Origin: an uncultured Bacteroidia bacterium
GTDB taxonomy: Bacteria; Bacteroidota; Bacteroidia; Bacteroidales; UBA932
Reading direction: 5' to 3'
DNA length: 61,299 bases
Assembly (NCBI GenBank): GCA_902782225.1
Contig: CACZMF010000013.1
Coordinates: forward strand, 1-61,299
The position numbers and the translations under genes were made by a program. Numbering within the stretch: position 1 is the stretch's first letter; each line of letters begins with the position of its first letter. The notes below the pieces were generated by a model. It was not told where the DNA came from, did not search any database, and saw nothing but the letters and a program-made list of their open reading frames with translations. Shown here piece after piece: positions 1 to 61,299 of this stretch.

Positions 1-1
1 C

Positions 2-145
2 GATAAGTCTATTGCCCTTGAGGATATCAATATTACTTATGACTCCGGAGTGTTCTGGATGGAAGCCAATACGAACTACTATGATGTCAGCTCTTCTTCA
101 TATCTGGCAGGAAAACTGAGAATGGTTTTCCGGAAGATCGGGTAA
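2..145 (+). CDS. C-terminal end of an unidentified protein (partial)
   Basis: An open frame runs in from the left window edge and stops at TAA 143-145, giving the last 47 residues of a protein whose start lies outside the window. The tail alternates polar and aromatic residues (for example TNYYDVSSSSY) and ends in a basic MVFRKIG. This would fit a beta-rich exported domain, but no family can be named from so short a piece. The stretch 146-285 after it holds no gene and is AT-rich. The next transcription signals belong to the toxin-antitoxin operon. Confidence 0.5.
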   Translation, partial: DKSIALEDINITYDSGVFWMEANTNYYDVSSSSYLAGKLRMVFRKIG

Positions 146-232
146 ATCTTTAGAGGAAGTAGCATCAGGAAACATAAAAAGTTATAAGACCCCCGAAGGT
201 AAGATATTTTAAGTAAATAGTTAGCAATTTAT

Positions 233-256
233 ATGCAAATTACACGGAATTTGCAT
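233..256. promoter_or_regulatory. Palindromic operator of the toxin-antitoxin operon
   Basis: A perfect 9-bp inverted repeat, ATGCAAATT (233-241) and AATTTGCAT (248-256), is separated by 6 bases. It sits directly upstream of the -7 box at 257-264, between the expected -33 and -7 positions. Antitoxins of the RelB/DinJ class carry a ribbon-helix-helix fold and usually bind such palindromes to repress their own operon. That this site does so is an inference from position. Confidence 0.6.
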
Positions 257-264
257 TATATTTG
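257..264 (+). promoter_or_regulatory. -7 box of the antitoxin-toxin operon
   Basis: TATATTTG fits the Bacteroidetes -7 consensus TAnnTTTG and is followed by GC. The antitoxin ATG lies 27 bases downstream, leaving a leader of about 20 bases. No clear -33 TTTG is visible. Confidence 0.6.
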
Positions 265-291
265 CAGTACGATTATTAAAACTAATTGCAT

Positions 292-591
292 ATGGCACAG
301 GCAACGATATCAATTCGGGTAGATCAGGCTCTCAAGCAGGACTTTGATTCCCTTTGTGAGGACTTCGGTATTAGCACCACCGCAGCCTTCAACATCTTTA
401 TGAAGACAGTTGTGCGCGAGCGTAGGATTCCTTTCGAAATTAAGACTGAATCCGAGGCCCAGAAGCGCCAGAAGGCTCTTGACGCCTTTGCCGCTATGCG
501 TGCTGCTGTTGCTGCCTCCGGCATGAAGGAAATGACGCTTGAGGAGATTAATGCTGAGATCAAGGAGGCCCGCAATGCAAGACGCAGCTAA
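292..591 (+). CDS. RelB/DinJ family antitoxin
   Basis: This 99-residue protein resembles RelB/DinJ antitoxins. The N-terminus (MAQATISIRVDQALKQDFD) is the beta-strand plus helix of a ribbon-helix-helix DNA-binding fold. It is followed by the characteristic GISTTAAFNIFMKTVV helix and a charged C-terminal tail (residues 60-99) that would wrap the toxin. ATG 292 is preferred over TTG 286 because the conserved fold begins there. The toxin gene overlaps its last 17 bases, so the two are translationally coupled. The protein should neutralise the toxin and repress the operon through the palindrome at 233-256. It pairs with a PIN toxin rather than a RelE/YafQ fold. Confidence 0.85.
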   Translation: MAQATISIRVDQALKQDFDSLCEDFGISTTAAFNIFMKTVVRERRIPFEIKTESEAQKRQKALDAFAAMRAAVAASGMKEMTLEEINAEIKEARNARRS

Positions 592-1006
592 GATTTACGC
601 CGTTATAGACACGAACGTCGTTGTATCCTCAATGTTCTCACTGGACGGCAAGTCCAGTCCCGCTATTGTTGTCAATGCAATTCTTCAAGGAGCCATTACA
701 CCTTTGTATAATGATCAAATCCTTGCTGAATACGTTGATGTCCTCTCTCGTCCAAAGTTTCCATTCACCAGTTTGATGGTGAACTCTGTACTCTCTACCA
801 TACGTGAGTATGGTATCAACACACAAAAAGCGGATGTAGACAAGACGATCTTCCCAGACCCGGACGACATGGTCTTTTACGAGGTCAAGATGGGCGCTGA
901 TGATGCTTTCCTAGTGACGGGAAACATAAAGCATTTCCCCAAAGATCCGAAGGTCGTCACGCCTACTGAGATGGTAGAGATTCTTACGGAAAAAGGATTG
1001 ATTTAA
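575..1006 (+). CDS. PIN-domain toxin (putative toxin-antitoxin RNase)
   Basis: This 143-residue PIN-domain protein matches the family annotated as putative toxin-antitoxin system toxin component, PIN family (COG1569 type). The PIN acidic residues are visible: VIDTNVVVSSM (Asp near residue 11), LAEYVDVL (Glu near residue 51), PDPDDMVFYE (near 95) and GADDAFLVTGN (near 108). These would bind Mg2+ for ribonuclease activity. ATG 575 lies inside the antitoxin gene. Starting further upstream would add an Arg-rich stretch unlike the family. Base composition is more AT-rich than the genes to its right, which suggests a mobile or recently acquired pair. Actual toxicity is inferred from family and pairing. 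Confidence 0.8.
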   Translation: MQDAAKIYAVIDTNVVVSSMFSLDGKSSPAIVVNAILQGAITPLYNDQILAEYVDVLSRPKFPFTSLMVNSVLSTIREYGINTQKADVDKTIFPDPDDMVFYEVKMGADDAFLVTGNIKHFPKDPKVVTPTEMVEILTEKGLI

Positions 1007-1090
1007 GGAATAACTCTTTGATTCCAGCGGAGTGGTGTAACGTCCTCCTTCTGTGACCCCGCCATCGTATCATACTGTGCGTAAACGAAG

Positions 1091-1115
1091 AAAACCCCTG
1101 AAACTCAAGGGTTTT
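1091..1115 (-). terminator. Terminator of tRNA-Asp
   Basis: On the minus strand AAAACCC and GGGTTTT form a 7-bp stem with an 11-12 base loop immediately after the tRNA 3' end. The right arm itself ends in a T run, as in many Bacteroidetes intrinsic terminators. Confidence 0.6.
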
Positions 1116-1117
1116 CG

Positions 1118-1191
1118 CGGTGCGGAAGGGACTCGAACCCTCGACCTCCGGCGTGACAGGCCGGCATTCTAACCAGCTGAACTACCGCACC
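1118..1191 (-). tRNA. tRNA-Asp (anticodon GTC)
   Basis: Read on the minus strand, a 74-base cloverleaf starts GGTGCGGTAGTTCAGC. It has acceptor GGTGCGG paired to CCGCACC, D-loop GTTCAGCTGGTTAGAA, anticodon loop CTGTCAC with GTC, and T-arm GGTTCGAGTCC. The discriminator base is G, as expected for tRNA-Asp. The 3' CCA is not encoded and must be added by the CCA-adding enzyme; a candidate is at 22628-24040. Confidence 0.95.
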
Positions 1192-1221
1192 AGGTGCGCT
1201 GGTCTGCGTTAAACGCGGATG

Positions 1222-1251
1222 CAAATATAATCACTTTTTCTTTAATTGCAA
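1222..1251 (-). promoter_or_regulatory. Promoter of tRNA-Asp
   Basis: On the minus strand TATATTTG (complement of 1222-1229) lies 30 bases ahead of the tRNA 5' end. A TTG (complement of 1249-1251) sits 19 bases further upstream. The spacing matches the Bacteroidetes TTTG-N19-TAnnTTTG promoter. Confidence 0.55.
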
Positions 1252-1275
1252 TATTCTTTTCAAAAAAAATCTTGA

Positions 1276-1283
1276 TATCTTTG
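1276..1283 (+). promoter_or_regulatory. -7 box for the NhaC-family antiporter gene
   Basis: TATCTTTG followed by C fits the -7 consensus. The antiporter ATG is 61 bases downstream, giving a leader of about 55 bases. No convincing -33 element is seen. Confidence 0.5.
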
Positions 1284-1344
1284 CAACCTGATGCGGGACC
1301 GGTTGGAAAAGTAATTGCCTGTCAGCGCATAACGGTTGGTTAGT

Positions 1345-2670
1345 ATGTCAGAACAATCTTCGAGTGGGAAAGCCCCTATGAGCGGGTGGCTGGCGGTGAG
1401 TCCGCTGATGGTGTTTCTTGTGGTCTATCTCGTGTCGTCGATCATTGCCGGCGACTTCTATAAGATTCCCGTGACGGCGGCGTTCCTCGTGGCTTCCGTC
1501 TATGCCATCCTGATCACACCCAGTCCAGGACCTGCCGGCGGCGGCTGGCGTTCGCGCTTCGACATGGACGGACGCATCTCCATTTTCTCCAGGGGAGCGG
1601 GGGATGCCAACGTGCTGATGATGATATGGATATTCGTGCTCGCAGGGGCATTTGCCGCCACCGCCAAAGAAATCGGAGCGATAGACGCCACGGTGAATTT
1701 CACCCTCCGTATCCTTCCTTCGCGCTTCCTGTTTGCCGGCATCTTCCTTGCCGCGTGCTTCATCTCGATGGCCATCGGCACCAGCGTGGGCACAATCGTG
1801 GCCCTGGTGCCGGTCGCCTCCGGACTTGCCGCACAGGTCGGAGCAAGCGTCCCGCTGCTGACCGCAATCGTCGTGGGCGGAGCGTTTTTCGGCGACAACC
1901 TTTCATTCATCTCCGACACCACCGTGGCGGCCACAAAGAGCCAGGGCGTGCAGATGCGGGACAAGTTCCGGGCGAACATACTCATCGCAGCTCCTGCAGC
2001 CGTGCTCGTGACCATAATCTACGTGATCATAGGCGGGGAAGTGGGCAAGCCGCTGGAAATCGCAGAGATAGAATGGGTGAAGATACTTCCGTACCTGATA
2101 GTTATCGGCCTGGCGCTTGCCGGCATCAACGTGATTGCAGTGCTGGCGTCCGGGCTTCTGGTGAACGGCATCATCGGAGTGGCGTGCGGGAGCTACGGAC
2201 TTGTGGGATGGATGGCTGCGGCAGGGGAAGGCATTGCCGGTATGGGGGAACTGATCATAGTCACGCTTCTGGCGGGCGGAATGCTGGACATCATCCGCCA
2301 CAACGGAGGCATGGAATTCATTATCAATGGATTGACACGCCGGATCAGAGGCGCGAAAGCGGCATCCCTGAGCATTGCGGCCCTGGTGTGCCTCGTGAAC
2401 GCCTGCACCGCCAACAACACCATCGCCATCATAACGACGGGCCCCCTTGCAAAGGACATCACGGAAAAGTTCAAACTGAATCCCAGCCGCACCGCCAGCA
2501 TTCTCGACACGTTCAGCTGCCTGATACAGGGAATCCTGCCTTATGGAGCGCAGATGCTGATGGCTTCCGGCCTTGCGGGAGTGTCGGCGGCCGCAATTAT
2601 CGGCCACCTGTACTATCCTCTGGCGCTTGGCGTCTTCGCCCTGCTCTCAATCCTGCTGCGGCGCAATTAG
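1345..2670 (+). CDS. NhaC-family Na+/H+ antiporter
   Basis: This 441-residue polytopic inner-membrane protein has about eleven hydrophobic segments. It belongs to the NhaC/ArsB-like ion transporter superfamily and would exchange Na+ for H+ in pH and sodium homeostasis. The signature GGAFFGDNLSFISDTT (near residues 177-192) is the conserved NhaC core. A second hallmark, VNACTANNTIAIITTGP (near 352-368), provides the polar residues of the inverted repeat. ATG 1345 was chosen over TTG 1336. The stop TAG overlaps the stop of the convergent gene by 4 bases. The substrate could be another cation or an amino acid pair, since NhaC relatives vary. Confidence 0.85.
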   Translation: MSEQSSSGKAPMSGWLAVSPLMVFLVVYLVSSIIAGDFYKIPVTAAFLVASVYAILITPSPGPAGGGWRSRFDMDGRISIFSRGAGDANVLMMIWIFVLAGAFAATAKEIGAIDATVNFTLRILPSRFLFAGIFLAACFISMAIGTSVGTIVALVPVASGLAAQVGASVPLLTAIVVGGAFFGDNLSFISDTTVAATKSQGVQMRDKFRANILIAAPAAVLVTIIYVIIGGEVGKPLEIAEIEWVKILPYLIVIGLALAGINVIAVLASGLLVNGIIGVACGSYGLVGWMAAAGEGIAGMGELIIVTLLAGGMLDIIRHNGGMEFIINGLTRRIRGAKAASLSIAALVCLVNACTANNTIAIITTGPLAKDITEKFKLNPSRTASILDTFSCLIQGILPYGAQMLMASGLAGVSAAAIIGHLYYPLALGVFALLSILLRRN

Positions 2671-3308
2671 AAACGCCAGCCCAGGCCTCCGTGGCCTAAG
2701 GTGGCAAGAGGACTGAGGGTGGCCTCGGCAAAGAAATACAGATGTTTGCCGCCGTACCTCAGGCCGACCGGCGTGATTCCGGGCACGGGGCAAACACCGA
2801 TCACGGAGTCAAGCGTCGAGAACAATCCTGCGCCCACAGCGGAATACACCGTCACCTTCCACTTGGGCGACCATATAAGCCTTGCCTGGCAATACAGGGT
2901 AAAAGTCGGGAATGGGGACTTGCGCCCCGCAGGGGAGCGCTTCTTGAGGTCATAGCGCGGCTTGCCCTGGGGGTCGACGCCGAAAGAATCGTATTGCACC
3001 ACGTCAATCACTTTCCAGCACACTCCTTCCGAAATGCACAAATCCCAGTGGGGGGCTACACGCCACACCTCCGTAAGAGTGAACGGCAAGCAGAAGGTAT
3101 CGGAATTTTTGACAAAGGCCATACCTTTCCGTGCCATCTCCAATTCTTCTGTCAGGGCAGGCGAGGCCATCATATGCAGGGGCTGGACGCCGGAGCTGAT
3201 TTCCAGCGAGAAACTCTTCCTGAAAGAGAGGGTGTCGTCCTCTGATGCTAAAGCAGGAATGCAGGCAGCCAGAAAAGCAGCTGTGCAAAAAAGAATCCTT
3301 GCTTTCAT
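2667..3308 (-). CDS. Exported, probably beta-barrel protein linked to the rSAM/lipoprotein cassette
   Basis: A 213-residue protein with an N-terminal signal peptide (KARILFCTAAFLAACIPALA, cut after ALA). The mature part has amphipathic strands and ends in GHGGLGWRF, a terminal aromatic like that of outer-membrane barrels. No named family is recognised. Its ATG overlaps the stop of the upstream lipoprotein gene as ATGA, so the two are translated together, and both diverge from the radical SAM gene. Several Cys are present (CLPF, CISEGVCW, CPVPG), unusual for a barrel. Context suggests that it acts with the lipoprotein in the envelope; the function is unknown. Confidence 0.65.
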   Translation of the reverse strand: MKARILFCTAAFLAACIPALASEDDTLSFRKSFSLEISSGVQPLHMMASPALTEELEMARKGMAFVKNSDTFCLPFTLTEVWRVAPHWDLCISEGVCWKVIDVVQYDSFGVDPQGKPRYDLKKRSPAGRKSPFPTFTLYCQARLIWSPKWKVTVYSAVGAGLFSTLDSVIGVCPVPGITPVGLRYGGKHLYFFAEATLSPLATLGHGGLGWRF

Positions 3309-3694
3309 TTCACGTCGCTCAATCTGACTTCTATGTCGCGCTCGCGAAGGTCGAACAGAACCGTATCCTTGGCCTCATAAGTGCCGGATGGGTCTTCAAA
3401 CTTCAGCCAGGGGCCTTGTGCATTCCTGTAATACGGAATGCTCACTTTGCAACGGCCCTCAGCATCGGTGACACCAAGTTCCTGATAATACTTGCCCGCA
3501 AAGTCATTGTCCGATCCGCTGATGACGACCCCTTTCAGGAGCTCTCCGCTGGAAGCGGAGCGGACGACAAATGTCATCGGCGCTTCTCCACGTTCATCGA
3601 ACATAGGGTTCTGCCCTGTCCCGTAGCAGGCCTGGAATATGAACAGGGCCGTTGACAACGAGACTCCTTTCAATAGATTATGCAACCATTTCAT
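3305..3694 (-). CDS. Radical SAM-associated putative lipoprotein
   Basis: A 129-residue lipoprotein with a basic, hydrophobic start and a lipobox-like FQAC at Cys 23, followed by YGTG. The body resembles the lipoprotein partner of the Bacteroidetes rSAM/lipoprotein system (TIGR04134 type). It has a small beta-sandwich with VVRSASSGELLKGVVI, a VTDAEGRCKVSIP turn typical of carboxypeptidase-regulatory-like folds, and a closing GTYEAKDTVLFDL strand. It is divergent from the radical SAM gene across a 69-base gap and overlaps the next gene by ATGA. The modification installed by the radical SAM enzyme, if any, is unknown. Assignment rests on recalled family features and the adjacent enzyme. Confidence 0.75.
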   Translation of the reverse strand: MKWLHNLLKGVSLSTALFIFQACYGTGQNPMFDERGEAPMTFVVRSASSGELLKGVVISGSDNDFAGKYYQELGVTDAEGRCKVSIPYYRNAQGPWLKFEDPSGTYEAKDTVLFDLRERDIEVRLSDVK

Positions 3695-3698
3695 AGCA

Positions 3699-3706
3699 CA
3701 AAAATA
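3699..3706 (-). promoter_or_regulatory. -7 box for the lipoprotein operon
   Basis: TATTTTTG on the minus strand ends 4 bases before the ATG at 3694. If initiation occurs at the usual distance from the box, the mRNA begins at or next to the start codon. Confidence 0.6.
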
Positions 3707-3751
3707 ATCTTTATTTGTCTATTAAATGCAAGAACCGACAAAATCTTGCAT

Positions 3752-3759
3752 TATATTTG
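3752..3759 (+). promoter_or_regulatory. -7 box for the radical SAM gene
   Basis: TATATTTG ends 4 bases before ATG 3764, again predicting a leaderless or almost leaderless message. It lies back-to-back with the lipoprotein promoter in the same short gap. Confidence 0.6.
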
Positions 3760-3763
3760 TGTT

Positions 3764-4822
3764 ATGAATAGTTTTTTATTCCGGCTCTTCCGGGAAAACG
3801 AGACCAGGGTGCACGAACTGAACTATCTGTTCTGGGAGTGCACGACAAGATGCAATTTCCACTGCCGTCATTGCGGCAGTGACTGCTCGGTGCTCAGCAG
3901 GGAAAAGGATATGCCGCTTGCCGACTTCCTCAGGGCGCTGGACACAATCCCCAAAGACCACAGGCCCGGGGATTTCACGGTCGTGCTGACCGGAGGCGAA
4001 CCGCTTATGCGTCCCGACCTGGCAGAAGCCGGCAGGGCCATACGCTCCCGGGGTTTCGGCTGGGGCATGGTGTCCAACGGATGGTTCTACGACGAGCGCA
4101 GGCACGCCGAGATGATGGAAGCCGGCATGAGGGTGATGACCATAAGTCTCGACGGGCTGGAAGAGGGCCATGACTGGATGCGTGGCGTCCCGGGCAGTTT
4201 CAGGCATGCCGTCCGCGCAATCGGCATCATGGCTGCCGAGCCCCGGCTCGTCGCCGATGTCGTGACCTGTGTCAACAAGCGGAACATAGGCGAGTTGCAG
4301 CAGATCTACGAGCTGCTGGCCTCCCTGGGCGTCCGGCAATGGCGTATTTTCACGATAATCCCGATAGGCCGTGCCGCCTCCGATCCGGAAATGCACCTGT
4401 CGGACGATGAATTCACCCTCCTGATGGACTTCATCCAGGCAAAGCGGGAAGCCGGCGGCCCGATGAAAGTCACGTTCAGCTGCGAAGGTTACCTCGGCCG
4501 CTACGAGGAGAAGGTCCGGGACACCCGGTATTTCTGCCACGCCGGAATCAACATAGCTTCCATCCTGATTGACGGCAGGATATGCGCCTGCCCCAACATA
4601 GACCGTGACCGTTTTTCGCAGGGCAGCATCTATGAAGACAATTTCTACGAAGTCTGGAACACCCGCTTCCAGCCTTTCCGTGACCGCGGCTGGGCCCGGA
4701 AAGGAATATGCAAAGACTGTAAAGAATGGCGCAACTGCCTTGGCAACGGCATGCACAACTGGCACGGCGACTGCGGGTCGGTGCTCCAGTGCCACTACCG
4801 GAAGACCCTCAAAGCCGGCTGA
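3764..4822 (+). CDS. Radical SAM enzyme of the rSAM/lipoprotein system
   Basis: A 352-residue radical SAM protein. WECTTRCNFHCRHC near residues 21-34 carries the CxxxCxxC motif that ligates the SAM-cleaving 4Fe-4S cluster, and VLTGGEPLMRPD is the SAM-binding GGE motif. The C-terminus is Cys-rich (RICACPN, GICKDCKEWRNCLGNG, CGSVLQCHY), as in SPASM-type auxiliary-cluster domains. It matches the Bacteroidetes enzyme that accompanies a small lipoprotein (TIGR04133 type). The lipoprotein and barrel-like genes diverge from it, suggesting one regulated unit. Start ATG 3764 is used because the radical SAM domain begins shortly after it. The stop overlaps the convergent phosphatase gene by 14 bases. 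Confidence 0.85.
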   Translation: MNSFLFRLFRENETRVHELNYLFWECTTRCNFHCRHCGSDCSVLSREKDMPLADFLRALDTIPKDHRPGDFTVVLTGGEPLMRPDLAEAGRAIRSRGFGWGMVSNGWFYDERRHAEMMEAGMRVMTISLDGLEEGHDWMRGVPGSFRHAVRAIGIMAAEPRLVADVVTCVNKRNIGELQQIYELLASLGVRQWRIFTIIPIGRAASDPEMHLSDDEFTLLMDFIQAKREAGGPMKVTFSCEGYLGRYEEKVRDTRYFCHAGINIASILIDGRICACPNIDRDRFSQGSIYEDNFYEVWNTRFQPFRDRGWARKGICKDCKEWRNCLGNGMHNWHGDCGSVLQCHYRKTLKAG

Positions 4823-5519
4823 ATTCTTTCTTCGCCCGCTTGACCTGTTTACGATATTCGCAACTGGACTGGAGCCTGCCGTAGGCTATGCTGGCAGCAA
4901 GGCGGCTTGCGTCCACGTCGCTCTGCCAGTGCGCGCCGGCAATTACGCGGCTTTCGCCTGCGGCGTAGGCCCTTGCGAACAGCGCCTCGCAGGCAGCCGG
5001 ATTGACCTCTGACAGCAGCAGGGCGGCACTCCAGGCCCTGATCGTGTGCCCGGAAGGATAGGATCCTTCGCCGGAAAGCTCATTCTCCTCCCAGACGGTC
5101 AGCGAATGCTCGTGGAAATACACATAGGGGCGCTTGCGGCTGTAGAAAGCCTTGGGCTTGAGACGCACCTGCTCTATGGTCGAAATGCCGTCGACCAGGA
5201 GGGCGTAAATCTCGGGGGTCGCCTCCTTGCTGATCGCCTTTCCGAACGGCACGCTCATTATGGCTGCAAGAGTGTCCAGCGACCATGTGGCGTCCAGGGC
5301 GGCCTGTGCGGCCCTCGACTTGTCTTCCCGCTGGATCTTGCCCCACATGTAGCGGAGGATGTCGCGGTCGAATTCTGAACTTCCCTCTGCGGGAGGAGCG
5401 GGCAGGCACCTTAGCATGTCCGGCATTTCGTCCTGCGTGAAGTAGAGTTTCTGGGCCCTGAGGGGGAGTGCGGCCAGCAGGACTGCGGCCAGCAACGAGA
5501 GGCATCGTATTTTTTTCAT
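4809..5519 (-). CDS. Class A acid phosphatase / PAP2 superfamily protein
   Basis: A 236-residue periplasmic phosphatase of the PAP2/haloperoxidase superfamily. A signal peptide (KKIRCLSLLAAVLLAALPLRAQ) is followed by the three PAP2 motifs: KAFYSRKRPY, then GSYPSGHT with the catalytic-loop His, then SRVIAGAHWQSDVD with the nucleophile His and the Asp relay. The order and spacing match the class A non-specific acid phosphatases (PhoN-like). It should hydrolyse phosphomonoesters in the periplasm, although lipid phosphatase activity is possible in this superfamily. ATG 5519 is used because the signal peptide starts there. It is divergent from the acyltransferase gene, with both -7 boxes in a 54-base gap. 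Confidence 0.85.
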   Translation of the reverse strand: MKKIRCLSLLAAVLLAALPLRAQKLYFTQDEMPDMLRCLPAPPAEGSSEFDRDILRYMWGKIQREDKSRAAQAALDATWSLDTLAAIMSVPFGKAISKEATPEIYALLVDGISTIEQVRLKPKAFYSRKRPYVYFHEHSLTVWEENELSGEGSYPSGHTIRAWSAALLLSEVNPAACEALFARAYAAGESRVIAGAHWQSDVDASRLAASIAYGRLQSSCEYRKQVKRAKKEFSRL

Positions 5520-5526
5520 ATCGCAG

Positions 5527-5534
5527 CAAATGTA
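5527..5534 (-). promoter_or_regulatory. -7 box for the acid phosphatase gene
   Basis: TACATTTG on the minus strand ends 7 bases before the ATG at 5519, predicting a very short or absent leader. Confidence 0.5.
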
Positions 5535-5559
5535 CATATTATTTCTGATATTGTTTTGC

Positions 5560-5567
5560 TATCTTTG
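5560..5567 (+). promoter_or_regulatory. -7 box for the acyltransferase gene
   Basis: TATCTTTG followed by C ends 6 bases before ATG 5574, predicting a very short or absent leader. Confidence 0.55.
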
Positions 5568-5573
5568 CATCTT

Positions 5574-6596
5574 ATGGAATGGGTCCAGAAAAGAGAACCG
5601 GCTATAGACCTGATGCGCTTCATCGGGCTTTTGATGATTGTTTTCGCCCATCTGGGCCTTCCGAATGAAAACGTTTTCTTCCAGATCAGGACCTTCGATG
5701 TGCCGCTGATGATTTTCGTGTCGGGACTGTCTTATTCCGGGCGGGACACCGGACCTTATCCGGCCTTCGTGTGGAAGCGGGCGAAGCGGCTCCTGATACC
5801 TCTCTACCTCTTCCTTGCCGGTTTTTTCCTTGTGCATTGGGCGTGCGCGGCCCTCGGATGGTCGGCCCCCATCCCGCCGGAAAAGATCTGGGGCTCGCTG
5901 AAACTCCGCCTGAATCCGTCCATCAATTTCGTGTGGATATTCAGGGTCTTCCTTATCGTGATGCTGCTGACGCCGCCTCTGGTGGCCCTCGAGAAACGCA
6001 TCGACAAGTGGTGGCTGGCCGTGCTGGTGTTTGCCGCCATGCTGGCGGGGCAGCATGGACTGATTGCCTGGCTCAAGCCCCTGAAACCCGGGCATTTCGT
6101 CAGTGACTGGCTGCTCTATGTCCTTGGCTACGGCAGCGTGTTCTTCCTCGGCCTGGCTTTGCGCAGATTCGACTTCAAGCGCGGCGTCGCGACCCTTGCC
6201 GTGCTCCTTGCCGCATTCATTCCCTTTGCGTTCAGCGTGGCAGCCGCTAAAGGCTCGTGGCTCAATATGCAGGCTTACAAGTATCCTCCGGGGGCATATT
6301 TTATTCTCTGGGGCGCCTTGTGCAGCACTGCTGTCTGGATCAGCCGCAAGGCCTGGCTGCCGGTGCTGAACCTCAGGCCGCTCCTGTTCATTGGCCAGAA
6401 CACGATCTGGATGTATCTTTGGCACATCGTTTTCGGATATCCCTGGTACCGTTCGGATGCGGTCCCGTATTTCTGGAAGTTCGTCTTTTTTTTCTTCGTG
6501 CCTCTGGTCATCGTGGTCCTGCAGCACCTTCTGGTCTGCCGGCTGGAAGGGAAGCATCCGGAATGGAAAAAGTATCTTGTGTATTTTAAAGGCTGA
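5574..6596 (+). CDS. Membrane acyltransferase (acyltransferase 3 family)
   Basis: A 340-residue integral membrane protein of the acyltransferase 3 family, which moves acetyl or other acyl groups onto sugars of surface glycans. The start EPAIDLMRFIGLLMIVFAHLG contains the family N-terminal helix with the MR(F/A)xG and conserved His pattern. About ten membrane segments follow, including a C-terminal NTIWMYLWHIVF helix. It resembles the fucose 4-O-acetylase group. ATG 5574 is chosen over ATG 5556 because the -7 box ends at 5567. The DUF2264 lipoprotein gene starts 5 bases after its stop, so the two probably share a transcript. The acceptor glycan is unknown. Confidence 0.8.
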   Translation: MEWVQKREPAIDLMRFIGLLMIVFAHLGLPNENVFFQIRTFDVPLMIFVSGLSYSGRDTGPYPAFVWKRAKRLLIPLYLFLAGFFLVHWACAALGWSAPIPPEKIWGSLKLRLNPSINFVWIFRVFLIVMLLTPPLVALEKRIDKWWLAVLVFAAMLAGQHGLIAWLKPLKPGHFVSDWLLYVLGYGSVFFLGLALRRFDFKRGVATLAVLLAAFIPFAFSVAAAKGSWLNMQAYKYPPGAYFILWGALCSTAVWISRKAWLPVLNLRPLLFIGQNTIWMYLWHIVFGYPWYRSDAVPYFWKFVFFFFVPLVIVVLQHLLVCRLEGKHPEWKKYLVYFKG

Positions 6597-6601
6597 CAAA
6601 G

Positions 6602-7810
6602 ATGAAAAAGTATTACCTGCTGCTCGCTGCCGCCCTCGTGCTCATCTCCTGCGGAAAAGAATCGCCGCGCCGGGAATGGGTGCGCACGCTGGATAGAATT
6701 GCACGCCCCGTGATTATGAACACGGCCGGTGAAACCCTTCGGGCCAATATGCCCTACGAATCTCCGGACACGGCCGGCAAGCGCAGGGACTTTTCGTATC
6801 TGGAGGCCCTCGGGCGCACGGTCTGCGGAATCGCCCCCTGGCTTGAGAATGAATGGATAACGGACCCCTGGGAATCCGGCCTGCAGGAAGAATATCGAGA
6901 GCAGGCCAGAAAGGCGCTTGCCCACGCCGTCAATCCTCAGAGTCCGGACTATATGGCTTTCGACCACGGCACGCAGCCGCTCGTGGATGCCGCCTACCTT
7001 GCCGAGGGCCTGGTGCGCGCTCCCCGTCAGCTCTGGAAGCTGCTTCCTGAAGAAGACCGCGGCAATCTCGTCGCCGCCCTCAAGGCGACCCGCACTATCA
7101 AGCCTTACGAAAGCAACTGGCTGCTCTTCGCTTCCCAGGTGGAAGCCTGCCTTCTGGAATTCACCGGCGAATGCGACACTGCCCGCATGCTCTATGGCGT
7201 GGAACGCTTCCGGGATGCTTTCTACAAAGGCGACGGAGTGTACGGAGACGGCAAGGCTTTCCATATGGATTACTACAACAGCTACGTGATACACCCCATG
7301 CTGCTGGACGTACTGAAAACCATGCAGAAACACAACATACAGGGTTATGAATTCATAGGCACCGAGCTCAAGAGGCACACCCGCTACTCCGCAATACTCG
7401 AGCGGATGATTTCCCCGGAGGGCTATTATCCCGTGCTGGGGCGCTCCATAACCGCCTGCCGGACAGGCGTTTTCCACTGCCTCGCCCAGGATGCCCTGAA
7501 CGGCACCCTGCCGGAGGAACTCACCCCGGGCGGCGTTCGCTCAGCTCTCGGGGCCGTGATACGGAGGCAGTTCGCCCACAAAGACACGTTCGACTCCAAC
7601 GGCTGGCTGCGGGTCGGATTCAGCGGCTCGCAACCAGAAATGGCCGAAAAATACGTGAACACCGGATCGCTCTACCACTGCCTGACCGTTTTCCTGCCCC
7701 TCGGTCTCCCGTCGGACGATCCGTTCTGGACCGAGCCTGATTCGCAATGGACCGGAGCCAGGATATGGGCAGGGGAACAATTGCACGGCGACCACGCCAT
7801 AAAAGACTGA
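6602..7810 (+). CDS. DUF2264 lipoprotein
   Basis: A 402-residue exported protein with a lipoprotein signal ([16 protein letters not shown]; lipobox Cys near residue 18). The body carries the DUF2264 core: an (alpha/alpha)-barrel-like helical domain with [33 protein letters not shown] and [23 protein letters not shown]2264 proteins resemble polysaccharide lyases and glycoside hydrolases and often accompany glycan degradation genes, but their reaction is not established. It lies between the acyltransferase and uvrA with gaps of only a few bases, so it is in an operon with both. Confidence 0.8.
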
Positions 7811-7811
7811 A

Positions 7812-10640
7812 ATGCCGAAAGAAGGAAAGATAATAATCCGCGGTGCGCGGGTCAACAACCTCAAGAACGTCACGCTGGAAATCCCGCGCGGCAAGCTCGT
7901 TGTCGTGACCGGAATATCGGGCAGCGGCAAGTCCAGCCTGGCGTTCGACACCCTCTTTGCCGAGGGCCAGCGCCGCTTCGCCGAAAGCCTGAGCTCCTAT
8001 GCCCGCCAGTTCCTCGGCCGTATGTCCAAGCCCGACGTGGACGGCATTGAAGACATACCCCCGGCAATTGCAATAGAGCAGAAGGTAAACATCAAGAACC
8101 CCCGCTCCACCGTGGCCACCACCACGGAAATCTACGACTACCTGCGGCTCATCTTCGCCCGCATCGGGCGCACCTTCAGCCCGGTCAGCGGCAGGGAAGT
8201 CCGCAAGGAAGGCGTATCCGACGTGGTCGCCTGGATGGAGTCAGGAGGAGCGGCAGTGTCGCCAGCCGACATTGGCCCTAACGAACTGGAGGCTGGCGGC
8301 ACTGCCGCTCCGTACTATATCCTCGCCGACCTCGGCTGGAAGGCCCGCACCGACCGCACCGAACTCCTTCTCCAACTGAAGGAAGACGGCTACAACCGCC
8401 TCTGGGCCGACGGCAAGCCCACAAAGATTGAAGACATACTCCAGTCCGGAGAGCCCGCAGAGGCCTGGCTCCTGGTCGACCGTTTCCGCGACCTTGACGA
8501 CCGTACGCGCCTTCTTGGCAGCATATCGGATGCGTTCGCCAGGGGAGAAGGCAATATGGCCATCGCCACCGACGAAGGCATAATGCAGCATTTCAGCAGC
8601 CGCTTCGAACTCGACGGCATCAAGTTCATTGAGCCGGACGACTACCTCTTCAGTTTCAACAGCCCGCTCGGCGCCTGCCCCACCTGCGGCGGCCTCGGAA
8701 AGATAATCGGCATCAGCGAAGACCTCGTCGTGCCCGACAAGACCCGCAGCATCTACGACGGCGCAATCGCCTGCTGGAGAGGCGACAAGATGAGCTGGTT
8801 CAAGGACCATCTGGTCCAGCTGGCTCCCGACTACAAGATAGACGCCTTCAAGCCCTGGTGCGAACTCAGCGCCCGCGAAAAGGACCTTATATGGAACGCC
8901 CGCAGCGTGCCCGGCGACGAGCACTCTCTCGTGGGCATCAGCGAGTTCTTCGAGTGGGTGGAAACTCAGCGCTACAAAATCCAGTACAAATATATGCTCA
9001 GCCGCTTCAGCGGCCGCACCACCTGCCACGACTGCAAGGGCTCGCGCCTGCGTAAAGAAGCACTCTGGGTGCGTGTGGGAGGCAAGAACATAGCCGAACT
9101 GCTCGACATGAACGTCCGTGAGCTCATCGGCTTCATGGAACATCTGGAACTTTCGGAGACGGAAGCCTCGGTGGCTGCCGAGCCGCGCGACGAAATCATA
9201 TCCCGGCTCCGCTGTATCGACGACGTGGGCCTGGGCTACCTGACCCTGAGCCGGGCATGCAACACGCTTTCCGGCGGCGAGAGCCAGAGAATCAACCTCG
9301 TGACCGCCATCGGTTCATCGCTGGTCGGCTCCATGTATATACTCGACGAGCCGAGCATTGGCCTGCATCCACGTGACACAGAGCGGCTTATAAAAGTGCT
9401 GAAACGCCTCCGCGACCTTGGCAACACAGTCATCGTAGTGGAGCACGATGAAGAAATCATACGCGCCGCCGACTGGCTCATCGACATGGGTCCCCGAGCC
9501 GGAGAATTCGGCGGAAAGGTGATATTCGAAGGCAACCCCGGCAATTTCACCAACGCCCAGCTGGATGAATCCCTGACGCTGCAATACCTCGACGGCGTGC
9601 GCCACCGCTACGTCCGCACCCGCCGCCCCTGGCAGTACAGCATCTGCGTCGAAGGCGCCCATGAGCACAACCTCAAAGATATCGACGTACGTTTCCCCCT
9701 GGGCGTGCTGACCGTAGTGACCGGCGTCAGCGGCTCGGGCAAATCCAGCCTCGTGGGGGACATACTGTATCCTGCCCTGTACCGCCACATCAACGATTCC
9801 GGAGACCTGCCCGGAGTGTTCCGTCGCCTTTCCGGCAACCTTGACCGCATACAGAGAGTCGAATACGTGGACCAGAATCCCATCGGGCGGAGCAGCCGCT
9901 CCAACGCCGTGACCTACCTCAAGGCATATGACGCCATCCGCGAGCTGTTCGCCAAGCAGCAGTACGCCAAGATCAATGGTTTCGGCCCCAACTTCTTCAG
10001 TTTCAACCAGGAAGGAGGCCGCTGCCCGGAATGCCAGGGAGAAGGGGTGGTCAAAATCGAGATGCAGTTCATGGCCGACGTGACCATGGTCTGCGACGAA
10101 TGCGGCGGCAAGCGCTTCAAGCCCGACGTGCTCGAAGTGCGTTACCGCGGAAAGAACATAGACGACATACTGAACATGAGCGTGTCGCAGGCGGCAGAAT
10201 TCTTTGCCGAAGGAGAAGAACCGGAGGCAAAGGAGGTGGCTGAGCGCCTGCAGCCCCTGCTGGACGTGGGCCTGGGCTATATCCGCCTCGGCCAGAGCAG
10301 CAGCACCTTGTCCGGAGGCGAAAGCCAGCGAATCAAACTGGCTTATTTCCTGAGTCTCAGCAGGAGAGACAAGAAAGCCGAAAAGATATTGTTCATCTTC
10401 GACGAGCCGACCACCGGCCTGCATTTCTACGACGTGGAGAAACTGCTCAAGAGCTTCGACGCGCTTCTTGCTGCCGGCCACTCCCTCGTGGTGGTGGAGC
10501 ATAACCCCGACGTGATCCGCAGCGCAGACTGGGTCATCGACCTTGGCCCGGAAGCCGGCGACGAAGGCGGCCGTATCGTTTTCGAAGGCACACCTGAAGA
10601 CTTGAAGAAAGCTTCAACACACACAGCCAAGTACTTATGA
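7812..10640 (+). CDS. uvrA: Excinuclease ABC subunit A
   Basis: A 942-residue UvrA, the damage-scanning ATPase of nucleotide excision repair, which loads UvrB onto distorted DNA. Both ABC modules are intact: Walker [10 protein letters not shown] (near residue 36) and GVSGSGKSS (near 640), with signature [11 protein letters not shown] (near 487) and [11 protein letters not shown] (near 834). Zinc-binding Cys pairs are present ([24 protein letters not shown] and CDECGG). Length is normal for the family. The gene begins one base after the stop of the DUF2264 gene, and its own stop overlaps the next ATG as ATGA, so DNA repair and Kdo transfer genes are co-translated here. Confidence 0.97.
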
Positions 10641-11806
10641 AATCCAAAGCATTGCAGTTCATAGCCGGACGTATGGGGCAGATGAAGCGTATCGAAGCCG
10701 CCTGCAAAGGGGTGGACAACATCATCTGGGTCCATTCCGCTTCGTACGGCGAGTTCGAAGAAGCCCGGCCCGTCATAGCGGCGATACGTGCCAGATATCC
10801 TCGATACAAGTTCCTTGCGACCTTTTTCTCTCCCTCCGGATATGAATACCTGAAGGATGATCCCGTGGTCGATTTCGTGTTCTACCTCCCCCTGGATACA
10901 CCCTGGAACGTGCGCCGTTTCCTTGATGCCGTGCGTCCCGTGCGCGTGATCGTGTCCATAAGCGATTACTGGCTGGGATACCTCCACGAACTGCGTAGGA
11001 GAGGGATACCCGCATACCTTATTTCTGCGCGCTTCGTGCAGGAAATGATCTATTTCAAGCCTCTGGGGAAGCCCTACCTGAATGCCTTCAAGACCTGTTT
11101 CACAAAGATCATAGTGAACAGCGAATCCTCATACAAGGTGCTGGAAGCCAACGGCTTGACGAACATTGCCCAGGCAGGGGACCCGCGTATGGACAGGGTC
11201 AATGCCATAGCGGCCATGCCCTGGTCCGATGCCATAGTGGACGAATGGAGCGAGGGGAAAAAGGTGTTTGTGGCAGGCAGCACGCTTCCGGATGAGGATG
11301 ATGAGTGCATCATAGCCGCCGCCAATGCAAATCCCGACGACAAGTTCCTCGTGATTCCGCATGAGCAGGGCAAGTCCCAACTTTCTCATCTCCAAAGCGC
11401 AATCAAGGGAAAGACAGTGCTTTACACCGAGGCGGGAGACGATGTCCGCAGGGCCCAAGTGCTGATAGTGGACACAGTGGGCATGCTGTCCAAACTCTAT
11501 CGCTACGGTTTTGCCGCTTTCGTCGGCTCAGGTTTCGGAGGCGGCTCGCCGCACAGCGTCATCGAGCCGGCAGCCTACGGAATACCGGTGTCGTTCGGCC
11601 CCATTTTCGGGGTGCAGCTGCATTGCGAAAAGATGATTGCCGCCGGCGCCGCGAAGGCCGTCGGGGGACGCGATGAATTCTGCGCCTGGTACAAGCAGCT
11701 CAAGGACCATCCTGATTACTGCCGCGCTATGGGCGAGGCAGCTGCCCGGTACTGCTCCGGCCAGTCCGGAGTCGCCAATGCCATTGCCGAAATGGTAATG
11801 GGCTAA
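10637..11806 (+). CDS. waaA: 3-deoxy-D-manno-octulosonic acid (Kdo) transferase
   Basis: A 389-residue GT30-family transferase that adds Kdo from CMP-Kdo to lipid A precursor at the inner membrane. The conserved IWVHSASYGEFEEARPV (near residues 29-45) corresponds to the family (F/V)H(A/C)xSxGE segment with the catalytic Glu. LIVDTVGMLSKLYRYGFAAFVGSGF and GGSPHSVIEPAAYGIPV form the CMP-Kdo binding half. The N-terminus is short: only about 28 residues precede the catalytic strand, and the usual hydrophobic anchor is missing. ATGA coupling to uvrA argues that this start is genuine. Its stop TAA overlaps the convergent pseI stop. Confidence 0.9.
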   Translation: MKSKALQFIAGRMGQMKRIEAACKGVDNIIWVHSASYGEFEEARPVIAAIRARYPRYKFLATFFSPSGYEYLKDDPVVDFVFYLPLDTPWNVRRFLDAVRPVRVIVSISDYWLGYLHELRRRGIPAYLISARFVQEMIYFKPLGKPYLNAFKTCFTKIIVNSESSYKVLEANGLTNIAQAGDPRMDRVNAIAAMPWSDAIVDEWSEGKKVFVAGSTLPDEDDECIIAAANANPDDKFLVIPHEQGKSQLSHLQSAIKGKTVLYTEAGDDVRRAQVLIVDTVGMLSKLYRYGFAAFVGSGFGGGSPHSVIEPAAYGIPVSFGPIFGVQLHCEKMIAAGAAKAVGGRDEFCAWYKQLKDHPDYCRAMGEAAARYCSGQSGVANAIAEMVMG

Positions 11807-12819
11807 TCTTCAACGAAATCCAGCGAGAATCGCGTGCCTTTTTCCAGGTCTTTGCACACCCTCTTGCCGAGCAGTTCGGGAAGGTGTTTCGGATGGAGGC
11901 CGTAGCCGGGACGTATGGAGCGCACGTTTTCTTCCGTGATGACCTCGCCCTTTTTCATGTCCTGCACCACGTAAAGGGAGCGGCAGAACTGCCTGCCCTC
12001 GATTCTGTCGCCTTCGGCAGGGTAGTGCACCGTCCCTTTTGCCTGCTCCACCTTCCTGATTGACGAACACATTGCCGCGAACTCATCCCGCTGCATCGAA
12101 AATGCGGCGTCCGGGCCTCCGATGCTCCTGTCCAGGATAAAGTGTTTTTCAACGACCTCCGCGCCCAGTGCAACCGCAGCGAGCGCGACTTCGCTGCCTT
12201 CCGTGTGGTCCGAGACTCCGGCCCGCACCCCGAATCGGGAAGGATAGTCGCACATCGTGGCGAGGTTGGCGTCTTCCACCGGAGCTGGGTAGGCCGAGGT
12301 GCATTTCAGCAGGGTTATATCCTCGTTGCCTTCGCTGCGGCAGGCGTTGACCGCGAGGCAGATATCTTCCATAGTGGCCACGCCCGTTGAGATGATCATA
12401 GGCTTGCGTTTGGACGCGGCATAGCGGATCAGAGGTATGTCGGTTATTTCGAAACTGGCTATCTTGTAGATGGGATTACCGAGGCCTTCCAGGAAATCCA
12501 CGGCACTCTTGTCGAAAGGGGTGGAAAAACAGACTATCCCCAGACGGCGCGCTTCTTCGAAAATGGCCTCATGCCACTCCCAAGGGGTGTATGCCTCGCT
12601 GTAGAGGTCATACAAGGTGCGCTTGTCCCACAAGGCGGTGCCTCGTACCACAAAGTCGGGGGAGTCGCAGTCAATGGTGATGGTGTCCGCCGTGTATGTC
12701 TGTATCTTCACGGCGTCGGCTCCGGCATCCCGGGCGGCCCGAAGCGACTCGAGGGCAAGTTCCAGGCGATGCCCGTGATTTGCCGACAACTCTGCTATTA
12801 TGAAAGTTTTACCACTCAT
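11803..12819 (-). CDS. pseI: Nonulosonate synthase, PseI/NeuB family
   Basis: A 338-residue NeuB-family enzyme that condenses phosphoenolpyruvate with a 6-carbon amino sugar to form a 9-carbon nonulosonic acid. Seen are the NeuB barrel start (IIAELSANHGHRLELA), DAVKIQTYTADTIT, the PEP-site region FSTPFDKSAVDFLE, STGVATMEDI, VSDHTEGSEVALAAVALGAEVVEKHF, and a C-terminal SAF (antifreeze-like) domain from about residue 280 (RSLYVVQDMKKGEVITEENV). The neighbouring pseG, pseH and pseC genes point to a pseudaminic-acid-type product rather than sialic acid. It is the last gene of the six-gene operon and overlaps the pseG-pseH stop by ATGA. Confidence 0.88.
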   Translation of the reverse strand: MSGKTFIIAELSANHGHRLELALESLRAARDAGADAVKIQTYTADTITIDCDSPDFVVRGTALWDKRTLYDLYSEAYTPWEWHEAIFEEARRLGIVCFSTPFDKSAVDFLEGLGNPIYKIASFEITDIPLIRYAASKRKPMIISTGVATMEDICLAVNACRSEGNEDITLLKCTSAYPAPVEDANLATMCDYPSRFGVRAGVSDHTEGSEVALAAVALGAEVVEKHFILDRSIGGPDAAFSMQRDEFAAMCSSIRKVEQAKGTVHYPAEGDRIEGRQFCRSLYVVQDMKKGEVITEENVRSIRPGYGLHPKHLPELLGKRVCKDLEKGTRFSLDFVED

Positions 12820-14207
12820 TTCAACACTTTGCGAAGATAATAAAAACGATCGTCACTTGTCTCGACCACATAGCCAGCGGACTGATGAAAGCCGAGGGAG
12901 GCGGGATTGTCCCTGAGCACGCAGGCCGTCAGTTCCCGGACTCCGCGCCTGGCTATTCGGGCCTCCATAAGGCACTCCATTGCTGCCCCGACTCCGCTGC
13001 GCTGGCGTCCGGGCACCACGAAGAGGCCCCGGTCGGCGCTGGATCCGTCCACGATATCCACGAAATCGTAGGTTCCGGCAAGTCCGCCTTCATCGAAAAA
13101 TGCATAATACTCCCTGTCCGTATGCTTCTTCAGGCCTTTCACGAAAGCGGTGTGGGACTCGAAACTGAAGGGTTCAGGGTTAGTCATACGGCAGCGTATT
13201 TCCGGCAGGTTGCGGGCTTCCCACACCAGCCGGCTCTGCTCCGGAGTGAGGTCGGTATAAGGCACGACATCCATAGAAAGCCCGAGGAACAGACTGCGGA
13301 AGCGCTTTTCCAGGCCCCCGAAATGGATGCGGCCGGAAGGAGCCTGTGTTGCAAAATCCGCCCTGTCAGCAAGCAGGTTCCCAAGGGGATGGATTAGATC
13401 CCGCCGACACAGCATTTTATAGAAATCTTGCTGGTTATCAACGTAATAACCGGCAAAGACCTCGCAGCCGCAGGCGAGTGCCTCATAGCAGGTGCCGCTT
13501 GCGGAACACACGGCAATGCGTGATCCGCGCATCAGAGAAGCCATTTCAGCCGGGCTCAGATTGCGGTGGACGGCAACACCAGGCACGGCAGTCAATTCAT
13601 CCAGGACAGGGAAGCCGTCGCCCACCACTGCATCGATGCGCTCATCGGAAAACTTCTTCCTGATTATTCGGGCAAAGCGGAGAGTCAGTCCTTCGGGGTC
13701 GGCGCCTCCGAATGAGATGAACACGCCGCTTCGCGAAGCGCTCACGAAGCCACCCCTGAAAGCCTCTCCGACAAGGGCGTACGAAGGCCCGCATGCTATG
13801 CAGGCATTTTCCTCCAAATCGTAGGCGGATGCATCGTCAGAGCATGGGCTGAGCAGCAGGTCGGCATAGAAATGCTTGTCGTGCAAGTCGTCTATACACA
13901 CCAGTTTACATCCTTTCTCCTTAATCTTCAGTTGATATTCAGGAGTATAGAAATAATTGTCCAGCACCACGATTTCGCTGCCGTCAAGGCGACCCAGAAA
14001 TGCCTCGAAACAGGCTTCTCCGGCAGGCAGGGCTTCCAGCGGGCAAATGCCACCGGCGAGACTATATTGCCAAGGGGTGGGCTGCGAAGAGAAGAAGCGG
14101 CATTCGAAGCAGTCTTTCAGCATGGACGCCAGGGCAAGGCTGCGGACAAAATGTCCGTAGCCGATTCCCGGACCGGCGTCAGCGCGAAAGAATAGCCTCC
14201 TGCGCAT
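12816..14207 (-). CDS. PseG-PseH fusion: UDP-sugar hydrolase plus GNAT N-acetyltransferase
   Basis: A 463-residue two-domain protein. Residues 1-310 resemble PseG, which removes UDP from UDP-2,4-diacetamido-2,4,6-trideoxy-L-altropyranose; the GIGYGHFVRSLALA stretch contains the catalytic His, and ISFGGADPEGLTL and ALACGCEVFAGYYVDNQ form the nucleotide half. Residues 315-463 are a GNAT domain like PseH, with VVPGRQRSGVGAAM as acetyl-CoA-binding loop and LRDNPASLGFHQSAGYV as the final strand-helix. In the pathway PseH acetylates the 4-amino group before PseG acts, so the fusion joins consecutive steps. It lies between pseI (ATGA overlap) and the class III aminotransferase (1-base gap). Confidence 0.85.
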   Translation of the reverse strand: MRRRLFFRADAGPGIGYGHFVRSLALASMLKDCFECRFFSSQPTPWQYSLAGGICPLEALPAGEACFEAFLGRLDGSEIVVLDNYFYTPEYQLKIKEKGCKLVCIDDLHDKHFYADLLLSPCSDDASAYDLEENACIACGPSYALVGEAFRGGFVSASRSGVFISFGGADPEGLTLRFARIIRKKFSDERIDAVVGDGFPVLDELTAVPGVAVHRNLSPAEMASLMRGSRIAVCSASGTCYEALACGCEVFAGYYVDNQQDFYKMLCRRDLIHPLGNLLADRADFATQAPSGRIHFGGLEKRFRSLFLGLSMDVVPYTDLTPEQSRLVWEARNLPEIRCRMTNPEPFSFESHTAFVKGLKKHTDREYYAFFDEGGLAGTYDFVDIVDGSSADRGLFVVPGRQRSGVGAAMECLMEARIARRGVRELTACVLRDNPASLGFHQSAGYVVETSDDRFYYLRKVLK

Positions 14208-14208
14208 A

Positions 14209-15513
14209 TCAGTTCAATCTTGCAAAACCGGAATGGCAGACAGGTCCCTTGAGCTCCTTGCTGATGTCCCTGCCATCCTCGAACTCCCTGATGCGGGCGA
14301 ATATGGGATCGAGGGCTTCGAAATAGCCGTCGATGACATCGGGCGTGTGGCAAATGCAGGTGTACATGCTGTTGCCGGCAAGATAGCCCTTGGCAAGCAT
14401 CTCCTGGGTGATGTAGGTCTTGTAGGCCAGCGCGTTGGGGCTTTGGAAGGTGTAGCCAGCGAGAGCCGGGATGCCCCACTGCTTTATGGGCAGGCCGTAT
14501 TTGTCGGCCAGGGCCTGCCAGCGGCGCTTGTTCTCTGCGCCTATGGCCGTGATCTTCTCCCAGGAGCGTTCCTTTTCAATCACGTCGATTGCAGCCAGGG
14601 CGGCTGTTGGGCCGATGCGCTCAGTCCAGAACGTGCTGCTGATAAAGGTACTCTGGGCCGCCTGCATGATCCATTCTTTGCCGACCACGGCAGAGATGGC
14701 GTAACCGTTGCCCATAGTCTTGCTGAATATCGCCATGTCGGGCTCCACTCCGTATTTCTTGTAGAGGCCGCCGAAGGTCTCGCGGAAGCCGCTTGTGCAC
14801 TCGTCGAATATGAGGATTATGCCCTTCGATGTGCAGAGTTCACGTATCTTCTGCAGGTAGCCAGGCTCGGGTCCGTCGTTGCGGCAGACTTCCATCTTTA
14901 TTGCCGCAAGGTCGTTCTTGGTGGCAATTTCCAGCAATTCTTCGAAGTTGTTGTAGTGGAAGGGGATGGTGGAGCCGCGCAGGCCCTTGGGCACGCCGGC
15001 GGGATCGAGTCCGGGCAGGAGGTGCCCCGCCAGGGCATCGCTTTCCCCGAGATTGACCGACAGGTACCAGTCGTGCCAGCCATGGTAGCCGCAAATGGCC
15101 ACCTTGTCCTTGCCTGTAGCAGCCCTTGCAATTCTCACGGTCACAGCATTGATCTCCCCGCCGGTGCGGGCGAAACGGACCATGGAGGCCCAGGGGTTGA
15201 GCCCGATAAGTCTTTCAGCCAGAGCCACTTCCTCGGGGGCGTTGAGAGTCGAGAGGTTGCCGTCGCGGACCACCCGGGCCACGGCTTCATCCACTTCCTC
15301 GCGGCCATAGCCGAGGGTGTTGGTGCCTACTCCCATCAGGGAGCAGTCTATGTATTCCTTGCCGTCGAGGTCCCATACCCTGCAGCCCTTTGCCTTGCTG
15401 AAATAAGCAGGCCAGCCCTCCGGGAGGAACATTTCAGGGCGTTTGGAAAGCAGCATGGTGCCGCCGGGTATAAGCTTTCTTGCTTTCTTGTAGAGTTCTT
15501 GTCCTTTTCCCAT
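14209..15513 (-). CDS. Class III aminotransferase (glutamate-1-semialdehyde aminomutase-like)
   Basis: A 434-residue PLP enzyme of the HemL-like class III aminotransferases. It shows LIPGGTMLLSKRP and VWDLDGKEYIDCSLMGVG at the N-terminus, ARTGGEINAVTVRIARA, ILIFDECTSGFRETFGG with the PLP-binding Asp, and MAIFSKTMGNGYAISAVVG with the catalytic Lys. Its position inside a tightly packed nonulosonate operon, rather than with heme genes, makes a sugar-modifying role much more likely than tetrapyrrole synthesis. It is not part of the canonical five-to-six-step pseudaminate route, so it may install or remove an amino group on a variant sugar. Confidence 0.8.
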   Translation of the reverse strand: MGKGQELYKKARKLIPGGTMLLSKRPEMFLPEGWPAYFSKAKGCRVWDLDGKEYIDCSLMGVGTNTLGYGREEVDEAVARVVRDGNLSTLNAPEEVALAERLIGLNPWASMVRFARTGGEINAVTVRIARAATGKDKVAICGYHGWHDWYLSVNLGESDALAGHLLPGLDPAGVPKGLRGSTIPFHYNNFEELLEIATKNDLAAIKMEVCRNDGPEPGYLQKIRELCTSKGIILIFDECTSGFRETFGGLYKKYGVEPDMAIFSKTMGNGYAISAVVGKEWIMQAAQSTFISSTFWTERIGPTAALAAIDVIEKERSWEKITAIGAENKRRWQALADKYGLPIKQWGIPALAGYTFQSPNALAYKTYITQEMLAKGYLAGNSMYTCICHTPDVIDGYFEALDPIFARIREFEDGRDISKELKGPVCHSGFARLN

Positions 15514-15521
15514 AGCAGATT

Positions 15522-16295
15522 CTATTTGGCGGGAGCGTCTTCCCGCAGCGATTTGGCGTAGCCTTCGTTGTAGCCGAATCGGCTGTTGACGCCTTTCAGG
15601 CCGGGATGTGCTTCCAGATAGTCGATGTATTCTTTCCAGCCGCGGTCTATGCCCAGGGCGCGGATGAGCGAAGACAGGACCTCGAAATCCTCCGCTTCGT
15701 CGAGCGTGATGCGGTAGTTTTCAGCGCTGTATGTGCCGGCAGGATTTGCCAGATAAGCGCTTTTGAACAGCGTGCCTCCGCGAGCGCTTCCGTTTTTCCA
15801 GATGTAGGGCGTCACGTGCTCGCGCTCGGAGCGCAGCGTGGCTTCCTCGTAGGCCCGCTTCAGGGCGCTGAAACGGAACACCTCGGTGTCCAGTCCGTCG
15901 GGGAAGCTCGCAGGATCCGTGGCCGCATAATCAAAGCCCCCTTCGATCGCGAAATCTATCACGGAATCGATTACTTGCGGGTCGATCAGCGGGCAGTCGG
16001 AGGTCAGGCGTACCACGTAGTCCGGCTGCTCGGGGGAGGCAGTGCTCCAGAAGCGCTCGAGCACGTCGTCCACGGAACCGCGGCAATACGAAATGCCGAG
16101 GCGCTCTGCGACGGCTACTATGAGCGATGAGCCTTCTTCCGGCGTGGTTGCGATTTTCAGGGCGCTGATGCGCCTGGAGCGGAGTATGCGGCGCAGGTGG
16201 ATCTCCAGCAGCGGCATTCCGTCCACTTCTTTTAGTATCTTGGCCGGCAGGCGGGTAGAACCGTAGCGGGCCTGAGTTATTGCGAGTATTTTCAT
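15522..16295 (-). CDS. SpsF-like cytidylyltransferase (putative CMP-nonulosonate synthetase)
   Basis: A 257-residue nucleotidyltransferase of the SpsF/CMP-Kdo-synthetase type. The N-terminus has ILAITQARYGSTRLPAKIL, the CTP-binding loop of this superfamily. It is followed by VVRLTSDCPLIDPQVID with the metal-binding Asp, and LDTEVFRFSALKRAYEEA and SEREHVTPYIW in the sugar-binding half. It would activate the nonulosonic acid as its CMP form for transfer to a glycan or protein, the role normally filled by PseF. ATG 16295 overlaps the upstream stop as ATGA and is preferred to TTG 16301. Confidence 0.75.
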   Translation of the reverse strand: MKILAITQARYGSTRLPAKILKEVDGMPLLEIHLRRILRSRRISALKIATTPEEGSSLIVAVAERLGISYCRGSVDDVLERFWSTASPEQPDYVVRLTSDCPLIDPQVIDSVIDFAIEGGFDYAATDPASFPDGLDTEVFRFSALKRAYEEATLRSEREHVTPYIWKNGSARGGTLFKSAYLANPAGTYSAENYRITLDEAEDFEVLSSLIRALGIDRGWKEYIDYLEAHPGLKGVNSRFGYNEGYAKSLREDAPAK

Positions 16296-17128
16296 TTCCA
16301 ATTGACGGGATTGAGGAGCGCCCGGTCGCTCACTTCAATATCGAAATCAAACCAGCAGTCGGCCTCGCTGTCATCTATGTCGGCCTGCAGCTGGGAGCAG
16401 TTGTCCACCCCCACCAGCACTCCGTCTATCAGCGGGTTAAGCAGGTTGAAGGCAAGCGCGAGGGCAGAGACGTCAAGGTCCTTGTCCCGGGCTATGCTGT
16501 CTATCTGTTCGAGCGAGGGGCGGAGCGGAGAGAGCTTCTCGGGAAGAGAATTCCTGTCCATGAAGAAAAGGCCCTGCAGGAAGGTACTGCGCACGTGGAT
16601 TTCCACGCCCTCTCCTTTCAGCCCGGGCAGGTAAGGATCGAAACGGCGGTCCAACAGGTTGCGCGGAAACTGCAGCAGGTCGAAATCCACTCCGGCACTA
16701 AGGAGCATTTCAAGTTCGTTGGGGGAATAGAGGGAAAAACCTATCCTTTCCGTGAGACCGGAATCGCGCAGCCGCCTGAAATCATCCCAGATTCCGGGAT
16801 TCTCGCGCCACAGTTCGAAGTGGTGCAGCATGTAGCCGTGGAGACGCGGAACGCCGATGCGCGCAAGCGAGAGGCTGAAGGCATCGGCCACGTTTCCGCT
16901 CCCTTTGGGATACTTTGAGACCACATTGAAGCGGCAGGCGCCGGCATTTCCTATGACCTGCTCGGCATCACCGTAGGCACTTGACGTATCGAGAGTTGTG
17001 ATTCCCGAAGCATGGGCCAGGTCCAGAATCCTCGAGACTTCTGCAAAGTCGGGGCGGCCTGCGGAATTGACGCCGTAGCTGCATCCGAACTGGACGGTGC
17101 CCAGCACCAGTTTGGAGACCCCGTTCAT
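16292..17128 (-). CDS. Aldo/keto reductase of the nonulosonate operon
   Basis: A 278-residue NAD(P)H-dependent aldo/keto reductase with a TIM-barrel pattern. LVLGTVQFGCSYGVN is the family N-terminal signature, GITTLDTSSAYGDAE holds the catalytic Asp and Tyr, VVSKYPKG supplies the Lys, and HGYMLHH the His. The substrate is unknown. The pairing with pseC (ATGA overlap upstream) and the SpsF-like gene (ATGA downstream) implies reduction of a sugar or nonulosonate intermediate. It is not a step of classical pseudaminic acid synthesis, so it helps define a variant product. Confidence 0.8.
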   Translation of the reverse strand: MNGVSKLVLGTVQFGCSYGVNSAGRPDFAEVSRILDLAHASGITTLDTSSAYGDAEQVIGNAGACRFNVVSKYPKGSGNVADAFSLSLARIGVPRLHGYMLHHFELWRENPGIWDDFRRLRDSGLTERIGFSLYSPNELEMLLSAGVDFDLLQFPRNLLDRRFDPYLPGLKGEGVEIHVRSTFLQGLFFMDRNSLPEKLSPLRPSLEQIDSIARDKDLDVSALALAFNLLNPLIDGVLVGVDNCSQLQADIDDSEADCWFDFDIEVSDRALLNPVNWK

Positions 17129-18282
17129 CGAACGAATTCGAGGACCTTTTCAATCACCCAGTCCTGCTCTTCATCGGTCAGGGTGGGGAACATAGGAAGC
17201 GCGAGGCAGTGGCGGTAGTACTCTTCAGCCACCGGCATATCGCCTTCCTTCCAGCCGAACTGGCGGTAGTAAGGCATAAGGTGCACCGGGATGTAGAGCA
17301 CCTGGGCGAATATGTTCTGCGTGCGCAGGAAGTCGTAGAGCTCCTTGCGGCGCTCCACCTGTATGACGTACAGATGGAAGGCATGTACTATGCCTTCTCC
17401 GCGCCAGGGAGTCCGGACTGCGGTGCCCTTGAAGGCCTCGTCGTAGCGCGCGGCGATTTCCGCCCGCCTCGCAAGGCTCCAGTCCAGTCGCTTTAGCTGG
17501 GAGATGCCGAGGGCCGCCTGCATGTCGGTGATCCTGTAGTTGAATCCCAGGTCCAGCATTTCGTAGTACCAGCCACCGTCGTTGCGGGTCATCATCGCGG
17601 GATCCTTGGTGATGCCGTGGGTGCGGTAGAGCATGGCGCGCCTGTAGAGATCAGGATCGTTCAGGGTCACGGCACCGCCTTCGCCGGTCGCTATGTGCTT
17701 CACAGGGTGGAAGGAGAAACAGGTGAAATCGGAATAATCGCATGAACCCACCTTGTGGACCTTGCCCTTGCTGTCCGTAAAGCTGGCCCCGGGCGCGTGG
17801 CAGGCATCGATGACCACGGAGAAACCGTATTCATCGGCAAGCGCGCGCAGCCTTTCTTCATCGATGGGGTAGCCGGCGAAATCCACGGGCACGACCGCCT
17901 TGTAGGTGCCCTTGGGAGAAGCCTTCAGGATTTCCTCCAGCTTGTCCAGATCCATAAGATACGTACGCGGGTCGATGTCGCAGAACACGATTTCGGCATT
18001 TGGGAAGCGGAAGGCATTTGCCGTGGCAACGAACGTGATCGGGGTCGTGATCACCTTGTCTCCCTCTCCAATATCGAGGGCGGCGGCGCAAAGGCGCAGG
18101 GCGGCTGTGCCGTTGCTCAGCATGGATGTGTAGCGGCAACCCATACGGGCCGAGAATTCACGCTCGAATTCCGCAATCCGCGGGCCCTGGGTCAGATTTT
18201 CGGAACGCAGGGCCTCGACAACGGCCTCCACGTCCTCATCCGTAATGTATTGATGCCCATAAGGGATAGGATGGTCGATCAT
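17125..18282 (-). CDS. pseC: UDP-4-amino-4,6-dideoxy-N-acetyl-L-altrosamine transaminase
   Basis: A 385-residue DegT/DnrJ/EryC1-family PLP aminotransferase. Motifs include NLTQGPRIAEFEREFSARMG, LSNGTAALRLCAAALDIG, VVIDACHAPGASF with the PLP-binding Asp, and TCFSFHPVKHIATGEGGAV with the catalytic Lys. The combination matches PseC, which converts the 4-keto-6-deoxy product of PseB into the 4-amino sugar. It is the first gene of the six-gene operon; each of the next two genes overlaps its predecessor by ATGA. PseB, which makes its substrate, is not in this window. The start ATG lies 7 bases after a -7 box. Confidence 0.88.
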   Translation of the reverse strand: MIDHPIPYGHQYITDEDVEAVVEALRSENLTQGPRIAEFEREFSARMGCRYTSMLSNGTAALRLCAAALDIGEGDKVITTPITFVATANAFRFPNAEIVFCDIDPRTYLMDLDKLEEILKASPKGTYKAVVPVDFAGYPIDEERLRALADEYGFSVVIDACHAPGASFTDSKGKVHKVGSCDYSDFTCFSFHPVKHIATGEGGAVTLNDPDLYRRAMLYRTHGITKDPAMMTRNDGGWYYEMLDLGFNYRITDMQAALGISQLKRLDWSLARRAEIAARYDEAFKGTAVRTPWRGEGIVHAFHLYVIQVERRKELYDFLRTQNIFAQVLYIPVHLMPYYRQFGWKEGDMPVAEEYYRHCLALPMFPTLTDEEQDWVIEKVLEFVR

Positions 18283-18289
18283 CTACTGT

Positions 18290-18297
18290 CAAAATTA
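18290..18297 (-). promoter_or_regulatory. Promoter-proximal -7 box for the nonulosonate operon
   Basis: TAATTTTG on the minus strand ends 7 bases before the pseC ATG at 18282, predicting a very short leader. A second match, TATATTTG (complement of 18304-18311), lies a few bases upstream and could give an alternative start with a leader of about 15 bases. Confidence 0.5.
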
Positions 18298-18332
18298 TTT
18301 CTGCAAATATAGCATTTTTCTGGGGAAAACGT

Positions 18333-18340
18333 TAAATTTG
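18333..18340 (+). promoter_or_regulatory. -7 box for the phosphoesterase lipoprotein gene
   Basis: TAAATTTG ends 6 bases before ATG 18347, predicting a very short or absent leader. The divergent pseC promoters lie in the same 64-base gap. Confidence 0.55.
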
Positions 18341-18346
18341 TGGGTT

Positions 18347-21300
18347 ATGAGAAACGCACTCAAATATATTATTCTCCTTGTTCTGGCAGGTTTTTCGATT
18401 GCCTGTTCCCGGGAGAACGTACCCGATATGACAGGAGACGCAGACCTGGTCGAAATCCACATCAGCGCGCAGTCGGAAGGCACCAGGACCGTCCTCGGCC
18501 CCGACCTGCACTCCCACCTTTGGGCGGAAGGCGACAAGATTGCCATCTACGACGGCGGTGCGATAAGGGAATTCACCCTCGTTTCTGGCGCTGGCACTCA
18601 GTCCGCAGTCTTTACCGGACGCGTGTCCAGCAGTTCCACCCAGTTCGTGGCCGTGAGCCCCTATTCGGCCGCCAAACTAAACAACAGGGTGGTCAGCCAG
18701 AGCATCCCCGGGCAGCAGAATGTCACCATCGGCGCCGATCCCGCAGCTCTCGTGATGCGGGCTGAGTGCAACAGGGGAGAGACGCTCCGTTTCAGCAACG
18801 TGACCAGCCTGCTTAAATTCACCGTCCCCGAAGGCGTGGACAACGTGACCATCAGCGTGCTGGACGGCGGCACCCTCACGGGCGAAGACTCCAATTCCGT
18901 GTCCGTCGGCCTGCCCGGCACGGCTGGCAGCTATGCGGCCGTCGTGAATCCCGGTGAATACAAGGGTATCAGCGTGGTCATCAGCGCCGGCGGCAAGCTC
19001 TACTATAAGTCTTCCCGGAACACCCTGAAAGCCGCACGTAGTGCCGGAAGCGACCTTGGCACCCTGGAATTGACAACCCCGGCGACCATCATATCCACCC
19101 CCGCAGAACTCGCTGCCTTTCTGGGCGCTTGCTCCGCTTCCTCCACAGACGTAGTCCTGCTTGCAGCCGACCTCGATATGTCCGGCACCGATTTCAGCCC
19201 TGCTTCCGACTTTGCGGGTAGCCTTGACGGCCAGGGCCACCTTGTCAGCGGGCTCTCAAAGAATCTGTTTACGGACAACCACGGCACCATCGGCAACTTC
19301 TCATTCAGCGGCAGCTACACCCCGGCATCCGATGAATTCGCTCCGGTAGCGATTGCCAACCACGGAAGCATTTCCGCCGTCAGCGCAAATGTAGACGTGA
19401 CCCGCATCGTCTCCACGGCGGCCTCCGGTCCCATCGTGCTCGGAGGCATAGTGGCCTGGAACTACGGGCCAGTGGACGGGTGTTCCGTCCAGGGTTCCGT
19501 CTCCTATTCGACCTCTTCATCGATTTCGGCAGTTGCCATAGGCGGCATCGCAGGCTACAGCGAGGCCCCGTTCGGGAGCTGCACCAGCAGCGCCTCAATA
19601 TCGTTGAGCGCAAAATACGGCAGCGGCGTTGCGCCCCTGGGCAAGATTAGTGCCTCCGCCTCCAACCTGGGCGGAATCGCGGGAGCCGCCTGGTCCGGTT
19701 TCAGCGCCACCGACTGCGGCAACGAGGGCGAGATAAGTTATGTCAACGATTCCATTGAAGCGGCGGGCAACGTCACCTACCAGCGCAACCAGATAGGCGG
19801 CATCGCCGGCTCGCCCTATGGGGATATCACCGGCTGCAGCAACACCGGCGCCATAAAAGTGACCGCAGTCACATCCAGCGGCTCCGCTTTTTCAGGTGCC
19901 AACTACATTTTCGACATTGGCGGCATCAGCGGCGGCAGTTTCCATGAAACGGGAGACTACAAGGCGACCAACGACCACACCAACATAACCGGTTGCACCA
20001 ATTCCGGCAGCATCGACCTGCACATCGACGCCTCCGCATCCAATTCCCCGGTCGGCGGCATCGTGGGCTGGGCCAACGGCGAGCACACGGCAATCGCCTG
20101 CAAGACTTCGAATTGCTCCAACAGCGGCAACATCACGATGCGCGGTCTTGGCAAAATGCGCATAGGCGGCATTATGGGCGGCACCGGATCGATCGAGAAC
20201 TGCACCAACAGCGGACGCATCTACGTGGAATCGGCCGATGCCAACTCGGCAATCGGAGGCATCAACGCTTTCCATTCCCAGGACCACGGGCTCTATGGCT
20301 GCGTCAACACCGGCGACGTGGTGTCCAAAGCCGCACTCTTCGGCGTGGGCGGCCTCATAGGCTGCCACGGCGGTGTGAACCTGACTTCCTCCGCCGCCTG
20401 CAAGGTGCTGTGCAATGTGGAAACCGGTGCCAGCGACCGTAGCGGAGCGGGCATGGTGCTCGGCACCTACAACAAGGAGACCACCAAGAATGTCGTGCTC
20501 GGCACTGAAGCCGAACCCATCGAGGTCAAGGGCTCCCTGAGTTTTTCCGGACGTGGCGTCGAGCTCAATGCCGGCAACTTCCGGAACTACCTGACAGGCA
20601 CTTCCTACGCATCTTCGACCCACATAGTCAACGCTTACTGCACCACTCCTGCACCTGCCAGCATGTATTACGCTGAAGGAAGCGTGAAGTATTCCGACGG
20701 CAGCCCGGCAGCAGGCGTGAGCGTCAGCGACGGATTCTCCGTGGCCGTGACCGACTCCGAAGGCCGTTACAGGCTGGACACCACAGCGGACAGCTGGTAC
20801 ATCTACATTTCCGTTCCTTCCGACGCCGTGATCGAAAAGAAGGCGGACGGCAGGCCGGATTTCTTCACCCGCTACGAGTATCCTTCCACCCGCTACGATT
20901 TCACTCTCCAGCGCCAGGCTGTGGAGAATGAGTTCATGCTCTTCGCCCTGGCAGACCCCCAGGCCCACAACAGCAACCGCGGCACCGGCAAGGCCGACAC
21001 GGACCGTTTCAACCAGGAAGCCGTGCCCGCCATCAACAACTGCATCGCGCAGCAGACGCTGCCTTGCTACGGTGTGACCCTGGGAGACATCGTGTACTCC
21101 GAAGGCAGCAGGAATTCCAACGGCGGAATGACCACCATGCGCACGCACTTCAGCAAGATCAACATGCCCGTGTTCCAGACCATGGGCAACCACGACTACA
21201 CCTTCTTCTACGGCAGTTCGAACCCGCTGAAGATCGATTCGGAGAGCAGCACCCTTTATCTTCGCGCCCAGCGCAAGTTCGAGGATGCCTTCGGTCCCGT

Positions 21301-22231
21301 GAACTTCTCGTTCAACAGGGGCGACGTCCACGTGGTATGCATGCGCAACATCATCTACAACAGCACCACCGACGCCTCCGACTACACCCTCGGCTACACC
21401 GATGAGCAATGGGCATGGCTCCAGGCCGACCTTGCCAACGTGCCCAAGACGAAGATGGTCATCCTCTGCGGGCATATTCCCATCCAGAACCGCACAGGTT
21501 CCAGCTACCCGCACGTAAGCGACGTGGTCTCGCTCCTCAAGAAATACAAGTCTCCAAAGATTTTCTCCGGGCATACGCACTACAAGCGTTACTACTCGTC
21601 CCTGGGCATTCCCGAGCACATCCACGCTGCCGTCTGCGGACAGTGGTGGTGGAGCAACGTGGAAGGCGACGGAGCCCCCAACGGCTACACCGTCTACCAC
21701 ATCAGCGGCACGTCATTCACGGATGAGTTCTTCCTGGGAATGAACACCCATATGAACACCCGCGACTATCAGATGCGCATCTACAGGGGCAACCTCACCA
21801 ACGGAGGCAAGAATGCGATGTTCAAGTGGCCACACGAGGCCTCCCGCCTTATGATCAACGTGTTCAACGGCGACAGCCGCTGGACCGTGAAGGTCTATGA
21901 AAACGGCACCCTTGGCGGAACGGCCACACCTGTATCGTACAATCGCCAGACTTATGCTTCGGTGACTGCCGGCACCACCTACACCGTGGATGCGGCATCG
22001 AGCAACGACTGGTGGGCGGTCGGCTACCACATCGGAGTCCGTGGCAGGGGAGTCAATAACGAATCATACTACACCAGTATGTTCCACATGTACACCTACA
22101 CCCTCAGGAATCCCGACGCCACCGTCAGGGTGGATGCCACGGACCCTTACGGCAACACCTATTCCTGCTCCGAGGTGATAAGCACCGACAGCTATTACCC
22201 GGCCTACATGAAATTCGGCAATGCCAACTGA
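18347..22231 (+). CDS. Giant lipoprotein: fimbrillin-like region, GLUG-like repeats and calcineurin-like phosphoesterase
   Basis: A 1294-residue surface or periplasmic lipoprotein. A signal (IILLVLAGFSIAC, Cys near 20) leads to a beta-rich region resembling fimbrillin-like proteins (residues about 30-240; EGTRTVLGPDLHSHLWAEGD). About nine repeats of the pattern (I/V)GGIxG...C(T/S)NSGxI follow (about 365-690), like GLUG or beta-helix repeats. Then come a carboxypeptidase-regulatory-like domain (SVKYSDGSPAAGVSVSDG, near 780) and a metallophosphoesterase with LFALADPQAH, VTLGDIVYSEG, TMGNHDYTF, LCGHIPI and FSGHTHYKRYY (about 865-1080). The C-terminal 200 residues match the domain that follows such phosphoesterases in Bacteroidetes. 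Its substrate is unknown. The next gene starts inside its last 11 bases. Confidence 0.85.
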   Translation: MRNALKYIILLVLAGFSIACSRENVPDMTGDADLVEIHISAQSEGTRTVLGPDLHSHLWAEGDKIAIYDGGAIREFTLVSGAGTQSAVFTGRVSSSSTQFVAVSPYSAAKLNNRVVSQSIPGQQNVTIGADPAALVMRAECNRGETLRFSNVTSLLKFTVPEGVDNVTISVLDGGTLTGEDSNSVSVGLPGTAGSYAAVVNPGEYKGISVVISAGGKLYYKSSRNTLKAARSAGSDLGTLELTTPATIISTPAELAAFLGACSASSTDVVLLAADLDMSGTDFSPASDFAGSLDGQGHLVSGLSKNLFTDNHGTIGNFSFSGSYTPASDEFAPVAIANHGSISAVSANVDVTRIVSTAASGPIVLGGIVAWNYGPVDGCSVQGSVSYSTSSSISAVAIGGIAGYSEAPFGSCTSSASISLSAKYGSGVAPLGKISASASNLGGIAGAAWSGFSATDCGNEGEISYVNDSIEAAGNVTYQRNQIGGIAGSPYGDITGCSNTGAIKVTAVTSSGSAFSGANYIFDIGGISGGSFHETGDYKATNDHTNITGCTNSGSIDLHIDASASNSPVGGIVGWANGEHTAIACKTSNCSNSGNITMRGLGKMRIGGIMGGTGSIENCTNSGRIYVESADANSAIGGINAFHSQDHGLYGCVNTGDVVSKAALFGVGGLIGCHGGVNLTSSAACKVLCNVETGASDRSGAGMVLGTYNKETTKNVVLGTEAEPIEVKGSLSFSGRGVELNAGNFRNYLTGTSYASSTHIVNAYCTTPAPASMYYAEGSVKYSDGSPAAGVSVSDGFSVAVTDSEGRYRLDTTADSWYIYISVPSDAVIEKKADGRPDFFTRYEYPSTRYDFTLQRQAVENEFMLFALADPQAHNSNRGTGKADTDRFNQEAVPAINNCIAQQTLPCYGVTLGDIVYSEGSRNSNGGMTTMRTHFSKINMPVFQTMGNHDYTFFYGSSNPLKIDSESSTLYLRAQRKFEDAFGPVNFSFNRGDVHVVCMRNIIYNSTTDASDYTLGYTDEQWAWLQADLANVPKTKMVILCGHIPIQNRTGSSYPHVSDVVSLLKKYKSPKIFSGHTHYKRYYSSLGIPEHIHAAVCGQWWWSNVEGDGAPNGYTVYHISGTSFTDEFFLGMNTHMNTRDYQMRIYRGNLTNGGKNAMFKWPHEASRLMINVFNGDSRWTVKVYENGTLGGTATPVSYNRQTYASVTAGTTYTVDAASSNDWWAVGYHIGVRGRGVNNESYYTSMFHMYTYTLRNPDATVRVDATDPYGNTYSCSEVISTDSYYPAYMKFGNAN

Positions 22232-22628
22232 TACGCTATATGACCCCCTCCGCCGCAAGGACGTGGCCGCAACTCCTGAAGAGAGGGTGCGCCAGTGGTT
22301 CATAGGGCGCCTGCGCGACGACCTGGGCGTGCCTGGACACCTGATGATGAGCGAAGTGGGGATGAAGTTCGGAAAGAAGCCCTACAGGGCGGATATCCTG
22401 GTCTACGACCGTTCCGGCAGCCCGCTTGCCGTGGTGGAATGCAAGAGGCCGGACATCGTGCTCAGCAGCGAGACGGCAAGGCAGGCCCTGCGCTACGACA
22501 TGGTCCTGGGCGTCCGCTGGCTGTTGCTCACCAACGGCCACAGCACCTTTGTCTTCCGCCGCGAAGGCAGCGCATTCGAGCCCTGCGGGCAAATACCTGA
22601 TTACGAAACTATGTTATGCCAACAATAA
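22221..22628 (+). CDS. Stand-alone HsdR N-terminal-like nuclease-fold protein
   Basis: A 135-residue protein matching the N-terminal domain of type I restriction enzyme R subunits (HSDR_N_2 type). It has a PD-(D/E)xK nuclease core: Glu in ATPEERVRQWFIGRL, Asp in YRADILVYD, and the VVECKRP motif (Glu and Lys near 75-77). No helicase domain, HsdM or HsdS is nearby, so it is not a working type I system. Such orphan domains are common in Bacteroidetes and their role is unknown. The gene begins within the phosphoesterase gene and its TAA overlaps the ATG of the tRNA nucleotidyltransferase gene. Confidence 0.75.
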   Translation: MPTDTLYDPLRRKDVAATPEERVRQWFIGRLRDDLGVPGHLMMSEVGMKFGKKPYRADILVYDRSGSPLAVVECKRPDIVLSSETARQALRYDMVLGVRWLLLTNGHSTFVFRREGSAFEPCGQIPDYETMLCQQ

Positions 22629-24040
22629 TGTCCCAATACCTCGACCGGCCTATCTTCAAGCTGGTCAGCGAGACCGCAGCAGAGCGCGGCGTGCGTGCGT
22701 TCGTCATCGGAGGCTATGTGCGCGACTGCCTGCTCGGCCGGGAATGCACCGATATCGATATAGTTGTGGAGGGCAGCGGAATCGACTTTGCCCGAGCAGT
22801 GGGGGAGAAGACAGGGCACAACGTGTCCTATTTCCCCAGTTTCGGCACGGCCATGCTTCGCGACCACGGCGACGAGATAGAGTTCGTCGGCGCCCGCAAG
22901 GAATCCTACCGCAGGGAATCCCGCAAGCCCATCGTCGAGAACGGCACGCTGGAAGACGACCAGCTCCGCCGGGACTTCACGATAAACGCCCTGGCCCTCA
23001 GCCTGCAGGAAGAGGACTACGGGGCCCTCGTCGATCCCTTCGGAGGAGTCCGCGACCTTGCTGCCGGCATCATCCGCACGCCCCTTGATCCCGACACCAC
23101 CTATTCCGACGATCCGCTGAGGATGCTGCGCGCCGTCCGCTTCGCAGCCAAACTGAGCACGCCGGAGCTGAAATTCGAAATCGTGCCGGAGTCCATGGAA
23201 TCCATGCGGCGCATGGCGGACCGTCTGTCCATCCTGTCCATAGAAAGGGTCACGGAAGAACTGACCAAGATGATGTCCACGCCGCGTCCGTCGGTGGCTT
23301 TCCGCTTGATGGACCAGGCCGGGCTGCTGCCCCATATCCTCCCGGAAATCAGCGCCTTGAAGGGCGTTGAGACCGTAGACGGCAAGGGCCATAAAGACAA
23401 TTTCGAGCACACCCTCGCGGTGCTGGACAACGTTGCCGCAGTCTCCGACAGCCTGCCCCTGCGGTGGGCCGCCCTCTTCCACGATATAGGCAAGCCCGCT
23501 ACCAAACGATATGAGCCCCCGGTGGGCTGGTCTTTCCACGGCCACGACATCGTGGGCAGCAAGATGATACCCGGCATATTCGAGCGTCTGCGCCTTCCGC
23601 TTGACACTATGAAGTACGTCAAGAAGCTCGTCTGGCTGCACCTGCGCCCCATTTCCCTTGTCGATGATGAAGTCACCGACAGTGCGGTGCGCCGCCTGCT
23701 CTTCGACGCCGGGGATGAAATCGACGGCCTGATGATACTGTGCAACGCAGACATCACATCGAAGAATCCCGTGAAGGTGGCGCGCATCAGGTCCAATTTC
23801 GAGCTCGTGAAGCAGAAGATGGCCGTGGTGGAGGAAAAAGACCGGATCCGCAACTTCAAGAACCCTATCACCGGGGAATACGTCATGCAGGTATATGGAA
23901 TTCCGCCCTGCCACGAGATTGGCCATCTGAAGGAGGCGGTCAAGGAGGCAATCCTGGACGGAGTCATTGGCAACAATTTCGAGGAAGCGGATGCATATAT
24001 GCGCAAGATCGCCCCTCAGTTCGGCCTGCATGAGAAATAA
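22628..24040 (+). CDS. cca: tRNA nucleotidyltransferase (CCA-adding enzyme) with HD domain
   Basis: A 470-residue class II nucleotidyltransferase that builds or repairs the 3' CCA end of tRNAs. The head domain holds FVIGGYVRDCLLGRECTDIDIVV (GG motif and metal-binding DxD), and RRDFTINALALSL and DPLRMLRAVRFAAKL are the neck motifs. An HD domain follows (WAALFHDIGKPATKRY near residue 283), as in Bacteroidetes homologues. Both tRNA-type genes in this window lack an encoded CCA, so this activity is needed. ATG 22628 overlaps the preceding TAA; ATG 22616 would add four residues. Poly(A) polymerase activity cannot be excluded from sequence alone. Confidence 0.88.
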   Translation: MSQYLDRPIFKLVSETAAERGVRAFVIGGYVRDCLLGRECTDIDIVVEGSGIDFARAVGEKTGHNVSYFPSFGTAMLRDHGDEIEFVGARKESYRRESRKPIVENGTLEDDQLRRDFTINALALSLQEEDYGALVDPFGGVRDLAAGIIRTPLDPDTTYSDDPLRMLRAVRFAAKLSTPELKFEIVPESMESMRRMADRLSILSIERVTEELTKMMSTPRPSVAFRLMDQAGLLPHILPEISALKGVETVDGKGHKDNFEHTLAVLDNVAAVSDSLPLRWAALFHDIGKPATKRYEPPVGWSFHGHDIVGSKMIPGIFERLRLPLDTMKYVKKLVWLHLRPISLVDDEVTDSAVRRLLFDAGDEIDGLMILCNADITSKNPVKVARIRSNFELVKQKMAVVEEKDRIRNFKNPITGEYVMQVYGIPPCHEIGHLKEAVKEAILDGVIGNNFEEADAYMRKIAPQFGLHEK

Positions 24041-24950
24041 GTACATCACATACCTGCGTGATGTCCGCCGCTATTCCGCCCGCACCTGCGAAATATATGC
24101 GGAAGTGCTTGCGTCTTATGTGGAATTCTGCGAAGGCGACGAGGACTTCAGCCACACGCTGTCGGTGAACGCCGTCCGGGCTTATGAAGTCTGGCTTTTC
24201 GACAAGCGCAAGCTCTCAGCTGCAACGGTGTCCCAGCACCTGAGCGTACTCTCCGGCTTCTGCCGCTTCCTGATGAAGCAGGGCGTGCTGGAGAGCAATC
24301 CCGTGCACCTGGTGCGCCGCCCCAGGCAGGAAAAGCGCCTGCCCCTGTTCTACAAGGACAAATCTATGCAGGAGTACTTCGAGAGCACCAAAGGAGACCC
24401 GGAATTCGGCACCATAGAGCAGAAACTCAGCCGGCTGATCATAAGCCTCCTGGCTTCGTGCGGCCTGCGCCGCTCCGAACTCATCGGGCTGAACATCGGG
24501 AGCGTGGACTTCTCCAGGCAGGTGCTCCGGGTCCGGGGCAAAGGCGATAAAATGCGAGAAATTCCTCTGATTCCTTCGCTATGTAAGGAAATTTCATTAT
24601 ATTTGAATGCACTCAGTTCTTTGACGGATGATGCCCAAGACCCGGATGCCCCGCTTCTCCGCACCCCAAAGGGCGCCCGCCTGTATCCAGTTTTCGTGGA
24701 CAGGGTGGTGAAGAAAGAGCTTGCCGCAGTGCCGGACATAACCGTCCGCCGCTCGCCGCACGTGCTTCGCCACACCCTTGCCACAGAACTCCTGCAGGAC
24801 GGCGCCGACCTCAATTCAATCAAGGAATTGCTCGGTCACTCATCGCTGGCAGCGACCCAGGTCTATACGCACAACTCCGTCGAACGGCTGAAAAAAGTAT
24901 ATACTAACGCCCATCCAAGGGCAAAAAACGGAGGTAAAAATGGAGATTAA
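24030..24950 (+). CDS. xerC: Tyrosine recombinase XerC/XerD
   Basis: A 306-residue tyrosine recombinase of the Xer type, which resolves chromosome dimers at dif with a partner. The N-terminal core-binding domain (residues 1-90) starts NKYITYLRDVRRYSARTCEIY. Catalytic residues are visible in order: Arg in CGLRRSELIGL, Lys in VRGKGDKMREIPL, HVLRHTLATELL with His and Arg, GHSSLAATQVYTH with the second His and the nucleophile Tyr. The gene overlaps the CCA enzyme gene by 11 bases and hpf by 11 bases. The xerC-hpf pair is a conserved Bacteroidetes order and supports a housekeeping recombinase rather than a mobile integrase. Confidence 0.88.
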   Translation: MRNKYITYLRDVRRYSARTCEIYAEVLASYVEFCEGDEDFSHTLSVNAVRAYEVWLFDKRKLSAATVSQHLSVLSGFCRFLMKQGVLESNPVHLVRRPRQEKRLPLFYKDKSMQEYFESTKGDPEFGTIEQKLSRLIISLLASCGLRRSELIGLNIGSVDFSRQVLRVRGKGDKMREIPLIPSLCKEISLYLNALSSLTDDAQDPDAPLLRTPKGARLYPVFVDRVVKKELAAVPDITVRRSPHVLRHTLATELLQDGADLNSIKELLGHSSLAATQVYTHNSVERLKKVYTNAHPRAKNGGKNGD

Positions 24951-25233
24951 ACTCAAAGCCCTCAAATTCGACGCCGGCGACAAGCTCACCGCATTCGTCG
25001 AGAAGAAAGTGGCCCGCCTGGAGAAGTTCTTCCTTCCCGGAGTGGCCCCTGAGACAGAAGTTTCCCTTGAGGATGTCAAGGAAGGCAAGAAGGCCAAGCT
25101 TCACATCCATCTTCCCGGAGACGATCTCATCATTGAAAAGGTCGCAGACACATTCGAAAACGCCGTCACCGGCGCAGTCGATGCGATGAAAGAGAAATTG
25201 ACACGCGTCAAGGAAAGGGTGTTTGACAAATAA
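24940..25233 (+). CDS. hpf: Ribosome hibernation promoting factor (HPF/RaiA family)
   Basis: A 97-residue HPF/RaiA-family protein that binds the decoding centre of the 30S subunit and silences ribosomes in stationary phase. It has the short HPF beta-alpha-beta-beta-beta-alpha layout, beginning MEIKLKALKFDAGDKLTAFVEKKV and continuing KLHIHLPGDDLIIEKVADTFENAV. The long-form dimerisation domain is absent. The gene starts inside xerC and is closed by a strong terminator. In many Bacteroidales tRNA genes and tuf follow this pair; here they do not. Confidence 0.9.
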   Translation: MEIKLKALKFDAGDKLTAFVEKKVARLEKFFLPGVAPETEVSLEDVKEGKKAKLHIHLPGDDLIIEKVADTFENAVTGAVDAMKEKLTRVKERVFDK

Positions 25234-25241
25234 AAAAAATC

Positions 25242-25268
25242 GGCGGTCCTTTAGCGGGCCGCCTTTTT
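25242..25268 (+). terminator. Intrinsic terminator after hpf
   Basis: GGCGGTCC (25242-25249) pairs with GGGCCGCC (25256-25263) with one G-U pair and a 6-base loop, followed by TTTTT. It separates hpf from the convergent tdh gene, whose stop is at 25271. Confidence 0.85.
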
Positions 25269-25270
25269 AT

Positions 25271-26236
25271 TTACTGTTTATCTCCAAGGAGCTTTTCCCT
25301 CAGGTGCTTAAGCATATCCTTGGTCATGGTCTCAAGGTTATAGGAAGGAGACCAGCCCCATTCCTTGCGGGCGCAGACATCGTCCATCTTGTTCGGCCAG
25401 GAATCCGCGATGGCCTGGCGCACCGGATCGACCTCATAACGCATCTTGAAAGTCGGGATATGCTTGCGGATGGCATCATATACCTCCTCCGGATCGAAGC
25501 TCATCGAGGCAATGTTGAATGAGTTGCGGTGCACGAGATACCTCGGGTCGGCCTCCATCAGGTTCACGGCGGCCTTGATGGCGTCCGGCATATACATCAT
25601 ATCCATATAGGTGCCGTGGGCAAGAGGGCAGACGAATTCTTCACCCTTGACGGCAGCATAGTAGATCTCGACCGCGTAGTCGGTGGTGCCGCCCCCGGGA
25701 AGGGTCTTGTAGGAAATGAGGCCGGGGAAGCGGACGGAACGGGTGTCGACGCCGTATTTATGGAAATAATAGTCGCTCAGCAGTTCGGTGGCCACTTTCG
25801 TGACTCCGTACATGGAGGTGGGGCGCTGGATGGTGTCCTGGGGGGTGTTGTCGCGAGGGGTGTCGGGGCCGAATGAGCCGATGGACGAAGGGGTGAACAC
25901 GGCGCAGTGCTTCTCTCGGGCCACTTCCAGCACATTGATAAGGCCGTTCATCTGGATGTCCCAGGCCTTGAGGGGCAGGCGCTCAGCCGTTGCAGAAAGA
26001 AGGGCGGCGAGATTGTAGATGGTGTCGATGTCGTATTTGTCGACTATATCGGCTATCTGTTTGCCGTCGCAGACGTTGGCCTTTTCTGCGGGACCGCTTT
26101 CGAGCAGGTCGCCTGTGGGCTCCGATCCGGGTATGTACCCCGCGACGATACGGCCGTGACGGTAGGTCTTGCGGAGCTTCATCGTCAGTTCCGAGCCAAT
26201 CTGGCCCGTGGAACCAATTATGAGAACATTTTTCAT
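25271..26236 (-). CDS. tdh: L-threonine 3-dehydrogenase, SDR type
   Basis: A 321-residue short-chain dehydrogenase of the epimerase-like threonine dehydrogenase group, which oxidises threonine to 2-amino-3-oxobutanoate with NAD+. The Rossmann motif is VLIIGSTGQIGSEL, the active site has TPSSIGSFGPDTP and YGVTKVATELLSDYY (YxxxK), and RFPGLISYKTLPGGGTTDYAVEIYYAA is characteristic of this SDR-type enzyme rather than the zinc-dependent Tdh. The adjacent, divergent kbl gene encodes the next enzyme, which strongly supports the assignment. The -7 box at 26258-26265 leaves a leader of about 15 bases. Confidence 0.9.
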   Translation of the reverse strand: MKNVLIIGSTGQIGSELTMKLRKTYRHGRIVAGYIPGSEPTGDLLESGPAEKANVCDGKQIADIVDKYDIDTIYNLAALLSATAERLPLKAWDIQMNGLINVLEVAREKHCAVFTPSSIGSFGPDTPRDNTPQDTIQRPTSMYGVTKVATELLSDYYFHKYGVDTRSVRFPGLISYKTLPGGGTTDYAVEIYYAAVKGEEFVCPLAHGTYMDMMYMPDAIKAAVNLMEADPRYLVHRNSFNIASMSFDPEEVYDAIRKHIPTFKMRYEVDPVRQAIADSWPNKMDDVCARKEWGWSPSYNLETMTKDMLKHLREKLLGDKQ

Positions 26237-26257
26237 GACGTGCTATTAATTGTCCTG

Positions 26258-26265
26258 CAAATTTA
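26258..26265 (-). promoter_or_regulatory. -7 box for tdh
   Basis: TAAATTTG on the minus strand lies 21 bases before the tdh ATG at 26236. It almost abuts the kbl -7 box, so the two divergent promoters cannot easily be occupied together. Confidence 0.5.
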
Positions 26266-26266
26266 G

Positions 26267-26274
26267 TAATTTTG
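26267..26274 (+). promoter_or_regulatory. -7 box for kbl
   Basis: TAATTTTG followed by TG lies 26 bases before the kbl ATG at 26301. It is one base away from the opposing tdh box. Confidence 0.5.
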
Positions 26275-26300
26275 TGCGAATATCACATAAGACTAATAAT

Positions 26301-27491
26301 ATGTACGGAGCATTTAAATCCTATCTTCAGCAGGAGCTGAAAACAATCGACGAAGCCGGTCTCTACAAACGCGAGCGCACAATCTGTTCCCCGCAGGGCG
26401 CTGAAATCACCCTTGCCGACGGCAGCAAGGCCCTGAATTTCTGCGCCAACAACTATCTCGGACTTTCGGACAATCCGCGCCTTATCGCCGCGGCGAAAAA
26501 GGCCATGGACGAACGCGGCTTCGGCATGTCTTCCGTCCGCTTCATCTGCGGCCGCCAGGACCTGCACACCGAGCTTGAGAAAGCCATCTCTGCATATTTC
26601 CACACCGACGACACAATACTCTACGCCGCCTGCTTCGATGCCAACGGCGGAGTCTTCGAGCCCCTTCTGACCGCAGAAGACGCCATCATTTCCGATGCAC
26701 TGAACCACGCCTCCATCATCGACGGAGTGCGTCTATGCAAGGCTGTGCGCTACCGCTACGCCAACGCCGACATGGCCGACCTGGAACGCTGCCTGCAGGA
26801 AGCCCAGGCCCAGAGGTTCCGCATCATAGTGACCGACGGCGTGTTCTCTATGGACGGCAACGTGGCCCCGATGGACAAGATCTGCGACCTCGCCGAAAAG
26901 TACGACGCCCTCGTGATGGTGGATGAAAGCCACAGCGCCGGCGTCGTGGGCAAGAGGGGAAGGGGAGTGGCTGAGCTCTTCGACCTCTACGGCCGTATCG
27001 ACATCCACACCGGCACCCTCGGAAAGAGCTTCGGCGGCGCCGTGGGCGGCTTCACTACCGGACGTCAGGAAATCATCGACATGCTGCGCCAGCGCAGCCG
27101 TCCATACCTGTTCTCCAACTCCCTGCCGCCAATGATCTGCGCCGCGGGAATCGAGCTCTTCAAGCTGCTGGACGAGAGCGACGAGCTCCACGACCGCCAG
27201 CAGGAGAACGTGGCATATTTCCGCGACAAGATGATTGCTGCAGGATTCGACATCAAGCCCACGCAGAGCGCAATCTGCGCCGTGATGCTCTATGATGCTC
27301 CGCTCAGCCAGAAATTCGCCGCCGCAATGGCGAAAGAAGGCATCTTCGTGACCGGTTTCTATTATCCGGTGGTCCCGAAGGGTCAGGCACGCATCCGCGT
27401 CCAGCTGTCCGCTGCCCACACCCGCGAACAGCTCGACAAAGCCATCGCCGCCTTCATCAAGGTGGGCAAGGACTTAGGAGTTCTTAAATAG
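26301..27491 (+). CDS. kbl: Glycine C-acetyltransferase (2-amino-3-ketobutyrate CoA ligase)
   Basis: A 396-residue PLP enzyme of the alpha-oxoamine synthase family that cleaves 2-amino-3-oxobutanoate with CoA to glycine and acetyl-CoA. Motifs include LNFCANNYLGLSDNP, FGMSSVRFICG, ALNHASIIDGVRL, VMVDESHSAGVVG with the PLP-binding Asp and His, and DIHTGTLGKSFGGAVGG with the catalytic Lys. Length fits Kbl. ATG 26301 is used because the conserved start MYGAFKSYLQQEL begins there. Together with tdh it completes the two-step conversion of threonine to glycine. Confidence 0.95.
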   Translation: MYGAFKSYLQQELKTIDEAGLYKRERTICSPQGAEITLADGSKALNFCANNYLGLSDNPRLIAAAKKAMDERGFGMSSVRFICGRQDLHTELEKAISAYFHTDDTILYAACFDANGGVFEPLLTAEDAIISDALNHASIIDGVRLCKAVRYRYANADMADLERCLQEAQAQRFRIIVTDGVFSMDGNVAPMDKICDLAEKYDALVMVDESHSAGVVGKRGRGVAELFDLYGRIDIHTGTLGKSFGGAVGGFTTGRQEIIDMLRQRSRPYLFSNSLPPMICAAGIELFKLLDESDELHDRQQENVAYFRDKMIAAGFDIKPTQSAICAVMLYDAPLSQKFAAAMAKEGIFVTGFYYPVVPKGQARIRVQLSAAHTREQLDKAIAAFIKVGKDLGVLK

Positions 27492-27664
27492 TATTATTCC
27501 CGTATCTTGGCCTTGCCCGCCCCTCCAATCCATGGGATGGGTAGGCAAGGTCGTATTATGCCCGAGTGCGTATTTTGTAAAAAAAAGACGTATTTCGGGG
27601 TGTTGTGTGTTTATAATACGGAAACGAAAAGTACGTATCTTTACAGGAGCTAATGAAACCGTGA
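27492..27664. other. Repeat-rich control region between kbl and the sigma factor gene
   Basis: There is no gene in this gap. It contains an inverted repeat CCTTGCC (27511-27517) and GGCAAGG (27544-27550) that could act as a factor-dependent stop for kbl. It also contains near-identical direct repeats GTATTATTCCCG (27491-27502) and GTATTATGCCCG (27553-27564), and five copies of CGTAT (27501, 27552, 27569, 27589, 27634). The last copy overlaps TATCTTTA (27636-27643), a one-base variant of the -7 box. The repeats could bind a regulator or the ECF sigma factor itself; this is inference. Confidence 0.45.
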
Positions 27665-28225
27665 GTGTATAAAGAACTTGACGAACAGGATCTGGCCAGG
27701 AATTGCTGCCGTGGAGACAGAATGGCTGAGGAGGAGCTGTATAAAAGATATGCAGCAAGGGTGTATACACTCTGCCGGCGATACTCCGGAGATGATGATG
27801 AAGCTATGGACCTGATGCAGGAGGCTCTCATTCAGGCTCTTGAAAAGATACATACATTTAATTACTCCGGGAAGGGATCATTGTATGGCTGGATAAGCAG
27901 GATTGCCATCAACAAAGCTCTCAACCAGATTAAGCGCCAGAGATGGAGGACGGTTCACATAGACTTCAGGTCTCATGACAACATACCGGATCCGACGGAA
28001 GGGGAGATAGAGTCAATACCGCAAGAAAAACTAATTGAGTGGATATCACGGCTGCCGGACATGAGACGGACTGTCTTTAATCTCTACTGCATCGACGGGT
28101 ATTCACACAAGGAAATCGCAGAGATGCTGGGCATCAGCGAAAAGGGATCGGCCGGAGTACTGGCCAAGGCACGTAAACAGCTGAAGGATAATATACAACA
28201 GTATTTGAAGGAACAAAGCACATGA
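27665..28225 (+). CDS. ECF-type RNA polymerase sigma factor
   Basis: A 186-residue sigma-70 family extracytoplasmic-function factor. Region 2 spans about residues 22-95: EEELYKRYAARVYTLCRRY, then DDDEAMDLMQEALIQALEKIHTF (core binding and -10 recognition), then GWISRIAINKALNQIKR. Region 4 spans about 125-180: LPDMRRTVFNLYCIDGYSHKEIAEMLGISEKG, the helix-turn-helix for the -35 element. The start is unusual. The only usable codon is GTG 27665, immediately after an in-frame TGA that closes a tiny ATG-AAA-CCG frame at 27653. Starting later at ATG 27722 would remove the start of region 2. Its stop overlaps the next gene as ATGA, marking that gene as its likely regulator. Confidence 0.85.
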   Translation: MYKELDEQDLARNCCRGDRMAEEELYKRYAARVYTLCRRYSGDDDEAMDLMQEALIQALEKIHTFNYSGKGSLYGWISRIAINKALNQIKRQRWRTVHIDFRSHDNIPDPTEGEIESIPQEKLIEWISRLPDMRRTVFNLYCIDGYSHKEIAEMLGISEKGSAGVLAKARKQLKDNIQQYLKEQST

Positions 28226-29376
28226 AAAAGTGGGAAGATATAGTCAAGGATAAACTGGAAGGGTACGAAAGCATCCTCCCGGAAGGAAGCCTTGCTGCTT
28301 TCCAGGCCCGCAGGAGTGCTGCCAGCGACTCTGGGCGGAAGCGACTCCCGCTGATATGGGTGTTTGCCGCTGCCGTCGCTGCCGGTGTTGTTGCTCTTCT
28401 GTTCCTCCGGCAGCCGGCTGTTCCGGGTGACGCAATCCAAATAATCGGACAGCCTGCAAATCCTGTTGCAACAGCGGCTGATTCGGCCGAAGTATCAGAG
28501 CCAGTTCAAACCAGTATCCTCATTGCGCAGGCAACAGAAAAGAAGGACAATAAACGACCAGCCCCAAACTGTCAAGATTATTCTGCGATCGACGGCAATG
28601 AACCGGAGGCACAAACACTTGCACCCGGAGATAAAGATGCATTAAATGAATCGGCGGTTGATTTAAATGTTGAGGATACTGATAATCAACAGGACACAGT
28701 CATACCGCTTCCCGAAGTGAACTCTCCTTTCGTCCCTGAGATGACAAAGCCCAGGCCGATTGGAATGAAAGTCGGTCCTGCTGCCAGTATTGTGGGCGGG
28801 AGCGGATTGCTGATTGCTCTATGGGCGAACAGAGATCTTTTGTCGATGAGAGATTATTCTCTTGATCTTGATCTTGATTATATAAGGACTCATGATGTCT
28901 GCGTGACGATTAAACATAATATCCCTGTTAAGACCGGCATTTCTGCCAGATTCCCCTTATCAGAAAGACTGAACATTACGACCGGCCTGGAGTACTCATT
29001 GTATACGTCTGTTCTTGATTATTCACTGTCAGGAAAGAAAGTGCAAAAAGCGCATTACCTTGGCGTACCGTTGAGGCTTGACTGGACGTTTGCCTCCAAC
29101 AACTGGCTTGATGTCTATGTGGGTGGCGGCATTGAAGGATCATACTGTCTCGGTGCCACGCTCAACGGGACAAGCATTCCTAAGGACGGTTTTGGATTCA
29201 CGCTTCTCGGAGCCGGCGGTCTTCAATGGAAAATCACAGAGAACCTCGGGCTGTATATTGAGCCTGAAATTGGTTGGACGAACCCTTCTTTCACGAACCC
29301 TCTTCAAACATATCGCACAGATTATCCTGTTGAGTTCTCAATAACCAGCGGCCTCCGCTTTACTTTTAGCAAATAA
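28222..29376 (+). CDS. Putative anti-sigma/outer-membrane beta-barrel fusion protein
   Basis: A 384-residue protein with three parts. Residues 1-40 are a soluble segment (WEDIVKDKLEGYESILPEGSLAAFQARRS) like the cytoplasmic end of Bacteroidetes proteins encoded beside ECF sigma factors. Residues about 43-61 form one membrane helix (LPLIWVFAAAVAAGVVALLF). Residues 65-175 are a low-complexity linker, and about 180-384 are an outer-membrane beta-barrel-type domain (GPAASIVGGSGLL, ITTGLEYSLYTSVLDYSL, YLGVPLRLDW, LYIEPEIGW, ITSGLRFTFSK). ATGA overlap with the sigma gene argues for an anti-sigma role. A single chain reaching from cytoplasm to outer membrane would be topologically odd. Base composition is more AT-rich than that of the flanks. 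Confidence 0.6.
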   Translation: MKKWEDIVKDKLEGYESILPEGSLAAFQARRSAASDSGRKRLPLIWVFAAAVAAGVVALLFLRQPAVPGDAIQIIGQPANPVATAADSAEVSEPVQTSILIAQATEKKDNKRPAPNCQDYSAIDGNEPEAQTLAPGDKDALNESAVDLNVEDTDNQQDTVIPLPEVNSPFVPEMTKPRPIGMKVGPAASIVGGSGLLIALWANRDLLSMRDYSLDLDLDYIRTHDVCVTIKHNIPVKTGISARFPLSERLNITTGLEYSLYTSVLDYSLSGKKVQKAHYLGVPLRLDWTFASNNWLDVYVGGGIEGSYCLGATLNGTSIPKDGFGFTLLGAGGLQWKITENLGLYIEPEIGWTNPSFTNPLQTYRTDYPVEFSITSGLRFTFSK

Positions 29377-29386
29377 TAAAAATCAT

Positions 29387-29983
29387 ATGAAAAAGACAAT
29401 TTTACTCACAGTCACGGCTATGCTTGCTATATTGTCTGCCAGCAGGCTATCAGCCCAGAACAGATTCGAAGCGGGTATAGGCTACGCTCCATTTTTCCTT
29501 GAGTACGTTGATGACGGCATTCAATTCAAAGGCAAATTTGACGCATATCTTGAATGGCGCTATGTCATTGGAAAGCACTTCGATGCCGGGGCACAACTCG
29601 ATTATAAAGCCTGCCCGATCAGTGTCTACGACTTCATGGACGGTCTGTTGACAACCGGGAACCAGCATTGCGTATCCCTGCTGGCGAATGCAGACTTCAA
29701 CTTCCTTCCTGGTAAAAAAATCAACCCGTATATCGGAATCGGGATGGGGCCGGCCCTTATTGTCAATAATTGGACGACCCGGGAGCAAGTCACGCCTGAA
29801 AGACCGGGGTTTGACTATTCGGTTATTCCACCCGTACAAGCCTATACTAAGTTCGCACTGGTTGTGTCACCCAGATTCGGGATGGAATTGTTCGGCCATC
29901 TCAGGCTATCCGTTTCTACCGACGCATCTTTTAACAGCGACATCCGCTGGCCCGTATGCTTTAACATCGGCTGGACATTCTGA
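29387..29983 (+). CDS. Outer-membrane beta-barrel protein
   Basis: A 198-residue protein with a signal peptide (KKTILLTVTAMLAILSASRLSAQ) and a barrel-type mature part of about eight strands: RFEAGIGYAPFFLEYV, FDAYLEWRYVIGKHFDAGAQLDYKA, HCVSLLANADFNF, INPYIGIGMGPALIV. It ends in the C-terminal Phe typical of outer-membrane proteins (FNIGWTF). It follows the sigma/anti-sigma genes by 10 bases and shares their lower GC content, so it is probably a target or partner in the same operon. No specific function can be assigned. Confidence 0.7.
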   Translation: MKKTILLTVTAMLAILSASRLSAQNRFEAGIGYAPFFLEYVDDGIQFKGKFDAYLEWRYVIGKHFDAGAQLDYKACPISVYDFMDGLLTTGNQHCVSLLANADFNFLPGKKINPYIGIGMGPALIVNNWTTREQVTPERPGFDYSVIPPVQAYTKFALVVSPRFGMELFGHLRLSVSTDASFNSDIRWPVCFNIGWTF

Positions 29984-30011
29984 AGATTATACAACGCTCG
30001 CTGGTGTCCGC

Positions 30012-30053
30012 CACAAAAATAGGCCCTGGCTGATGCCAGAGCCTATTTTTGTG
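30012..30053. terminator. Bidirectional terminator between the barrel operon and tmRNA
   Basis: A long hairpin, CACAAAAATAGGCCCTGGC (30012-30030) against GCCAGAGCCTATTTTTGTG (30035-30053), forms about 19 pairs with one mismatch and a 4-base loop. A and T tracts at the base make it work in both directions. Its right arm touches the 3' end of the tmRNA. Confidence 0.8.
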
Positions 30054-30447
30054 GAGCTGGCGGGAGTCGAACCCGCGTCCAAACAAAGCAACGAAAAGCT
30101 TTCTACACGCTTATTCTTCCTTTGATTGTCGGCGGCTGTACGAGGGAAGACGCCCTTAGCAGCAGCTTATCCTCTGAATCTTGGCGGGGCTTGGAGGCGG
30201 CGGCCCCGTGCATCCGCTTTGAATGATACCCCTTGGTCCGGACATAAGCGGCTTAAAGCCGGAGGGATATACGTCAGTGCCGCAGCCTTGGCGGCTCTGA
30301 TTGATGCTTCGTCTCTTGGAGACTAGCAAGCGTATGAATAGTTGTAGTTGCCTACTATTGGTTCGACGGCTGGGATTAACGGGCCAACCATCCACTCCCG
30401 ACGTGCTTACCTTCCGCCATCATTGCTGTCAAAACCAGAACAGCCCC
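30052..30447 (-). ncRNA. ssrA: Transfer-messenger RNA
   Basis: On the minus strand the gene starts GGGGCTGTTCTGGTTTTGACAGC, the conserved tmRNA 5' end. It finishes GGACGCGGGTTCGACTCCCGCCAGCTCCA, the tRNA-like T-arm and acceptor. The ends pair as GGGGCTG with CAGCTCC. CCA is not encoded. The tag frame that fits best begins GGC at 30352 and stops TAG at 30325-30323. It reads GNYNYSYAC, the same nine-codon length as the GENNYALAA-type tags of other Bacteroidales but with Ala-Cys at the end instead of Ala-Ala. The product rescues stalled ribosomes and tags the peptide for proteolysis. Confidence 0.92.
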
Positions 30448-30478
30448 GGAAAGTGGTGCAAAGTTGCAATTATTTTAT

Positions 30479-30486
30479 TATATTTG
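30479..30486 (+). promoter_or_regulatory. -7 box for the E2-like gene
   Basis: TATATTTG followed by C lies 23 bases before ATG 30510, giving a leader of about 17 bases. Confidence 0.5.
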
Positions 30487-30509
30487 CAATAGCTAAACCT
30501 ATATAACCT

Positions 30510-31397
30510 ATGTTTGGATTCAGAGCAGACGGGAAGAAAGTTAAGAACCTAGATCCCATCCAGAGGATGATGCCCCACATCATGGTCAGCAGGGCAGACG
30601 CCCAGAACTCGACCAGTTACGATGTGCCTTGCGAGCCCATAGACGCTTTCATCAAGCAGGAAGCGGAAAACGGCGAGAAATACAACTACATGCACATCCT
30701 CATTGCCTCGATAGTCAGGGGCGCAGCATTATATCCCCGAATCAACCGCTTTATCTGCAACGGCCGCATCTATGCGCGCAATTGCATCCAGATATCTTTC
30801 CTGGTTAAGAAAGTCCTGAGCCAGGATGCGGCCGACGCCACCATCAAGATCGATTTCACAGGACACGAGTCCCTCCCCGAAATCCGGGACAAGATCAACG
30901 AAGCCATTCAGAAGAACGTGACGCTCGACACCAAGAACGGCACCGATTCAATGGCCCGGCTTTTCTCCCTCGTGCCCAATTTCATGATCGGCCTTCTTGT
31001 CGGGATACTGAAATTCGCCGACATGCACGGCCTCCTGCCGAAATCGCTGCTCGACCTGCTGCCTTTCCACTGCACCGCCTTCGTAACCAACCTTAAATCG
31101 ATAAAGGGCCCTTCGATCTACCACCACATCTACAATTTCGGCAACACCGGAATGTTCTTCGCGATGGGCAAGGAGTCGCTCAAGCCCGTGGTGCGCAACG
31201 GTGAGATTGTCCCCGGCAAGTTGATGCCCCTGCGCATAGTCACCGACGAGCGCTTCTGCGACGGTTTCTATTTCGTGAACGCTTTCCGTAAGCTGATGGA
31301 CCTGCTTGCCAATCCTGAGCAGATGAAGGAGCGCCTGGAGGAGCTTCCCCAGGACACCGTCGTCAGGCACGGCTACAGCAAGAAAAAGAAAGACTGA
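30510..31397 (+). CDS. 2-oxo-acid dehydrogenase E2-like acyltransferase-fold protein without lipoyl domain
   Basis: A 295-residue protein with the chloramphenicol-acetyltransferase/E2 catalytic fold but no lipoyl or subunit-binding domain. The N-terminus has PCEPIDAFIKQEAENGEKYNYMHILIASIVRGAALYPRINRFI, the substrate-channel helix pattern of E2 enzymes. The C-terminal MPLRIVTDERFCDGFYFVNAFRKLMDLL corresponds to the HxxxDG active-site loop, but the catalytic His position is Glu (ERFCDG). Similar stand-alone proteins occur in gut bacteria. Their reaction is unknown, and classical acyl transfer through His is unlikely. The gene ends 2 bases before the convergent holA gene. Confidence 0.7.
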   Translation: MFGFRADGKKVKNLDPIQRMMPHIMVSRADAQNSTSYDVPCEPIDAFIKQEAENGEKYNYMHILIASIVRGAALYPRINRFICNGRIYARNCIQISFLVKKVLSQDAADATIKIDFTGHESLPEIRDKINEAIQKNVTLDTKNGTDSMARLFSLVPNFMIGLLVGILKFADMHGLLPKSLLDLLPFHCTAFVTNLKSIKGPSIYHHIYNFGNTGMFFAMGKESLKPVVRNGEIVPGKLMPLRIVTDERFCDGFYFVNAFRKLMDLLANPEQMKERLEELPQDTVVRHGYSKKKKD

Positions 31398-31399
31398 AC

Positions 31400-32443
31400 T
31401 CAGACGTTCAGGATTTTGGCCGTCAGTTCGGTCATGAGTTCGGCGGGCGTTGCGGCCCCGCCGTCTCCTCCCTTGCCCAAATAATCGTATTCGCAAAGCA
31501 GTGACACCACGGCCATTGCCTTGGGCAGGGGATAGTTGCGCACGGCGGTGTCGTATTCCCTGTAGAAGTAGGGATTGACGCCGGCAAGGGCGGATGCCTT
31601 GTCTTCAGGGCTTGGAAAGCCGCCTCTGGAGAGCAATGCGCCGTATTTGAGGATGCGGTAGAAGTGCATATACAGGGCACTCACCGCCTGGGGCATATTG
31701 AAACGGGCCGCCGTCCCGATGTGTGCCGCAATTGTCAGCGCCCTGGGGGCATTACGCATTGAAAGCTCCTTCGTGAGTTCGAATATGCTGAACTGGCGGG
31801 ACACTCCCACGTTGCGTTCTATGTCGGCGACGGAGACGGATTTTGCGCCTTCCGGCAGATTCTTCAGGAGCTTGTCGGTCTCCACTGAAATGGCAGAGAG
31901 GTCGGTGCCCACGGACTCGGCAAGCAGGTTGGCCGCCTCAGGCTCGATCTGCAGGCCCCGGCCGGAATAATAGCGGGAAATCCATCCCGGCACCTCATAA
32001 TCCCTCAGCGCCGGACTGTCCACCACCACGCCCACCTTCTGGGCGGCCTTGTAGAGGGCCTTGCGCTTGTCCAGGGAAGCATTGTGCAGCAGAAGCACAA
32101 GCACGGTGGAATCGAGGGGTTCGTTGCAATAGACAGCGATTTCGTCTATGCCCTTCATCAGTTGGGCCTCCTTGACCACCACCAGCTGCCTGTCAGCCAT
32201 CATGGGGAAACGGCGTGCAGCAGTGACCACCTGCTCGGGAGTGACATCCGAGCCGTAGCAGATGGTTTCGTTGAAATCTTTCCCGAACTCGTCCACGCAG
32301 TTGTCTATGATGGCCTGGCAGACGAGGTCGGGATAGAAGGGTTCGTCGCCCATCAGGACATAGACAGGCTTGAAGACTCCGGCGCGGGCGTCTTCTACAA
32401 GCTGGCTGCATATCGCAGCTATGTCTTCTTTCCGGGCGGCCAT
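31400..32443 (-). CDS. holA: DNA polymerase III subunit delta
   Basis: A 347-residue clamp-loader delta subunit, which opens the beta sliding clamp. It has the expected order: an AAA+-like N-terminal domain (GVFKPVYVLMGDEPFYPDLVCQAII and RRFPMMADRQLVVVKEAQLM), a lid domain, and a helical collar domain (SRQFSIFELTKELSMRNAPRALTIA). No Walker A is present, as is normal for delta. It is the last gene of the eight-gene operon that begins with fakA, 3 bases after adk. Confidence 0.88.
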   Translation of the reverse strand: MAARKEDIAAICSQLVEDARAGVFKPVYVLMGDEPFYPDLVCQAIIDNCVDEFGKDFNETICYGSDVTPEQVVTAARRFPMMADRQLVVVKEAQLMKGIDEIAVYCNEPLDSTVLVLLLHNASLDKRKALYKAAQKVGVVVDSPALRDYEVPGWISRYYSGRGLQIEPEAANLLAESVGTDLSAISVETDKLLKNLPEGAKSVSVADIERNVGVSRQFSIFELTKELSMRNAPRALTIAAHIGTAARFNMPQAVSALYMHFYRILKYGALLSRGGFPSPEDKASALAGVNPYFYREYDTAVRNYPLPKAMAVVSLLCEYDYLGKGGDGGAATPAELMTELTAKILNV

Positions 32444-32446
32444 AAA

Positions 32447-33022
32447 CTACAGGGAATCGACCAGGGCAAGGACCCGCTCGCGCACTTCCTCTATGGTTCC
32501 GGGATAACCGCAGACTTCGTGGTATTTGCCTTCCGCCTTGTAGAAGTCGATAAGGGGCTCGGTCTGGGCGTGATAGGTTTCGATGCGGTGGCTGATGGTG
32601 GCATCGGAAGCATCATCGGCGCGGCCTTCGATTGCGGCCCTGCGGGCTATGCGCCTGTGGACTTCCTCATCGGGAATCATGATGGAGATGACTCCGGATA
32701 CGCTTTCGCCGCGGGCGGCAACGATCTTGTCGAGCACTTCCGCCTGCGGGATCGTGCGGGGATAGCCGTCCAGAAGGAAGCCGTCCACGTCCTTTACGGA
32801 GTTGAAAACATTCTCAATCATCCCCTCCACAACCTCGTCAGGAACGAGATTGCCGGCGTCCATCAGCTCTTTCGCCCTGATTCCGAGGGGAGTGCCGGCG
32901 GCAATTTCAGCGCGGAGCAGTTCTCCGGTGGAAACGTGCCTGAGATTGAATTTCTGTGCTATCGCTCCGGCGTGGGTGCCTTTGCCCGCTCCCGGAGGAC
33001 CGAAAAGAATGTAGTATTTCAT
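32447..33022 (-). CDS. adk: Adenylate kinase
   Basis: A 191-residue adenylate kinase that interconverts ATP + AMP and 2 ADP. It carries the P-loop FGPPGAGKGTHAGAIA, the AMP-binding LRHVSTGELLRAEI, and DGYPRTIPQAEVLD with the Arg and Asp of the core. The lid is short (RIARRAAIEGRADDASDATISHRIETYHAQT), as in short-form Adks without a zinc finger. It overlaps hpt by 4 bases (ATGA) in the same operon. Confidence 0.96.
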   Translation of the reverse strand: MKYYILFGPPGAGKGTHAGAIAQKFNLRHVSTGELLRAEIAAGTPLGIRAKELMDAGNLVPDEVVEGMIENVFNSVKDVDGFLLDGYPRTIPQAEVLDKIVAARGESVSGVISIMIPDEEVHRRIARRAAIEGRADDASDATISHRIETYHAQTEPLIDFYKAEGKYHEVCGYPGTIEEVRERVLALVDSL

Positions 33023-33561
33023 TGGTCTAATACGTAAATGTCCTTGTATTGCCGTCCAAGCTCATCGTAGTCGAGGCCGAAGCCGACGATGAAAGCGTTG
33101 GGGATTTCCATTGCCACGTAGTCGAGCTTGACATCCTTGTCGTACACGTCGGGCTTGAGCAGAAGAGTGCAGATGCGCACTTCCGCCGCTCCCTGCGCGA
33201 GAAGCATTTCCTGAAGCGCGAGGATGGTGTTGCCCGTGTCGACTATGTCTTCGCAGATTATGACCCTGCGGCCCTTGACGTCGCCCGTGAGCCCCAGCAT
33301 AGTGAGCACGGTGCCGGTGGAGCGTGTGCCCTGGTAGGAACTGAGCTTGATGCAGCTGACCTCGCACTGGAAGCGCAGGCGCTTAAGGAGCTCGGAAGTG
33401 AACATGATCGCGCCGGTGAGGGTGCAGATGACAACGGGGATATCCTCGCAGCCTTCGAAGTCAAGGTTGACCTTTTCGGCCACGGCGTCTATTGCCGATT
33501 CTATCCTGTCGTTGGGGATGAACGGCCGGAAGAACTTATCGTGGAGTTTTATCCTGTCCAT
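33019..33561 (-). CDS. hpt: Hypoxanthine phosphoribosyltransferase
   Basis: A 180-residue purine salvage enzyme that joins hypoxanthine or guanine to PRPP. The PRPP motif is RRVIICEDIVDTGNTILALQE. The flexible-loop segment is CIKLSSYQGTRSTG, and the purine-binding Lys is expected near DVKLDYVAMEIPNAFIVGFGLDYD. It lies between acpP (2-base gap) and adk (ATGA), an arrangement that couples nucleotide salvage to the lipid genes upstream. Confidence 0.94.
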   Translation of the reverse strand: MDRIKLHDKFFRPFIPNDRIESAIDAVAEKVNLDFEGCEDIPVVICTLTGAIMFTSELLKRLRFQCEVSCIKLSSYQGTRSTGTVLTMLGLTGDVKGRRVIICEDIVDTGNTILALQEMLLAQGAAEVRICTLLLKPDVYDKDVKLDYVAMEIPNAFIVGFGLDYDELGRQYKDIYVLDQ

Positions 33562-33563
33562 GA

Positions 33564-33794
33564 TTATTCGGATTTTTGTTTGTCAAGGAAAGCCACGACG
33601 TCGGAGACGTAGCGGAACTGTGCAAGTTCCTGGTCGGGAATCACGATACCGTAGTCGTCTTCCATACGCATCAGCAGCTGGAGAATGTCCAGAGAGTCGG
33701 CGCCGAGATCCTTTTTGATGTCGGATTCGGGCTTCACACGTTCGGGATCCAGCCGGAGCTGGCGGGCAAGAATTGTTTTAACTTCGTCAAACAT
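33564..33794 (-). CDS. acpP: Acyl carrier protein
   Basis: A 76-residue acyl carrier protein. The phosphopantetheine attachment Ser lies in GADSLDILQLLMRMEDDYGI (Ser near residue 34). The four-helix layout and acidic surface fit AcpP. It follows plsX by 6 bases, consistent with acyl-ACP being the PlsX substrate. The sequence departs from the most typical housekeeping ACPs (start MFDEVKTILARQLRLDPERVKP), so another ACP might be the main one for fatty-acid synthesis. Confidence 0.93.
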   Translation of the reverse strand: MFDEVKTILARQLRLDPERVKPESDIKKDLGADSLDILQLLMRMEDDYGIVIPDQELAQFRYVSDVVAFLDKQKSE

Positions 33795-33800
33795 AATGAT

Positions 33801-34820
33801 TTATTGTTCGTAGTGTTCGTATTTGCAGATCACTTCCTCTATTTTGGCGGAAAGCGCGCTCACCTGCATCCGGTAGGCCTGCTCTATGCATTTTTCCACT
33901 GCGACTGCCTTGCTGCTGCCGTGGCCTTTGACCACCACCTTGGATGTGCCCAGCAGCACGCTGCCGCCGTAGTTCTGGTAGTTCATGAATTCCTTTTCTT
34001 CCTTGAACATACGGCTCATCAGGGCGGCTCCCACCTTGTAGATGAATCTGGAATAGATGTCTTTCTTGAGTTTCTTCAGGAGCTCCAGCGCCGCGCCTTC
34101 CGTGGATTTTATGAGCACGTTGCCGGAGAAGCCGTCGCAGACCACCACATCGTAGCTGCCGCTCAGCAGGTCGCGGCTCTCCATATTTCCCACGAAATTG
34201 ATTTCAGACGTCTCCTGAAGGAGCTTGTATGCGGTCTGGCGCAGTTCGTCGCCCTTTTCCGCTTCCTTGCCAACGTTCAGCAGCGCGACGCGCGGGCGGC
34301 TGACACCATAGACATTCTCCATATAGAGGCTGGCCATAATGGCGAACTGGCGCAGGTGATCGGGAGTCACTTCCACGTTGGCCCCGCTGTCGCAGATGCC
34401 CACGATCCCGCCGTTCATCGCCGGGAGTATGGGGCAGAAGGCCGGGCGTATGACGCCCTGCAGGCGGCCTATGCGGGTCAGGGCCCCGGCCACGAGGGCG
34501 CCGGTGGAGCCGGTGCTGACCATGGCGGCCACGGAATCATCGTCGCGCAGCAGCCTGATCGCCTTGATCATGGAACTGTCGCGCTTAAGGCGAATCACGT
34601 CGGTGGGTTTTTCATCGCAGCCGATGACCTGCGGCGCGTGGAGTATTTCCACGCGGGACGCATCCCACTGCTTACCCTCAAGGCAGCGGCGGATGATGGC
34701 TTCATCTCCGCTCAGGATAAGGTGCAGGTCCTCGAACTTGCCCAGGGAGGCGATTGCGCCGTCCACGTTTGCTTCCGGACTGTGGTCTCCGCCGAAGCAG
34801 TCAACAATAATCTTTATCAT
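33801..34820 (-). CDS. plsX: Phosphate acyltransferase PlsX
   Basis: A 339-residue PlsX, which converts acyl-ACP and phosphate to acyl-phosphate for PlsY in phospholipid synthesis. Motifs include IIVDCFGGDHSPEANVDGAI at the N-terminus, the SMIKAIRLLRDDDSVAAMVSTGSTGALVAGA core, RPAFCPILPAMNGG, and VCDGFSGNVLIKSTEGAA. The start overlaps the stop of the GNAT gene by 4 bases. Acyl-phosphate is also the product of the fatty-acid kinase encoded at the head of this operon, so both routes to the same intermediate are transcribed together. Confidence 0.96.
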   Translation of the reverse strand: MIKIIVDCFGGDHSPEANVDGAIASLGKFEDLHLILSGDEAIIRRCLEGKQWDASRVEILHAPQVIGCDEKPTDVIRLKRDSSMIKAIRLLRDDDSVAAMVSTGSTGALVAGALTRIGRLQGVIRPAFCPILPAMNGGIVGICDSGANVEVTPDHLRQFAIMASLYMENVYGVSRPRVALLNVGKEAEKGDELRQTAYKLLQETSEINFVGNMESRDLLSGSYDVVVCDGFSGNVLIKSTEGAALELLKKLKKDIYSRFIYKVGAALMSRMFKEEKEFMNYQNYGGSVLLGTSKVVVKGHGSSKAVAVEKCIEQAYRMQVSALSAKIEEVICKYEHYEQ

Positions 34821-35938
34821 ACGAGTTTCTTGACGAAGGCACGGCGGCGCTTGTGAACCTCGCGGCCGAAGCGTTTCCAGAGGTTCTGGATGTCGTAGTT
34901 GTCTTCAAGATTGAGGTTTGTCTCTGCGTACTCTATGCCGTCTTCGCGCAGCATCCTCATCAGGGCCGCGGAGAAGATTGCACTGATTCCATAATTGGCG
35001 TATTCCGGATCCACGCCCACGAGGCCAAGGTCGATGACGCGGGGTTTGCGCTTGGCCTTGAGGAACTTGAGCAGCATGCGGGGAGTGATGCGGCCGCGCG
35101 AACTGCGGAGGGCCTCCACGATGCTGGGGAAGCAGATGCCGAAACAGACCATACGGTCGTTCTGGTCCAGGATCACGGCGACGTAGCGGAGGTCGACAAT
35201 GAACTTGAAACCGTCTATCATCTGCTTTTTCATGGCATCGGTGAAAGGGACCGTGCCGTAGAGTTTGTCGTAGGATTTGTCTATCAGTTCGAACAGGCCG
35301 TCGGCGTACTTGTCGATGAAATCGCTGACGTTCCTTGCCGGACCGAAATGAAGCTTATAGCGCTTCATCACGAAGTCGCCCAGCTTCTCGAGCTCGCCGT
35401 CGTAGTCGGCCGGGACTGTGAGTTTGCTCTCCGTCCAGTCTACTTCCTTGACATATCCGTTGGCTTCGATAAGTTTCTGGTAGTAAGGATAATTGTACTG
35501 CTCCTCATAGGTGGAGACCTGGTCGAATCCGTCTATCAGCAGGCCTTCCCGTTCCAGGTCGGAGAAGCCGAGGGGACCGTGGGCGGTGTCCATTCCCTTA
35601 GCGACGGCCCAGGATTCCACAGCCTTGAAAAGAGCGTCGGCAACTTCCTGGTCGTCGATGGAGTCGAAGCGGCCGAAACGCACCCTCTTCTCATTGTTCT
35701 TTTCGTTGGCAGCCTTCTGGATGATGCCGTTTATGCGGCCGACCATCTTCCCGTCGCGGTAGGCGTTGTAGTAGACCGTGTCGCAGCAGTCGTTGTAGAT
35801 GTTCTTGCTGCCGAACAGGTTGCGCTCGTCCATATAGAGGGGAGGGCAGAAGTATGGACAGTCCTTGTAGAGATTCAGGGGGAACTCGATGAATTCCTTC
35901 TGCTCCCTGCGGGTACGCACTTCTCTGACTTCAAGCAT
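34817..35938 (-). CDS. GNAT-fold acyltransferase of unknown substrate
   Basis: A 373-residue protein with an N-terminal region (EFIEFPLNLYKDCPYFCPPLYMDERNLF) followed by a GNAT-like half (VRFGRFDSIDDQEVADALFKAVESWAVAKGM) and a second GNAT-like region near the C-terminus (VIDLGLVGVDPEYANYGISAIFSAALMRML). It resembles the large GNAT proteins common in Bacteroidetes. It sits between fakB and plsX with a 5-base gap and a 4-base overlap, so a role in acyl or membrane-lipid metabolism is plausible but unproven. Confidence 0.75.
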   Translation of the reverse strand: MLEVREVRTRREQKEFIEFPLNLYKDCPYFCPPLYMDERNLFGSKNIYNDCCDTVYYNAYRDGKMVGRINGIIQKAANEKNNEKRVRFGRFDSIDDQEVADALFKAVESWAVAKGMDTAHGPLGFSDLEREGLLIDGFDQVSTYEEQYNYPYYQKLIEANGYVKEVDWTESKLTVPADYDGELEKLGDFVMKRYKLHFGPARNVSDFIDKYADGLFELIDKSYDKLYGTVPFTDAMKKQMIDGFKFIVDLRYVAVILDQNDRMVCFGICFPSIVEALRSSRGRITPRMLLKFLKAKRKPRVIDLGLVGVDPEYANYGISAIFSAALMRMLREDGIEYAETNLNLEDNYDIQNLWKRFGREVHKRRRAFVKKLV

Positions 35939-35943
35939 AACGG

Positions 35944-36813
35944 CTATCTGTGCTTACCGTGGAAACATACACCCATGCCGTTGGGGCCGCAGTGGCTGCC
36001 GATGGTGGGATTGACCATAGTCACGATGATACGGAGGTCGTCGCCGAACTTCTCCTTGAGCTTTGCGATCAGCATGTCAACGAGCTCCTGGCAGTCGGCA
36101 TGGCCTATGACCACACGGTGGTCCTTGACATTGTCTCCGAGCTCTTCTACATACTGGACGAGGCGGTCGATTGCCTTGTTGCGGCCCACCTCCTTGCCGA
36201 TCTGGACCATTTTGCCCTGCTCGTTGACGTAGATGACGGGGCGTATGCCTATGAAATTGCCCATGGTGGCGGCAAGCCCGCTCACCCTTCCGCTGCGGCG
36301 GAAGAACTTGAGATCGTCGGCAATGAAGTAGAGAGGGAATTTCTGCACCTCGGACTTTGCCCATTCAACCACTTCCCCGGGAGTCTTGCCCGCCTTGAAC
36401 AGATCGCCGATTTCCATCACGATGTTCAGAGACTCGGCAGAGATGCCCAGGGTGTCGACGGCCCAGAACTTGCGCTCGGGATACTTCGCTTTCAGGGTTT
36501 CGACCGCCTTGTGCATGTTTTCGAAAGTGTTCGACATTCCGGAAGAGAAATGGACATAGAAAATGTCGTTGCCCTTCTCGAATTCGGGCTCGAAATACTT
36601 GAGGTACACCGCCTCGCTGATGGCGCTCGTAGTGGGGAGCGTGCCGGCGCGAAGCTGGGCGTAGAAAGCCTTGTGGTCGTAGTCCTGGCTCTCCACGTAG
36701 GGGTGGTAGAGCTTGCCGTCTATGGCATAGGGCATTGGTATGATTTTGTAGCCGTACTCCTTCGCAATGGCGGGAGTCACGTCGCAATCAGTGTCGGAAA
36801 AAAGTGTCAGCAT
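35944..36813 (-). CDS. fakB: DegV-family fatty-acid-binding protein (FakB-like)
   Basis: A 289-residue DegV-family protein that holds a fatty acid while a kinase phosphorylates its carboxylate. LFSDTDCDVTPAIAKEYGYKIIPMPYAI is the family start, TTSAISEAVYLKYFEPEFEKGNDIFYVHFSSGMSNTFEN contains the conserved TS and SSG(M/L)S ligand-binding loops, and FRRSGRVSGLAATMGNFIGIRPVI is the second lobe. Its ATG lies inside the end of fakA (ATGCTGA), so it is translated with its partner kinase. Confidence 0.85.
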   Translation of the reverse strand: MLTLFSDTDCDVTPAIAKEYGYKIIPMPYAIDGKLYHPYVESQDYDHKAFYAQLRAGTLPTTSAISEAVYLKYFEPEFEKGNDIFYVHFSSGMSNTFENMHKAVETLKAKYPERKFWAVDTLGISAESLNIVMEIGDLFKAGKTPGEVVEWAKSEVQKFPLYFIADDLKFFRRSGRVSGLAATMGNFIGIRPVIYVNEQGKMVQIGKEVGRNKAIDRLVQYVEELGDNVKDHRVVIGHADCQELVDMLIAKLKEKFGDDLRIIVTMVNPTIGSHCGPNGMGVCFHGKHR

Positions 36814-38450
36814 AATATCAGGATATAATCAAATACTGTCTGTCCGCCTTCGCGGAACATAAATTCAGTGGTAGGGAATGCGCTTTCCAGGGAAGCCTGC
36901 AGGGCCTCGGCGTCAATGGCGGCATCAGCGCCGGTGAATACCACCACCACGTCGTGGCTGGATGCGTCAAGCGCCCGGCAAAGGGCTTCGGCCGCTTCAT
37001 TGCGGCTGGACGCGCTGGAGAGTATCTCACTGTCCCGAAAGCCGATGAATCCGCCTTTGCTCACTTCGACGCCATCCTTGACCGTGTCGCGGATGGATGT
37101 CGAGACCATTCCGCAGACAACTCCCGATGCTACCTCACAAAGAGCCTGCTCGATCCCGGAAGCGTCTCCGGCGGCAGGATCGAAAGAAGCTATGGCCACG
37201 TATCCGGCTCCCGGATCGCGGGTGGGAATGACCCGCACGTCGGCGGCCTTGTAGACTTCGGCGGCCTGCCTCGCGGTCATCACAATATTGGAATTGTTGG
37301 GGAAGACGAATATCGTGCTGGCGGCCACTTTGTCGAACGCCGCCACGAAGTCCGCAACCGAAGGGTTCATGGTCTGCCCGCCTTCCACCACGAAATCAGC
37401 TCCGGCCTCCGTGAAAGCGGATGCAAGCCCCTGTCCGGAAGCCACTGTCACGAGGCCGAAGTCTTTTTTCTTCTCCGGCTTTTTTGCTGCAAACGAGCTG
37501 TGGTTATGCTGCAGGGTCATGTTCTCGATCTTGATGGTCAGGAACTCGCCCCAGCGCTGGCAGTGGGAGATTATGTCTCCGGGAGTCTTCGTGTGGACGT
37601 GGACCTTGATGATGGTTCCTTCCCTGAAGAACACGACGGAATCGCCGGAGGAGAGGATATAGTCTTCAATTTCCTTCTCGTCGAAGGTGTCCAGATCCAC
37701 TTTGGAGCGCTGCAGGCGCAGCAGGAATTCGGTGCAGTAGCCGAACTTGAGCTCGGTGTCCTCGTTGAAAAGGGAGAAATCCACGGCTGGCTTCTTGGCT
37801 GCGTCGGATGCAGATTCATATTTGTTGGTGATACCAAGAAGAGCGTCCTGGAAGCCGTAGAAAATCTGCAGCAGTCCAGCTCCGCCGCTGTCCACTACAC
37901 CGGCTTCCTTAAGCACCTGGAGCTTCTCGGGGGTCTTTTCCAGCGAAATCTCCATCCCCTGGAGCAGACGCGCCATGTAAGTCTCGAGCGTGTCTGAAGA
38001 GAAGGGGAGAGCACTCTCGGTGCCTTCCCGGACCACGGTCAGGATAGTGCCTTCCACAGGTTTGGATACCGAGCCGTATGCCTCTTCGACGGCTGCCTGC
38101 ATGGCATCGGCGAAGCCCTTTGTGCAGATGCCTTCCTTGCCGGCAAGGGACTTTGCAAATCCGGAAAAGATCCGTGAAAGAATAACTCCGGAATTGCCTC
38201 TGGCCCCCATCAGCATGCCGGAAGAAGCGGCACTGGCTATCTCTCCCAGAGTCGCTCCTTTGAGTTGCGAAGCCTGGGCAAAGCCGGATTCTATGGTGAG
38301 GGTCATATTGTCGCCGGTGTCTCCGTCGGGTATGGGGAAAACGTTAAGGTCGTTTATTTCCTTTCTGTTGCTTCCCAGGCGGGCACAGCCCTGCTTGAGC
38401 ATATTCAAGAACAGCTCCCCGCCGAGGTCATAGGTTTTTAAGTTATCCAT
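36807..38450 (-). CDS. fakA: Fatty acid kinase catalytic subunit (DAK2-domain, FakA-like)
   Basis: A 547-residue DAK2/DegV-linked kinase. The N-terminal DAK2 domain (about 1-200) has NVFPIPDGDTGDNMTLTIESG, whose Asp residues bind Mg-ATP, and GMLMGARGNSGVILSRIFSGFA. The middle and C-terminal regions match FakA, which phosphorylates fatty acids bound to FakB. ATG 38450 was chosen because a -7 box ends 8 bases upstream and family similarity starts there (MDNLKTYDLGGELFLNML). A longer frame reaches 38615 but begins with a low-complexity Ser run. It leads the operon fakA-fakB-GNAT-plsX-acpP-hpt-adk-holA, allowing exogenous fatty acids into phospholipid. Confidence 0.85.
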   Translation of the reverse strand: MDNLKTYDLGGELFLNMLKQGCARLGSNRKEINDLNVFPIPDGDTGDNMTLTIESGFAQASQLKGATLGEIASAASSGMLMGARGNSGVILSRIFSGFAKSLAGKEGICTKGFADAMQAAVEEAYGSVSKPVEGTILTVVREGTESALPFSSDTLETYMARLLQGMEISLEKTPEKLQVLKEAGVVDSGGAGLLQIFYGFQDALLGITNKYESASDAAKKPAVDFSLFNEDTELKFGYCTEFLLRLQRSKVDLDTFDEKEIEDYILSSGDSVVFFREGTIIKVHVHTKTPGDIISHCQRWGEFLTIKIENMTLQHNHSSFAAKKPEKKKDFGLVTVASGQGLASAFTEAGADFVVEGGQTMNPSVADFVAAFDKVAASTIFVFPNNSNIVMTARQAAEVYKAADVRVIPTRDPGAGYVAIASFDPAAGDASGIEQALCEVASGVVCGMVSTSIRDTVKDGVEVSKGGFIGFRDSEILSSASSRNEAAEALCRALDASSHDVVVVFTGADAAIDAEALQASLESAFPTTEFMFREGGQTVFDYILILC

Positions 38451-38457
38451 TAGGATG

Positions 38458-38465
38458 CAAATATA
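38458..38465 (-). promoter_or_regulatory. -7 box for the fakA operon
   Basis: TATATTTG on the minus strand followed by CATCCTA ends 7 bases before the fakA ATG, again predicting a nearly leaderless message for an eight-gene operon. Confidence 0.55.
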
Positions 38466-38505
38466 AATAAAATATTCGTATCTTGTAGCGCCAATACTTA
38501 GGACT

Positions 38506-40050
38506 ATGATACTGACTGCTTTACTTCTGCTGGCGCTCTCTGCCGGCCCCGGATTTGAAGACGCCGTGCTCTTTCTGTGCGGCGCATCCTGCATCGAAGA
38601 ACTGGACGAAAGCACCCTTGAGCGCTACCGTGCCCTGGAACTGCGTCCCTTAGAACTCAACACTGCCTCCCGCAGCCGCCTTGTCTCCAGCGGACTGATG
38701 AGCGCTTTCCAGGCGGCGTCGCTGCTGGATGCCCGCGCCCGAAGCGGCGACATACTCTCATACACTGAGCTCGGGCTGCTGGACGGTTTCTCTCCGGAAT
38801 ACGCCGACGCTCTGCGGCTGTTCACAACCCTTTCCAGCTCGTCCGCGCCCGGGCAGAAGCCCCGGACGGGGCTGCATCACGACTTGATGCTACGGGGAGC
38901 GGGCAGGCTGTCCGGCGAGACGGCGGCATCAGGCGGACTTAAATACAAGCTCACGGCAGGCGAGCGCGCCGAACTTGGATGGGCTACTCGCACCACATAC
39001 TCGGACCCAAAGATCGGCATCGGCACGCTCAGCGCTGCATTATACGGCAAAAAACACCTGGGCAAACTCATTCTGGGGCATTTCAATGCCCGTTTCGGGC
39101 AGGGGCTGACGGAGTGGAGCGGGTTCAGTATGTCTCCCTGGAGCGGGACCGGGGCCCTGAAGCGCAACGGGACGGGGTTTTCAGCCACCAATTCATTCAG
39201 CCCCACTCACTGCGGAGCGGCCGTGGATTTCGAATTCGGCCGCTGGACGGCGGGGGCGGCGTATTCATTTCCCGACAATATCGGAATGGGCGCGCTTGCA
39301 TTTACCGGCAAGCGGTTCACGGCAGGACTTACCCTCTCCGGGAAGGCCGTCGGAGCCGATTTCAAATGGGGCTTTCCGGGCGGCGTGGTCTTCGGGGAAT
39401 GCGCCTGGAACGGCGGACCGGCCGCAGTGGCCGGAGTGTACTGGGTGCCGAAATTTGGATCCAAGATCGCCGCCCTGCTGCGTTTCAAGGACGGTTTGAC
39501 AGAAGTGGCGGCAGGAGCGGGAGGAAGGGACTATGAGGCGCTCGTCTATTGGAGCCCGCAGCAGTTCAGGACCTTTGCAAAGTATGCCCGTGACATAAGC
39601 ATATGGAAGTTCACCCTCACGCCGGGGATCCGGCTCGCCGCGCGAAGGAAAGAGGGCTGGCGGCTGGAGGGCAGGGGAGAATTGAAGGCTACATTGGCTC
39701 CGTTTGAAGCGGCATCGAGGCTGGATGTCGTACGCGGAAAGGCGGTGTCCTGGCTCTTCAACGCCGAGGCCGGACTGAACAGGGAAAAAATCCGCTTCTG
39801 GCTCAGGTGGACGTTGTTTTGCGTCGATGAATGGGAAGACAGGATCTATGTCTATGAGAGGGATGCGCCGGGCAGTTTCAATGTTCCTGCCTACTACGGA
39901 AGAGGTCAGGCATTGTCTCTTGCAGGGACCTGGAAACCATCCCGGAAACACCGATTTGACCTAAGGGTATCATATATTGAATATCCTTGGAACACAGAGG
40001 GAAAAGCATCTAAACTTGAAGTAAAACTTCAGTATCAGCTCAGCCTTTGA
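38506..40050 (+). CDS. Helix-hairpin-helix outer-membrane barrel protein
   Basis: A 514-residue exported protein with a short hydrophobic start (ILTALLLLALSAG). A helix-hairpin-helix-like region follows at about residues 38-108 (LELNTASRSRLVSSGLMSAFQAASLLDARARSGDILSYTELGLLDGF), resembling ComEA-type HhH repeats. The rest is an antiparallel barrel rich in Gly and aromatics, ending in LEVKLQYQLSL. The same HhH-plus-barrel design recurs in Bacteroidetes and its role is unknown; DNA uptake has been imagined but is not shown. A strict -7 box is not evident (TATCTTG at 38479-38485 is partial). It overlaps the convergent lipid kinase gene by 11 bases. Confidence 0.7.
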   Translation: MILTALLLLALSAGPGFEDAVLFLCGASCIEELDESTLERYRALELRPLELNTASRSRLVSSGLMSAFQAASLLDARARSGDILSYTELGLLDGFSPEYADALRLFTTLSSSSAPGQKPRTGLHHDLMLRGAGRLSGETAASGGLKYKLTAGERAELGWATRTTYSDPKIGIGTLSAALYGKKHLGKLILGHFNARFGQGLTEWSGFSMSPWSGTGALKRNGTGFSATNSFSPTHCGAAVDFEFGRWTAGAAYSFPDNIGMGALAFTGKRFTAGLTLSGKAVGADFKWGFPGGVVFGECAWNGGPAAVAGVYWVPKFGSKIAALLRFKDGLTEVAAGAGGRDYEALVYWSPQQFRTFAKYARDISIWKFTLTPGIRLAARRKEGWRLEGRGELKATLAPFEAASRLDVVRGKAVSWLFNAEAGLNREKIRFWLRWTLFCVDEWEDRIYVYERDAPGSFNVPAYYGRGQALSLAGTWKPSRKHRFDLRVSYIEYPWNTEGKASKLEVKLQYQLSL

Positions 40051-40984
40051 GAATATGGATTTTCCTGCCGTCCATATCTATGGAGAGAGGAAGGGTGCCC
40101 TCGATTTCCCCGTCCAGCTCGATAATGTCGGCAGAGGCTTCGTCGAGCGGCATGATGCGAAGGCTCCGGCATTTGCCCGAAATGACTGCTCCGGACTCGT
40201 CGATGCTACCGTTGAAGAGCCGTGGAATCTCTTTCACAATTGTCTTGAGTTTTACTTTAGGTACAATCATGTAATCAAGTATTCCATCGTCTATTTCGGC
40301 ATTGGGAACCTGCCTCATTCCGGAACCGCTGTAGCGGCCGTTGCCAAGGGCGACGGAGTAGCAGGTGCCTTCGAAAACCGGCTGGTCGTCAGCCACGACT
40401 TTCAGGTTGATGGGGGAGAGATGGGTGATCGTGTAGCGAAGGCCGTCAAGATAAATCAGCTTGCCCCTCTTTCCGCTTTCTTTCTGAAGGTTGACTCGGT
40501 TGCATACATGGGAGTCGAAGCCGGTGCCGCCCACATTGGCCATATACGACACCTTGCCGCCGGAACTGAGCACCCGCACCAGGTCCATTTGACCGGTGGA
40601 ACCATTTTCCACCAGCGAAATCATATAGTCGAGGTCGTTGGGAAGCCCGAGGGATTTGATCCAGTCGTTGCCGGAGCCGATGGGCATCACGCCTAGGGTG
40701 AATTCTGAAGGGGCGGTGCCGTTTTCATCGCAGTAGCGGGCGATTCCCGACAGGGTCTCGTGCAGGGAACCGTCACCGCCCACGGCGATAATACGCCTGT
40801 ACCCCTGCCCGGCCGCCTCCATCGCCAGTTCGGTGGCGTGACGCTTGTGGTCGGTCATCGCGGTCACGAAAGAAATACCGAGTTTTTGAAGCTTTTGCTC
40901 GGCGGGAACCCAGAGCGACATGGTCTTGCCGGAACCGGCACGCGGGTTGACAATGAAGAACCACTCAGTTTTAATTTCGTCCAT
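40040..40984 (-). CDS. Diacylglycerol/lipid kinase family protein
   Basis: A 314-residue member of the DagK/YegS-type lipid kinases. EWFFIVNPRAGSGKTMSLW is the N-terminal nucleotide loop, IIAVGGDGSLHETLSGIA is the GGDGT-like ATP site, and LGVMPIGSGNDWIKSLGLP the GTGNDxA-like loop. The C-terminal half is a beta-sandwich. It should phosphorylate diacylglycerol or a related lipid headgroup at the membrane. The ATG lies 5 bases after a -7 box (complement of 40989-40996), divergent from parA. Confidence 0.88.
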   Translation of the reverse strand: MDEIKTEWFFIVNPRAGSGKTMSLWVPAEQKLQKLGISFVTAMTDHKRHATELAMEAAGQGYRRIIAVGGDGSLHETLSGIARYCDENGTAPSEFTLGVMPIGSGNDWIKSLGLPNDLDYMISLVENGSTGQMDLVRVLSSGGKVSYMANVGGTGFDSHVCNRVNLQKESGKRGKLIYLDGLRYTITHLSPINLKVVADDQPVFEGTCYSVALGNGRYSGSGMRQVPNAEIDDGILDYMIVPKVKLKTIVKEIPRLFNGSIDESGAVISGKCRSLRIMPLDEASADIIELDGEIEGTLPLSIDMDGRKIHILKG

Positions 40985-40988
40985 AGTG

Positions 40989-40996
40989 CAAAAGTA
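40989..40996 (-). promoter_or_regulatory. -7 box for the lipid kinase gene
   Basis: TACTTTTG on the minus strand ends 4 bases before the ATG at 40984, predicting a leaderless message. Confidence 0.5.
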
Positions 40997-41008
40997 AGAA
41001 TTATTTCG

Positions 41009-41016
41009 TATTTTTG
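41009..41016 (+). promoter_or_regulatory. -7 box for parA
   Basis: TATTTTTG followed by CATATT ends 6 bases before ATG 41023, predicting a leaderless message. The divergent lipid kinase box is in the same 38-base gap. Confidence 0.55.
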
Positions 41017-41022
41017 CATATT

Positions 41023-41808
41023 ATGGGTAAAGTAATAGCTATAGCGAACCAGAAGGGAGGCGTAGGCAAGACCACCACGGCCATCAACCTCGCCGCATCC
41101 CTTGCCGCTTTGGAGAAGAAAGTGCTGATCATCGACGCCGACCCCCAGGCCAACACCACCTCCGGACTGAATTTTTCCCCGGACGATGACCGGCACAGAA
41201 GCCTGTACGAGCTTATGGAAGGCAGCATTTCCGTCGAGGACGCACTGATCCAGACGGAGATGGCCGGACTTCATATGATACCGTCCCACATCAACCTTGT
41301 GGGTATCGAAATAGAAATGATCAACGAGGAGGACCGTGAATCCAAGCTTCGCAAGGCCATAGCCCCGATCCGGGACGCCTATGACTACATCATCATCGAT
41401 TGTTCCCCCTCGCTCGGCATCATCACCGTGAACACCCTGACAGCCGCCGATTCCGTCATCATCCCGGTGCAGCCCGAGTTTTTCGCCCTCGAAGGTCTCG
41501 GCAAGCTGCTGCAGACCATACGCATCATCCAGAACGGACTCAATCCCGCGCTGACCATCGAAGGTTTCGTCGTGACCATGTTCGACGGCCGCACAAAAGT
41601 CCACCAGCAGGTGCTTGCCGAGCTTCGCGAGCACTTCAAGGACCTCGTGTTCAAAACCGTGATACAGCGCAACATACGTCTCAGCGAGGCGCCTTCCCAC
41701 GGCAAGCCTGTGCTGCTTTATGAGATTTCCTGCACCGGCTCCTCCAACTATCTGAACCTTGCGTCCGAGCTGCTCGAGCGCAACGGCGACAAAGCAAAAG
41801 AAGTATGA
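41023..41808 (+). CDS. parA: Chromosome partitioning ATPase ParA (Soj)
   Basis: A 261-residue ParA/MinD-family ATPase of the chromosome segregation type. The deviant Walker A is IAIANQKGGVGKTTTAINLAASL, and further motifs are VLIIDADPQANTTSGL and YDYIIIDCSPSLGIITVN. There is no N-terminal DNA-binding extension, as in chromosomal ParAs. ATG 41023 is used because the -7 box ends at 41016. Its stop overlaps parB as ATGA. It drives ParB-parS complexes along the nucleoid. Confidence 0.95.
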   Translation: MGKVIAIANQKGGVGKTTTAINLAASLAALEKKVLIIDADPQANTTSGLNFSPDDDRHRSLYELMEGSISVEDALIQTEMAGLHMIPSHINLVGIEIEMINEEDRESKLRKAIAPIRDAYDYIIIDCSPSLGIITVNTLTAADSVIIPVQPEFFALEGLGKLLQTIRIIQNGLNPALTIEGFVVTMFDGRTKVHQQVLAELREHFKDLVFKTVIQRNIRLSEAPSHGKPVLLYEISCTGSSNYLNLASELLERNGDKAKEV

Positions 41809-42737
41809 GCAACAAACAAAGAGGCCTTGGCAGGGGACTTGAAGCCCTGATGGGTTCCGTCCCCACAGCGGACCAGTTCCGCAAGCCTGTAGGCTACATC
41901 AATAAAGAAATCGCCGGTGCGCGCCCCGTTTCCGAGGCGGACATACTCCGGATTCCGATGGACCTGATCGAAGCAAATCCTTTCCAGCCCCGGTCCAATT
42001 TCGACCCGGATGCCCTGGATGAACTTGCGGCCTCCATCCGCGCCCTCGGCCTTATCCAGCCCATCACCGTGCGCCGCATTGCATCCGGCAACTACCAGAT
42101 TATCAGCGGCGAGCGCCGTTTCAGGGCCTGCCGCCTGGCCGGCATGACCATGATCCCAGCCTACGTGCGCGAAGCCTCCGACCAGGGTATGCTCGAGATG
42201 GCCATAGTGGAAAACATCCAGCGCCAGGATCTCGATCCCATCGAAGTAGCCCTGAGTTTCCAGCGCCTCATCGACGAGTGTTCCCTGACCCAGGAGCAGA
42301 TGGCCGACAGGGTGGGGAAGAAGCGCGCCACGGTGACCAACGCCCTGCGCCTGCTGAAGCTCCCGGTGAAAGTGCAGCACGACCTGAAAGTCGGCCTGAT
42401 TTCTCCAGGTCACGCAAAGGCTCTCCTCGGAATAGAAGATCCAGTGCTGCAGGTCCGCCTGTGCGATATGGTCATCACCCAGAGGCTTTCCGTCCGCGAG
42501 CTTGAAGACCTGGTGCGCAGGTGCAAGTCCGGAGAAGTGCCGAAAGTACCTGTCAAAAAGCCGGAAGAGCCCCTTCCGGAGCACTATAACCGCCTCCTGT
42601 CCCGGGTCGGCAAATTTTTTGCGCAGGACATATCCCTGAAAAGAAATGCTTCCGGCAAGGGCTCGATGACCATACGCTTCGCTTCCGACAACGAAGTCGA
42701 CGCATTCCTACGTGCCCTTGAAGAAGCCGGCATCTGA
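41805..42737 (+). CDS. parB: Chromosome partitioning protein ParB (Spo0J)
   Basis: A 310-residue ParB. The N-terminal GRGLEALMG tail touches ParA. The ParB CTPase/nuclease-like domain has NPFQPRSNFDPDALDELAASI and IISGERRFRACRLAGMTMIPAYV with the GERRxxA box. A helix-turn-helix follows (SLTQEQMADRVGKKRATVTNALRLLKLP), and the C-terminus is the dimer domain. No obvious parS 16-mer was noticed in the window. The next gene begins on the last base of its stop codon. Confidence 0.95.
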   Translation: MSNKQRGLGRGLEALMGSVPTADQFRKPVGYINKEIAGARPVSEADILRIPMDLIEANPFQPRSNFDPDALDELAASIRALGLIQPITVRRIASGNYQIISGERRFRACRLAGMTMIPAYVREASDQGMLEMAIVENIQRQDLDPIEVALSFQRLIDECSLTQEQMADRVGKKRATVTNALRLLKLPVKVQHDLKVGLISPGHAKALLGIEDPVLQVRLCDMVITQRLSVRELEDLVRRCKSGEVPKVPVKKPEEPLPEHYNRLLSRVGKFFAQDISLKRNASGKGSMTIRFASDNEVDAFLRALEEAGI

Positions 42738-43603
42738 TGAAGAGGACAATTATCACCATCATCCTGCTCTTTGCAGCCCTGGGGGCCTCCGCACAATTCC
42801 GTTCGGAGGCGTTCCAGCAGCAATACAACGACGACAAGGCAAGCCCCAAGGATTCCGTGGACGTGCTTTTCTCGTTCAAGGAATACTTTGCCGGGCTCGG
42901 GCACAAGCAGGAAATCAAGATAGGCACGATGTTCGCCGGTTCGGCGCTGGTGATAGGCGGGGAGCAGATATACAACAAGCAGTACTGGAAGCTCCCCATC
43001 GTGTACACCGGCATATTCGCCCCTCTCGGAGCCGGCATCTACTTCAACACACAGGGCAAGCACGATATAGCAAAGTACTGTTTCATCGGTGCCGGAGTGG
43101 CCTACTGGGGCACCCTTCTGGATGGTGTGATCAGCTATAAATCAGATAAATATCCTCTTCCGGGCCGGGCCACCCTCTACTCTGCGCTGTTGCCCGGGCT
43201 GGGCCAGGCCTACAACGGTGAATTCTGGAAGATTCCGATATATATAGGCGGCCTAGCCACCGCTTACTATTTCTACGACACCAACAACATCAATTACCAG
43301 CGCTACCGCCGCATCTACAAGGAGGCGACCAACAAGGAAGTGCCATACACCGGCCCCATCACTTCGGAGCAGGCCCTATACTACAGGGATGTCTTCCGAC
43401 GTTACAGGGACTATTCCATCCTTGCCATCGGGCTTGTGTACCTGCTTCAGGTCATCGACGCCAATGTGTTTTCGTATATGCATGACTTTGAAATTGCGGA
43501 CGATATGGCTATGGACGTACGCCCCGCCGTCATCATGCCCGAGACCCAGCTTGCCTTCAACCCGTCGCCTGCATTCGGCGTGAGCGTGGGATTCAAGTTC
43601 TGA
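42737..43603 (+). CDS. DUF5683 exported membrane protein
   Basis: A 288-residue protein with a signal peptide (KRTIITIILLFAALGASA) and two blocks of hydrophobic segments (TMFAGSALVIGG, WKLPIVYTGIFAPLGAGIYF, then ALLPGLGQAYNGEFWKIPIYIGGLATAYYFY). The SALLPGLGQAYNG stretch is the DUF5683 hallmark. In Bacteroidetes this gene regularly follows parB and precedes a MltD-like transglycosylase, as here, but its role is unknown. A link between segregation and the cell wall is an attractive inference. Its ATG overlaps the parB stop TGA by one base. Confidence 0.82.
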   Translation: MKRTIITIILLFAALGASAQFRSEAFQQQYNDDKASPKDSVDVLFSFKEYFAGLGHKQEIKIGTMFAGSALVIGGEQIYNKQYWKLPIVYTGIFAPLGAGIYFNTQGKHDIAKYCFIGAGVAYWGTLLDGVISYKSDKYPLPGRATLYSALLPGLGQAYNGEFWKIPIYIGGLATAYYFYDTNNINYQRYRRIYKEATNKEVPYTGPITSEQALYYRDVFRRYRDYSILAIGLVYLLQVIDANVFSYMHDFEIADDMAMDVRPAVIMPETQLAFNPSPAFGVSVGFKF

Positions 43604-43606
43604 CAA

Positions 43607-45007
43607 ATGAAACGCTTCCTGTCCCTTGTCCTGATGATGCTGATGCTTGTGCCTGGCGCAGCCCCGGCACAGAACCGGCCTCAGCGGGACGGGAAACAGA
43701 AGGACAGGGAGAATGCCGCGCTGCGGCGTCAGGTGGATTCACTTAAAGCGCTTGTGGACAGCCTCAGGGCCGTTGTGACAGCCACTCCCGATATTGCCGA
43801 GGCGCTGGAAGAGGGAAACGATGTCCCAGCTTCCGCAGCGCGCCCAATGGACTACACTCCGGAAGTGACCGACAGCCTGCTGACTATCTGGTACAAAAGC
43901 AATTTCAACCGGGACGGCGACAATCCTGTCTTCGACCTTGACACGGTGCGCCTCACCTCATCGGTCAGCGACAAGGAGATGATGTCGCGTCTTGCCGCGA
44001 TGAATCCTTATTTCACCCTGCCTTTCAATGAGGTGACCAAGAACTACATGGTCCATTATGCGGAGAAGCGGGGCAAGGCGATGCGCCAGGCAATGGGACT
44101 GAGCACCTACTATTTCCCCATTTTCGAGGAAGTGTTCCGCAAGCACGGACTGCCGATGGAATTGAAATACCTTGCCGTGGTCGAGTCTATGCTCAGGCCA
44201 ACTGCAACCTCCCGGGCCGGGGCCAAGGGCATATGGCAGTTTATGTACAGGACGGCACGCGCCTACGACCTCAGGATCGATTCCTTCGTAGATGAACGGA
44301 TGGATGTTGAGAAATCTACGGAAGCGGCAGCTCGTTATCTCAAGAGCCTGTACTCTATGCTTGGCGACTGGCCGCTTGCCGTCAGCGCCTATAACTGCGG
44401 CGCAGGAAACGTCAACAAGGCAATACGCAGGGCTGGTGGCAAGCGGGATTTCTGGTCGGTCTATCCCTATCTTCCAAGAGAGACCAGGGGCTATATGCCT
44501 GCCTTTGTGGGCGTCATGTATGCCTTTGCATGGAGCGGCGACTATGGCCTTACGCCGGATGAAGTGGGGCTGCCAGGGCAGACAGACACATTTGAAGTGC
44601 ACCGCAACCTCCATTTCAGGCAGATCCAGGAAGTGGTGGGCGTGCCGCTTGAGGAATTGCAGTACCTCAATCCAGAGTATTACAACGATATAGTTCCGGG
44701 TGCCGGGGGTAAATGCCCGGTCACGATTCCATACGACTATAGTGCTGCGTGGCTGGCAGCCGACCAGGATTCCCTCTATCTCCACAATGCCGCCAAATAC
44801 CTTTCGGAACAGGTGATCAAGGATATCTCGGAAGGGAAGTCAGCCGGCGGCGGGGGAGGCGGCGCCAGGGCATGCCACACCGTCAGGAGCGGGGATACAC
44901 TCAGCCATATAGCGCGCCGCTACCACGTGAGTGTCAAGCAGTTGATGAACTGGAACCACCTGCGTTCCGACCGACTCTCCATCGGCCAGAAAATCTATAT
45001 CTACTAG
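43607..45007 (+). CDS. mltD: Membrane-bound lytic murein transglycosylase D-like, with LysM
   Basis: A 466-residue exported lytic transglycosylase that cleaves peptidoglycan. A signal peptide (RFLSLVLMMLMLVPGAAPAQ) is followed by a short coiled coil (RRQVDSLKALVDSLRAVV). The SLT domain has LKYLAVVESMLRPTATSRAGAKGIWQFM with the catalytic Glu, and VSAYNCGAGNVNKAIRRAGG. A Gly-rich linker (near 415) leads to one LysM repeat at the end (CHTVRSGDTLSHIARRYHVSVKQLMNWNHL). It starts 4 bases after the DUF5683 gene and so belongs to the parAB operon. Confidence 0.92.
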   Translation: MKRFLSLVLMMLMLVPGAAPAQNRPQRDGKQKDRENAALRRQVDSLKALVDSLRAVVTATPDIAEALEEGNDVPASAARPMDYTPEVTDSLLTIWYKSNFNRDGDNPVFDLDTVRLTSSVSDKEMMSRLAAMNPYFTLPFNEVTKNYMVHYAEKRGKAMRQAMGLSTYYFPIFEEVFRKHGLPMELKYLAVVESMLRPTATSRAGAKGIWQFMYRTARAYDLRIDSFVDERMDVEKSTEAAARYLKSLYSMLGDWPLAVSAYNCGAGNVNKAIRRAGGKRDFWSVYPYLPRETRGYMPAFVGVMYAFAWSGDYGLTPDEVGLPGQTDTFEVHRNLHFRQIQEVVGVPLEELQYLNPEYYNDIVPGAGGKCPVTIPYDYSAAWLAADQDSLYLHNAAKYLSEQVIKDISEGKSAGGGGGGARACHTVRSGDTLSHIARRYHVSVKQLMNWNHLRSDRLSIGQKIYIY

Positions 45008-45014
45008 CTGATCG

Positions 45015-46313
45015 CTACACCACTTTCAGGAAGTGCGGGCCGAAGCGCTCGAATGCTTCGCGCTCCAGCATTTCGCGGTCGTCCGGATGCGCGATACTGA
45101 TCAGCAGCCTGGCGCGCTCCTGGAGGCTGCGGCCATAGAGGTCCACCGCGCCGTATTCCGTGACGATCCAGTGGGCGTCTGCGCGCGGAGTCACAATGCC
45201 GCCTCCGGGGTTGATCGTGCTGACTATCTTGTTCTTGCCCTTGTTGGTGCGGGAGGCGAATGCCGTGATGCTCTTGCCACCTTCAGACATCGATGCGCCG
45301 CGGACGAACTCCACCTGCCCGCCGGTGCCGCTGAAAATACGCATACCTATGCTGTCGGCGCTGATCTGGCCGGTCAGGTCCACTTCAGTGGCGCTGTTGA
45401 TGGCCTTCATCTTGTGGTTGCGGGAGATCACCCAGGGATCGTTGGTGTAGGTGATGTCACGCATCAGCACGTCGGGGTTGTGGTCTATGAATGAGTAAAC
45501 CTCCTGGGAACCGAGCAGGAAGGAAGCGACAACCTTGCCGTTGTCGATCTGCTTGCAGGAACCGTTGATTACGCCTTTTTTGATGAGGCGAAGCAGGCCG
45601 TCGGCGAACATTTCCGTGTGGAGGCCAAGGTTCTTGTGGCCGCCAAGCTGGGAAGCAAGGGCGTTGGGAAGCGCTCCGATGCCCATCTGGAGGCAGTCTC
45701 CGTCTTCCACGAGGGCGGCACAGTTACGGCCTATCTGCATTTCGGTGGGAGTCGGTTCGGCAAAGTTCGCTGTCACCAACGGGGCGTCGTCCTGCACCAG
45801 ATAGTCGAAAGACTCGAGCGGTATCAGGTCGCCGTAGGCGAAAGGAACGTTGGGATTGATCACGCCTATGACAAGGTCGGCAGTCTGGATGGCCGCCACG
45901 GAACAGTCCACGGAAGTGCCGAGCGACACGCGCCCTTCTGCGTCGGGCAGGGAGACATTCACCAGGGCGGCCCCCAGCTTGATGGCTCCGCTCTTGTAGA
46001 GGCGGGGAGTCTCGCCCAGATGCACGGGCGTGTAGTCGGCATAGCCCGCATTGACGTTGGCACGCACGTTGGGGCCCACGAAGAAGCCCTGCTCGAAGAA
46101 AATGCCCTCATACTTGGGCTCGCTGTATGGAGCCGGGCCTTCGGTATGGAAATGGTGGAAGTGCAGGTCCGTCACGTCCCCTGCGTCAGCCCTCCTGACG
46201 AGGGCCTGGATAAGACAGTGGGGGACACTTGCAACGCTGCTGAGGTGGATATGGCAGTGGGACGGGATGTGGCTCACGGCCTCATCGGGAGTGACGAATC
46301 GAATATCCTTCAT
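45015..46313 (-). CDS. Acetyl-CoA hydrolase/transferase family (4-hydroxybutyrate CoA-transferase-like)
   Basis: A 432-residue family I CoA-transferase. Motifs are the EPKYEGIFFEQGFFVGPNVRANVNAGYADYTPVHLGETP N-terminal domain and QMGIGALPNALASQLGGHKNLGLHTEMFADGLLRLI with the catalytic Glu. GTGGQVEFVRGASMSEGGKSITAF and IVTEYGAVDLYGRSLQERARLLI follow. Its length and sequence fit the acetyl-CoA:acyl transferases used in butyrate, 4-hydroxybutyrate or acetate exchange; the exact acyl group cannot be read. A -7 box ends 8 bases before its ATG. The gene stands alone, convergent with mltD across 7 bases. Confidence 0.85.
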   Translation of the reverse strand: MKDIRFVTPDEAVSHIPSHCHIHLSSVASVPHCLIQALVRRADAGDVTDLHFHHFHTEGPAPYSEPKYEGIFFEQGFFVGPNVRANVNAGYADYTPVHLGETPRLYKSGAIKLGAALVNVSLPDAEGRVSLGTSVDCSVAAIQTADLVIGVINPNVPFAYGDLIPLESFDYLVQDDAPLVTANFAEPTPTEMQIGRNCAALVEDGDCLQMGIGALPNALASQLGGHKNLGLHTEMFADGLLRLIKKGVINGSCKQIDNGKVVASFLLGSQEVYSFIDHNPDVLMRDITYTNDPWVISRNHKMKAINSATEVDLTGQISADSIGMRIFSGTGGQVEFVRGASMSEGGKSITAFASRTNKGKNKIVSTINPGGGIVTPRADAHWIVTEYGAVDLYGRSLQERARLLISIAHPDDREMLEREAFERFGPHFLKVV

Positions 46314-46321
46314 AACGGGTG

Positions 46322-46329
46322 CAAAGATA
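46322..46329 (-). promoter_or_regulatory. -7 box for the CoA-transferase gene
   Basis: TATCTTTG on the minus strand followed by C ends 8 bases before the ATG at 46313, predicting a very short leader. Confidence 0.5.
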
Positions 46330-46350
46330 CGAAATACTTGCGATTATCCG

Positions 46351-48309
46351 TCATTGTTCCTTATTCAAATCGTATTTGCGTATCAGGGCGCTGATTTCCG
46401 GATCAAGATTGCCCCGGTGGACGTAGGAAGGCTCCTGAGCACAGGCGTGGATATAGCATTGCACGGCATTCTTTTCGTCGCCCTCGCGGGAGTACAGGAT
46501 AGCCAGAAGGTAGTTGACAGCTCCCGTGGTCTCGAGTCCGCGGAGTATCTCCATGGCGGACGAGTTGCGGTCGAGGGCCACATAGGCGACTGCCGTGTTG
46601 AAGTCTTTGTAGGGCTGCAGAAGCTTCAGGGCTTCCTCATAATCGTGGTCGCGAAGGCACTGTACGCCACGCATATAGACAGTATCAAGCTCCGTGGTGT
46701 GGATGGTGTCCTTGACCATGCCCTTGCGGTGCAGGAAGAAATTGAATTTGACAATTCTCAGGCGGGGATATAGCTTCTCCCGCAGGTAGCGGTAGTGGGG
46801 AGTGCGGGAAAGTTGCTTTTCCCGCATGTCGGGGTCGATGTTGAGACCGGCTATGCGGGCGTATTCTTTCTTCGCAGCATCTTTCAATCCCTCATCGCTC
46901 TCCACAAGGAAATCCAGCATCTGCCAGTTCTCCCCGCCGCTGCGGCTCTTGAATGAAATCTCGGTTGGTTTCTGAATTTCCAGCGCCTCGTCTCCAAGAG
47001 AGAGTACCACTCCGGCCTCCCTGGAGAGGGAGTCTCTCAAATGTGACGCATATCGGGCAAAATATTCGGACGCCGCCTTTGCGCGCCTCTCCGACAAGGC
47101 TTCATTGCTCTTTTTCTGGCCCTCAGGCGACGCAAAAGCTTCGACGCAGATGGAGTCTAGCTCGAAGGTCTCGTTGACCAGCAGCTCGCGGAAATTGCCT
47201 TTTATGCGGCCGATTTCGCCCGGATTGTTGCCCAGCGAAGGGTCTATGTTCGCCTTGCCCTGCGGGAATTCTATGTAGCAGGCCGTGTTGGCTTCCACCT
47301 TCCTCTCGATAATCTTCTTGAGATAGCGTTCGCTTCCGTCGGCAAGGCCGGAAATCGAAGATATGTAGAAGGTCAGCGGCTCGCTGCGGGGAATGGTATA
47401 AATGCGCCTGCCCTGCTCCTTGATATCGCCTGAGAGCACGATTTCAACCCGGCGCAGCTTGGGACGAGTGTTGATCGTCTGGACATAGTTGTAGATGAAG
47501 TCGCCGTCCGCATTCTGCAGCACGGTGTCGAGCCTTATTCCTTCGGTGATGATAGGCGCCTTGACGAAACGGTGGTACATCAGTTCCTTCCGGCCGGCGC
47601 GGCGCCTGTTCCAGCGTTTCCAAAGCTGCCACGTGTAATGCTCTACTGCCTGCCGTTCCGTCACGCCGTAGGCCGACGCAAACTGCTCGTCAGAAACGTA
47701 GGTGGTGTCGTTACGAAATGCATACACCTCGGGGATATTGCGCTCGAGGAATATTTCAAGGGCTCCGAGGTTGATGAAACGGGTGGTGTCGGTTATGATT
47801 GAATTGAGGAAGCGCCGGTACTGTTCGTAGCCCCTCAGCTGGGCCTTGCGGTAGTCGCGTCCGGTGATGATCACTGGATCCAGACGAAGCGAATCGCCGA
47901 GTATATACATATCCGGGTCAAGGCGCAGCTGCCAGCGGCTGTCCTGCATGTCCCTGGGCACAATGACCTGGAACTCCAGGTCCACCCGCCCCCGCCGTTC
48001 GGCCACGTTACGGAAGCGGGCCGTCACGACAGCCGCCTCCAGGCGCTCCGTTGCGACCATTTCTCCGTCTTCATCCCGGATAGCGTTCATTATCAGCATC
48101 TCATGACCTTCGAAGTCCACGATCTGGAGAGTGTCGCGGGTCTTCTCCGGTATTTTGATTTCGCGTGTAGGCAGGCTGGAATCAGACGGGAGAGCAAGAC
48201 GTGCCTGCATTTCGCCGGCTCTTATCTGCTCAATTTTTTTGTGGGTGCCACAGGCAGCCGCAGCAATGGCAAGGGTGCTGCACAGCCCTATGAACTTCAG
48301 GTTTTTCAT
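46351..48309 (-). CDS. Large Bacteroidetes lipoprotein with OmpA-like segment and C-terminal repeat region
   Basis: A 652-residue lipoprotein (signal KNLKFIGLCSTLAIAAAACGTH, lipobox AAAC near 20). The N-terminal half is beta-rich. A region near residues 345-450 (YIEFPQGKANIDPSLGNNPGEIGRIKG, then LDSICVEAFASPEGQKKSNEALSERRAKAASEYF) resembles an OmpA-C peptidoglycan-binding domain with the F...S.E G...N..LS..RA pattern. The last 130 residues contain TPR-like helices (CLRDHDYEEALKLLQPYKDFNTAVAYVAL). The conserved acid and arginine of OmpA-C are only partly evident, so peptidoglycan binding is tentative. It stands alone; the nearest -7-like box (CATATTTG) ends 4 bases before the ATG. Confidence 0.65.
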   Translation of the reverse strand: MKNLKFIGLCSTLAIAAAACGTHKKIEQIRAGEMQARLALPSDSSLPTREIKIPEKTRDTLQIVDFEGHEMLIMNAIRDEDGEMVATERLEAAVVTARFRNVAERRGRVDLEFQVIVPRDMQDSRWQLRLDPDMYILGDSLRLDPVIITGRDYRKAQLRGYEQYRRFLNSIITDTTRFINLGALEIFLERNIPEVYAFRNDTTYVSDEQFASAYGVTERQAVEHYTWQLWKRWNRRRAGRKELMYHRFVKAPIITEGIRLDTVLQNADGDFIYNYVQTINTRPKLRRVEIVLSGDIKEQGRRIYTIPRSEPLTFYISSISGLADGSERYLKKIIERKVEANTACYIEFPQGKANIDPSLGNNPGEIGRIKGNFRELLVNETFELDSICVEAFASPEGQKKSNEALSERRAKAASEYFARYASHLRDSLSREAGVVLSLGDEALEIQKPTEISFKSRSGGENWQMLDFLVESDEGLKDAAKKEYARIAGLNIDPDMREKQLSRTPHYRYLREKLYPRLRIVKFNFFLHRKGMVKDTIHTTELDTVYMRGVQCLRDHDYEEALKLLQPYKDFNTAVAYVALDRNSSAMEILRGLETTGAVNYLLAILYSREGDEKNAVQCYIHACAQEPSYVHRGNLDPEISALIRKYDLNKEQ

Positions 48310-48504
48310 GCTGCAAATATGGACGGCAAAAACATGAAGTCCAAGGAACCGAAAAAAACAGCAATCTTTTTATACGATTTTTAAAGGATGCGGCCACTTC
48401 CTAAAGAATCCGGACAGTCTTTTTTAAAGTGTAAATCTTTTTTTACATAAAAAAGGGGCGGGGATCATCGCTGATTCCCGCCCGATAAAACAAATGGTAG
48501 AGGA
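48310..48504. other. Intergenic region between the large lipoprotein gene and gapA
   Basis: No gene is seen. It is AT-rich. It holds the -7-like box for the lipoprotein gene at its left end, a small TGTAAA/TTTACA stem (48430-48447) in the middle and the gapA terminator at its right end. Confidence 0.5.
48449..48483 (-). terminator. Intrinsic terminator of gapA
   Basis: On the minus strand GGGCGGGAATC and GATCCCCGCCC form a strong GC stem (48456-48483) followed by a run of six T (complement of 48449-48454), about 20 bases after the gapA stop. Confidence 0.8.
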
Positions 48505-49582
<1,078 letters not shown>

Positions 49583-49590
49583 TATATTTG
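49583..49590 (+). promoter_or_regulatory. -7 box for surE
   Basis: TATATTTG followed by C ends 10 bases before ATG 49601. It lies just upstream of and opposed to the gapA -33 element, so the two promoters share the same 30 bases. Confidence 0.5.
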
Positions 49591-49600
49591 CAGAAAAAAG

Positions 49601-50431
49601 ATGAGGATTCTGATCACAAACGACGACGGCTACGAATCCAGGGGCATCGAAGCTCTGGCACGCGTTGCCCGTCAGTTCGGACAAATACTTGTTGTCGCGC
49701 CCAAAACTGTCCAGAGCGGCATGTCCATGGCCGTGTCCATGGGCTACAAGCCTATTGCCGCAAGGAAGGTTTACACTCTTCCCGGAGAAGACTGGTGGTA
49801 TCTGGACGGCACTCCTTCGAGTTGCGTCAAATTCGGTCTGGACAATGTGATGTATCCTGAGAAGCCGGATCTGGTGCTGAGCGGAATAAACCACGGAAGC
49901 AACGCAGCGACGGCTGCACTCTATTCAGGCACCGTCGGCGCTGCCATGGAAGCGGCCCTGAACGGCATTCCGGCCATCGCAGTGAGCCTTGATGATTTCC
50001 GCTCCGACGCCGATTTCTCCGCAATCGAGCAGCTCCTTCCCGGGATACTCACCAAGCTCATCAGTAACTTCAACCCCCGCCCGGGAAGCATCTACAACAT
50101 CAATTTCCCGGCAATTCCGGCATCGCAGATAATCGGAGTCCGAGCCACCCGCATGGGCATGGCGCACTGGGAGCACGAATACCTGCCCTATGGTCCCGAA
50201 TTCCTTTTCGAGCGCGGCCATGCTCCCTCCAGGAGCGATGTCGAGTATGTCGAGAACAAACATCCCGACGAAGAACTGGTCGTCATGGCCGGCGATTTCG
50301 TGGATGACGAAAAGGGCAAGGGCGAGCTGGCTGACCATGTGCTTATGGAACAGGGCTACATAGTCGTGACCCCTCTGAATATCGACCACACCGACAATGC
50401 GGAACTGAAACGCCTATGCGATATTATCTGA
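49601..50431 (+). CDS. surE: 5'/3'-nucleotidase SurE
   Basis: A 276-residue SurE nucleotidase, which removes phosphate from nucleoside monophosphates in stationary phase. RILITNDDGYESRGIEALARVAR carries the metal-binding NDDG motif. YLDGTPSSCVKFGL, LVLSGINHGSNAATAALYSGTVGAAMEAAL and INFPAIPASQI are the other conserved blocks. Length is normal. lpxB begins 16 bases before its stop, so the two are co-translated. Confidence 0.95.
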   Translation: MRILITNDDGYESRGIEALARVARQFGQILVVAPKTVQSGMSMAVSMGYKPIAARKVYTLPGEDWWYLDGTPSSCVKFGLDNVMYPEKPDLVLSGINHGSNAATAALYSGTVGAAMEAALNGIPAIAVSLDDFRSDADFSAIEQLLPGILTKLISNFNPRPGSIYNINFPAIPASQIIGVRATRMGMAHWEHEYLPYGPEFLFERGHAPSRSDVEYVENKHPDEELVVMAGDFVDDEKGKGELADHVLMEQGYIVVTPLNIDHTDNAELKRLCDII

Positions 50432-51516
50432 TAGCAGGAGAGGCTTCCGGAGACCTGCACGGCAGCAATCTTATCAAGGGATTGCAGGCCGCGGATCCTG
50501 ATGCCTGCTTCCGCTATTGGGGAGGGGACCTGATGGCCGCTGCCTGCGGCGGGCAGGCCCCCGTGGTCCACTACCGCGACGGTGCCGTGATGGGCGTCAC
50601 GGATGTGCTCCGCAAGGGTTTTTCAATACTTGGCAAGCTCCGCCTCTGCAAGAGAGACATTGCAGAGTGGAAGCCGGATGTAGTGATCCCCATCGACTAT
50701 CCGGGGTTCAACCTAAGGGTGGCCAGATTCTGCCACAGGCACGGGATCCGGGTGTTCTACTATATCGCGCCCAAGACCTGGGCATCCAGGGCCGGCCGCA
50801 ACCGGAAACTCAAGGCATGGGTGGACCGCCTTTTCATTGTTTTCCCTTTCGAAGTGCCGTATTTCCAGAAACACGGAGTGCCATTTATCTACAAAGGCAA
50901 CCCCCTTGTGGAAGCCATAGACGGGCATCAGTTCACCAGGCCCTGCGAAGGCCGCTACATCGCCGTCCTGCCCGGATCCCGCAAAGCGGAGATATCCAGG
51001 ACCATGCCCGTGTGCATGGAAGTTGCAGACAGGATAGGGATGAAAGTGCTGGTGGCCGGCGCTCCGTCGCGAAGCCCCGGGGATTATGAAGAGTATATCG
51101 GCGGGAGGAGCAATGTTGAGCTGCTTTTCGACCGCACCTACGACATAGTGAAGTTTGCCGACGCGGCCGTGATCAACTCCGGCACGGCATCGCTGGAGGC
51201 GGCCCTCATCGGCACGCCACAGCTTGTCTGCTGGAGCGCCGGCAAGACAACCTACTTCATCGCCAAAAAGGTTTTCCGCGTGCTGGACCATGTGAAGTAC
51301 ATTTCGCTCGGGAATCTCTGCCTTGGCCGGGAGGCGTTCCGGGAACTGATCCAGGACGACTTCACCCCGGATGCCGTGGAGACTGAACTCCGGAGGCTTC
51401 TGGACGATTCGGACTACAGGGAGGCGATGATTCAAGATTACGCGCAAATCCGTGAAACCCTCGGCGGCAGGGGAGCCTCCCTTGCCGTGGCCCGTGAAAT
51501 GATAAACTGTATATGA
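50416..51516 (+). CDS. lpxB: Lipid-A-disaccharide synthase
   Basis: A 366-residue GT19-family enzyme joining UDP-2,3-diacylglucosamine and lipid X in lipid A synthesis. It begins YYLIAGEASGDLHGSNLIKGL, the family signature. PDVVIPIDYPGFNLRVARF, FYYIAPKTWASRAGRNRKL and VLPGSRKAEISRTMPVC are further conserved blocks, and INSGTASLEAALIGTPQLVCW is the sugar-nucleotide site. The stop overlaps the M48 peptidase start as ATGA. Confidence 0.95.
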   Translation: MRYYLIAGEASGDLHGSNLIKGLQAADPDACFRYWGGDLMAAACGGQAPVVHYRDGAVMGVTDVLRKGFSILGKLRLCKRDIAEWKPDVVIPIDYPGFNLRVARFCHRHGIRVFYYIAPKTWASRAGRNRKLKAWVDRLFIVFPFEVPYFQKHGVPFIYKGNPLVEAIDGHQFTRPCEGRYIAVLPGSRKAEISRTMPVCMEVADRIGMKVLVAGAPSRSPGDYEEYIGGRSNVELLFDRTYDIVKFADAAVINSGTASLEAALIGTPQLVCWSAGKTTYFIAKKVFRVLDHVKYISLGNLCLGREAFRELIQDDFTPDAVETELRRLLDDSDYREAMIQDYAQIRETLGGRGASLAVAREMINCI

Positions 51517-52298
51517 TATCCAATATGAAGAAACTGCTCATTATCGCTGCCACCGCCATGTCGTTGTGCAGCTGCTCGGTCCTTTCGAGCGTCAACTGGA
51601 ATGCCGAAGGCCTGGCCAACGCCGCCGGCAAGGTCATGACCGCCGCAAGCATCAACGATGAACAGATCGCTGCCCTCAGCCGCCAGACCATCGTATCGCT
51701 TGACCAGCAGAACGTGATCGACAACGGCGCATATGCCAAGCGCCTTGCTAGAGTCATGTCCGGAATCAACGAGATCGACGGCATCCCCATCAACTACAAA
51801 GTCTACAAGACTTCCGACATCAACGCCTTCGCCTGCGGCGACGGCTCCATCCGCGTCTATTCCGGCCTTATGGACGTCATGGACGACGAAGAACTGACAG
51901 CAATCATAGGTCACGAAATAGGCCACGTACGCCATCAGGACACAAAGCGCGCGATCAAGAACGCCTACCTCGCTTCCGCAGCCCGTGATGTGGTGGCATC
52001 CGCCGGCAACTACGGCGCTATGGCATCCTACCTGCTCGGCGACGTGGGCGAGGCCCTGATCAGCGCCCAGTTCTCCCAGGCCCAGGAATACAAGGCCGAC
52101 GAGCACGGATGTGCATTTGCTGTGGAACGCGGCAAGAGCCCCTACAGTATGTACAATGCCCTGCAAAAGCTCATGTCGCTCTCACAGGGCAGTGACAATT
52201 CGATTATCGCCCACATGTTCGCCGACCATCCGAAGACGGAAAAGCGTATGGAGAAAATGAAGAAGATGGCGGAGCAGTATACTAAATCCCCGCAATAG
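51513..52298 (+). CDS. M48-family metallopeptidase lipoprotein
   Basis: A 261-residue exported zinc peptidase. A lipoprotein signal (MKKLLIIAATAMSLCSCSVLS; Cys in LCSC) precedes the M48 core with ELTAIIGHEIGHVRHQDTKRAIKNAYL (HExxH near residue 133) and QAQEYKADEHGCAFAVERG, which supplies the third zinc ligand Glu. It resembles BepA/LoiP-type periplasmic proteases that watch outer-membrane assembly. ATG 51513 couples with lpxB; ATG 51525 is the alternative start at the signal peptide itself. The 3' end overlaps the convergent pssA gene by 17 bases. Confidence 0.88.
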   Translation: MISNMKKLLIIAATAMSLCSCSVLSSVNWNAEGLANAAGKVMTAASINDEQIAALSRQTIVSLDQQNVIDNGAYAKRLARVMSGINEIDGIPINYKVYKTSDINAFACGDGSIRVYSGLMDVMDDEELTAIIGHEIGHVRHQDTKRAIKNAYLASAARDVVASAGNYGAMASYLLGDVGEALISAQFSQAQEYKADEHGCAFAVERGKSPYSMYNALQKLMSLSQGSDNSIIAHMFADHPKTEKRMEKMKKMAEQYTKSPQ

Positions 52299-53001
52299 CG
52301 TAGATCAGGTTTTTCACCACATAGGCGCAGAGGCTCATCAGCACGGCAGCTGACCAGTCCAGCCTGAAGCACACACACACAAGGATGGCCGCAATCACCG
52401 TGATTGCAAAGACCATCCTTTTGTTTTTCAGGATTCTGGGATCATCCCTGTGGATCTTCAGCGAGAACATGGGCACTTCGCTGACCATAAGGGCGGCAAG
52501 GCAAAGCGAAAGGACGGGGATGAACACGGGACCGGCACACCATTCGGCAAGGAAACTGCCGGGAGCCGCGGCCACGAAATAGCAGAGCGAGCCGGCGAGC
52601 AGTGCGGATGCCGGAGTCGGAAGCCCCAGGAAACCGGAAATCTGCCTGGAATCGGTGTTGAACTTGGCAAGGCGCAGGCCGCTGCCAAGGCTCAGAAGTA
52701 TGAGCGGTACCCAGGCCACCCAGCTTTCGCCGAACATGCAGGTGCGGGAAAGATTGTAGAGCATGACGGCAGGGAGCACCCCGAAGGACACCAGATCGGA
52801 GAGGGAGTCCAGCTCCTTCCCGAGATCGGAATACGCACCGAGGAGGCGTGCCGAGAAACCGTCCAGGAAATCTGCAAGGCCGGCGCCCAGCATCATGATG
52901 AAAGCGATGTCGGGACGGCCCTTGAAAGCAAACACAACCCCGATGACTCCGAGGCAGAGATTCATCGAGGTTATGCAGTCGGGAATGTATTTCTTCATCA
53001 A
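52282..53001 (-). CDS. pssA: CDP-diacylglycerol-serine O-phosphatidyltransferase
   Basis: A 239-residue membrane CDP-alcohol phosphatidyltransferase. The catalytic motif is complete: DFLDGFSARLLGAYSDLGKELDSLSD (DxxDGxxAR...GxxxDxxxD, near residues 44-69). Six to seven membrane helices are visible, and it begins MMKKYIPDCITSMNLCLGVIGVVFAF like PssA. It makes phosphatidylserine, precursor of phosphatidylethanolamine. The start could also be ATG 52998. It follows the C1 peptidase gene by 7 bases and is probably read from the same promoter. Confidence 0.92.
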   Translation of the reverse strand: MMKKYIPDCITSMNLCLGVIGVVFAFKGRPDIAFIMMLGAGLADFLDGFSARLLGAYSDLGKELDSLSDLVSFGVLPAVMLYNLSRTCMFGESWVAWVPLILLSLGSGLRLAKFNTDSRQISGFLGLPTPASALLAGSLCYFVAAAPGSFLAEWCAGPVFIPVLSLCLAALMVSEVPMFSLKIHRDDPRILKNKRMVFAITVIAAILVCVCFRLDWSAAVLMSLCAYVVKNLIYAIAGI

Positions 53002-53008
53002 TCAGGGA

Positions 53009-54199
53009 CTATTTGATGCCGAGCTTGGCCTTGATATCCTTGGGGATGGCATCCTTGTGGACCATAATGTCGAGGGTCTGGCCTTTGACGAAGGACTCGG
53101 TGGCATACCAGATACCTTTGTATTTGCCGGACTCGCCCCAGGAGTTCTTGACCATGAAGTATTTCTTGCCGTCCTGATCTTTGGCTATGCCGTAGATCTG
53201 CATGCCGTGGTCGTCGGTGACGGTCTTGTTGTCGAAATCAATCTGGCGGCTCTCCTGGGTGGGCTCAATCTCCTTCACGATGACGGGAGCGGGCTTGCCC
53301 TCTTCCTTGCCGACCCAGTGCTCCTGGTCGGATCCGGAGCTCACGGGAGCCTTGGTGTCGAGGTTGATGGCGAGGCCGTTCCTGGTGAAGCCGGGATGGC
53401 TGACGTCTGCACCCCATGCGGCGGTGTAGCCGTTGTTGATGGCATTGTCCAGCACGGTCATCAGCTCATCGATGGGGACGTTCCAGGCAAGGTCGCCGCG
53501 CCAGTTGTCGCACACCTCGATGGCAAACTTCGTGTAGAACGGATGATGGGTGTAACTTGTCAGGGTCACGTAGTCGGCAGGATTGATCTTCAGGGCATCG
53601 CGATAGCTCTTCGGAGTGAATTCCTTTCCGTCCACCACGAAGGACTCAGGGCATTTGCCGAGATACTCGTCGATGATGGCCTTGTATGCGCGTGTCCAGG
53701 CAGTGCTGAGGGTCTTGTTGGGGTTCTTGGCAATGACCTTCACGAAAGCTTCGAGCACGGCGTCAAGTTCCGCCTGCACAGGCAGTTCAGTGCCATAATT
53801 CATACCCGTCATCTCCGACTGGGGCACGATGCCGTAGTCGCGGATGATGTCGAGCACGTCGTCGGCTTCGGAGCCGGCGCCGAAGGTGAGGTTGCCGTCC
53901 AGGCGCACATACTTGATGCCCCTCTCATAATAAGAATTGCTGACCACATAGAACTCCGAGAAGTCCGGATACTTGAGGGAATCGGTAATCTTGCCGAGGC
54001 GGATAGCTTCGGACTCGAAAAAACCGATTGCGGAATAAGCCCAGCAGGTGCCGCTGCGGAACTGATTCTTGACGGGGGTGATGGGGTTTGCCTTTACAGT
54101 AGTGAACTGGTAGTCAGGCATCTTGGGGGCGATCCGGGGCTGAGCGGAGACCGTCAGGGCGCTGATGCCGAGCGCAATGAAAATCAATAACTTCTTCAT
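53009..54199 (-). CDS. C1-family (papain-like) cysteine peptidase, aminopeptidase C-like
   Basis: A 396-residue exported papain-fold peptidase with a signal peptide (KKLLIFIALGISALTVSAQ). ITPVKNQFRSGTCWAYSAIGFFESEAI holds the oxyanion Gln and catalytic Cys. NGYTAAWGADVSHPGF is an internal block, TDDHGMQIYGIAKDQDGKKYFMVKNSWGESGKYKG provides the catalytic His and Asn. It resembles the bleomycin-hydrolase/aminopeptidase C group found in Bacteroidetes, here with a signal for export. ATG 54199 is chosen for the signal peptide. It is divergent from the lipoprotein/C10 protease pair. Confidence 0.9.
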   Translation of the reverse strand: MKKLLIFIALGISALTVSAQPRIAPKMPDYQFTTVKANPITPVKNQFRSGTCWAYSAIGFFESEAIRLGKITDSLKYPDFSEFYVVSNSYYERGIKYVRLDGNLTFGAGSEADDVLDIIRDYGIVPQSEMTGMNYGTELPVQAELDAVLEAFVKVIAKNPNKTLSTAWTRAYKAIIDEYLGKCPESFVVDGKEFTPKSYRDALKINPADYVTLTSYTHHPFYTKFAIEVCDNWRGDLAWNVPIDELMTVLDNAINNGYTAAWGADVSHPGFTRNGLAINLDTKAPVSSGSDQEHWVGKEEGKPAPVIVKEIEPTQESRQIDFDNKTVTDDHGMQIYGIAKDQDGKKYFMVKNSWGESGKYKGIWYATESFVKGQTLDIMVHKDAIPKDIKAKLGIK

Positions 54200-54219
54200 A
54201 AATGCGTGTCTAATGAGGA

Positions 54220-54227
54220 CAAATATA
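54220..54227 (-). promoter_or_regulatory. -7 box for the C1 peptidase gene
   Basis: TATATTTG on the minus strand lies 20 bases before the ATG at 54199. Confidence 0.5.
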
Positions 54228-54283
54228 CGGAAAAAAGAGAAAAAATGACTAACTTGCAGAACTTTTTGAACCAACATAAACTA

Positions 54284-55462
54284 ATGTCCAGATTTTATCC
54301 CCTGAGCGTATTTACGGCAGTTTCATTGCTGCTGTTTTCCTGCGCACCGAAAGAACAAGGCAGGGACGTCCCCCAGATGACGTTCACCGCATCACAGGAA
54401 TCCGGAGCCCACACAAAGACCAGCCTGAACGGGACAAAGGTCCTGTGGAGCGCCTCCGACAAGATTACGGTTTTCAGCGGCAGCTGCCCCGGAGGCGAGA
54501 CTTATACCATCAATTCTGATGATGCCGGAAAAGGTGAGGCGAAATTCACCGGCAATGCCGTGGGCGCCGCTCCCTGGTATGCATTGTATCCCGCAGATGA
54601 AATGGCATCCTTCGGTCAAGGCGCCGTTTCTCTCGCACTTCCCGCCGTGCAGGCATATGCGGCCGACGGATTCGCCGACGGCGTGAACCCCATGGTTGCC
54701 GTCAGCTCCACTGAAAAACTCTCATTCAAGAACCTCTGCGGCATACTGTCGCTCAAGCTCACCGGAAGCGCCACTATTACTTCCGTCGAAATCACCACTG
54801 CAACAGACGAAGCCCTTTGGGGCACAGGCACCGTGGATATGTCCTGGACGGAAGCGCCGGCTCTTGTGATGACGGCCGCTGCCGATGATGAGCACAGAAA
54901 GCTTACGCTCGACTGCGGGGAAGGCGTTGCCCTGGGCTCCGATCCGACCACATTCAACTTCGTGGTGCCTGCCGGCACGCTCGGAGGCGGCTTCACGGTC
55001 GTGGTCAAGGATTCCAATGGCTTTCAGATGGAAAAGACGACCGCCAACACCGGCCTTGTCGCCGAAAGGGCAAAGGTCAAGCGCCTCAATTCCATCGAAT
55101 ACATTCCAACCGTATCAGGCTTCCTGACGCACGACGTGTTCGGCATCTACGACCTTTCTTCCGGCAAACCCGTTGCCGTGAGGGCCTATGAAAAGGGTGT
55201 CGACCAGTACGCCCTCCATTTCCTTGCGAACGCCAACGAATTCCGTATCCAGAATCTGGAAAAGGGATTTGCGCTTTTCGTGACTTATCCTTCCGGGCTG
55301 AATGTCGGCGATTCCTGCCAGCTGACCATCGCATCGATAGGTGAAACCGGTGTGGACGACGCCACTGCCAATGCAGTCCTCGTGAAGAGGGAATCCAACA
55401 AGATCTGGCTGCAGGACAGTGCAGCAGAACGTGGCTACATTTTATACGAAGACGCCTTATGA
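54284..55462 (+). CDS. Fimbrillin-like lipoprotein paired with a C10 protease
   Basis: A 392-residue lipoprotein (signal SRFYPLSVFTAVSLLLFSC). The first 120 residues (MTFTASQESGAHTKTSLNGTKVLWSASDKITVFSG) match the N-terminal pattern of fimbrillin-like and related surface lipoproteins of Bacteroidetes. The remainder is beta-rich with a small C-terminal domain from about residue 280 (GFLTHDVFGIYDLSSGKPVAVRAYEKGVDQYALHF). The start is uncertain: ATG 54245 and GTG 54206 are in frame upstream, but the signal peptide begins at 54284. The stop overlaps the C10 protease ATG, so the two are made together; it may be a chaperone, inhibitor or surface anchor for that protease. No function is known. Confidence 0.65.
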   Translation: MSRFYPLSVFTAVSLLLFSCAPKEQGRDVPQMTFTASQESGAHTKTSLNGTKVLWSASDKITVFSGSCPGGETYTINSDDAGKGEAKFTGNAVGAAPWYALYPADEMASFGQGAVSLALPAVQAYAADGFADGVNPMVAVSSTEKLSFKNLCGILSLKLTGSATITSVEITTATDEALWGTGTVDMSWTEAPALVMTAAADDEHRKLTLDCGEGVALGSDPTTFNFVVPAGTLGGGFTVVVKDSNGFQMEKTTANTGLVAERAKVKRLNSIEYIPTVSGFLTHDVFGIYDLSSGKPVAVRAYEKGVDQYALHFLANANEFRIQNLEKGFALFVTYPSGLNVGDSCQLTIASIGETGVDDATANAVLVKRESNKIWLQDSAAERGYILYEDAL

Positions 55463-57306
55463 AAAGAACACTCAGCATATTAGTGATATCCCTGCTGGCC
55501 GGGGCTCTCTGCCTCGCCGCTCCAGTGGACCGAAATAAAGCTGCAAGGAAAGCCGCAGACGTGCTCGGCACAAGCGTGGCCAGGACCAGGCAGGTCTTCA
55601 ATGCCCGCGCCACGATGTCCACACAGTCGGCAGACGCTCCTGCATACTATATTTTCAACAATGAAGGCGGCGGTTTTGCCATCATAGCCGGAGACGACTG
55701 CATTATGCCAGTGCTTGGTTATTCCGCCACGGGCAGCATCGATGCCAACCGCATTCCCGAGAATATGCTCTTCTGGCTCGGCAGGGTGAGCAAGACTGTC
55801 GGCACTGTCCGCAGCCTGCCCCTCCGCCAGTCGGCTGCGGTTGCCGAAGCGTGGTCACGCAAGGATTCGCCTCTTCGCGCCGGAGAAGAGGGAGGAAAAC
55901 TTCTGGACGTACCCACTTGGAGCCAGGAGAATCCCTACAACTGGTACTGTCCGTTCATCTCCAAATACGAAGAAGAAAGGGCCGTGACCGGCTGCGTGGC
56001 CACCGCCGCTGCGATGGTGATGCGCTTCCACGAATGGCCCCCCTGCGGCCACGGGACCCTGCCGGACTATTCGATGGAATTCATGGTGGATGATTATAAT
56101 TCCATTGACATTCCCATTCGCGGCCACGAACTCGGCCACGAATATAAATGGAGCATCATGCCGAAGACCGACATATACTCGAGCACAAAGAATCCCACGG
56201 AAGGGGAGCGTCAGGTGGCGTGGCTGATGTACGACTGCGGTATTATGTTCAAAGCGATGTACAGCTTTAACGAAGGAACCGCCGCCTACACCAGCGACCT
56301 CGTGTCCGGGATGAGCAAGTATATGTATTACAAGAAGAGCACGATTGTCTACAAAGACAACTATTCCGACGCCGAATGGGTGTCGCTCATAAAGGCCCAG
56401 ATCGACAAGGATCTCCCTATCATCTATGGCGGGTCCAGTGCCGGAGGCGGACATCAGTTCATCGTTTGCGGATACGACAAGGACGACAAGCTGTACGTGA
56501 ACTGGGGATGGGGCGGTGACTGCAACGCCTATTTTGCCGTAGACAACTTTGCTCCATATTATTATGATGACCTTTCCTATCTTCTGGAATATGGCTACAC
56601 GCAGGAAGAGATAGACGAGTATAAGGCAGAAATCTTCGACTCCGATATCGACGCCGTCATAAACCTCGAGCCGGACAAGTCCGTCACTCCCACGCCTGTG
56701 GCCGCTGCGGAACCTGAGCGATACGTTGTTGCCGACAGCGATTATCCGGAAGACAACATTGCGCCCCTGTACCTGAAGGCAGGCACCCACAAGGGACATG
56801 AATACTACGGCATCTACCGCTCTGACGCCTCTTATTCCGCCTTCCACAAGGGAGAGACAACCCTGCTCAACGCCGGCCTGATTACGAATTCCTCATCCCA
56901 GCAATACAACGGCTGGTTCCGCTTCGACCACCTTTCGTATGACGGCAAGTTCGTCGAAACCCTGGGTGCAATGAACAAGAGCATATATGTCAAGGCGAAC
57001 GATTACTACTACATCTACGACGTTTCCTGCACCGTACGCAGCGACGTCCGTCTGGGCGACAAGATCTGCCTCTCCACCAGCACTTCCAGCTCGGGAACTT
57101 ATACTTTGGTGCCCGGAGCCGACGACGGCAAGACCATCTTTGAGCTGCCGATGATTCCGCTTCCTTTCTTCTCCGAAGACGGGGAATACATAATCAACGC
57201 CGACGGCGAACTGAGCGGCAGCATTTTAGACATGAGCACACCTCAGTCGTTCAAGGTGTTGCTCACCTACACCGACGGCACGAAAGAGATTCTTGTGTTG
57301 GAATGA
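55459..57306 (+). CDS. C10-family cysteine protease (streptopain-like)
   Basis: A 615-residue secreted protease of peptidase family C10. A signal peptide (LSILVISLLAGALCLAA) and a pro-region (residues 20-150, ending before KLLDVPTWSQENPYNWYCP) precede the catalytic domain. GCVATAAAMVMRFHEWP has the catalytic Cys (near 180), GGHQFIVCGYDKDDKLYVNWGWGGD the His (near 332) and the WGWGG segment. A C-terminal beta domain (about 400-615) resembles secretion or adhesion modules. In Bacteroides fragilis such proteases degrade host proteins and are encoded beside staphostatin-like inhibitors. The overlapping lipoprotein here is much larger. Its TGA abuts the convergent CDF gene stop with no gap. Confidence 0.88.
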   Translation: MKRTLSILVISLLAGALCLAAPVDRNKAARKAADVLGTSVARTRQVFNARATMSTQSADAPAYYIFNNEGGGFAIIAGDDCIMPVLGYSATGSIDANRIPENMLFWLGRVSKTVGTVRSLPLRQSAAVAEAWSRKDSPLRAGEEGGKLLDVPTWSQENPYNWYCPFISKYEEERAVTGCVATAAAMVMRFHEWPPCGHGTLPDYSMEFMVDDYNSIDIPIRGHELGHEYKWSIMPKTDIYSSTKNPTEGERQVAWLMYDCGIMFKAMYSFNEGTAAYTSDLVSGMSKYMYYKKSTIVYKDNYSDAEWVSLIKAQIDKDLPIIYGGSSAGGGHQFIVCGYDKDDKLYVNWGWGGDCNAYFAVDNFAPYYYDDLSYLLEYGYTQEEIDEYKAEIFDSDIDAVINLEPDKSVTPTPVAAAEPERYVVADSDYPEDNIAPLYLKAGTHKGHEYYGIYRSDASYSAFHKGETTLLNAGLITNSSSQQYNGWFRFDHLSYDGKFVETLGAMNKSIYVKANDYYYIYDVSCTVRSDVRLGDKICLSTSTSSSGTYTLVPGADDGKTIFELPMIPLPFFSEDGEYIINADGELSGSILDMSTPQSFKVLLTYTDGTKEILVLE

Positions 57307-58191
57307 TCAGCAGGACTGCCTGAGCTCGAGGGTGGAATCATCGATTCCGCCCTCTTTTATTCTTGCCTTCAGGACTTCGGCGACCGCATCCCTGTCAGTC
57401 CCTGGGGAGACAAACACCTCGGCAGTCAGCGCAGTTTCAGTGGTGCTGACAGGCCATATATGGAGACGGTTGATTTTCTCTACGCCTTCCACTTTCAGCA
57501 TCGAATCCTCGATCTTTGCCGGGTCTATGGATTCAGGCACGGCGTCTATGCTCATCTTGAAACTCTCCACGAGCACACCCAGAATGTTGGCAAGGATGAA
57601 TCCGGCGATGCACAGGCTCACGATAGGGTCGAGCAGCACGAATCCGGTGGCCTTGATCACGAAACCGGCTATCACCACGCCAATCGACAGCAGGCAGTCG
57701 GTGAGCATGTGGATAAAGGCGCCGCGGGTGTTGACATCGTGCTTGCGCTTATGCGAAAGCAGGGTCACGGAAAGTGCGTTCACCACTATTCCGACAGCGG
57801 CCGTGATGCTGATGGCCTCTCCGTCCGGGGAAAGGGAGGCAGCGTCCAGCATTTTCTCTATGCTTTCGAAGATTATGGAGCCGGCCACCACGACCACGAA
57901 CACCGCATTCAGCAGCGAAATGATGACCGTGAGCTTGCGGAAGCCGAAGGTGAATTTCCGGCCGGGACGGCTGGTGGAGAGCACGAAGGCCAGCAGGGTG
58001 AGGCCGAGGGAGAACACATCCACCAGTTTGTGGCCGGCATCGGACACGAGGGAAAGGGAGTCGGTGTGGAAACCCATCCAGGCCTCGAAAGCGACGAACA
58101 GGGCATTGAGTATGATGGCACAGATGTAGATTTTCTTGAGATCGGCGGTTATCTTTTCCCCGCCGTGATGGTGATGATGGTGGTGTTCCAT
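57307..58191 (-). CDS. Cation diffusion facilitator family transporter with His-rich N-terminus
   Basis: A 294-residue CDF exporter for Zn2+ or a similar divalent metal. It begins MEHHHHHHHGGEK, seven successive His probably serving as a metal-binding tail. Six membrane helices follow, with SLSLVSDAGHKLVDVFSLGL (HxxxD metal site of TM2) and GAFIHMLTDCLLSIGVVIAG (HxxxD of TM5). The cytoplasmic domain ends INRLHIWPVSTTETALTAEVFVSPG. ATG 58191 is used because the longer frame to 58284 shows no domain and precedes the -7 box at 58215-58222. Confidence 0.92.
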   Translation of the reverse strand: MEHHHHHHHGGEKITADLKKIYICAIILNALFVAFEAWMGFHTDSLSLVSDAGHKLVDVFSLGLTLLAFVLSTSRPGRKFTFGFRKLTVIISLLNAVFVVVVAGSIIFESIEKMLDAASLSPDGEAISITAAVGIVVNALSVTLLSHKRKHDVNTRGAFIHMLTDCLLSIGVVIAGFVIKATGFVLLDPIVSLCIAGFILANILGVLVESFKMSIDAVPESIDPAKIEDSMLKVEGVEKINRLHIWPVSTTETALTAEVFVSPGTDRDAVAEVLKARIKEGGIDDSTLELRQSC

Positions 58192-58214
58192 AAGTAAATC
58201 CAATTCAAAGTATG

Positions 58215-58222
58215 CAAAGATA
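58215..58222 (-). promoter_or_regulatory. -7 box for the CDF transporter gene
   Basis: TATCTTTG on the minus strand followed by C lies 23 bases before the ATG at 58191. Confidence 0.5.
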
Positions 58223-58233
58223 TGGATTTTTTG

Positions 58234-58241
58234 TATTTTTG
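58234..58241 (+). promoter_or_regulatory. -7 box for the lipoprotein/exonuclease operon
   Basis: TATTTTTG lies 20 bases before ATG 58262, divergent from the CDF promoter. Confidence 0.5.
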
Positions 58242-58261
58242 TAATCTTAAAAAGAATCATT

Positions 58262-59362
58262 ATGGGCAAATTGTTCTCCGTCATATCAGTCTTGTTGCTT
58301 GTCAGCGTTTCCTGCCTTCGTCAGGAGCCATCCGGGCGGGACACCATAGATTACGTCAAGTCAATCGCCGAAAATGCCGACCTGCAGGAGAACAGGCTGC
58401 TGGCATCCTTCAGCCGCCTGCCCTCCGGGGGAGATGTGGCAATAATCGGCTCCGGAGCCTCATGCTGGCAGCTGGGCCGCTATTTCAAGGATTGCGACAT
58501 GTTCGACAACGTGCGCGGAATGCGCCGCGCAGACGACCTGGCCGACTTTGCGGGCGAGACATTCTCCCTTCTGTGCGATGCCGCCTGCGCTCCCTATGGC
58601 AAATATGTGAAGGAGAATGGCGGAGATGCTCTTCGCGAAGCATCGGTGCGGATGTCCCTTGCCGCACTGTCTTCCAAATGCAGCGTGAGCGTCTATGACT
58701 TGGAAGGCAACTGCGCCAAGACCCCGGCCAAGATGATAATCCTGGCGGATCCATGGCTGCTTCGGTATGGCAAGTTCGACATCGATACCCTCTTCACCCT
58801 GACATCCTGCAAGGTGCCCGTCATTTCCCCCCAGGGCCTCATGATGGATGCCGTGTTCTCCGGGGAGAAAAAGTATTTCAACATCGGCATACTCTGCGAT
58901 TCATCTTATGTAGACAAAGGAATCTACCGTTCCATCTTCGAAGCAAAGGCAAAGGAGCACGGCATCGTGGGCGCCAGGTTCTTCGAATCTGCAATCGACA
59001 AGAATGCAGGCAACCTTATCGGCAGTTTTCTGGACAGCTACATAGAGTCCGGGCGCACAGATGCACTGGATGCGATTCTCGTGGATGACTGGAGCCTGGA
59101 TATGAAAGTCCTGCAGAAGAACCTCCAGGACATACGGGACTTCAACAAGGAGGAGTCCATGCTCTACGGCAAATACATCAACCCCGTGTTCCTGCTTGCC
59201 GGTTCATCCGACCTGACCATGGCTGCGTGCTATGAAAAGCTTCGCGAATTAAGCATCTTCACCCACCGCATCGCACTTCCGCAACTGAAAAGCTACACTG
59301 TGTCGGCGCGGCCTGCAGGGGCGGAGACACCGTTCCTGCTGATTCCAAATGACAATGTTTAA
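58262..59362 (+). CDS. Lipoprotein of unknown function
   Basis: A 366-residue exported lipoprotein (signal LFSVISVLLLVSVSCLRQE, Cys near 18). The body alternates Rossmann-like beta-alpha units, for example GGDVAIIGSGASCWQLGRYF, AKMIILADPWLLRYG, KYFNIGILCDSSYVDKGIYRSIFEAKAKEHG and TDALDAILVDDWSLDM. That would fit a periplasmic binding-protein fold. No family is recognised. The overlapping exonuclease gene starts 14 bases before its stop, so they are co-translated, which is an odd pairing of an envelope protein with an RNA enzyme. Confidence 0.7.
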   Translation: MGKLFSVISVLLLVSVSCLRQEPSGRDTIDYVKSIAENADLQENRLLASFSRLPSGGDVAIIGSGASCWQLGRYFKDCDMFDNVRGMRRADDLADFAGETFSLLCDAACAPYGKYVKENGGDALREASVRMSLAALSSKCSVSVYDLEGNCAKTPAKMIILADPWLLRYGKFDIDTLFTLTSCKVPVISPQGLMMDAVFSGEKKYFNIGILCDSSYVDKGIYRSIFEAKAKEHGIVGARFFESAIDKNAGNLIGSFLDSYIESGRTDALDAILVDDWSLDMKVLQKNLQDIRDFNKEESMLYGKYINPVFLLAGSSDLTMAACYEKLRELSIFTHRIALPQLKSYTVSARPAGAETPFLLIPNDNV

Positions 59363-60086
59363 AATAGCCATAGAAGCAGGGGAGATCGACAAGTTGCCGC
59401 TTGGCGTCTTCCCCGGAGAAATCAAAGTAATCGATAAACCCGGCCTCGACTACGAGCGGGCCATATTCTACCTGAAACGGCAAAAAGTGCTGGGCTTCGA
59501 CACTGAAAGCCGGCCCGTATTTTCTCCCGGCCAGCACAACAACGGTGTTGCCCTGCTGCAGTTGTCCGGCCCCAAGAAAGCCTACCTTTTCCGCCTGCAG
59601 ATGCTTGGCCTGCGGAAATCACTTTGCAGCATCCTGGCCAGCAAGAACATCATAAAGGTCGGTGCGGCATCGTTCGACGACGTGCGCGGCCTGCAGCGTA
59701 TCCACGGTTTCGAGGCCGCCGGTTTCGTGGACCTGCAGAAGATTGCTTGGGAATGGGGCATACGGGACAAAAGCGTCAAGAAGCTGGCAGCCAATATCCT
59801 CGGATGCCGCATATCCAAGGCCCAGCAGCTTTCCAACTGGGAAGCCCCTCAGCTCAGTCCCTCGCAATGCAACTATGCAGCCACAGACGCATGGGTGTGC
59901 AGGGAAATGTACCTTAAGCTTCTCGAGACCGAAAAGAATCCCCTGAGTCCGGAAGAACAGCTTCCCGTCCAGGACAGGATAGCCCATGAGAAGGCCCAGG
60001 AGAATCCAAATCCCAAGCCCAAGAAACGCAGACGCAGAAAGAAGAAATCAAATGATCAAAATAATACTGAAAAGGGGCAGGGATGA
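59349..60086 (+). CDS. 3'-5' exonuclease, RNase D-like (DEDDy)
   Basis: A 245-residue exonuclease of the DEDDy family. VLGFDTESRPVF holds the first DxE, KNIIKVGAASFDDVRGLQRIHGF the second Asp, and CNYAATDAWVCREMYLKL the final Asp with the Tyr. There is no HRDC domain. The C-terminus is strongly basic (PKPKKRRRRKKKSND), suggesting RNA or DNA binding outside the catalytic core. It should trim 3' ends of RNA or DNA. ATG 59349 overlaps the lipoprotein gene; ATG 59355 is a possible alternative. The next gene starts within its last 35 bases. Confidence 0.85.
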   Translation: MTMFKIAIEAGEIDKLPLGVFPGEIKVIDKPGLDYERAIFYLKRQKVLGFDTESRPVFSPGQHNNGVALLQLSGPKKAYLFRLQMLGLRKSLCSILASKNIIKVGAASFDDVRGLQRIHGFEAAGFVDLQKIAWEWGIRDKSVKKLAANILGCRISKAQQLSNWEAPQLSPSQCNYAATDAWVCREMYLKLLETEKNPLSPEEQLPVQDRIAHEKAQENPNPKPKKRRRRKKKSNDQNNTEKGQG

Positions 60087-61239
60087 GTCCCTGTTGCGTT
60101 ATCACCCCTGGGTGTTCTCCGGCGCGATAGCGCAGATACAGGGGAGCCCCCAGGAAGGAGATCTTGTGGCCGTCCACGATTGCGAAGGCCGCTATCTTGC
60201 ATCGGGGCACTACCAGATCGGCTCCATAGCCGTGCGTGTGCTCAGTTTTTCCGGGGATCCACAGTCTCCGGCATTCTGGCGGGACGCCATTGCCCGTGCA
60301 AGGGATGCAAGGAAAGCCATAGGCTTGCCGTCTCCCGGGACCAACTGCTTCCGGCTGATCCACGGAGAAGGCGACGGCCTGCCCGGGCTCATCATCGACT
60401 GGTATGACGGCGTCTGCGTGCTTCAGGCCCACAGCGTAGGTATGTTCAGGGCGAAAAACCGCATCTGCGAAGCGCTGCAGGAGGTGTTCGGCGACAGCCT
60501 GAAAGCGGTTTACGACAAGAGTTCAGGCACCGCTCCTTTCAAGGCCGGCCTGGATCTCGTGGATGGATATCTCTACCGCGCTCCCGGTTTCAACGTCAAT
60601 TCCCTGACCGTCTCCGAGAATGGCCACCGCTTCGAAGTCAACTGGGCGGAAGGCCAGAAGACCGGTTTCTTCCTGGACCAGCGCGACAATCGCGAACTGG
60701 TGGGAAAATACGCCGCAGGACGCACCGTACTCAATCTTTTCTGCTACACGGGAGGATTCAGCGTCTATGCCCTTGACGGGGGTGCCAAATCGGTGGAAAG
60801 CGTGGATTCTTCGGCAAAGGCAATGTCGCTTGTGGAACGGAACGTGGCCCTGACCGGCCTCTCGGATCGTCATGAAGGCCATTGCTGCGACGCTATCGAT
60901 TTCCTGAATGCCGCGCCGGAGGGCAAATACGACCTTATGATCGTGGATCCGCCGGCATTCGCCAAGCACAGGGGAGTGCTGAAGAATGCCCTCCGCGCAT
61001 ACCAGCGGCTCAATGCCGCCGCCATCGCCAGAGTCGCTCCAGGCGGCCTTGTGTTCACTTTCAGCTGCTCACAGGTGGTGGACAAGATTGCTTTTGCCGA
61101 GCTGGTGTTCAGTGCGGCGGCCCAGACCGGCCGCAGCGTCCGCATCATCGACCGCCTCTGCCAGGGCGGCGACCACCCCGTCAGCATCTACCACCCCGAG
61201 GGCGAATACCTCAAGGGCCTTCTCCTCTACGTTGAGTAG
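60052..61239 (+). CDS. 23S rRNA methyltransferase, RlmI-like
   Basis: A 395-residue class I rRNA methyltransferase of the RlmI family, which makes 5-methylcytosine in 23S rRNA. An N-terminal PUA domain (IKIILKRGRDESLLRYHPWVFSGAI onward, about residues 1-80) precedes the SAM-dependent domain: KTGFFLDQRDNRELVGKYAAG, VLNLFCYTGGFSVYALDGGAKSVESVD for SAM binding, MIVDPPAFAKHRG for catalysis and LVFTFSCSQVV with the second Cys. ATG 60052 fits the PUA start and lies inside the exonuclease gene. The two RNA-acting genes probably form one translation unit. Confidence 0.9.
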   Translation: MIKIILKRGRDESLLRYHPWVFSGAIAQIQGSPQEGDLVAVHDCEGRYLASGHYQIGSIAVRVLSFSGDPQSPAFWRDAIARARDARKAIGLPSPGTNCFRLIHGEGDGLPGLIIDWYDGVCVLQAHSVGMFRAKNRICEALQEVFGDSLKAVYDKSSGTAPFKAGLDLVDGYLYRAPGFNVNSLTVSENGHRFEVNWAEGQKTGFFLDQRDNRELVGKYAAGRTVLNLFCYTGGFSVYALDGGAKSVESVDSSAKAMSLVERNVALTGLSDRHEGHCCDAIDFLNAAPEGKYDLMIVDPPAFAKHRGVLKNALRAYQRLNAAAIARVAPGGLVFTFSCSQVVDKIAFAELVFSAAAQTGRSVRIIDRLCQGGDHPVSIYHPEGEYLKGLLLYVE

Positions 61240-61240
61240 C

Positions 61241-61299
61241 GTGGTTTCGACAGAGGGTAAGGGGGTCAGAGCCCATAGATTCAGTAAAAGGTGGTTTCG
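61241..61299. repeat. 9-bp direct repeat at the window edge
   Basis: GTGGTTTCG occurs at 61241-61249 and again at 61291-61299, exactly 50 bases apart, just after the rRNA methyltransferase stop. The second copy is cut by the end of the window, so it cannot be told whether this is a chance pair, a 50-base tandem repeat or the start of a longer array. Confidence 0.35.

Follow-up and report, generated by a model that had tools for sequence, protein, structure and literature searches.

Comparison with described systems

Spliceases of the PlpX type excise tyramine at XYG sites, and the work describing them (PMC10533398) gives MYG and LYG as the natural sites of PlpXY, shows that both FtsZ tags accepted by PlpXY read -YGLPI-, and states that PlpXY is reportedly independent of its RiPP leader. 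The substrates of this system lose C8H9NO and bear a Nif11 or nitrile-hydratase-like leader. Its enzyme family, TIGR04103 (PlpX), is presumably equivalent to IPR026482. A second described system is the pair formed by TIGR04133 and TIGR04134 (rSAM_w_lipo and lipo_with_rSAM), for which a search of a literature collection by family numbers and names returned no paper. The window analyzed in this work, a stretch of 61,299 nucleotides from an uncultured, gut-type Bacteroidia bacterium, likewise holds a TIGR04133 enzyme gene with an adjoining lipoprotein gene, and differs from that pair in its divergent gene order and in the addition of a third gene. The coordinates and reading frames given for these three genes in the first-pass annotation were correct, and the ATGA overlap it had noted between the lipoprotein stop and the ATG of the third gene lies at 3305-3308. 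The features are as follows:

2667..3308, minus strand: third gene, encoding 213 aa that include a signal peptide; its product is a probable small beta-barrel of the outer membrane
3305..3694, minus strand: lipoprotein gene, 129 aa, lipobox FQA/C
3620..3628, minus strand: C-Y-G codons (lipobox cysteine and XYG motif), the proposed modification site
3629..3694, minus strand: signal-peptide codons of the lipoprotein, MKWLHNLLKGVSLSTALFIFQA, the proposed recognition leader for the enzyme
3699..3706, minus strand: TAnnTTTG (-7-type) box ahead of the lipoprotein/third gene pair, from the sequence and a scan of relatives
3752..3759, plus strand: TAnnTTTG (-7-type) box ahead of the enzyme gene, read from the sequence and from the same scan
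3764..4822, plus strand: radical SAM enzyme gene, 352 aa, TIGR04133 family (start taken as 3764; the mechanical open reading frame begins at 3680)

The enzyme and its lipoprotein

The proposal that a Cys-rich radical SAM enzyme is paired here with the rSAM-associated type of lipoprotein is borne out on the enzyme side by a TIGR04133 score of 471.7 bits, above the cut-off of 425, and this is the only match to the family in the genome. The enzyme carries CxxxCxxC, with CNFHCRHCGSDC as its cluster motif, and a SPASM domain; Radical_SAM (PF04055), SPASM (PF13186) and a weak Fer4_12 are the only Pfam domains found, and the closest solved structure, over the enzyme core, is cytosylglucuronate decarboxylase. 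Of 393 genomes sampled from the order, 87 contain a TIGR04133 match that exceeds the cut-off. For the lipoprotein, the assigned type stands by way of its relatives and not by a match of its own: searched at E<=1, the window protein matched neither TIGR04134 (cut-off 39.8 bits) nor any other Pfam or NCBIfam model, Nif11 and nitrile-hydratase-like leaders included, whereas related lipoproteins score 31-32 bits (L135 and L138) and 106-109 bits (L176 and L187) against TIGR04134. Judged through these relatives, it is a divergent member of the TIGR04134 type. In relatives, the mature domain weakly resembles CarboxypepD_reg-type domains, below Pfam's cut-offs.

The signal peptide of this lipoprotein is better conserved than the protein it exports. 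Over 630 pairs, identity is 0.76 in the 22-residue signal peptide and 0.52 in the mature part, the former being the higher in 627 of them; by comparison, the signal peptide of the third protein exceeds the rest of its own protein in only 102 of 630. The lipoprotein signal peptide is kept even where the mature part is a short acidic tail. A cause at the DNA or RNA level was discarded, given that synonymous differences are similar in both regions (0.53 in the signal peptide, 0.58 in the mature part). Together with the XYG motif, which like the conserved signal peptide had been overlooked in the first-pass annotation, this pattern is the strongest clue in the locus and suggests where and how the enzyme might act; taken as a whole, the comparisons are consistent with a lipoprotein that is modified ahead of its export.

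A YG motif beside TIGR04133 enzymes

In the window, the motif CYG sits directly at the lipobox (FQA/CYG), unlike in TIGR04134, where XYG lies several residues past the cysteine; its continuation, CYGTG, departs from YGxP at the proline. The association of the motif with the enzyme was counted over 62 TIGR04133-type enzymes from 60 loci, six of them below the family cut-off. A gene in front, chosen by position alone, was available for 58 of the 62 enzymes, the other four lacking one. Among these 58 genes, 55 encode YG and 48 encode YGxP, against 11 of 306 control genes for the latter (Fisher p 4e-39). L171 has CYA instead of CYG, and the front genes at L133 and L189 have no YG; some partners bear repeated motifs (three KYGxP in L134, two YG each in L182 and L183). 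We used these position-based counts in place of the invariance of CYG in the subgroup alignment, which was discarded as evidence because that set had been selected for CYG. That XYG is the probable target site of TIGR04133 enzymes is the new point of this analysis.

A search for the DNA pattern encoding FQACYG gave 100 matches in 91 of 398 family genomes and five in the reversed control. The search retrieved 30 of these loci; a signal-peptide lipoprotein is encoded at 29 of them, and a whole or partial enzyme lies within 1.5 kb at 24. According to a tally made by hand, 86 of the 91 FQACYG genomes contain a strong TIGR04133 match, as compared with about 107 of the 307 others (p 3e-26). The genome of the window itself yields 16 ACYG matches, against 22 in the reversed control, and only the window site looks like a lipobox when these are read by eye.

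Relation to spliceases

Like PlpX, the window enzyme is a radical SAM/SPASM protein with an XYG substrate motif and the HCGS motif, and its family finds its best profile match, among those compared, in splicease-like enzymes. For this comparison ten splicease-like enzymes were used, none of them a proven splicease and none over the TIGR04103 cut-off, and the TIGR04133 profile reaches 435 against them. Against the two that have clear XYG partners it scores 337, as opposed to 210 for NirJ2-type enzymes at similar depth; a point against the link is that the splicease-like enzymes themselves also score 261-346 against the NirJ2-type. Of 13 single proteins entered for comparison, six were truncated too far for use. 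At the cluster motif, HCGS occurs in 28 of 29 TIGR04133 rows, 7 of 10 splicease-like rows and none of the four outgroup rows in which that motif was found. On the other hand, the window enzyme reaches 127.3 bits against TIGR04103, far below the cut-off of 725, and its proposed substrate is a lipoprotein whose signal peptide stands where spliceotides have a Nif11 or nitrile-hydratase-like leader. TIGR04103 is its next-best NCBIfam match, with TIGR04053 (118) and AhbD (116) close behind, and ranks fifth for L231. A tree of 47 enzymes does not place TIGR04133 as sister to the splicease-like enzymes; L232-L234, distant enzymes on the TIGR04133 side of the tree, lack HCGS and have no XYG lipoprotein nearby.

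Clear XYG partners among the splicease-like enzymes are confined to L222 and L226. The latter, from the same order, adjoins an open reading frame with six KYGYP repeats. L222, besides matching TIGR04103 and TIGR04133, reaches 526 bits against TIGR03913 (rad_SAM_trio), short of that model's cut-off of 592. Upstream of L222 are two small YG peptides, one a DUF1843 match, and it differs from the window system in that its peptides have no lipobox and its enzyme is longer. No XYG partner was seen beside L225, L227, L228, L230 or L235. The partner of L224 ends in LYGTPPVP, but this was discarded as support because its homologues beside L223 and L236 have no YG.

Proposed mechanism and alternatives

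We propose that the TIGR04133 enzyme, a radical SAM/SPASM protein, is splicease-like and has the neighboring lipoprotein as its substrate. In the cytoplasm, ahead of cleavage by LspA, the enzyme would recognize the conserved signal peptide as its leader and act on the X-Y-G that opens the mature protein, in this case Cys-Tyr-Gly, with the lipobox cysteine as X. The chemistry would most likely be tyramine excision (-135.068 Da), after which the edited lipoprotein would be exported, lipidated and cleaved; in the clade that has the third gene, it would then work with the co-translated small protein of outer-membrane type. Comparison establishes the enzyme family, the motif, the conservation of the signal peptide, the gene linkage and the restriction of the third gene to one clade; enzyme action on YG, tyramine chemistry, the order of the steps, and the barrel with its role are inferred from these. 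Weighing against the proposal are the reported independence of PlpXY from its leader, the replaced proline at the window site and the few front genes without YG. This sequence of leader-guided editing at XYG, export and clade-specific partnership is, in our estimation, evenly poised between right and wrong. To the broader formulation we give slightly less than even credence: that TIGR04133 enzymes are lipoprotein spliceases, guided by a signal peptide in the manner of a RiPP leader and excising tyramine beside the lipobox, leaving an alpha-keto amide at the lipid anchor of a lipoprotein or lipopeptide, and that they are spread through the order, acting on substrates that are single, tandem or repeated and having a dedicated outer-membrane partner in rumen lineages. 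If the proposal is true, a widespread enzyme of unknown function gains a defined substrate residue and a predicted mass change, a lipoprotein signal peptide doubles as a modification leader, and the product is a lipid-anchored protein with a reactive ketoamide, a group that the spliceotide literature links to protease inhibition (PMC10373908, PMC11117315).

The main competing explanation accepts the YG site as the target and assigns it other chemistry, be it a tyrosine cross-link, an oxidation, a bond at the beta-carbon or an epimerization. SPASM enzymes form several bond types. The enzyme family and the motif are secure, yet the score against the splicease model is very distant from its cut-off (127 bits versus 725), the tree does not join TIGR04133 with splicease-like enzymes, and bonds of several other kinds made by SPASM enzymes are described in the literature (PMC8326336). 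We take this to be a substantial minority possibility, against which stand the preference of the profile scores for splicease-like over NirJ2-type enzymes and the agreement of YG(x)P with the known splicease site, as given in PMC10533398.

That the signal peptide and CYG are a mere sorting or lipidation signal, with the enzyme acting elsewhere and linked to them only indirectly, appears distinctly improbable. Bacteroidetes lipoprotein sorting signals are located at the lipobox, where the window motif also lies, and four FQACYG genomes (G686, G760, G774 and G517) have no strong TIGR04133 match. A role at the lipobox nonetheless fails to explain the YG of TIGR04134-type partners, which is away from the cysteine (EYGTP, MYGTP), or its repetition near the C-terminus in L134, and the statistical association of the motif with the enzyme is strong in both counts given above. 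It is more improbable still that the enzyme alters the lipobox cysteine itself, through an oxidation like that of sulfatase maturation or through a thioether: this residue is invariant and directly precedes YG in the window's subgroup, a set selected for CYG, but many TIGR04133 partners have E, M, A or K at the X position, and what unites them is Y and G.

A clade-specific third gene and back-to-back -7-type boxes

The first-pass annotation had put forward the third gene as an additional component of the enzyme-lipoprotein pair. The neighborhood holds within one clade: such a lipoprotein immediately precedes each of the 36 copies that score 100 bits or more, and likewise each of 44 copies in named MAGs, of which 19 are new and 25, on contigs equal in length to ones in the first set, probably come from genomes already counted. 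It is no general rule, for the gene found no match when 60 other loci of TIGR04133 type, 54 of them above the family cut-off, were searched, nor in 20 further loci of the family, mostly chosen because their genomes had no strong third-gene match. Judging from these comparisons, the third gene is a single-clade addition that the enzyme-lipoprotein pair does not need, and its product is known so far mainly from rumen relatives. These absences would also suit a hitchhiker with no part in the function of the modified lipoprotein. We deem this improbable in view of the constant lipoprotein neighbor, of the exact four-base overlap between the two genes in 26 of the 36 copies, and of a pairing that survives both changes of gene order and separation from the enzyme. 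In five of the 36 copies the stretch beside the pair contains no enzyme, which counts against the main proposal, although two of the five are on contigs of about 5 kb.

The third protein matched no known family and gave nothing meaningful against solved structures, where two ribosomal matches appeared at E about 0.8. Judged by its sequence, it is probably a small outer-membrane beta-barrel: F is the last residue in 34 of 36 copies, its amphipathic-strand score, computed on a hydrophobicity scale adjusted for W and Y, was reached by 4 of 500 shuffles, and one copy in 36 has a weak OMP_b-brl match (E 0.0004). A role for the seven cysteines of the window protein was set aside, since they are not conserved among copies.

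The back-to-back -7 boxes reported earlier are present in the intergenic gap of 69 bases (3695-3763) between the enzyme and lipoprotein genes, one TAnnTTTG on each strand and each four bases from its respective start codon. In a scan of relatives covering 60 bases in one direction and 160 in the other, made without a chance control, such two-way boxes occur, counting the window, in 16 of the 27 third-gene copies whose enzyme is encoded on the other strand.

Organization of the locus

The locus comprises three genes:

3764-4822, + strand: radical SAM/SPASM enzyme, divergent from the lipoprotein gene
3305-3694, - strand: lipoprotein, sharing an ATGA overlap with the third gene
2667-3308, - strand: third gene, 213 codons, sharing the ATGA overlap with the lipoprotein gene

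The first-pass annotation described a radical SAM gene divergent from a lipoprotein gene that overlaps a 213-residue ORF by ATGA, and both coordinates and frames bear this out. The -7 boxes that it placed back to back in the 69 bases between enzyme and lipoprotein genes are also present, as one TAnnTTTG box per direction; boxes in both directions occur in 16 of the 27 copies with an opposite-strand enzyme, the window included, in a count made without chance control. The enzyme scores 471.7 bits against TIGR04133 (cut-off 425) and is the only match to this family in its genome. In NCBIfam and Pfam scans nothing matches the lipoprotein at E<=1; for the third protein the sole match is to Pfam (E 0.31). 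The flanking genes (antiporter, tRNA-Asp, RelB/PIN pair, PAP2 phosphatase, acyltransferase and DUF2264) do not resemble a biosynthetic cluster; the RelB/DinJ-type antitoxin and PIN-domain protein (292-1006) are likely a toxin-antitoxin pair. No paper on TIGR04133 or TIGR04134, by number or name, was found in the literature searched.

A YG motif in the partner lipoproteins

A main result of the comparative analysis is the recurrence of a Tyr-Gly (YG) motif, likely the site where the enzyme acts, in the genes preceding TIGR04133-type enzymes. The 60 loci compared hold 62 enzymes, and a gene in front, chosen by position alone, could be assigned to 58 of them (none for 4). YG is present in 55/58 of these genes and YGxP in 48/58, against 11/306 control genes of the same size from the same loci. 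The ten without YGxP lie at L133, L143, L150, L159, L165 (where the gene is unlike a lipoprotein), L171, L184 and L189, and include the partners of the lower-scoring enzymes at L136 and L146. The latter two loci carry tandem TIGR04133 enzyme-lipoprotein pairs, the lower-scoring enzyme's partner reading AKYGDIYD, and at L171 the lipoprotein ahead of a below-cut-off TIGR04133-like enzyme has CYA instead of CYG.

All 36 homologues in the window's subgroup, themselves found by similarity to a CYG-bearing protein, carry the motif immediately after the lipobox (FQACYG, the cysteine being the first mature residue); in TIGR04134-type partners it lies deeper in the protein (EYGTP, MYGTP). The L134 partner contains KYGxP three times, and YG occurs twice in each of the partners at L182 and L183. 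The window lipoprotein reads CYGTG and YGxP occurs in 31/36 homologues, so the proline can vary.

The signal peptide as a candidate leader

Among the 36 lipoproteins accompanied by the third gene, mean identity is 76% in the 22-residue signal peptide and 52% in the mature part, the former being more conserved in 627/630 pairs. Compared with 17 CYG lipoproteins from loci without the third gene, the values are 68% and 25% (612/612 pairs). The third protein's own signal peptide shows the reverse (28% versus 41%; more conserved in 102/630 pairs). Synonymous differences are similar in the two parts of the lipoprotein (0.53 and 0.58), placing selection at the protein level. In 5/17, the kept signal peptide and CYG[TS]P are followed only by a short acidic tail, and more such lipopeptides occur among the loci recovered with FQACYG from DNA alone (100 matches in 91/398 family genomes; reversed control, 5). 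Among the 30 such loci listed, 29 encode a lipoprotein with signal peptide; the enzyme lies within 1.5 kb in 24, and the third gene is present in 7. At L298 (same place as L355), L352, L366 and L370, lipoprotein genes in tandem have the signal peptide and CYGTP in common; one continues into a short acidic tail, the other into a longer mature part.

LspA cleaves lipoprotein signal peptides at the membrane, so that any sequence-specific reader must act earlier, which fits a cytoplasmic enzyme. The enzyme would read the signal peptide as a leader in the cytoplasm, before LspA cleavage.

Possible relation to spliceases

The second-best family for the window enzyme is TIGR04103 (127 bits), narrowly ahead of TIGR04053 and AhbD, and we take TIGR04103 to be equivalent to IPR026482. 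PMC11002830 assigns the splicease PlpX to IPR026482 as a SPASM enzyme. PlpXY excises tyramine at XYG sites, with MYG and LYG as its natural ones, and both of the FtsZ tags it accepted, among those tested, carry YGLPI (PMC10533398). Splicing is broadly distributed in bacteria, according to a review citing Scott et al. (PMC10373908).

Profile comparison of TIGR04133 gives 435 with ten splicease-like enzymes, all below the TIGR04103 cut-off and none a proven splicease, and 337 with L222 and L226 alone, the pair among them that has clear XYG partners. Five NirJ2-type enzymes, at a depth comparable to that pair, give 210, and no other single radical SAM protein exceeds 169. Between the splicease-like set and the NirJ2-type the score is 336-346, and for L222 and L226 alone it is 261. 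On the other hand, the enzyme tree does not place TIGR04133 with the splicease-like enzymes, and no clear XYG partner was found beside most other TIGR04103-like enzymes, nor at L232-L234, on the TIGR04133 side of the tree. Weighed together, these data make YG a likely site; if one chemistry is to be named for it, tyramine excision is the leading candidate, albeit an unproven one. Upstream of L222 lie two peptides with YG, one a DUF1843 match, and behind the L226 enzyme (genome G165, from the same bacterial order) an ORF at 5915-6559 with six KYGYP repeats resembles a multi-core precursor.

A clade-specific third gene

Matches to the third protein (E<=0.001) occur in 64/398 genomes of the family. 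Among copies scoring 100 bits or more, the window's included, a homologue of the window lipoprotein lies directly ahead in 36/36, with a four-base overlap in 26, and the enzyme falls within the stretch read in 31 (27 opposite strand, 4 same strand). Scanning named genomes turned up 44 relatives, every one a MAG (22 titles with a ruminant host, 18 RUG isolates, presumably rumen, and 4 SRR bins), of which 25 probably overlap the family set and 19 are additional; such a lipoprotein is directly upstream in 44/44 and the enzyme in the stretch in 38/44, partial ones at contig ends included.

The proposed check, the third gene beside other TIGR04133-type pairs, came out negative: no homologue was found in the 60 other loci compared from the order (54 over cut-off), nor in 20 further same-family loci, picked from genomes with the enzyme and without any third-gene match (exceptions G748, G438). 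The lipoprotein is present in 16 of these 20 (15 same-strand ahead of the enzyme, the arrangement in most of the order, and 1 divergent) and was not found in 4. By its distribution in these genomes, the third gene is therefore a clade-specific partner of the lipoprotein. At L110 (genome G649), one enzyme gene is flanked on either side by lipoprotein-third gene pairs.

The third protein had been described as exported, probably barrel-forming and containing several Cys. It has a signal peptide as judged by eye, 34/36 copies end in F, alternating hydrophobicity is matched by 4/500 shuffles, and one of the 36 members has a weak OMP_b-brl match. From these sequence features a small outer-membrane barrel is likely. 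The cysteines of the protein are not conserved. Its linkage suggests that it may serve as outer-membrane partner of the presumably modified lipoprotein.
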